Shown here: positions 1 to 23,481 of the stretch, piece after piece
Layout of the letters: every line of letters begins with the position of its first letter
Position numbering within the stretch: the first letter of the stretch is position 1
Source: a virus
Reading direction: 5' to 3' (one strand)
Virus record (IMG/VR): IMGVR_UViG_3300037585_003461
Location: 1 to 23,481 of that record
DNA length: 23,481 nucleotides
Program-made: the position numbers and the translations under genes
Notes under the pieces: generated by a model
The model's database searches: none
What the model saw: the letters and a program-made list of their open reading frames with translations, nothing else
Told to the model about the DNA's origin: nothing

Positions 1-1
1 T

Positions 2-253
2 GGCACCTTTGTCGGTCAACAAAAGATCGTTTATGGCAAAATCACTGCGGGTGGAGGGGGGACAACCTCTAATGCTTTCCAAATCGGACCTTCATCTAAT
101 ATAGACAGCGGGATTGGCAATGTCAACGGTCAGCTTATGCTATCGGGTGCTGATTACGACGGTTGGCAAGTGATGCCCCGTGGCGGCGCTACTCTGTTGT
201 GGGACGGCACCAAGTGGATAACCATCAATTTTGTAAACTTCTTCTGGAACTAG
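2..253 (+). CDS. Unidentified protein, C-terminal part only
   Basis: An open frame enters from the left edge and ends at TAG 251-253, leaving about 83 residues. The visible part is rich in glycine, serine and asparagine, with a glycine run near residues 24-27, and ends in an aromatic stretch (TKWITINFVNFFWN). This composition is common in the C-terminal domains of phage fibre, decoration or other virion proteins, but I recognise no family. In T4 the gene just before the scaffold gene 22 is the prohead protease gene 21; nothing visible here resembles a protease. The gene is probably transcribed with its upstream neighbours, and a candidate late promoter follows it at 294. The open frame is clear; the function is unknown. 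Confidence 0.6.
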   Translation, partial: GTFVGQQKIVYGKITAGGGGTTSNAFQIGPSSNIDSGIGNVNGQLMLSGADYDGWQVMPRGGATLLWDGTKWITINFVNFFWN

Positions 254-293
254 AAGGATAATCAAACAAATCTCGGCGTTTACATATTTGATC

Positions 294-304
294 AACTATT
301 TATT
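294..304 (+). promoter_or_regulatory. Candidate late promoter, ACTATTTAT motif (copy 1)
   Basis: ACTATTTATT lies 44 bases before the scaffold-like gene in an intergenic gap. The same nonamer recurs before four other virion genes or gene groups, which is the reason for the call. A perfect six-pair hairpin (TTGATG/CATCAA, 305-322) follows directly and would sit at or near the 5' end of the transcript. T4 late promoters read TATAAATA, so this would be a diverged consensus. Confidence 0.5.
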
Positions 305-338
305 TTGATGTAATATCATCAACTAAAGGGGAACATCT

Positions 339-1334
339 ATGTCTACTATGTTAGAACAAGCTATCGTTGATGCCAAAGCTCTTCGAGAAGCCGCTGTCAA
401 AAGCGCCGAATCAGCCATCGTTGAAAAATATAATGACGAAGTTAAGACTGCTGTTTTCAAACTCTTAGAACAGGACGAAGACCTTGCTGTGTCTGCTCTG
501 GACGGCGACGAAGAGGTGACTATAGATAGTACCGCCATGGAACAGGTTCCCATGGCTCATCTCTCTGGCGACGAGGAAGATATTGTGGTTGTTGATTTGG
601 ACGACATTATTGCCGCCGCCGATGCCGAGGCTGATGACGAAATCTCGTCTGTTGAACTAGACCGTGAAGAGGTTGCTGACGAGGTGGGCTTGCCTTTGGA
701 TGACGAGCCGGCGTTCAATCGCACGGATGAAGATGTGGATCTTGACGAAAGTGAACTGGTGGAAATGTTCAAAGAATTGCTAGTGGTGGATATACCCCAG
801 GTAGAGCTTGACCGTGCCGAGGAAAATCTAACACAGGATCAGGTTGAACAGGATGAGCGAGTTGAGACCATTAATACTGACGGGATGGACGAGGCCGATT
901 CTGAGGACCTAATCCGACAAGATCTAAAAAATGATGCCCCACAACAAGAGGCGCTTAAAAAAGAAAATAAACAACTCAAGGGCCTCCTTGAGCAAGTAAA
1001 AAATAAGTTACAAGAAATAAACTTGCAAAACGCAAGATTATTGTATGCGAACCGTGTGCTTGGAGATTCCTCCTTGAATGAGCAGCAAAAGAATAAAATT
1101 GCTGAGTTAGTATCCGCAGCACGTTCGGTAGAAGAAGCAAAGATGGTTTACGAGACACTTCAAAAGACAATGGCGGGCATTCAAAAAGATGCCCCACAAT
1201 CGCTGTCTGAGGCTGTAACCAAAAGATCATCGATTATTCTAAGCGGGAATCGCACAGAGACCCACAATACCGAAAAGAGTCCAACATATAATCGTTGGGC
1301 AACGCTCGCTGGAACAAAGACAAACAATTCATAA
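339..1334 (+). CDS. Prohead scaffold-like protein (gp22-type)
   Basis: This 331-residue protein directly precedes the major capsid gene, the place held by core scaffold gene 22 in T4. Residues about 45-200 are extremely acidic, with many Asp/Glu runs. Residues about 205-260 are Lys/Gln/Glu/Leu-rich and look like a coiled coil (for example KKENKQLKGLLEQVKNKLQE). There is no signal peptide or membrane segment. Acidic, helical, coiled-coil proteins of this size are typical of the internal core that shapes the prohead and is later degraded by the gp21 protease. The ATG follows AAAGGGG at a normal distance. Sequence similarity to T4 gp22 is not obvious, so the call rests on position and composition. 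Confidence 0.6.
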   Translation: MSTMLEQAIVDAKALREAAVKSAESAIVEKYNDEVKTAVFKLLEQDEDLAVSALDGDEEVTIDSTAMEQVPMAHLSGDEEDIVVVDLDDIIAAADAEADDEISSVELDREEVADEVGLPLDDEPAFNRTDEDVDLDESELVEMFKELLVVDIPQVELDRAEENLTQDQVEQDERVETINTDGMDEADSEDLIRQDLKNDAPQQEALKKENKQLKGLLEQVKNKLQEINLQNARLLYANRVLGDSSLNEQQKNKIAELVSAARSVEEAKMVYETLQKTMAGIQKDAPQSLSEAVTKRSSIILSGNRTETHNTEKSPTYNRWATLAGTKTNNS

Positions 1335-1346
1335 GGAGAAATAAAA

Positions 1347-3089
1347 ATGTCTGTATTTAACACACTCACCGAAGGTATTAGAGCACGCTCTCTTGCCAAT
1401 GAAGGTGAAGCTCTTCTTGAGAAGTGGGAAAAGACGGGTCTTCTGGAGGGTCTTGACGAGAACGGTCGTTCTAACATGTCACGCCTCTTGGAAAACCAGG
1501 CTGCCCAACTTCTTAAAGAAACGAGCACAATGCAAGCGGGGGATGTCGAAGGCTTCTCCGCAGTTGCTTTCCCAATCGTCCGCCGTGTATTCGGTAATCT
1601 TTTGGCACAAGATCTCGTATCTGTTCAACCCATGAGTCTCCCTTCGGGACTGATCTTCTTTCTAGATTTCACCTTCTCTCCAGACGGTGGCATGACGGAT
1701 CAACATCGTTTGGCCCAGGCTCAAAACACCTCTGTTTACGGTGGTGGCAGAGTCGGTGCTCAAATCACAGGTGGTGTGAACTTGGCCGAGAACAATGGTC
1801 AGCTTTCTGCTTACACCTTGAACAACGGTTTTTCTAGCCCGACTCATTCTGCTAGTGAAAGCCCCGTCGTCTACGCCTCTGGTACCTATGGTGACACTGA
1901 CAGTCGCCCAGGTGGCCAGTACTTCGACGAACTTCAAGCCGATCCGGTTTTTGTGTCGGGTAGCACAACCTACGCTTTGGCGAGGATTAACAAACCTGCT
2001 AATCTCAACCTGGACGATCTTGTTGCTGTTACAACTGCCATTAATGGCAACTCAACCTACTCTGGTGGTATTGTTGGGATTAATAAGTTCGTCGTCCGTC
2101 GTCTTACAAAGATCTCGGCAACCGCTGGCAAGTTGGATATGGTTTTCTTCGGCACTGGCTCGGCTACTGCTACTGACGCACTTCCTGATGTCAATGACCT
2201 CAAGACTGCTGCTCAAGCTCAGGACAGAGTTAAATACCCCATGGTTGACGGATTCACCAATGGTTCCGCTGTCGGTTCCGTCATGGGTACCGACTTCTGG
2301 GGTCTTGAGAACGAATCAAGCATCCCCGAAATTGACATCAAGGTTGATTCCGTGGCTGTCACAGCGTTGACCAAGAAGTTGAAAGCTAAGTGGAGCCCCG
2401 AGCTTGCTCAGGACTTGAACGCTTATCACAACCTCGACGCTGAAGTTGAACTGACCAGCATTCTCTCTGAGCAAATTGCTCTTGAGCTTGACCAAGAAAT
2501 TCTTGAAGACTTGGTTAAGGGTGCTACTGCCGGTACATTGTTCTGGTCTCGTAGCCCAGGTAAGTTCTTGAACCGTGAAACGGGTGCCCCTGTTTCGGGT
2601 ACAACCTACCCGGACTTCACAGGTACCGTATCCGAGTGGTACGAGACGCTTCTTGAGACTGTCAACGAAGTAAGTGCCCGTATCCATCGCAAGACTTTGC
2701 GTGGCGGTGCGAACTTCGTCGTTTGCTCTCCTGAAGTAGCCAACGTACTTGAGTTTACCTCTGGCTTCCGTGCCAACGTAGAGGTGGATTCTAAGGACGG
2801 CTCCTGGGGCGTTCACAACGTCGGTTCTATCAGTCGTAAGATGGACATTCATGTCGATCCTTACTTCACCCGTAACGTGATCCTTGTTGGTCGCAAGGGC
2901 AGCAGCTTCCTCGAAAGTGGATATGTCTATGCTCCTTACGTCCCGCTGCAAGTCACACCTACCATCTTTGGTACAGAAGACTTCGTGCCCCGTAAGGGCG
3001 TGATGACTCGCTATGCCAAGAAGATGGTGCGTCCTGACATGTACGGTCTAGTTATCGTGGCAGATCTTGTATCTGATGTAGCTGGCTAA
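1347..3089 (+). CDS. gp23: Major capsid protein gp23
   Basis: This is the 580-residue precursor of the main head shell subunit (T4 gp23 is 521). Recognisable gp23 features are the VSVQPMSLPSGLIFFLDF block at residues 91-108 (T4 has a matching VQPMNSPTG segment) and the C-terminal block YAPYVPLQVTPTIFG (about 527-541), followed by RKGVMTRYAKKMVRPDMYG. T4-type capsid proteins lose an N-terminal piece to the gp21 protease after a glutamate. A plausible site here is after E68 (GDVE|GFSA), just before the conserved FPIVRRVFGNL segment. The start follows AAGGAG, 12 bases after the scaffold stop, so the two genes are probably co-transcribed from the motif at 294. Codons are tidy and C-ending, as expected for a highly expressed gene, and a terminator follows. 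Confidence 0.95.
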   Translation: MSVFNTLTEGIRARSLANEGEALLEKWEKTGLLEGLDENGRSNMSRLLENQAAQLLKETSTMQAGDVEGFSAVAFPIVRRVFGNLLAQDLVSVQPMSLPSGLIFFLDFTFSPDGGMTDQHRLAQAQNTSVYGGGRVGAQITGGVNLAENNGQLSAYTLNNGFSSPTHSASESPVVYASGTYGDTDSRPGGQYFDELQADPVFVSGSTTYALARINKPANLNLDDLVAVTTAINGNSTYSGGIVGINKFVVRRLTKISATAGKLDMVFFGTGSATATDALPDVNDLKTAAQAQDRVKYPMVDGFTNGSAVGSVMGTDFWGLENESSIPEIDIKVDSVAVTALTKKLKAKWSPELAQDLNAYHNLDAEVELTSILSEQIALELDQEILEDLVKGATAGTLFWSRSPGKFLNRETGAPVSGTTYPDFTGTVSEWYETLLETVNEVSARIHRKTLRGGANFVVCSPEVANVLEFTSGFRANVEVDSKDGSWGVHNVGSISRKMDIHVDPYFTRNVILVGRKGSSFLESGYVYAPYVPLQVTPTIFGTEDFVPRKGVMTRYAKKMVRPDMYGLVIVADLVSDVAG

Positions 3090-3090
3090 A

Positions 3091-3104
3091 AACTCGTAAG
3101 AGTT
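3091..3104 (+). other. Small hairpin with GTAA tetraloop after gp23
   Basis: AACTC-GTAA-GAGTT forms a perfect five-pair stem capped by a GNRA-class tetraloop, immediately after the gp23 stop and 13 bases before the terminator hairpin. It has no T-run of its own. It may help to stabilise the 3' end of the abundant capsid mRNA. Confidence 0.4.
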
Positions 3105-3117
3105 GAATAAGCTTGAG

Positions 3118-3150
3118 GAAACCTCGTCCTAGTGGCGAGGTTTTCTTATT
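3118..3150 (+). terminator. Rho-independent terminator after gp23
   Basis: The arms AAACCTCG (3119-3126) and CGAGGTTT (3136-3143) pair perfectly around a nine-base loop and are followed by TCTTATTT. It lies 29 bases past the gp23 stop and before a new candidate late promoter, so it should end the head-gene transcript. Confidence 0.8.
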
Positions 3151-3174
3151 TCAGGACAAAATAGGGAACACTAA

Positions 3175-3185
3175 AACTATTTATA
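3175..3185 (+). promoter_or_regulatory. Candidate late promoter, ACTATTTAT motif (copy 2)
   Basis: AACTATTTATA sits between the gp23 terminator and the gp13-like gene, 29 bases before its ATG. Read on the other strand, this copy is a perfect T4-style TATAAATA, but no leftward gene exists for it to serve. Confidence 0.5.
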
Positions 3186-3204
3186 CAATAAGCGAGGATT
3201 AAAT

Positions 3205-4461
3205 ATGCCCACTAATCTCCAACCGGAAAGCACAGTCAGTGCTGTTGTGCTCCCAGCAACAGGAACTGCCAGTGATGTTGTAACTTCATTATCTTATGGA
3301 ATTTATAGTACGGGTCCCTTTGTCAGTGGCGCTGTCGATCAGGTAGCCTATACCTACAACAAATTAGGCGGCAGGGTTTTAGATTTAGAAATCACACCCA
3401 CGATTGTATATAATGCCTATGAAGAGGCTTGTTTGGAGTATTCATACTTAATTAATACTCATCAAGCAAAAAATGTCCTTTCCGATATGCTGGGTAATAC
3501 TACAGGATCTTTCGATGAGGATGGCGAGTTCACGGAATACTCAGGTTCAGGCGGATTAACTACTAAGCCAAACTTGAAATTTCCTCGTTTTCAGTTGGGA
3601 TACGCCACGCACGTGGGGCGGGGAGTTAGCCTACATGCTGGCGTCGGGGCTTCTCAGACGATATACTCTGCCTCTTTTACCGCTGTTGATGATCAGCAAG
3701 ATTACGACCTTCAAGATATTATTTACAGTGCGTCCTTGGAAGCGGGCTCCCCTTTCAGTAGTAGCGTGGGATCAAATGCTATTACAATTCAGAGGGTATA
3801 TTATAAAACGCCTCAAAGTACCTGGAACTTCTTTGGAGCCTATGCCGTCGGCGCAGTGGGCAATCTTTCTACATATGGTATGTACGCTGACGATAGTCAG
3901 TTTCAGGTTGTGCCGGCTTGGCAAAACGTCCTTCAGGCGTATGCATTTAAAGAAGATATGAATGTGAGGGCTTCTCATTACTCCTTCCGTATTAACAATA
4001 ATAAACTACGAATTTTCCCCATCCCAGATGGGAATAATCCTGACAAATTCTGGGTTGATTTCCGAGTCTCTGAAGATGCATTTTACGAGGAGTCGGATCG
4101 TAAGTATGGTGCCGATGGGGTGAACAATATGAACACCTTGCCCTTCCCCAATGTTCCTTATAAACATATTAATAGTATTGGTAAGCAATGGATCCGCCGC
4201 TTCGCCCTCTCTTTGGCCAAAGAGACGCTCGGTCAAGTCCGATCTAAATTAGCTTCGATTCCCATTCCGGGCAACGAAGTCACCCTCAATGGCCCGCAAC
4301 TGGTCTCAGAGGCAAAAGAGGAACAGAACTTGCTCCGAGACGAGCTTAAGACCGTCCTTGACGAAATGGCATACGGTGCCCTCGCCGAAGGAGACGCTCA
4401 GATGATGAACAATCTTCAAGAAGTCGTTGGGAAAATCCCAATGGGCATCTATGTGGGCTAG
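3205..4461 (+). CDS. gp13: Neck protein gp13-like (head completion)
   Basis: This 418-residue protein (T4 gp13 is 309) is followed by the gp14- and gp15-like genes, the same 13-14-15 order as in T4. Near residues 55-90 it has the typical helical segment LEITPTIVYNAYEEACLEY, which resembles the N-terminal region of gp13 proteins where a 'V-D-x-x-x-x-x-I-x-x-A-L-E' pattern is seen. The middle is rich in Ser, Gly, Tyr and Asp and the C-terminal 80 residues are helical. In T4, gp13 closes the filled head together with gp14 and makes the neck to which the tail docks. The ATG follows GAGG at a normal spacing. The greater length suggests inserted loops. Family assignment is by remembered similarity plus context. 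Confidence 0.75.
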   Translation: MPTNLQPESTVSAVVLPATGTASDVVTSLSYGIYSTGPFVSGAVDQVAYTYNKLGGRVLDLEITPTIVYNAYEEACLEYSYLINTHQAKNVLSDMLGNTTGSFDEDGEFTEYSGSGGLTTKPNLKFPRFQLGYATHVGRGVSLHAGVGASQTIYSASFTAVDDQQDYDLQDIIYSASLEAGSPFSSSVGSNAITIQRVYYKTPQSTWNFFGAYAVGAVGNLSTYGMYADDSQFQVVPAWQNVLQAYAFKEDMNVRASHYSFRINNNKLRIFPIPDGNNPDKFWVDFRVSEDAFYEESDRKYGADGVNNMNTLPFPNVPYKHINSIGKQWIRRFALSLAKETLGQVRSKLASIPIPGNEVTLNGPQLVSEAKEEQNLLRDELKTVLDEMAYGALAEGDAQMMNNLQEVVGKIPMGIYVG

Positions 4462-4465
4462 TTAA

Positions 4466-4981
4466 ATGGCACAAAACAGATGGACACAGCCGACTAATCC
4501 CCCACCGCCGCTTTTTGTAGGGCGTGCTGAGAGGGATTTTGTCAAGCAAATCAACGACGAGGTTATTGAACACGTTGTCGGTCAACAGGTATTATATTTT
4601 CCTATTGACATGGAAAGAACCAACTATAATGACATTTATGGCGAGGCAATAGAAAAAACTTTCTTGCCCCCTGTTAGAGTTTATTCTTTAATAACTTACG
4701 ATGGTTCGGAGAGAACGCAAACCGAATACGGTTTTGATAGCGTTTTTAAAATAACGATAAACTTCCACAAAAGAAGACTCGTAGACGACCAGGACCTGTT
4801 TGTGCGCCCCGGTGATTTCATCCAATATGACCAGATGTATTTTGAAATTGTAGACGTCTTCGAAGAAGCACGCTATTTGTTTGGTCAAGACCGTGGTTTC
4901 GCCGACGGCAACGCCCTGGCTGTTCAGGCAACCTGTATCCAGGCTCGCAAAGGGCTGTTTGACCCCGGCAAGAGAATATAG
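4466..4981 (+). CDS. gp14: Neck protein gp14-like
   Basis: A 171-residue protein starting four bases after the gp13-like stop, so the two are translationally close. The core (residues about 38-135) reads like the gp14 neck family: VLYFPIDMERTNYNDIYGEA, then the F-K-I-T-I-N-F strand, the RPGDFIQYDQMYFEI strand pair and a C-terminal AVQATCIQARKG segment. T4 gp14 is 256 residues, so this one is compact. Its expected role is to form the collar with gp13 and connect the head to the tail. The ribosome site is weak, which fits coupled translation with the gene before it. Confidence 0.75.
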   Translation: MAQNRWTQPTNPPPPLFVGRAERDFVKQINDEVIEHVVGQQVLYFPIDMERTNYNDIYGEAIEKTFLPPVRVYSLITYDGSERTQTEYGFDSVFKITINFHKRRLVDDQDLFVRPGDFIQYDQMYFEIVDVFEEARYLFGQDRGFADGNALAVQATCIQARKGLFDPGKRI

Positions 4982-4993
4982 GAACAAAACATT

Positions 4994-5857
4994 ATGCCCA
5001 CAAGAACCAAGTTAGATCAAAAATTAGATGCCACATACGGCTTGCGTCCCTCTACCCTTGAGGACATCGACCGTGCGCTTTATAACTTTTTAAACGATGA
5101 TCTAAATGTGTTTTGTACCACTAACGAGGGCTTCGAGAAAGTCCCCGTTCTTTTTGCTTCGCCGGAGAGGGCATATCAAATAAAAGATGATCCCAATTTG
5201 CGACCTAACGGGCGAACTTTAGCATACCCCCTGGTTTCTATAGTAAGAGGTCAAATGGTAAATAATCCGAGCAACAAAGGAAGATATGGGACCTATATTC
5301 CCCCTTATTTTGGCTTCTATAAAAGAGGGGGATCAATCCCAATCGCCAGACAGGTCAATCAGGAAAAATCCAGGGAAAGGGCAAACAATACGGCTAAGAA
5401 AAACTTTAAGCAGAATACCTTTCCTTTTGATAACCAGAAGGTAGTATATGATACGTTGTATGTGCCAATGCCTACATTTGTTGAAGTAACATACGAAATT
5501 AAGATGATCGCTGAATTCCAGCAACAGATGAACGAAATTATTGCTGCGTTTATGGGCAAATTTTCTACCCCTGTGGCGTTTAAGATTGAGCATGAAGGAA
5601 ATGTTTATGAGGTCTTCGGTGATGAGACCTTTTCCAACGAGGGAAACAATGCGGGGCTCGGGCTTGAGGAAAGAATTTTTAAATCCTCCACCACACTTAC
5701 CGTCTTGGGTTATATTATCGGAGAGAATAAGAATGCTGATGTTCCCACTGTTATCAAGAGGGAATCGGCTGCGGAGGTTACAATCGGCAGAGAAAGAGTG
5801 GTTCTCGGTGATGACCCTGAGTTCCATGCGGGCAGAAAAGATAAATACAGAAGATAA
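4994..5857 (+). CDS. gp15: Tail sheath stabiliser/tail terminator gp15-like
   Basis: This 287-residue protein (T4 gp15 is 272) follows gp14 as in T4. The stretch VPMPTFVEVTYEIKMIAEFQ (residues 157-176), followed by QQMNEIIAAFMGKF, corresponds to the gp15 segment that gives a strand and helix in the hexameric ring capping the finished tail; T4 has an equivalent MIYELSIFTRYEDDMFQIVEQI-type region. A C-terminal charged tail ends in RKDKYRR. In T4, gp15 sits on the last sheath and tube ring and joins the tail to the neck. The start follows AGGAA. It is probably the last gene of the neck transcript, since a candidate late promoter lies just after it. Confidence 0.75.
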   Translation: MPTRTKLDQKLDATYGLRPSTLEDIDRALYNFLNDDLNVFCTTNEGFEKVPVLFASPERAYQIKDDPNLRPNGRTLAYPLVSIVRGQMVNNPSNKGRYGTYIPPYFGFYKRGGSIPIARQVNQEKSRERANNTAKKNFKQNTFPFDNQKVVYDTLYVPMPTFVEVTYEIKMIAEFQQQMNEIIAAFMGKFSTPVAFKIEHEGNVYEVFGDETFSNEGNNAGLGLEERIFKSSTTLTVLGYIIGENKNADVPTVIKRESAAEVTIGRERVVLGDDPEFHAGRKDKYRR

Positions 5858-5883
5858 TCAACCCGGCGTTTGGAACTGTGCCC

Positions 5884-5894
5884 TACTATTTATT
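5884..5894 (+). promoter_or_regulatory. Candidate late promoter, ACTATTTAT motif (copy 3)
   Basis: TACTATTTATT lies 68 bases upstream of the tail sheath gene. A perfect seven-pair hairpin starts four bases later, as also happens with copy 1. Confidence 0.5.
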
Positions 5895-5897
5895 ATT

Positions 5898-5916
5898 GGT
5901 ATTTAGTGTAAATACC
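5898..5916 (+). other. Leader hairpin before the tail sheath gene
   Basis: GGTATTT-AGTGT-AAATACC is a perfect seven-pair stem with a five-base loop and no T-run after it, so it is not a terminator. If the motif at 5884 is a promoter, this hairpin forms at or near the 5' end of the sheath mRNA, where it could protect the transcript. Confidence 0.45.
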
Positions 5917-5952
5917 CCACTATACGCATGACACCGAGGAGAATACTTTTCA

Positions 5953-8900
5953 ATGGCTGACAACTCTTCCAAAAAGTTTAAGTTCATTTCGCCAGGAGTA
6001 TTTATCGACGAGATCGATAATTCACAACTCCCTGAAACCCCCACCGCCGTGGGACCTGTAATTATTGGTCGCTCTAGGAAGGGTCCAGGCGACAAACCTG
6101 TCCAAATAAACTCTTATTCTGATTTTGTTCAGACCTTTGGCAACCCTGTTGCTGGCAATGAGGGTGGAGATGTTTGGCGTGATGGCAATCATACGGCCCC
6201 CACCTATGCTGCTTATGCTGCTAAAGCGTGGCTCCGTAACAACTCCCCCATCACATTTGTCAGGACGCTTGGTAGCCAAGATTCTAATGCTACGGATGAC
6301 GGTAAAGCCGGCTGGGAAGTCAACACGGCCAATTCCGGCAACACTGGTGGTGTTTTTGCCTTGGTTGTATGGCCTTCATCGTCACTGTCGGGTGCCTTCG
6401 ACGGTGGTGCCGACGGTACCGCCGGCGGATTAACTGCTCCTGTAACCGGTACAGTCGCTGCTCAATTTTATACTAACGGTCGAGTTCTCCTTTCTGGTTC
6501 TACGAGTGAGGGCTCCGCTGGTAGCACTTTGTATGAGGTCGCAGACAAGGATTCGTTCACACTCGTATTTACGGGCAGTTCTCAGCCCTTGGCAGAACTT
6601 AAAGTAAGTTTGAATCCTGATTCTGAACACTTTATTAGAAAAGCTTTGAATACCAACCCTACGGTTATGAACTCTAATATCACAACATCTACTACTAGAG
6701 ACTTTTATCAAGGTGGACACTACTTCTTGGGCGAGTCTTATGAGTACTCAGTAGCCGCCGCTGGCGCAGATTCTATTGGGTTATTGGCAGGAATCAGTTC
6801 AGGATCTAGTGACGGCTCGGGTTCGGTATCTTATAGCAAGTTCCATGCTGCTATCATGCCCATGGTTGTGAATGGCACTGCCAGCATTCAGCAGAACAAT
6901 TTCCGTGGCGCTGCCCAGAAGGCAAGCACAGGCTGGTTTATTTCGCAGGATCTCTCGGAAGACACGGGCTCTTATACTGCCCGCACTCAACAAAAGCTTT
7001 TCCGCCTTGAGGCTCTCACCGCTGGTGCGTGGGCTCAAGAAGAGGTGAAATTATCTATCTCCAACATTAAGGCTCCTACTGGAAATTACGAAACTTATGG
7101 GTCGTTTTCGGTATTGGTGAGACGTCTTAGTGATACTGACGACCGACAAGAGATTGTGGAACGTTACGATAACCTTGATTTAAACCCTGTGTCCGAAAAT
7201 TATCTCGCCAAGAGAATCGGGGACAGATATCAGGTTTATGATGCGTCGGCTGAACGCAATGTAGAGTACGGCGAGTTTGAAAACCGTTCTAATTATATTC
7301 GTGTGGTCATGAATGAAGATGTTGCCGCCGGCACGCTTGAAACTCGATTGTTGCCCTTCGGTATGTTCGGACCTATCAAGTATCGTGATGTAAGCATGAC
7401 CTCAGGGTCTGCGGGGTTCAGTCCTTATGGCACTTACAATATTGACGCTGGTAGGGGCAATACCCAAACTATGCTTGACGGCAGTAGTTCAGCAGCATAT
7501 GGCGACGCTGGATATCTTCCATCCATCGCCCCCGACGCTGGTATTTTGAACGTTGATCTTCTTAATGTAGCTTCAGCGGCTCGTACAGCTTTTAGTGCTT
7601 CGATCCGCTTCCCTTCAGTGCCTTTGCGCACAAAGAGTGCTTGGGGCAGCCCCCGTAGCGCCAAGAACACCTTTTGGGGTGCCTGGACAGGTAGAAGCTC
7701 TACCGATACGTTCTTCAACCCCCAGATCCTTGACTGCTTAAGACCCCGAAGCTTTGATCAGACCGTCACCGCAGCCCCGCTGAGTGTCGATGTTGCTGGC
7801 GAAACCTCGGCACTGACAGGCTCTCAAGCTTATGAAGCTGCGTGGGTGTTCTCGCTCGACAATATCTCCGGCTCTGCGGCTGACGGCTACCAATACGCCA
7901 ATACTTACCGCTCGGCGGGTACGAGTGTCACAGCCGCTGGCTCTACGGGATATAAAGCCGCTATAACTGCTGGTTTGGATCGCTTCACGACTACGCTTCA
8001 CGGTGGTTTTGACGGATATAACATCAAGGAGCGTGACCCTTTCCGCAACTCGCAATCCGATTTTGCGGCAGCCACACAGGGAAACACTTCTTATCAACTA
8101 TTCTCGCTGAAAAAGGCCATCAACATGGTAGCCTCCCCAGACGACGTTCAAATGAATGCCATCGTCATCCCAGGCATTATTAGACCGCAAGTGACAAACT
8201 ATCTTCTGGAAATAGCGGAAGATAGAGGCGACTCTTTAGCGATCATCGATATTCAGAACGCCTACACACCTGATACTGAGGGCACGGGATCTGCCGAAGA
8301 TAGAAACTCGGGCAACACTCCAGCGGCTGCTGCTACTACTCTTGCGAACCGTAGCATCAACAATAGCTACGGCGCAGCTTACTACCCATGGGTGAGTATT
8401 TTGGATACTAACACCAATCAACGCTTGTGGGCTCCGCCATCGGTTGCTGCTTTGGGCGTTTTATCGAACACCGATAGACAGCAGGCACCGTGGTTTGCGC
8501 CAGCCGGGTTTACCCGAGGCGGGCTCAGCGAAGGCGCTGCGGGTGTACCAGTGTTGGATGTCTCACGCAAGCTTACTGCTGATGACCGAGACACATTATA
8601 TGAAAACAATATTAATCCGATTGCCAAGTTCCCCGCAGAAGGTATTGTAATCTTCGGACAGAAGACACTACAGCAAACTGCCAGTGCTCTTGATCGTATT
8701 AATGTACGTCGATTGATGATCTACCTCAAGCGTGAGATTTCTTTCATTGCTTCAAGGTTGATTTTTGCGCCTAACACTCCTGCCACTTGGGATCGATTCC
8801 TAGGACAAGCGGAACCTCTTCTGAGGGATGTAAAATCACAATTTGGTATTGATGATTTCCGTCTGATTTTGGACGAGTCAACAACCACCCCCGATCTTAT

Positions 8901-9009
8901 CGATCGTAACATTATTTATGCCAAATTGTTCGTGAAGCCGACACGCTCAGTAGAGTTCTTCGCCATCGACTTCATAATTACTAACAATGGGGCGTCTTTC
9001 GAGGATTAA
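5953..9009 (+). CDS. gp18: Tail sheath protein gp18
   Basis: This 1018-residue protein forms the contractile outer tail. The N-terminus carries the hallmark ISPGVFIDEID (residues 12-22), followed by TAVGPVIIGRSRKGPGDKPV and a FVQTFGNP turn, which are standard for sheath proteins. The last 120 or so residues hold the conserved C-terminal domain (NVRRLMIYLKREISFIASRL, then DDFRLILDES and FAIDFIITN) that knits neighbouring subunits together. T4 gp18 is 659 residues, so about 360 extra residues lie in the middle, in Ser/Gly/Thr-rich segments that probably form surface-exposed domains. The start follows GAGGAG. It is transcribed with its own candidate late promoter and is followed by the tube gene, as in all contractile-tailed phages. 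Confidence 0.95.
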   Translation: MADNSSKKFKFISPGVFIDEIDNSQLPETPTAVGPVIIGRSRKGPGDKPVQINSYSDFVQTFGNPVAGNEGGDVWRDGNHTAPTYAAYAAKAWLRNNSPITFVRTLGSQDSNATDDGKAGWEVNTANSGNTGGVFALVVWPSSSLSGAFDGGADGTAGGLTAPVTGTVAAQFYTNGRVLLSGSTSEGSAGSTLYEVADKDSFTLVFTGSSQPLAELKVSLNPDSEHFIRKALNTNPTVMNSNITTSTTRDFYQGGHYFLGESYEYSVAAAGADSIGLLAGISSGSSDGSGSVSYSKFHAAIMPMVVNGTASIQQNNFRGAAQKASTGWFISQDLSEDTGSYTARTQQKLFRLEALTAGAWAQEEVKLSISNIKAPTGNYETYGSFSVLVRRLSDTDDRQEIVERYDNLDLNPVSENYLAKRIGDRYQVYDASAERNVEYGEFENRSNYIRVVMNEDVAAGTLETRLLPFGMFGPIKYRDVSMTSGSAGFSPYGTYNIDAGRGNTQTMLDGSSSAAYGDAGYLPSIAPDAGILNVDLLNVASAARTAFSASIRFPSVPLRTKSAWGSPRSAKNTFWGAWTGRSSTDTFFNPQILDCLRPRSFDQTVTAAPLSVDVAGETSALTGSQAYEAAWVFSLDNISGSAADGYQYANTYRSAGTSVTAAGSTGYKAAITAGLDRFTTTLHGGFDGYNIKERDPFRNSQSDFAAATQGNTSYQLFSLKKAINMVASPDDVQMNAIVIPGIIRPQVTNYLLEIAEDRGDSLAIIDIQNAYTPDTEGTGSAEDRNSGNTPAAAATTLANRSINNSYGAAYYPWVSILDTNTNQRLWAPPSVAALGVLSNTDRQQAPWFAPAGFTRGGLSEGAAGVPVLDVSRKLTADDRDTLYENNINPIAKFPAEGIVIFGQKTLQQTASALDRINVRRLMIYLKREISFIASRLIFAPNTPATWDRFLGQAEPLLRDVKSQFGIDDFRLILDESTTTPDLIDRNIIYAKLFVKPTRSVEFFAIDFIITNNGASFED

Positions 9010-9019
9010 TCCAGTGAAG

Positions 9020-9030
9020 AACTATTTATT
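9020..9030 (+). promoter_or_regulatory. Candidate late promoter, ACTATTTAT motif (copy 4)
   Basis: AACTATTTATT lies in the 40-base gap between the sheath and tube genes, 29 bases before the tube ATG, the same distance as copy 2. It would allow the tube gene to be made separately from the sheath. Confidence 0.5.
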
Positions 9031-9049
9031 ACGAGGAGCTAATTAAGCA

Positions 9050-9622
9050 ATGGGAAGTCTATTTTGGGGTCAAGCAAACGCCGAACCAAAACGTTCATAT
9101 CGGTTTGAATTAAGTTTTACCAGCCGCAACAACGACAGCGGCGCTGGATCGATTCCGGTATGGGCTGTGAAAACAGCTACCAAGCCTGTGGCGGAAATTT
9201 CCACCATCCCTCATCAATATATCGATCATACTTTTAATTTCCCAGGTCGTGTAACTTGGCAACCCATCACTGTAACTTTGGTCGATCCAGTTAATCCTGA
9301 CCTTTCTTATGCGTTTTTGGAGATATTGGGTCAGGCTGGATACAAATATCCCACTACCCCTGGGGTCGCCGCTAAAAGCTTAAGCAAAAAAGCATTTACT
9401 GATGCCATCGGTAATGTCGTCATAAAACAAATTGATGCTGACGAGAAGACGATAGAAGAGTGGATTCTTATCAATCCCATCATCACAAACATCGACTTTG
9501 GTGGCACTTTGTCATACGACTCAGATGACATGGTTGAAGTGTCGTGTACCATAACATATGACTGGGCTGAACTGAGAAGAACTGGCATAACCGCTCAGGG
9601 ACCGTCGGCAATTAATAGCTAG
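9050..9622 (+). CDS. gp19: Tail tube protein gp19
   Basis: This 190-residue protein (T4 gp19 is 163) follows the sheath gene. It has the beta-rich pattern of T4-type tube subunits: an N-terminal KRSYRFELSFTS strand, the segment WAVKTATKPVAEISTIPHQY (T4: CKATALPAGIVEKIPV), the W-Q-P-I-T-V-T-L-V-D strand after FNFPGRV (T4: WTVTVMND), and the C-terminal VEVSCTITYDWAEL strand (T4: FEVTLALDYWE). Stacked rings of this protein make the inner tube through which DNA passes. The start follows CGAGGAG. Confidence 0.92.
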   Translation: MGSLFWGQANAEPKRSYRFELSFTSRNNDSGAGSIPVWAVKTATKPVAEISTIPHQYIDHTFNFPGRVTWQPITVTLVDPVNPDLSYAFLEILGQAGYKYPTTPGVAAKSLSKKAFTDAIGNVVIKQIDADEKTIEEWILINPIITNIDFGGTLSYDSDDMVEVSCTITYDWAELRRTGITAQGPSAINS

Positions 9623-9628
9623 TAGTCT

Positions 9629-9657
9629 TTAACATTCATAGCCTATTGATATATAAT
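9629..9657 (+). promoter_or_regulatory. Sigma70-type promoter TTAACA-17-TATAAT
   Basis: TTAACA (9629-9634) and TATAAT (9652-9657) are 17 bases apart, five of six and six of six matches to the bacterial consensus. An inverted repeat CCTATT-N7-AATAGG (9642-9660) overlaps the -10 box and could be an operator. The gp26-like ATG is 21 bases past the -10. The same hexamers at the same spacing recur before the polymerase gene. Confidence 0.6.
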
Positions 9658-9678
9658 AGGTCTGAAAGGTTGTAAAAT

Positions 9679-10563
9679 ATGAGTAGAAATAATCAAAGCC
9701 GTTTGGGGCTTGACAATTCACCCACAGATGATAGCACCTCTGCTGCCACTACGGCGGCAGTTGGTGAAGTGTCAAATGGTGAGCCATCGCCCGCATTTAA
9801 TTGGTCCGTGCCTACAGAGTTTGTAGAGCTTCCTAGCAAGGGAGTTTTCTACCCGGAGGGTCACCCCCTCCAGGGAAAGACTTCTGTGGAAATTCGCTTC
9901 ATGACGGCAAAAGAGGAGGATATTTTAACCTCCAGAACTCTGCTGAAAGAGGGCATAGCCCTGGACAGGATGCTCCAAAACCTAATCGTTGATCCAGTTA
10001 TTTCTGTCGCTGATCTCTTGGTGGGCGATAAGAATGCTCTTCTAGTGGCTGCCCGACGTACTGGTTACGGTGCGCAATACGATACCCGTGTTCAGTGTCC
10101 AAGTTGTGGACAAACCGGAGAACACTCTTTTGACATTTCCGAGCCTCCATGCAAGGATTTTGTACAAGAGGCGGATGATTGCGGCGCAGTTCTTAGTCCT
10201 GGTGGGCTTGTAGAGATTATCCTCCCCATGTCTAAGGTTATGGTGGTTTGCCGCTTACTGAATAGCGCCGAAGAAACAAAACTCTCACAGAAACTAGACA
10301 GAAAAATGAAAAAGAAATCTAGTACGGGAACCACCCTAGATGCTTTTCGAGCATATGTGTCCTCTGTAAATGGCGATGACAGCGTTTTTGCGATTGAGTC
10401 TTTTATACACAGTATGCCGGCCAGAGATGCTCGGCATTTGCGAACCATTTATTCGTCGATCGTCCCTAATATTGACCTAGAGCAACATTTTGTTTGTGAA
10501 AGCTGTGGCTTTGAAACGGAGATGGAGGTCCCGCTCGGCGTGGACTTTTTTTGGCCTGAATGA
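9679..10563 (+). CDS. gp26: gp26-type baseplate hub assembly protein / tail chaperone
   Basis: This 294-residue protein matches the T4 gp26-type family in the segments FVELPSKGVFYPEGHPLQG (residues 48-66), EIRFMTAKEEDILTSRTLLK and GIALDRMLQNLIVDPV, and ends in DFFWPE. Two cysteine pairs, C140/C143 (CPSC) and C273/C276 (CESC), form a clear zinc-ribbon pattern. The first 40 residues are Ser/Thr/Ala-rich and look disordered. It lies shortly before the tape measure gene and has a homopolymer near its stop that could shift ribosomes into the next frame, so its role is probably like the G tail-assembly chaperone of other phages: it would bind the tape measure before the tube forms. It has its own sigma70-like promoter. 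Family call fairly sure; chaperone role inferred. Confidence 0.7.
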   Translation: MSRNNQSRLGLDNSPTDDSTSAATTAAVGEVSNGEPSPAFNWSVPTEFVELPSKGVFYPEGHPLQGKTSVEIRFMTAKEEDILTSRTLLKEGIALDRMLQNLIVDPVISVADLLVGDKNALLVAARRTGYGAQYDTRVQCPSCGQTGEHSFDISEPPCKDFVQEADDCGAVLSPGGLVEIILPMSKVMVVCRLLNSAEETKLSQKLDRKMKKKSSTGTTLDAFRAYVSSVNGDDSVFAIESFIHSMPARDARHLRTIYSSIVPNIDLEQHFVCESCGFETEMEVPLGVDFFWPE

Positions 10564-10762
10564 TGAATATATAGAGTCTGTTTATGAACAACTCTTTCAA
10601 CTAAAATACTACGGGGGGTGGAGCTTCTTTGAAAGCTACAACCTGCCCATTAGTGTCCGTCTGTGGTTTTTAGAACGCCTGATAAAACAGAAAAAGGACG
10701 AATCCGACGCCACGAGCAAGTCGGTAGCCTCTCCGGCTCGGGGACGCACATATAAAACATGA
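10490..10762 (+). CDS. Downstream tail-chaperone domain, probably made by frameshift
   Basis: The open frame has 90 codons, but its only early start codons are TTG 10490, GTG 10496, GTG 10505 and TTG 10511. None has a ribosome site, and the residues they encode (Arg/Lys/Trp-rich) look like out-of-frame reading of the gene before. The protein-like part begins after the T run: G-L-N-D-E-Y-I-E-S-V-Y-E-Q-L-F-Q-L-K-Y-Y at 10553-10612, then GGWSFFESYNLP and a helical, charged end. There is no internal methionine or other good start. I therefore read it as the C-terminal part of a gp26-like fusion, comparable to the T part of lambda GT, which links chaperone to tube subunits. Real coding span probably 10553-10762. 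A homopolymer sequencing error is the alternative. Confidence 0.6.
   Translation: MFVKAVALKRRWRSRSAWTFFGLNDEYIESVYEQLFQLKYYGGWSFFESYNLPISVRLWFLERLIKQKKDESDATSKSVASPARGRTYKT
10543..10563 (+). promoter_or_regulatory. Probable programmed frameshift site (T7 run)
   Basis: GAC TTT TTT TGG CCT GAA TGA is the end of the gp26-like frame. The seven Ts (10546-10552) lie four codons before the stop. A +1 (or -2) slip on them leads into the downstream frame as F-G-L-N-D-E-Y, giving a G/GT-like fusion. A Shine-Dalgarno-like GGAGATGGAGG lies 16 bases upstream of the T run (10519-10529), close to the spacing at which such sequences can stimulate frameshifting. Confidence 0.6.
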
Positions 10763-10767
10763 TAATT

Positions 10768-10787
10768 CTATTTAACGACTATTTACT
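10768..10787 (+). promoter_or_regulatory. Candidate late promoter, tandem CTATTTA motif (copy 5)
   Basis: CTATTTA occurs twice, at 10768-10774 and 10779-10785, eleven bases (about one helical turn) apart. The second, GACTATTTAC, aligns with the other four copies and lies 36 bases before the next ATG. It differs from the nonamer in its last base. Confidence 0.45.
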
Positions 10788-10813
10788 AGGCACACACATG
10801 TGAGGTCTGCCTT

Positions 10814-11143
10814 ATGAATATTGATTTTGAAAACGAAGTTTTAGATTTGACGGTTCTAAGAGAAGAAGGTCAACTAAACGAGAACATTCTCCATGTCTTC
10901 GCTGCCTGGATTCAATACCTTTTATCTAAGATGTTTAAGGGTCGTCGAGTCCCTGTACGAGTCCGGGGAAATAGAATAGAAGTAGAAAGGTTCACAGACG
11001 CTCTGGTGAACGAGAAACGATATATGGACTATATCAAAAAGTATGGCCTAGATGATCCCATGACTTATAGGCAAAAAGCCACTCTTGACGTGGCTATTAA
11101 AAGGTTTGAAAGAGAAGCCAAGATTAACTGGCCTATCCGTTAA
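10814..11143 (+). CDS. Small conserved-looking tail-region protein, unknown function
   Basis: A 109-residue soluble, basic protein (no membrane segment, no signal). The N-terminus is acidic (FENEVLDLTVLREEGQL), the middle has a basic strand pattern RVPVRVRGNRIEVERF, and the C-terminal half is helical (ALVNEKRYMDYIKKYGLDDP, then a Lys/Arg/Glu-rich helix). I remember similar small proteins near tape measure genes of T4-like phages but know no function. It has its own candidate late promoter, GAGGT at a normal distance from the ATG, and lies 17 bases before the tape measure start. It is not gp25: the Glu-Pro-Arg motif of that family is absent. Confidence 0.8.
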   Translation: MNIDFENEVLDLTVLREEGQLNENILHVFAAWIQYLLSKMFKGRRVPVRVRGNRIEVERFTDALVNEKRYMDYIKKYGLDDPMTYRQKATLDVAIKRFEREAKINWPIR

Positions 11144-11160
11144 GAGGAGGCTAGGGACAA

Positions 11161-13197
11161 TTGGCAACAGAGGAACAAGTAACTCAAATCCAGCTCGAAC
11201 TAGCCCAGAAGCTAGCCGACCTAAACAAAGAAAACATTAAAGACACCAAAGACTTGGCAAAAGTTCAGCGTGAACTTGATATTGCGGCGAAAAAACAAGC
11301 CAGCAATCTAGACGAGATTGAAGCCAAAGAGCAGGAAATAAATAAACGGCTCGAAGAACGAGAAGCCGTCATTGCGGCTGTAACAGAAAAACAAGAAGCC
11401 CTCACGGAGGCTCAGAAAAAGAACGCTGAAGCCAGCACCGCCCTCGCCAAAGGCTTTGGTCTTCTTCTTGGTTCTTACCACAAAATGTTGGCTGTTGTTG
11501 ATAAGGCTTATGACCTCAACATGTCACAGTACAACGGTTTTATTGATCAAGAAATTGCGGTTCGAAAATACGCTGCTACCGTACAGTCTTTTCATGTGGA
11601 TCTTCGCCGTGGTACGGGTTTTACTCGCAGATATACTGAACAGTTTGAGAGATTAAAAGATACTGCTGCGAACCTGGGAATTACCCAAGATGACTTAGCG
11701 AAAACTCAACTTTCTTTACATAATGAGTTTACGGCTTTTGATTCACTGAGCAAGGGACAAAGAGATAATATTACAAAACTTTCTTTGGTATACCAAACTC
11801 TGGGTGTCGATGCACAAACAGTAGGTCAGACTTTTGATCACCTTCGTTTTTCCATGGGCTTGTCTGGCGAAGCGGGGCAAGCAGCTTTCGCTAATCTTAA
11901 TAAGACTGCCAAAGCAACTGGACAGAGCTTCGACAAAGTAGCCAAGTCTTTTGTTGAATTGGGACCTGATTTGGCTCGTTTTGGCTCGGACGGCACCCGA
12001 GTATTTGACGCTTTGACCCAGCGAGCCCGCACCCTTGGTCTTACAACTAAGGACGCCTTTGATATTGCGGATAGTTTAGACACCTTTAAGGGCGCTGCCG
12101 AGATCACAGGTCGCTTAAACGCTCAGTTTGGAATGCAACTTAATTCGGTAGAGTTGATGAAGGCTAGTCACGAAGATAGGATAGAACTTCTGAGAGACGA
12201 ATTCCAGCTTTCGGGGAGGTCATTTCAGAGCCTACATCGCCGCCAAAAGCAAATGTTGGCTAGTATTTTAGGTCGAGATGTCAGCACGGTGGCTAAGCTC
12301 TTTGGCGACGAAATGCAAATACAGGCTATTGGTGGCGAAAAGGGCGAGAAAACAAATATAAATGATTTTATTAAAGTTCAAGATCGATATAAGGCTATGG
12401 CGCAACAGTTTTCGGAAATATGGTTAGATTCCAAAGGTGGCTTAAATAAGGTAATTAAGAGCCAGCTAACAGAACTTGAGACCATTAAAGACTCCATGCC
12501 TACGATCCAAACCGCTCAAAGGGTTACTGGCATAGCGACTGCTGGCATGGGCTTAGCTGCTACTGGATACGGTGCTTATAAGTACGGAATACCGGCGGCG
12601 AAAAACGTGTGGCAGATGGGCAAGAAAGGTGGAGCTAAAGGTGTTGCGAACATGGTCATGCAGGCTGTCTTGTCAAAAGCCGGCACGAAGGTCGCCACCG
12701 ATGTGGTCCAAAAATCTGCTGCCCCTCTGGCAACAAAAGCCGTCGAAGAAGCCGGGGAACAGGTAATAAAGAAAACAGCCGCTAAATCAGTAGGCAAAAT
12801 GGCCCTGAAAGCACTTCCTCTTATTGGCTTGGGCATAGGGATGTACGACGCCGCCCACCGTCTGGCTAAAGGAGATACCGCCGGGGCTATGCTAGAGATG
12901 GGCACAGGTATTGCTGGCACCGTGATCCCTGGATTGGGGGGAATCGCCGCCATGGGTATCGGCTATGGGGGTTTGGCGATGCGGGACATGGAAATGGCCC
13001 ACAACGCCGCCCAGGGCGCACCACAACCGATGGATTCAACAGCGGCTCGCAGAATGAGCGATGAGTGCTGTGAGCGACCCCTGGAAATAGTTGTTAAAGA
13101 GCTGGTGGTGAAGTCGGAACTTAACTTAGATGGAACCCCCTTGAAAGAGTTTGTAAGAACATATATGAATAAGAAACTGGCTGCCCAATCGCCATAA
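11161..13197 (+). CDS. Tail tape measure protein
   Basis: This 678-residue protein sets tail length and sits inside the tube. Residues 1-105 are a long charged coiled coil (Glu/Lys/Ala heptads). The middle is helical and Gln/Phe-rich. Two hydrophobic glycine-rich stretches, about 455-480 (ATAGMGLAATGYGAYKYG) and about 546-610 (KALPLIGLGIGMYDAA to GLGGIAAMGIGYGGLAMRD), could insert into the host membrane on DNA entry. The C-terminus (about 637-678) has a VVKELVVKSELNLDG beta segment. T4 gp29 is 590 residues, and at about 0.15 nm per residue this one predicts a tail near 100 nm. The start is TTG, supported by AGGAGG ten bases upstream. The chaperone genes lie just before it, as expected. Confidence 0.8.
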   Translation: MATEEQVTQIQLELAQKLADLNKENIKDTKDLAKVQRELDIAAKKQASNLDEIEAKEQEINKRLEEREAVIAAVTEKQEALTEAQKKNAEASTALAKGFGLLLGSYHKMLAVVDKAYDLNMSQYNGFIDQEIAVRKYAATVQSFHVDLRRGTGFTRRYTEQFERLKDTAANLGITQDDLAKTQLSLHNEFTAFDSLSKGQRDNITKLSLVYQTLGVDAQTVGQTFDHLRFSMGLSGEAGQAAFANLNKTAKATGQSFDKVAKSFVELGPDLARFGSDGTRVFDALTQRARTLGLTTKDAFDIADSLDTFKGAAEITGRLNAQFGMQLNSVELMKASHEDRIELLRDEFQLSGRSFQSLHRRQKQMLASILGRDVSTVAKLFGDEMQIQAIGGEKGEKTNINDFIKVQDRYKAMAQQFSEIWLDSKGGLNKVIKSQLTELETIKDSMPTIQTAQRVTGIATAGMGLAATGYGAYKYGIPAAKNVWQMGKKGGAKGVANMVMQAVLSKAGTKVATDVVQKSAAPLATKAVEEAGEQVIKKTAAKSVGKMALKALPLIGLGIGMYDAAHRLAKGDTAGAMLEMGTGIAGTVIPGLGGIAAMGIGYGGLAMRDMEMAHNAAQGAPQPMDSTAARRMSDECCERPLEIVVKELVVKSELNLDGTPLKEFVRTYMNKKLAAQSP

Positions 13198-13211
13198 GAG
13201 GATAAAAAAAG

Positions 13212-14054
13212 ATGACCAACCCACCAGCGCAAAAATATGTAGGAAACCCAGAATCGAAAATGGCAACTTTCGCCTTAGAAATCCAGCACGTCCCGACGGG
13301 TCATCAGGTTTCGTTCCCAGCGTATTTAGAGAACCTCTCGGATCTTTATACGCAAAACTGGATAGCAGAAGATGTATATGGGCGCATGGATCCCATTGCT
13401 ACCTTTATTAACACTAGACGAGCTATTTCTCTTGCATGGAATGTTCCTGCTGATTCCTTTGAGGGAGCCAAGAAGAATCTAAGGAAAATTAATAGCTTGA
13501 TGAGTTTTTTGTACCCTCTTTATTCTGCTGGTGACCACGGCGCTACGGCGATTAATCAAGCTCCTTTAGTGAGGATAAAATTCGGTAATTTAGTTTGTAC
13601 ACCTGCTGGTCATTCTCTGTTGGGCTACTTGAACGGGTTTACTTTTGACCCTCAGGTAGAAAACGGAATGTTTTATACCCAAGGCACCAACGGGGCGGAA
13701 TACTATCCCAAGACCATCCGAATAAATGCCGAGATGAATGTCTTACATGAGCATGAACTTGGTTTTGTACAGGGCGACGCAAACACTTTCAAATTTAGAA
13801 ACGATAAAATTCGGGGGGGTTCCAGCCCCACTAATTTTCCTTATGTGGTAACACCCGGTCCAGGCCGCAAAACTACTCCACACTTTCAAGGGCCCATCGA
13901 TTGGGCAAACTCCGGCTTTGGAACAGTAGCCAATCCTAATGCCGATGTCGCCGCCAATGGTCCCGACAATAGTGCCATCCCCGACGGCGAAGGGGGGTTC
14001 ATGCCCGAGGGCGACGAGGCTATAATCAAAGCAAGTAATACAGGAGCAGAATAA
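13212..14054 (+). CDS. Baseplate/tail-tube-cap-like structural protein
   Basis: A 280-residue soluble protein between the tape measure and the LysM gp53-like gene. Residues 20-75 (FALEIQHVPTGHQVSFPAYL, then W-I-A-E-D-V-Y-G-R-M-D-P-I-A-T-F) and 120-190 (PLVRIKFGNLVC, LLGYLNGFTFDP, YPKTIRINAEMNVLHEHELG) are beta-rich and look like the tube-type fold used by baseplate proteins that start tube growth, such as T4 gp48/gp54. The last 60 residues are Gly/Pro/Asp-rich and disordered. I recall similar proteins in other T4-like genomes, named only as structural. The gene ends in TAATG overlapping the next start, so the two are coupled. The structural role is fairly safe; the exact identity is inference. 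Confidence 0.6.
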   Translation: MTNPPAQKYVGNPESKMATFALEIQHVPTGHQVSFPAYLENLSDLYTQNWIAEDVYGRMDPIATFINTRRAISLAWNVPADSFEGAKKNLRKINSLMSFLYPLYSAGDHGATAINQAPLVRIKFGNLVCTPAGHSLLGYLNGFTFDPQVENGMFYTQGTNGAEYYPKTIRINAEMNVLHEHELGFVQGDANTFKFRNDKIRGGSSPTNFPYVVTPGPGRKTTPHFQGPIDWANSGFGTVANPNADVAANGPDNSAIPDGEGGFMPEGDEAIIKASNTGAE

Positions 14055-14395
14055 TGCCGTATTCAAGATTCAGTACCCGACAAATATTTTTAAACAACAC
14101 CCGAGAGTACAAGAACTCCTTTTTTAAAAGCAGGGGTATCCAACAGCTTTATCAGTTCGGTATGCCCCGCATATCTTACCCTACTCCCGAAGAGAAGTCA
14201 AGCCTGGATAACCGCCTGGGGGTATGGAAAGCAACCGATACCCTGTACAACATCGCCAACAGCTACTATGGAGCCCCTGAATATTGGTGGGTTATCGCTT
14301 GGTATAACAAGAAGGCATCTGAGGCAGAATTTAAGGTCGGAGATCAATTTTACGTCCCGCTTCCCCTCGAAAGTGTCTTGGCTTTTGTAGAATAA
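14054..14395 (+). CDS. gp53: Baseplate wedge protein gp53-like with LysM domain
   Basis: A 113-residue protein whose second half is a LysM-type fold: W-K-A-T-D-T-L-Y-N-I-A-N-S-Y-Y-G (about 58-73), then EYWWVIAWYNKK, and the closing VGDQFYVPLPLESV. T4 gp53 also contains a LysM domain and holds the wedge at the inner baseplate; it is 196 residues, so this is a short form. The N-terminal 45 residues (RFSTRQIFLNNTREYKNSFF) are basic and aromatic, as in gp53 relatives. The ATG overlaps the stop of the gene before by one base (TAATG), so translation is coupled. In phages this LysM fold usually mediates protein assembly rather than binding of peptidoglycan. Confidence 0.7.
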   Translation: MPYSRFSTRQIFLNNTREYKNSFFKSRGIQQLYQFGMPRISYPTPEEKSSLDNRLGVWKATDTLYNIANSYYGAPEYWWVIAWYNKKASEAEFKVGDQFYVPLPLESVLAFVE

Positions 14396-14406
14396 AGGTT
14401 TAAAAA

Positions 14407-17400
14407 ATGTCAACACCCGAACAGAGAGCCGCTCTTCAAAAACTGATGAACGAGGGGCGTTATAAGGAATATGCAGCGGCACTGAAAGCCCTTAGTGGGG
14501 TTGGTGTACAAAAAGCTGGCTGGCAGAACAAGCCCTATGGTCAGCTTACGGACACGGAGAAAAGGGCCAAGGCGCTTATGTCCACGGTCCCCTACAAGGG
14601 CAAGCCAGACGAAGCCTTCCAGGCGGCGTTACGGATAGAGAAGAAAAACATAAAAGCAAAGGCCTTCACCTCTAAGGAGGAAAAAGAGAAGAAGATCGCT
14701 GAACTACCGAAGAAGCCAAGCGCCCCCGTGGCGAGCAACACCAACGCAACCCCCGCAGCTAATCTGGATAAATATGCTTACGAGGGAAACGGCGTTTATA
14801 GGAAGAAAAACTCAAATGAGTTTTACAACGCCGAAGGAGTCCCAATCTCCCAGCAAGACGCAGAGAAACTTTTGGCGGACGAGCCCTTAGAGGATAAAGA
14901 GAAGGGCGGTGGCACAGGCCAGTCGCAAACGCCTCCGAAAAAGAAAGACACCTCCGCCACAGCTATTAAAAAATATTTAAGAAATGTTCAGTCGCTTCTT
15001 TTTAATCGAGCACAGGAATTTGAGGGACCCGAGTTTAAAGCCGCCGGCAGCGAGAAGATTTATAAAATGAAAAAAAGTGGAACATCTAATTCCTCTTTTA
15101 CCCAAAGGCTGTCAACAGAAGGGCTGTTTCAGAAGGTCCATCGCTCCAAAAATAGGGGTGCCGGAGACTTCTTAAATGCCACACCCGCCCAGCTATCGCT
15201 CTTGATGCCCATGCTTCGCTTTTACATCGTGGACTCAAAAGGGAACTCTCAAGAAGTATATTTTAGTGATAAAGTTTCAACTGCCCACCTCAAGGACATA
15301 GCGTTGCTCAAGGCTAAGGAGAACTTAAAAGACATCCTTGAGCCCCGCAAAGGTGGCGGCGGCGAGGCAGGTATTAGGGCGTTTAAGTGGGACTATAACA
15401 ACAAACATGAGGGTGATTATGTTATCGAGGCAGAACTAGAATTGTACTTCGGCACCCTGGTTGAGTTAGCCAACATTGAATATCTTCAGTTTCTTTTCCC
15501 CACGGGCAATACTGTTGAGATAGCAAGTGAGCTTGAAAATACATCTGACCGCCAAGCTAAAATAGAAGCAAAAAGACAGGGAAAAACTCACGTCGCCAGA
15601 AATAAAACAAGACAAATAGATATCCTCGACCAGCGTATCAATCAATACCGATCCGTATTGAGTGGGGGCAATGCGTCCCTTAAGAAACTAGACTCCAAAA
15701 ACAATAAGCAAATGGAATCCTCTAGGAAGAAAAACTTTAGACAACTGAAGGTGGTGGTGGGCTGGTCTATCCCAGAAGGCAATCGTGCCCACTTACGAAG
15801 ACTCTTCCCAGGTGATTCTTATGCCATTTTTGAGAGTGATTTAAAAAAAACACAGACAGCTATTCATTTAAATTTGTACGATTATAATGTAAATTTCACC
15901 CAAGAAGGTCCAACCACCTTGAACCTTAAATACTTGGGTTCTACCGATAACTATATGGCTACTGATAGCTCCGATATTTTCGGCTCTAATAATTTCAGCT
16001 CAAACGTATTATACCAAGATACCAAAGTATCGCTTGAGGGAATTGTTAGCGAGAATGGGAAACTGATAGACAAAGTGCCTGCGCACGGCGGGGGACGCAA
16101 GGCTGTTGGGATAAATCCCCAGACAGTTTTAGATCCATATTTAGAAAAACAAATAGAACAGACGGGAGTGAAGCCTGACCAGTTTGGAGAACGATATGTA
16201 AATGTTCAATTAGCAGGTCTAAGATTTGCTCAAGAATGTGTGACCTTGGAGCGAAAAAGAGCGCAGGTAAAAAATATTGATCCTGCGTCCGAGTTCAGTA
16301 AAGCCCTTCGAAGAAGGTCTGCCTATATTGCTCTTATTTATAACAGAGGCTTGAGCACCCGCCTGCGGGACATGTACTCGCAATTCTTAGAGGGGATGTT
16401 GGATGCCAACATAGTAAAGAAGGCTTTAGTAGAAATAGGACCTGACCAAAAAGTTAAACTGACGGCGGGGAAACACGCTGTTAAGATAAGGCAGCAGGAC
16501 CGTGCCGATGCCCGAGCGCAGATTGCAGCGGGGTCCTCTAGTGCGGAAACTGGAAGAACCTCAGGAGTCCAGGACCAACTGGACAGAGGAAAAGTGGACG
16601 ACAGCTTTGTGGTATACTATGCGCTTTTGGGAGATATTATTAAAGAAGCAATGAAAACTGCCGATCTCAGATCCGACATCTCTCTGTTGGTCGCCGAATA
16701 CGAAGACCTTAATGGTGCGACTCATTCGATTTATAATATCCCTATCACTATGGATAGTTTTGGGCAGTTTTTCTACAATCGTGTGGTAAGCAAACGTTTA
16801 ACCGCCTATCCGTTTAGGACATTTTTGAACGACTTTCTTAATTATACCGCACGTTTAATTAATCAAAACCCGCAAACGGCCGAGCGCATCTCTTTTGAAT
16901 ATACGGTGATATCTTCCACCTATGGCAAGATAAAGGGGACACCGGGCAACCCTAAAGTCTTGAGCGATCAAGATTATAGAGGAATCCGTAACGGTCTACG
17001 AAACCCCCTAAAGAATGTACAAAAACCATATTCTAATTATTATCCCATCTTTTCTAAGAGGATGGGGCTTGGACGCCGGACTGGCAATCGGTTGCAAGAC
17101 ATGCAAGATGGAATCTTCCATTATGCGGTGGGAAATGATCGTGGACTGGCCAAGAAGTTTAACTTTTCGAGACAAGAGACTGCCTATTATCAGGAGATGT
17201 TGATTGAATCTAACAATCCGAGCGACCAGATCCAAGCTTTATTCTTGCCCCAGAACGTAGAGATTGAGATGTACGGCAACGGCATCCACCGCAATGGTGA
17301 TTTGATTTTTGTGGATACCAGGGCTGCCCTTGGGGAACTAGCAGGAAAGATATTGGGTATTGGAGGCTACTACAGGGTAGTAAGATGTTCTCATCATATT

Positions 17401-17457
17401 AGCAACCGAGGATATGTAACCAACTTAAGTTGTGTATTCGAATTGAGGGCGGGATAG
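14407..17457 (+). CDS. Large baseplate hub-like structural protein
   Basis: A 1016-residue protein with no signal or membrane segment. Residues 1-190 are Lys/Ala/Glu/Pro-rich and mostly disordered, ending in a Gly/Pro/Lys linker near 168-182 (GGGTGQSQTPPKKK). The long middle is mixed alpha/beta. The C-terminal 70 residues (about 947-1016) show the pattern of hub proteins such as gp27/gpD/XkdQ: a 'G-N-G-I-H-R-N-G-D-L-I-F-V-D' strand, then GGYYRVVRCSHHISNRGYVT and a final strand. The gene lies between the gp53-like gene and another baseplate-region gene, and all are tightly packed (12 and 3 bases apart). I infer a baseplate hub or tail-tip role with an unusually long N-terminal extension. No lysozyme or peptidase motif was recognised. 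Confidence 0.55.
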   Translation: MSTPEQRAALQKLMNEGRYKEYAAALKALSGVGVQKAGWQNKPYGQLTDTEKRAKALMSTVPYKGKPDEAFQAALRIEKKNIKAKAFTSKEEKEKKIAELPKKPSAPVASNTNATPAANLDKYAYEGNGVYRKKNSNEFYNAEGVPISQQDAEKLLADEPLEDKEKGGGTGQSQTPPKKKDTSATAIKKYLRNVQSLLFNRAQEFEGPEFKAAGSEKIYKMKKSGTSNSSFTQRLSTEGLFQKVHRSKNRGAGDFLNATPAQLSLLMPMLRFYIVDSKGNSQEVYFSDKVSTAHLKDIALLKAKENLKDILEPRKGGGGEAGIRAFKWDYNNKHEGDYVIEAELELYFGTLVELANIEYLQFLFPTGNTVEIASELENTSDRQAKIEAKRQGKTHVARNKTRQIDILDQRINQYRSVLSGGNASLKKLDSKNNKQMESSRKKNFRQLKVVVGWSIPEGNRAHLRRLFPGDSYAIFESDLKKTQTAIHLNLYDYNVNFTQEGPTTLNLKYLGSTDNYMATDSSDIFGSNNFSSNVLYQDTKVSLEGIVSENGKLIDKVPAHGGGRKAVGINPQTVLDPYLEKQIEQTGVKPDQFGERYVNVQLAGLRFAQECVTLERKRAQVKNIDPASEFSKALRRRSAYIALIYNRGLSTRLRDMYSQFLEGMLDANIVKKALVEIGPDQKVKLTAGKHAVKIRQQDRADARAQIAAGSSSAETGRTSGVQDQLDRGKVDDSFVVYYALLGDIIKEAMKTADLRSDISLLVAEYEDLNGATHSIYNIPITMDSFGQFFYNRVVSKRLTAYPFRTFLNDFLNYTARLINQNPQTAERISFEYTVISSTYGKIKGTPGNPKVLSDQDYRGIRNGLRNPLKNVQKPYSNYYPIFSKRMGLGRRTGNRLQDMQDGIFHYAVGNDRGLAKKFNFSRQETAYYQEMLIESNNPSDQIQALFLPQNVEIEMYGNGIHRNGDLIFVDTRAALGELAGKILGIGGYYRVVRCSHHISNRGYVTNLSCVFELRAG

Positions 17458-17460
17458 AAA

Positions 17461-18969
17461 ATGGCTAGCCAAGGAAAATTAAGGATAGACCCCCAAACGA
17501 ATCCCGAACTTTATTCATATGGGGACAATACGCTCGGATCCTCACAGATCTTTTTCGAGAGGCAAAAATATGATCAGTATGTGTTCCCGGACTTTTTGGC
17601 TAATAATTTTGTCAAAACCTGGACGACTGAGAGATATTATGGACTATTAGATACTTACGGTAATGCCACTACACCCGACCCCCAGCGCCTCCGCAGCCTC
17701 CAGTTTGGTTCCGACGAGACCACAAGTTATTATGCCTTGAATTTTGTAGCCGATGCCTGGGCTGATTTTAGTAAAAAAGTGAGAGAATTAGCCGCTACTA
17801 ACGTTATATTTAGAGACAGTCCTTGGGCGAAACCCCAAGTAGTCAAGGCATGGCAACCGGCTCAAGACGGCTACGATGTTTACATGCGAGAGAAAATATA
17901 TCCGGTTCTCTATGAGGAGTACCTTTATGCCGGCGACACCAATCGCCAAATCCGCAATGTCAACGACTTTATAGATCAGTTTAATAAATTCATGAGAGAC
18001 ACGATGGCAAAAGTAGGACCGGTAACTTTATCCGGCTTTATAGAGGGTAACTATTGCCCGTCTTATTCTTCGGGCTTGGTCATAGAAATAGCTAACGATC
18101 GCTACGATGACGACTTTATTAAGGCCTTCAAGTTTGGAGATCATAATTTTTCGCTGATTTGTACCGTTGCCGCTCGATACGGATTTTCTATTGACAAGAA
18201 CATTCCCTGGCGGCTTGTGGCAGATCTTCGCAATCCTGCCATGTTGGAGTATATGCTGGGAGTTCCTATTGAAGAGATAGTAATCCCCGACAACGTAGAG
18301 TTCATTTGCGACCCTATCATCGGAGATGTGGAGTTGCCCCCCCAGGCATTTGGATACTCTAGAATACCTGGACTAGAGAACGTGCGAAGAAGAATTTCCG
18401 TCTTTACTTATGTGGGCGATGACGGCGCTGACCGTCTAGAGCCAGGATTCCGACGCTATAAGACGTGGACCGGTAATGAATGGAAGCCAACCTTCAACCC
18501 CACCCAGCAACCTCAAGTGTTCAGTACCATGTTTAGGACTGATTATTCGCCCACTTACGACAAAGATATAGATTTGCTACAGGAGTACCTGTTGTTTTTT
18601 TACAATTACTATGTCTCCCTTCAATCAAAGGTTGCCACGCAAAACCTAGTTCCCTTTGATTCTTCGTGCGGTCCTCTCACCACTACTTTTCTAAGATCGC
18701 CCGTGACCCCCGCACAGTTTAAGGGGGAGTATGGTGACAGGTGGAAGTTGAAGACTTTCTATATTATTAGAAATATTGAAAGGGCCCAGTCTCCCGCCCC
18801 CAGGCGGCAGGCTTATGAGATTCAACAAATACTGAATAATTATAATCTTGCTCTTCCCCTCAACCCTGAAGCCGCTTATGCCGCCGCCCTAACTGCTGCA
18901 CAGGTCGATTTTATTGGTCCGGCTGATAGAGGTTCATTAACATTAGGAAGGGTTGGCGATATAATCTAA
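17461..18969 (+). CDS. Virion structural protein of the baseplate region, unknown
   Basis: A 502-residue protein starting three bases after the hub-like gene, so it is almost certainly co-expressed with it. It is rich in Tyr, Phe, Asp and Asn and has no membrane segment. Distinct segments are SQIFFERQKYDQYVFPDFLA near the N-terminus, the central F-I-E-G-N-Y-C-P-S-Y-S-S-G-L-V-I-E-I-A with DHNFSLICTVAARYGFSIDK, and a C-terminal half with FFYNYYVSLQSK and TFYIIRNIERAQ. I recall long proteins of this kind beside baseplate genes in T4-like phages but know no role. The end of the gene carries the -35 and -10 boxes of the polymerase promoter, so its last codons do double duty. Confidence 0.6.
   Translation: MASQGKLRIDPQTNPELYSYGDNTLGSSQIFFERQKYDQYVFPDFLANNFVKTWTTERYYGLLDTYGNATTPDPQRLRSLQFGSDETTSYYALNFVADAWADFSKKVRELAATNVIFRDSPWAKPQVVKAWQPAQDGYDVYMREKIYPVLYEEYLYAGDTNRQIRNVNDFIDQFNKFMRDTMAKVGPVTLSGFIEGNYCPSYSSGLVIEIANDRYDDDFIKAFKFGDHNFSLICTVAARYGFSIDKNIPWRLVADLRNPAMLEYMLGVPIEEIVIPDNVEFICDPIIGDVELPPQAFGYSRIPGLENVRRRISVFTYVGDDGADRLEPGFRRYKTWTGNEWKPTFNPTQQPQVFSTMFRTDYSPTYDKDIDLLQEYLLFFYNYYVSLQSKVATQNLVPFDSSCGPLTTTFLRSPVTPAQFKGEYGDRWKLKTFYIIRNIERAQSPAPRRQAYEIQQILNNYNLALPLNPEAAYAAALTAAQVDFIGPADRGSLTLGRVGDII
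18937..18965 (+). promoter_or_regulatory. Sigma70-type promoter TTAACA-17-TATAAT before the polymerase
   Basis: TTAACA (18937-18942) and TATAAT (18960-18965) with a 17-base spacer lie inside the last codons of the gene before. Boxes and spacing are identical to those at 9629. The expected start point (about 18971-18973) leaves only a few bases of leader before the polymerase start codon, just enough for GAGG. Confidence 0.6.
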
Positions 18970-18976
18970 CAGTGAG

Positions 18977-20203
18977 GTGCATGTGTTATTTCAAACGCTA
19001 GACGACAAAGCCGAATGCGTCGGCATTTACACTAACGGCGACTTATTGTTCGACCCGGAGACGTTCCCGCCGGAACTGAGCAAAACATGGAAGTGCGTCT
19101 CTTATCTCCGAGACGCCGACATTCAATATGCCTCCCTTTATTTGGAGGGTCGCTCCATCGCTGCCGTAATTCCTGAATATCTCAAGGATGATTGGGAGGA
19201 TGTGTCACAAAAGATTAACGCCTTTAGGCGGTCATTGTCTATTTCGCAGGTATCTACCGAGGAGAACTGTTTTTTTGATTTAGTGCCCCAGCGATTCCTT
19301 GTAGAGTTCTGCGAGGTAAAGAATAAAATAACAGAATATGTGCTCCAAAACACCCCACGACCTTCTCGTTACGAATTTTATAAACATGTAGCGATGATGC
19401 TTGAAGACATCAGCCACCAGCAGGTAACAATTAACCCTGCAAAGGTTTCCTCATATCTTCAGAGTTCTAAATTGAAAAGTCATGCTAAAACTTTGATGAC
19501 GGCGGCTCCCTCCGTAAAGTATAACCAGTTCGGCACTAAGACTGGTCGCCTCACTTCTAAGAAGGGGACAGTTCCGATTCTCACTCTGAGCAAAGAGTTT
19601 CGCTCTGCGATCGAACCGCAAAATGATTTTTATGTTGAACTGGACTTTAATGGTGCGGAGGTGAGGACATTACTGGGTCTCTTAGGGAAGCCTCAACCCC
19701 CGGAAGACGTTCACGATTTTCATCTACGAGAAATATTTACTAAAATTAAAGACCGTGAGACAGCGAAGGTGGCATTTTTTGCGTGGCTCTACGGTTCCCG
19801 CACCGCCGCAGACCCAGGGGAAATGAAGAAACTGGCATCGTTTTATGAAAAAGACAGGCTTCTCAAAGAATATTGGGACGGCGAGACAGTTAGAACGCCA
19901 TTTAGAAAAGAAATAAGCTGCGCAAGCGAGCACCACGCTCTGAACTACCTAGTCCAATCCACGGCAGCCGAACTCGCCCTAAAGCAGGCTCTAAAGCTGG
20001 AGCATCTTCTGCGAACGCAGTCCCACGGCTCCCAACTCGCCTTTTTGATCCATGATGCTGTGATCCTGGATATGAAAAAGGAAGACGAGCACCTATTTAA
20101 ATCACTACTGGAGTTGATGGCTTCTACAAATTTTGGCAAATTCAGAGTAAACGTCAAAAAGGGTACAACCCTCGGCTCGATGAAGGACTTTAAAATTGGA
20201 TAA
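18977..20203 (+). CDS. Compact family A DNA polymerase (polymerase domain only)
   Basis: A 408-residue protein with the ordered motifs of Pol I/T7-type polymerases: TGRLTS (189-194); motif A ELDFNGAEVR (D223, E228, R230); motif B/O-helix RETAKVAFFAWLYG (R260, K264, F268, Y272, aligning with E. coli R754, K758, F762, Y766); ALNYLVQSTAAEL (N323, Q327, as N845, Q849); and motif C LIHDAVILDM (catalytic D360, with A361 where Pol I has Glu). The first 150 residues match no exonuclease known to me and show no DxE motif. The span from O-helix to N323 is about 35 residues shorter than in Pol I, so the fingers are reduced. The start is GTG 18977 or, better placed after GAGG, GTG 18983. SSB and UvsX genes nearby support a replication role. 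Confidence 0.85.
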   Translation: MHVLFQTLDDKAECVGIYTNGDLLFDPETFPPELSKTWKCVSYLRDADIQYASLYLEGRSIAAVIPEYLKDDWEDVSQKINAFRRSLSISQVSTEENCFFDLVPQRFLVEFCEVKNKITEYVLQNTPRPSRYEFYKHVAMMLEDISHQQVTINPAKVSSYLQSSKLKSHAKTLMTAAPSVKYNQFGTKTGRLTSKKGTVPILTLSKEFRSAIEPQNDFYVELDFNGAEVRTLLGLLGKPQPPEDVHDFHLREIFTKIKDRETAKVAFFAWLYGSRTAADPGEMKKLASFYEKDRLLKEYWDGETVRTPFRKEISCASEHHALNYLVQSTAAELALKQALKLEHLLRTQSHGSQLAFLIHDAVILDMKKEDEHLFKSLLELMASTNFGKFRVNVKKGTTLGSMKDFKIG

Positions 20204-21053
20204 AGTTATTGGCTTGGGTAAGTTAGGCTGCGCTATCGCAGAGGAACTTACCTCTTACCCCGAATACAGAACCTATAAAATTGCTGCGGCTATTGATGAG
20301 AAGGAAGGCCTAAGTATAGGCACCTTGGGAACCATGGCTGATTTTGAAGGGCAATTAAACACGCAAGAGGTAGCGTATTACTTGAGATCCTTAAAAAAAG
20401 AGGATCAGGTACTGCTGGTAGTTGAAGGCGGCGATCCTATTTCGGGCGCTACTCTGAAAATCCTAGAAGTAGTCAAGGATTTACGAATAAGCGTTTTGTA
20501 TATATGCCCCGACAGGCAAATGATCTCAGAGACTCAGAAGCGTGATGATAGGATCTCTTTTCATGTGCTACAGGAGTATGCTCGCTCGGGCAAGTTTGAA
20601 AATATCTTTTTAGTGAACAAGCCCAAGGTAGAGGACCTTGCGGGTGATGTCCCTATTAGCAAATACGAGAAGACTATTTCGTATTTTGTGTCTTATGTTG
20701 TGGCGATGGTAAACTTTTTCACCCACACCGAGCCCATTCTGGCTAGTAAGATCAGTCCTCTGGACATCTCTCGTATTGTTTCCTACGGCGTCTCGTCCCT
20801 AGAGACCGGCAAAACAGAGGTGAACCTCCTGTTTCCACTGAGACAGATCAAGGACATACATTTTTTTTATGGAATTCCAACAAAAGACCTTTCCGAGGAT
20901 ACGTCTCTTGTTAAAAAAATTAAGGACCACGTTAAGGCCCATCAGACCGACGAGGTAGCTACGAGCTTCTCCGTCTATGAGACAACTCTAGACAATATGA
21001 TTGTTTTATGTGCCGCCTATTCGTCTACGGTGCAGCAATTTGCCTTCAAATAG
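20196..21053 (+). CDS. Divergent tubulin/FtsZ-fold protein (putative)
   Basis: A 285-residue protein starting at TTG within the polymerase stop region (eight-base overlap), with AAGGA eight bases upstream. No family is certain, but the order of elements follows phage tubulin PhuZ and FtsZ: an N-terminal KVIGLGKLG loop (3-10); strand QVLLVVEGG leading into GGDPISGAT (78-86), where tubulins have GGGTGSG; a helix, then strand ISVLYICP; strand NIFLVNKP (136-143); a long helix 156-178; and SPLDISRIV (187-195), matching the T7-loop LDxxD region but with Arg in place of the second Asp. If correct, it could bind a nucleotide and assemble but hydrolyse poorly. A generic Rossmann-like protein is the alternative. 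It is coupled to the polymerase gene. Confidence 0.55.
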   Translation: MDKVIGLGKLGCAIAEELTSYPEYRTYKIAAAIDEKEGLSIGTLGTMADFEGQLNTQEVAYYLRSLKKEDQVLLVVEGGDPISGATLKILEVVKDLRISVLYICPDRQMISETQKRDDRISFHVLQEYARSGKFENIFLVNKPKVEDLAGDVPISKYEKTISYFVSYVVAMVNFFTHTEPILASKISPLDISRIVSYGVSSLETGKTEVNLLFPLRQIKDIHFFYGIPTKDLSEDTSLVKKIKDHVKAHQTDEVATSFSVYETTLDNMIVLCAAYSSTVQQFAFK

Positions 21054-21074
21054 AAAAAACCTCTTAAGAGAAAC

Positions 21075-21082
21075 TATATAAT
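21075..21082 (+). promoter_or_regulatory. Possible promoter -10 (TATATAAT)
   Basis: AAACTATATAATAAG lies about 35 bases before the next ATG in a 61-base gap. TATAAT is perfect, but no -35 box sits at 16-18 bases. It also resembles the ACTATTTAT late motif with one change, so it may be read by either type of polymerase. Confidence 0.3.
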
Positions 21083-21114
21083 AAGATAAAAAACTTTTAA
21101 GGAACCGACCCTAA

Positions 21115-21549
21115 ATGACGAATAAACGTGGAGTTTTGTTGGCATCTTTTATCAAGACTGACCAAGATGAACAAATCCAAGAAGAGGTTGAATATATTGT
21201 CAACCATATTGAAATAACCAATAATTTAATATTTCTCCTAGAAGATCTGACGGACCCCCTCAAGAAGATCATTACCTACAATGCGGTGGTTGAAAAGGGA
21301 AAGCCCTTTAATCCTCGCCTTTTTACCATGCGTGTACACCGCAAAAAACAGACCAATACACTTTATACTATCAATGCGCTCAATAAGGCTGTTGCAGCCC
21401 AGCATGGCGGCAAGACGGGAAAACATTTAAAGCTCGACTGGTCTCAGTACGAGAACTCTATTCTTCTCGCCGCCGGCAGCGAGTTAAAAGTACATCCGGT
21501 AGAGGTTAGTAAAATCTTTAAGATAGAAGAACCACCCGAAGAGGAGTAG
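21115..21549 (+). CDS. Small protein of unknown function before the SSB gene
   Basis: A 144-residue soluble protein. The N-terminus is acidic (TDQDEQIQEEVEYIVNHIEI), the middle is Arg/Lys-rich and contains RVHRKKQTNTLYTINALNKA (73-92), followed by the AAQHGGKTGKHLKLDWSQYE segment, and the last residues are EEPPEEE. I recall proteins with a similar 'NTLYTINALN' stretch in T4-like phages, but no function. In T4 the neighbours of gene 32 are 33 (late transcription co-activator) and 59 (helicase loader); position makes a replication or transcription helper thinkable, but the sequence does not show it. The ATG has AAGG 12-15 bases upstream, a rather long spacing. Confidence 0.75.
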   Translation: MTNKRGVLLASFIKTDQDEQIQEEVEYIVNHIEITNNLIFLLEDLTDPLKKIITYNAVVEKGKPFNPRLFTMRVHRKKQTNTLYTINALNKAVAAQHGGKTGKHLKLDWSQYENSILLAAGSELKVHPVEVSKIFKIEEPPEEE

Positions 21550-21552
21550 GTC

Positions 21553-21651
21553 TTGTCTAAGTATTTAGACTTCTTTATCGCCATCGCATATAGCCCCGTC
21601 TATTGTACGCTGGTACTCTACGATCTACTGTTCTCAAGACCGCAGAGCTAA
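21553..21651 (+). CDS. Possible 32-residue hydrophobic small protein (TTG start)
   Basis: A TTG start six bases after GAGGAG (21541-21546, the last codons of the gene before) opens a 32-codon frame ending at TAA 21649-21651. The product begins SKYLDFFIAIAYSP after the start and continues as a largely hydrophobic stretch with aromatic residues (CTLVLYDLLF), so it could be a small membrane or membrane-associated peptide. It occupies half of the otherwise empty 210-base gap before the SSB gene. A weak hairpin (21555-21570) overlaps its start. It may be chance; no homologue is known to me. Confidence 0.3.
   Translation: MSKYLDFFIAIAYSPVYCTLVLYDLLFSRPQS
21555..21576 (+). terminator. Weak hairpin, possible terminator
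   Basis: GTCTAA-GTAT-TTAGAC is a perfect six-pair, AT-rich stem six bases past the stop of the gene before, followed by TTCTTT. The stem is weak for intrinsic termination and may instead be a control hairpin over the small frame that starts at 21553. Confidence 0.3.
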
Positions 21652-21695
21652 GTCGCTAATTTCGTAGCGGAAACAAAAAAACTAACACAAAAAGC

Positions 21696-21728
21696 TTTAC
21701 ACACTCGCACTGTGTGCTAATATATTAT
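21696..21728 (+). promoter_or_regulatory. Sigma70-type promoter and inverted repeat before the SSB gene
   Basis: TTTACA (21696-21701) is followed at 16 bases by TAATAT (21718-21723); TATTAT at 21723 is a second possible -10. Between the boxes is an inverted repeat CACAC-N7-GTGTG (21700-21716) that could be a repressor or activator site. AAGGAG lies six bases before the ATG at 21760. Strong separate transcription is expected for an SSB gene. Confidence 0.5.
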
Positions 21729-21759
21729 CAAGGTCAACTAACCAGCAAAGGAGAATACA

Positions 21760-22536
21760 ATGGGTATTGACTTAAATAAGATGCGGCAGAAACACGCTGC
21801 CTTGACTAATCGTGGAGGAGACTCTAATGATTATTTCTGGAAGCCTGAAGAGGGCACACACCAGATCCGTCTAGTATGTCCCGACGGAGGAGATCCTTTC
21901 TTCGAGGCCTACTATCACTACAGCATGGGTGCTGAAGGGCGCACGACTGTGCTCAGTCCACGCACTTTTGGCGACGAGGACCCGATCGCTGAGTGGGGCA
22001 CTCGACTCTGGAATGAGGGAACTGATGCCTCCAAGGAAGCCGCTAAACGCTTCTGGCCCAAGATGCGAGTGTTCGCTCCCATCCTCGTGCGTGGCGAAGA
22101 GGACAAGGGTGTTCGCTGGTGGGGCTTTTCCCGCACCACCTACCAGGCACTATTGGATGTAGTTCTGGATCCCGAATACGGTGACATCACGGACACCGAA
22201 AAGGGCACGGATCTTCGTATTGACTACGGCAAGAAGTCGGGTCAATCATTCCCAACGACTGATGTGCGCCCCATGCGGCGCACTAGCAAGCTCGGCGACA
22301 CCGAAGAGCAGGTCAACACTCTTCTGGAATCCCTTCCCGGCGTAGATGACGTTTTTGAAAAAACAACTCAGGAGCAGTGCGAGAAAGTTCTTGCCGAAAC
22401 CCTCGGCGAGACCCCTTCTTCCGAGGACAAGACCGAGACCACCCGCTACGCCGCAGCTTCTCAGACCCCTGCGCCTGAGAAAAAGATTGAGAGCGTCAGT
22501 GATATCGACTCTGCGTTCGACGACCTTCTGGCGTAG
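21760..22536 (+). CDS. gp32: Single-stranded DNA-binding protein, gp32-like, lacking zinc cysteines
   Basis: A 258-residue protein (T4 gp32 is 301) placed just before uvsX. Matches to gp32 are the N-terminal basic helix (N-K-M-R-Q-K-H), the FWKPEEGTHQIRLV strand (26-39), the R-L-W...FWPKMRVFAPILV core, GVRWWGFSRTTYQALLDVV (117-135) and the acidic C-terminal tail SDIDSAFDDLLA, the usual docking tail for replication partners. In T4 a zinc is held by H64, C77, C87 and C90. Here H53 remains, but the cysteine positions align with S66, D74 and A77, and the only cysteines (C40, C207) are elsewhere. The protein should coat single-stranded DNA in replication and recombination with the polymerase and UvsX. 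A terminator follows. Confidence 0.8.
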   Translation: MGIDLNKMRQKHAALTNRGGDSNDYFWKPEEGTHQIRLVCPDGGDPFFEAYYHYSMGAEGRTTVLSPRTFGDEDPIAEWGTRLWNEGTDASKEAAKRFWPKMRVFAPILVRGEEDKGVRWWGFSRTTYQALLDVVLDPEYGDITDTEKGTDLRIDYGKKSGQSFPTTDVRPMRRTSKLGDTEEQVNTLLESLPGVDDVFEKTTQEQCEKVLAETLGETPSSEDKTETTRYAAASQTPAPEKKIESVSDIDSAFDDLLA

Positions 22537-22553
22537 TTGACCCGCCACCCGCA

Positions 22554-22588
22554 GGGAGGCACGGGGTTACAGGTGCCTCTCCTCTTTT
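22554..22588 (+). terminator. Rho-independent terminator between SSB and uvsX
   Basis: GAGGCAC (22556-22562) pairs perfectly with GTGCCTC (22573-22579), extended by two outer pairs including one G-T, around a ten-base loop. CTCTTTT follows, and GGAG, the ribosome site of uvsX, comes straight after. It probably ends most SSB mRNA while letting some read-through make less UvsX. Confidence 0.65.
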
Positions 22589-22597
22589 GGAGATAGA

Positions 22598-23481
22598 ATG
22601 AATAAAGCAAAACAAAAAAGTCTTGTAAGTGATTTGCGCAACGAACTTAACAAAGCGGCAAAAGAAAATGTCGCCTTTGATTTACACGGCGACAATCCCA
22701 CCGATGTTAAGACTTGGATCTCTACAGGTTCGACTCTTCTTGATTATATTATTTCCAACCGCCGTGATGGTGGTATACCGGTAGGAAAGCTCACCACCAT
22801 TGCTGGAGAATCTGCCAGCGGAAAAAGTTTATTGGCAACCCAGATCCTTGCCAACGCTCAAAAGATGGGCGGTCTGGCAGTATATATTGATACTGAAAAC
22901 GCTGCCTCGCCTGATTTTATGCAGCAACTGGGGCTAGATACAGAAAATAATTTCATGTATGTTCAGCCTGGGACGATTGAGGAAGTATTTGAGACCATTG
23001 AGCGTTTGATTGGGTTAATTCGAGAAAAAGCCCCTGATAAATTAGTTTGTATTGTGTGGGACAGTGTTGCCGGCACCCCGGTCAAGGCTGAGGTTGAGGG
23101 TGACTATGACCCCAACAGCCGAATTGGATTGACGGCCAAAGCACTAGCCAAAGGAATGCGGAAAGTAACTGAGACTCTTGGCAAGGAACAAATTGCAATA
23201 GTTTTTACTAACCAGTTGAAGACCAACATCGGCGTGATGTTCGGAGACAACCGAGTTGAGCCAGGTGGTAAGGCACTACCCTACCACGCTTCCAGCCGTA
23301 TCTGGCTCACCCAGCACAAGGGCAAGTCCAACGGGCAAATCATTAACGAAAAGAAGCAGGTTATCGGTTTTCACACGAGTGCCAAGACTATGAAGTCTCG
23401 CTTCGGACCATCGCCAAGGAGTTGCCAGTTCGATGTATTATTTGACCTTGCTAACGACCGTGTTGGCGTTGATGATGAAGG
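22598..23481 (+). CDS. uvsX: UvsX/RecA-type recombinase, 3' end cut by the window
   Basis: The first 295 residues of a RecA-family strand-exchange protein, running off the right edge. The motifs are clear: Walker A GESASGKS (70-77), the catalytic glutamate in IDTENAA (E100, as RecA E96), Walker B LVCIVWDS (149-156), and the L2 region with TNQLKTNIGVMFG (204-216), then GGKALPYHASSRIWL (223-237). The L2 region is nearly bacterial RecA in sequence (RecA: INQLRMKIGVMFG), closer than I would expect for T4 UvsX. It should form filaments on single-stranded DNA and drive homologous recombination and recombination-dependent replication, with the SSB next to it. The ATG follows GGAG at five bases. It lies just past the SSB terminator. 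Confidence 0.92.
   Translation, partial: MNKAKQKSLVSDLRNELNKAAKENVAFDLHGDNPTDVKTWISTGSTLLDYIISNRRDGGIPVGKLTTIAGESASGKSLLATQILANAQKMGGLAVYIDTENAASPDFMQQLGLDTENNFMYVQPGTIEEVFETIERLIGLIREKAPDKLVCIVWDSVAGTPVKAEVEGDYDPNSRIGLTAKALAKGMRKVTETLGKEQIAIVFTNQLKTNIGVMFGDNRVEPGGKALPYHASSRIWLTQHKGKSNGQIINEKKQVIGFHTSAKTMKSRFGPSPRSCQFDVLFDLANDRVGVDDE

Follow-up and report, generated by a model that had tools for sequence, protein, structure and literature searches.

A divergent protein with a predicted tubulin/FtsZ fold in the replication module of uncultured T4-type marine phages

Phage-encoded tubulins have been described from jumbo phages and, as the TubZ group, from plasmid prophages of the c-st-like kind (PMC7950403, PMC3678025). 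The jumbo-phage protein PhuZ positions the DNA of the phage and transports its capsids (PMC7950403, PMC13282480). Published surveys present phage tubulins as a hallmark of the nucleus-forming jumbo phages with scattered occurrences in other large phages (PMC11835377, PMC7950403), one of them naming tubulin as a distinguishing trait of the Chimalliviridae that is found in a handful of large phages besides (PMC11835377). In the open full-text literature, of which coverage is incomplete, neither a tubulin of T4-type phages nor a pair of tubulins in a single phage is reported. The protein described here, TubL, is encoded in a 23,481-nucleotide stretch of viral DNA (the window) and like PhuZ is a phage-encoded protein with a tubulin fold, in this case a predicted one. 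PhuZ is a protein of nucleus-forming jumbo phages, whereas TubL occurs in T4-type phages on contigs of up to approximately 190 kb that carry Gp23/Gp20 virion genes. A core replication-module gene with a predicted tubulin fold is present in at least 582 T4-type phage contigs while being nearly invisible to sequence searches of Pfam, PHROGs and the PDB, which would make cell-skeleton proteins, as defined by fold, far commoner in phages of ordinary size than has been thought. If TubL organises DNA, cytoskeletal spatial organisation would be a common trait of such phages.

By its capsid and baseplate genes (T4_baseplate, 2.1e-11, and the capsid gene in Table 1) the phage is T4-type, and its relative G001 is classified likewise from sequence matches to portal (Portal_T4 (Gp20), 5.8e-80) and terminase (Terminase_6N, 2.4e-13). 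The preliminary description had placed the gene in a T4-type replication module, which holds for the virion genes and the gp32-like single-stranded DNA-binding protein (SSB), but the adjoining polymerase is of family A and not of family B like T4 gp43, so that the label T4-type does not extend to it. Motif C of this short polymerase reads HDA. The order PolA-TubL-(orf144)-SSB-RecA is found in nearly all TubL loci, orf144 being present in clade 1 of the family, and the module continues with a 5'-3' exonuclease and a DnaB helicase. The RecA-like reading frame at the end of the window is 84-95% identical to the one that follows the SSB gene in clade-1 loci, and its counterpart in G001 is a RecA (PF00154, 1.8e-42). 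TubL is a core gene of the replication module in a large group of uncultured T4-type marine phages. PolA, orf144 and SSB are shared with two isolates, Flavobacterium phage immuto and Microcystis phage Mel-JY01, and with the 484-kb record LR756508, yet there is no TubL near polA/SSB in any of the three, nor near the related SSB of a Lysinibacillus phage, and TubL is therefore a variable component of a broader module. The small protein orf144 has no match in Pfam or PHROG and lies between PolA and SSB in immuto, Mel-JY01 and LR756508 (31-39%).

Table 1. Positions of the tubL gene, its sequence elements and its neighbours in the window, and of the TubZ-like gene on related contigs
Feature	Position	Strand	Basis
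Gp23-type major capsid protein, marks T4-type	1347..3089	+	PF07068 1.3e-71
Family A DNA polymerase (PolA), 408 aa	18977..20203	+	PF00476 4.8e-17
SD-like AAGGA within polA, 8 nt 5' of the TubL TTG	20183..20187	+	sequence; relatives
TubL start/polA stop overlap, 8 nt, TTGGATAA	20196..20203	+	sequence; relatives
TubL, divergent protein with predicted tubulin/FtsZ fold, 285 aa, TTG start	20196..21053	+	ORF, AF2 model, VIA, family
T1 phosphate loop GLGKLGCAIA, residues 6-15 (clade 2 mostly GLGKAGCNIA)	20211..20240	+	A2 columns
T4 loop GGDPISG, residues 78-84, in place of GGGTGSG	20427..20447	+	A2; model
QEYARSG, residues 126-132, end of helix H5	20571..20591	+	most conserved family stretch
Central helix H7, residues 154-176	20655..20723	+	DSSP
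T7 loop TEPILASKISPLDISR, residues 178-193, with R193	20727..20774	+	A2; model
orf144, small replication-module protein	21115..21549	+	immuto gp002, 38.8% identity, 2e-21
gp32-like SSB	21760..22536	+	phrog_1192 3.5e-18; PF08804 1.2e-05
RecA-like gene, 5' part; contig end cuts gene, start not fixed	22538..23481	+	relatives
TubZ-like tubulin, adjoins terminase	L091:1399-2535; L093:808-1944; G001:C1:78510-79646		

The 285-residue reading frame singled out in the preliminary description is real. Because it has at least 582 viral relatives, a conserved gene order and a bias between codon positions, tubL is not a chance open reading frame, and the differences within a close pair of tubL genes, 9% at codon positions 1 and 2 against 46% at position 3, imply that TubL is under purifying selection. 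Support for the start is good: TTG-GAT is kept in 15 near relatives from clade 1, and several relatives have the SD-like sequence at the same spacing as the window. The overlap of the two genes suggests that tubL is translationally coupled to polA. The segments on which the tubulin comparison had originally been built are present as given, with KVIGLGKLG at residues 3-11, the T4-signature segment VVEGGDPISGAT at residues 75-86 and SPLDISRIV at residues 187-195.

The relatives of TubL were collected from IMG/VR with a pattern built from a six-sequence alignment, a scan that returned at least 600 stretches of DNA and gave at least 582 loci. The alignment used throughout (A2) holds 74 members, 53 of clade 2 and 21 of clade 1, the clade of the window, and is invariant at G6, G8, Y24, G78, L87, Y102, Q126, Y128, R130 and S131. 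Isolate phages gave no TubL match when two members were compared with 50,697 phage records by tblastn, and none of the 31 pattern matches in a collection of bacterial and archaeal species (genome_contigs) is a TubL relative. Single-sequence searches of Pfam, PHROG and the PDB with TubL gave nothing useful. TubL stays below the curated cut-off of PF00091, to which four of the 74 members have a weak match (best E 0.011), and is accordingly a member of the superfamily by fold and not of the Pfam family by sequence. At the C-terminus of many clade-2 proteins (L023-L086) there is a conserved acidic sequence, DDQ(D/E)I(S/G), that could serve for docking or for contacts within a filament.

The AlphaFold2 model of TubL made from A2 (mean pLDDT 93.7, pTM 0.91) has the full tubulin/FtsZ fold, as has a clade-2 model (L032, pLDDT 95.4, CetZ Z 25.1) of a protein that is 32% identical to the TubL of the window. 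Both models are predicted to contain the GTPase domain, the central helix H7 and the C-terminal domain in tubulin topology, and both align with CetZ, TubZ, FtsZ and tubulin with Z scores of 22-25 across 257-281 residues; for the window protein VIA-align gives Z scores of 25.5 for CetZ, 24.4 for TubZ, 24.1 for FtsZ and about 22.5 for tubulin. Foldseek places FtsZ at the top (2.8e-12) with TubZ close behind, and the nearest viral model is an 'FtsZ Cell division GTPase' of an uncultured phage (1.3e-12). Profile-profile alignment (hhalign) pairs TubL with phage TubZ over 260 columns (93.8% probability, E 1.7e-7), and a TubL profile run on the proteomes of three genomes finds TubZ as its next best match (5e-7). 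With two models in agreement the fold is as certain as prediction can make it, and TubL almost certainly has the tubulin/FtsZ fold. The tubulin/FtsZ reading of the preliminary description is borne out by the two models and the structure searches: where a confident model of some other fold might have emerged, the outcome was tubulin/FtsZ, and the segments assigned to T1, T4 and T7 fall where the fold places these loops. A structural comparison had been proposed with FtsZ, TubZ and PhuZ together; FtsZ and TubZ match by fold, but PhuZ does not match by profile, phrog_4733 having no TubL match in eight records.

That TubL is instead a plain Rossmann NAD- or nucleotide-binding protein of the TrkA_N or RCK-like kind, with a chance likeness to tubulins, is very improbable. 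Among the weak Pfam matches of TubL, TrkA_N is the most frequent (35 of the 74 members, best 8.8e-06) and KtrA heads the PDB profile matches (0.009), but the KtrA match spans just the first 90 or so residues, whereas the models fit members of the tubulin family from end to end and the profile aligns with a bona fide TubZ over 260 columns. Because the predicted tubulin fold runs the full length of TubL, both matches are set aside, that to TrkA_N as misleading.

TubL differs from each of the known tubulins that it resembles. It shares the fold of TubZ, the partition tubulins of Bacillus plasmids and phages (4ei7, 2xka), over 273-281 residues with Z scores of 23-24, but it has some 100 residues fewer, no T3 and a reduced T7/H8 region, and its gene stands beside polA and SSB, the encoded neighbours being PolA, orf144 and SSB. 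The top Z scores to TubL (25.5, 25.1 and 24.1) are those of archaeal CetZ (3zid, 4b45) and FtsZ (2r6r), yet identity to these is 11-14%, GGDPISG replaces GGGTG(S/T)G and TubL, with no relative in genome_contigs, is not a cellular gene.

The T3 loop, which contacts the gamma-phosphate, is missing and T7/H8 is reduced across the TubL family, as judged from the models and the alignment. Some 40 residues separate the strand that ends at residue 30 from the strand that starts at residue 71, a short connection in both models, and hhalign leaves TubL with a gap of 18 residues opposite the T3 motif GEQGAGKD of phage TubZ. The T4 loop is flanked in the model by a strand (71-77) and a helix (81-92) but the GGGTG(S/T)G signature is absent, the clade-2 proteins mostly having G(A/S)GxISG at this place. 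Helix H8 is absent from both models, in which the T7 loop runs directly into a strand (194-200 in the window model). The arginine that had been reported in place of the second T7 aspartate, R193, is confirmed and is almost invariant (72 of 74 members), but the exact alignment of T7 is uncertain, and an acidic residue at position 190, found in 47 of the 74 members under that same uncertain alignment, may replace the catalytic aspartate with R193 just behind it. TubL probably has little or no GTPase activity. Weak hydrolysis had been expected in the preliminary description, and weak or absent hydrolysis fits the predicted lack of T3 and reduction of T7/H8. The part of the family conserved most strongly is the QEYARSG motif, of which Q126, Y128, R130 and S131 are invariant in all 74 proteins. 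This motif lies where H5 terminates and R193 where T7 does; from the topology of the fold both would face away from the nucleotide.

Tubulins contact the guanine base through asparagines in H1, T6 and H7. Judged by the aligned residues, these contacts are mostly kept in clade 2 and mostly lost in clade 1. N13 is present in 32 of 53 clade-2 proteins against none of the 21 in clade 1, N142 in 48 of 53 against none of 21 (19 of which have K or R), and N162 in 50 of 53 against three of 21, position 162 within H7 being a serine in the window protein and an asparagine resembling a guanine contact in clade 2.

A new finding is that relatives of the window encode a second, TubZ-like tubulin beside the terminase. 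This protein of 378 aa (G001, G006, G007, G008) scores above the PF00091 cut-off in four of eight records, has the canonical T1, T3, T4 and T7 motifs (GAGQGGGRMA, GEQGAGKD, GVSGGSGGG and TTFDATDYDSI) and is closest among solved proteins to Bacillus cereus TubZ (4ei7, E 8.6e-12); the PhuZ profile phrog_4733 matches it weakly (about 1e-3). By profile it is a distant homologue of TubL, from which it differs in its canonical motifs and its place beside TerL and portal. It also has a conserved N-terminal LDIEDYDP and a basic, helix-like C-terminal tail, KRIEGLKKFL. In G001 tubZ lies upstream of TerL and portal between the genes of two small membrane-type proteins, and at the same place in the clade-2 genome G003 two similar small proteins are encoded side by side without a tubulin. 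The gene is approximately 32 kb from tubL and past the end of the window, so that the preliminary description, drawn from the 23.5-kb fragment, could not have included it. The TubZ-like proteins of eight genomes are 92-100% identical while their TubL proteins are 54-89% identical, and the tubZ genes differ by 15-50% at third codon positions and by 0-5% at the first two, so that strong constraint explains much of the high identity.

In the TubL tree the window belongs to a 26-row clade (100/100) together with every TubZ-bearing contig that was placed in the tree, and two more TubZ-bearing contigs adjoin L021 of this clade by tblastn. Both proteins are encoded on 14 contigs among the matches listed, all of them with a clade-1 TubL. 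Four clade-2 contigs of 155-190 kb, which may be incomplete, have no TubZ by Pfam or profile, and for G002 and G003 of this clade an exhaustive hmmsearch gives none either. That guanine-contact residues are lost in the very clade that has TubZ offers a natural test of the conversion of a tubulin into a non-hydrolysing partner. A TubZ relative with 50% identity and likewise an N-terminal LDIEDYD is encoded by an unrelated 241-kb phage (G030, L311 / L314-L315) whose contig has no TubL or PolA match, and TubZ therefore occurs apart from TubL and may move alone. An obligate TubL-TubZ pair is rejected, since TubL is found without TubZ on the clade-2 contigs above 150 kb and the G030 TubZ without TubL. 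The only isolate phage to match the TubZ-like protein is Bacillus phage G at 78656-79654 (gp137, overlapping 138; 20.6%, 8e-6).

The best reading, with a likelihood a little short of even, is that TubL is a tubulin deficient in hydrolysis that serves to organise the DNA or the replisomes of the phage, probably by capping a filament or acting as an adaptor. The more general proposal that it acts in the organisation of DNA or replisomes is evenly balanced. TubL would be co-produced with the polymerase through translational coupling and would help to place or organise the replicating phage DNA. In clade 1 the conserved lower face (QEYARSG, SRIxTxG) may bind a tubulin filament at its nucleotide face, TubL thereby linking DNA or the replisome to the TubZ filament as a non-hydrolysing cap or adaptor, whereas in clade 2, in which the guanine-contact residues are kept, TubL may assemble with itself. 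For clade 1, with its intact tubulin and its decayed guanine pocket, a cap or adaptor is the simplest reading, although as a specific claim about TubZ it is tentative and somewhat unlikely. A fuller version is doubtful, in which catalytically dead TubL, made together with the polymerase, caps or seeds TubZ filaments and so unites replicating DNA with the packaging machinery without a phage nucleus. Against the proposed role in DNA organisation stand the separation of tubL and tubZ in the genome and, from the gene inventories, the apparent lack of strict interdependence between the two proteins and the isolates that have PolA, orf144, SSB and RecA and appear to do without TubL.

The same features may be read in other ways. 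An autonomous filament like those of PhuZ or TubZ, in which TubL polymerises with GTP and positions the phage DNA, is unlikely. In its favour, clade 2 retains the T1, T4, T6 and H7 guanine residues and has no second tubulin on contigs above 150 kb; it would also fit the predicted fold and the conservation seen on the T7 and H6-H7 sides alike. It is harder to reconcile with the family-wide lack of T3 and reduction of T7/H8, with the loss of most guanine residues in the clade of the window and with the missing PhuZ profile match. The position of tubL, fixed with few exceptions between polA and SSB, and its 8-nt overlap with polA would also suit an accessory of replication, such as a regulator or subunit of PolA or SSB that reuses the tubulin fold and forms no filaments, and the strongest motif, QEYARSG, does not correspond to any known nucleotide motif; such a role is nevertheless distinctly unlikely, as isolates with homologous PolA, orf144, SSB and RecA have no TubL and polA and tubL are separated by approximately 300 bases or more in many clade-2 loci. 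Small phage proteins that inhibit FtsZ are known, T7 Gp0.4 being an example, and this precedent, the place of FtsZ among the folds closest to TubL and the loss of catalytic parts expected of a dominant-negative subunit are consistent with a degenerate mimic of FtsZ that would prevent division by capping or poisoning the FtsZ ring of the host. Such a host-takeover function is improbable for a gene that lies in a replication operon, overlaps polA and is conserved across very divergent phages.

Further observations concern other genes of these phages. The tail sheath encoded at 5953-9009 of the window is unusually long at 1018 aa (up to 1299 in G002), its conserved sheath part lying near the C-terminus. 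G001 encodes a DnaE-type polymerase III alpha of 1137 aa with a PHP domain (G001:C1:34360-37773). About 20 proteins of G001 (L181-L189, e.g. L185 and L189) have common N-terminal motifs such as MKITKSQLRKIIKEE or MKKLLTEWRKFLKE, which recall the capsid-targeting peptides of the internal head proteins of T4, and by this analogy the proteins that bear them may be packed into the head.
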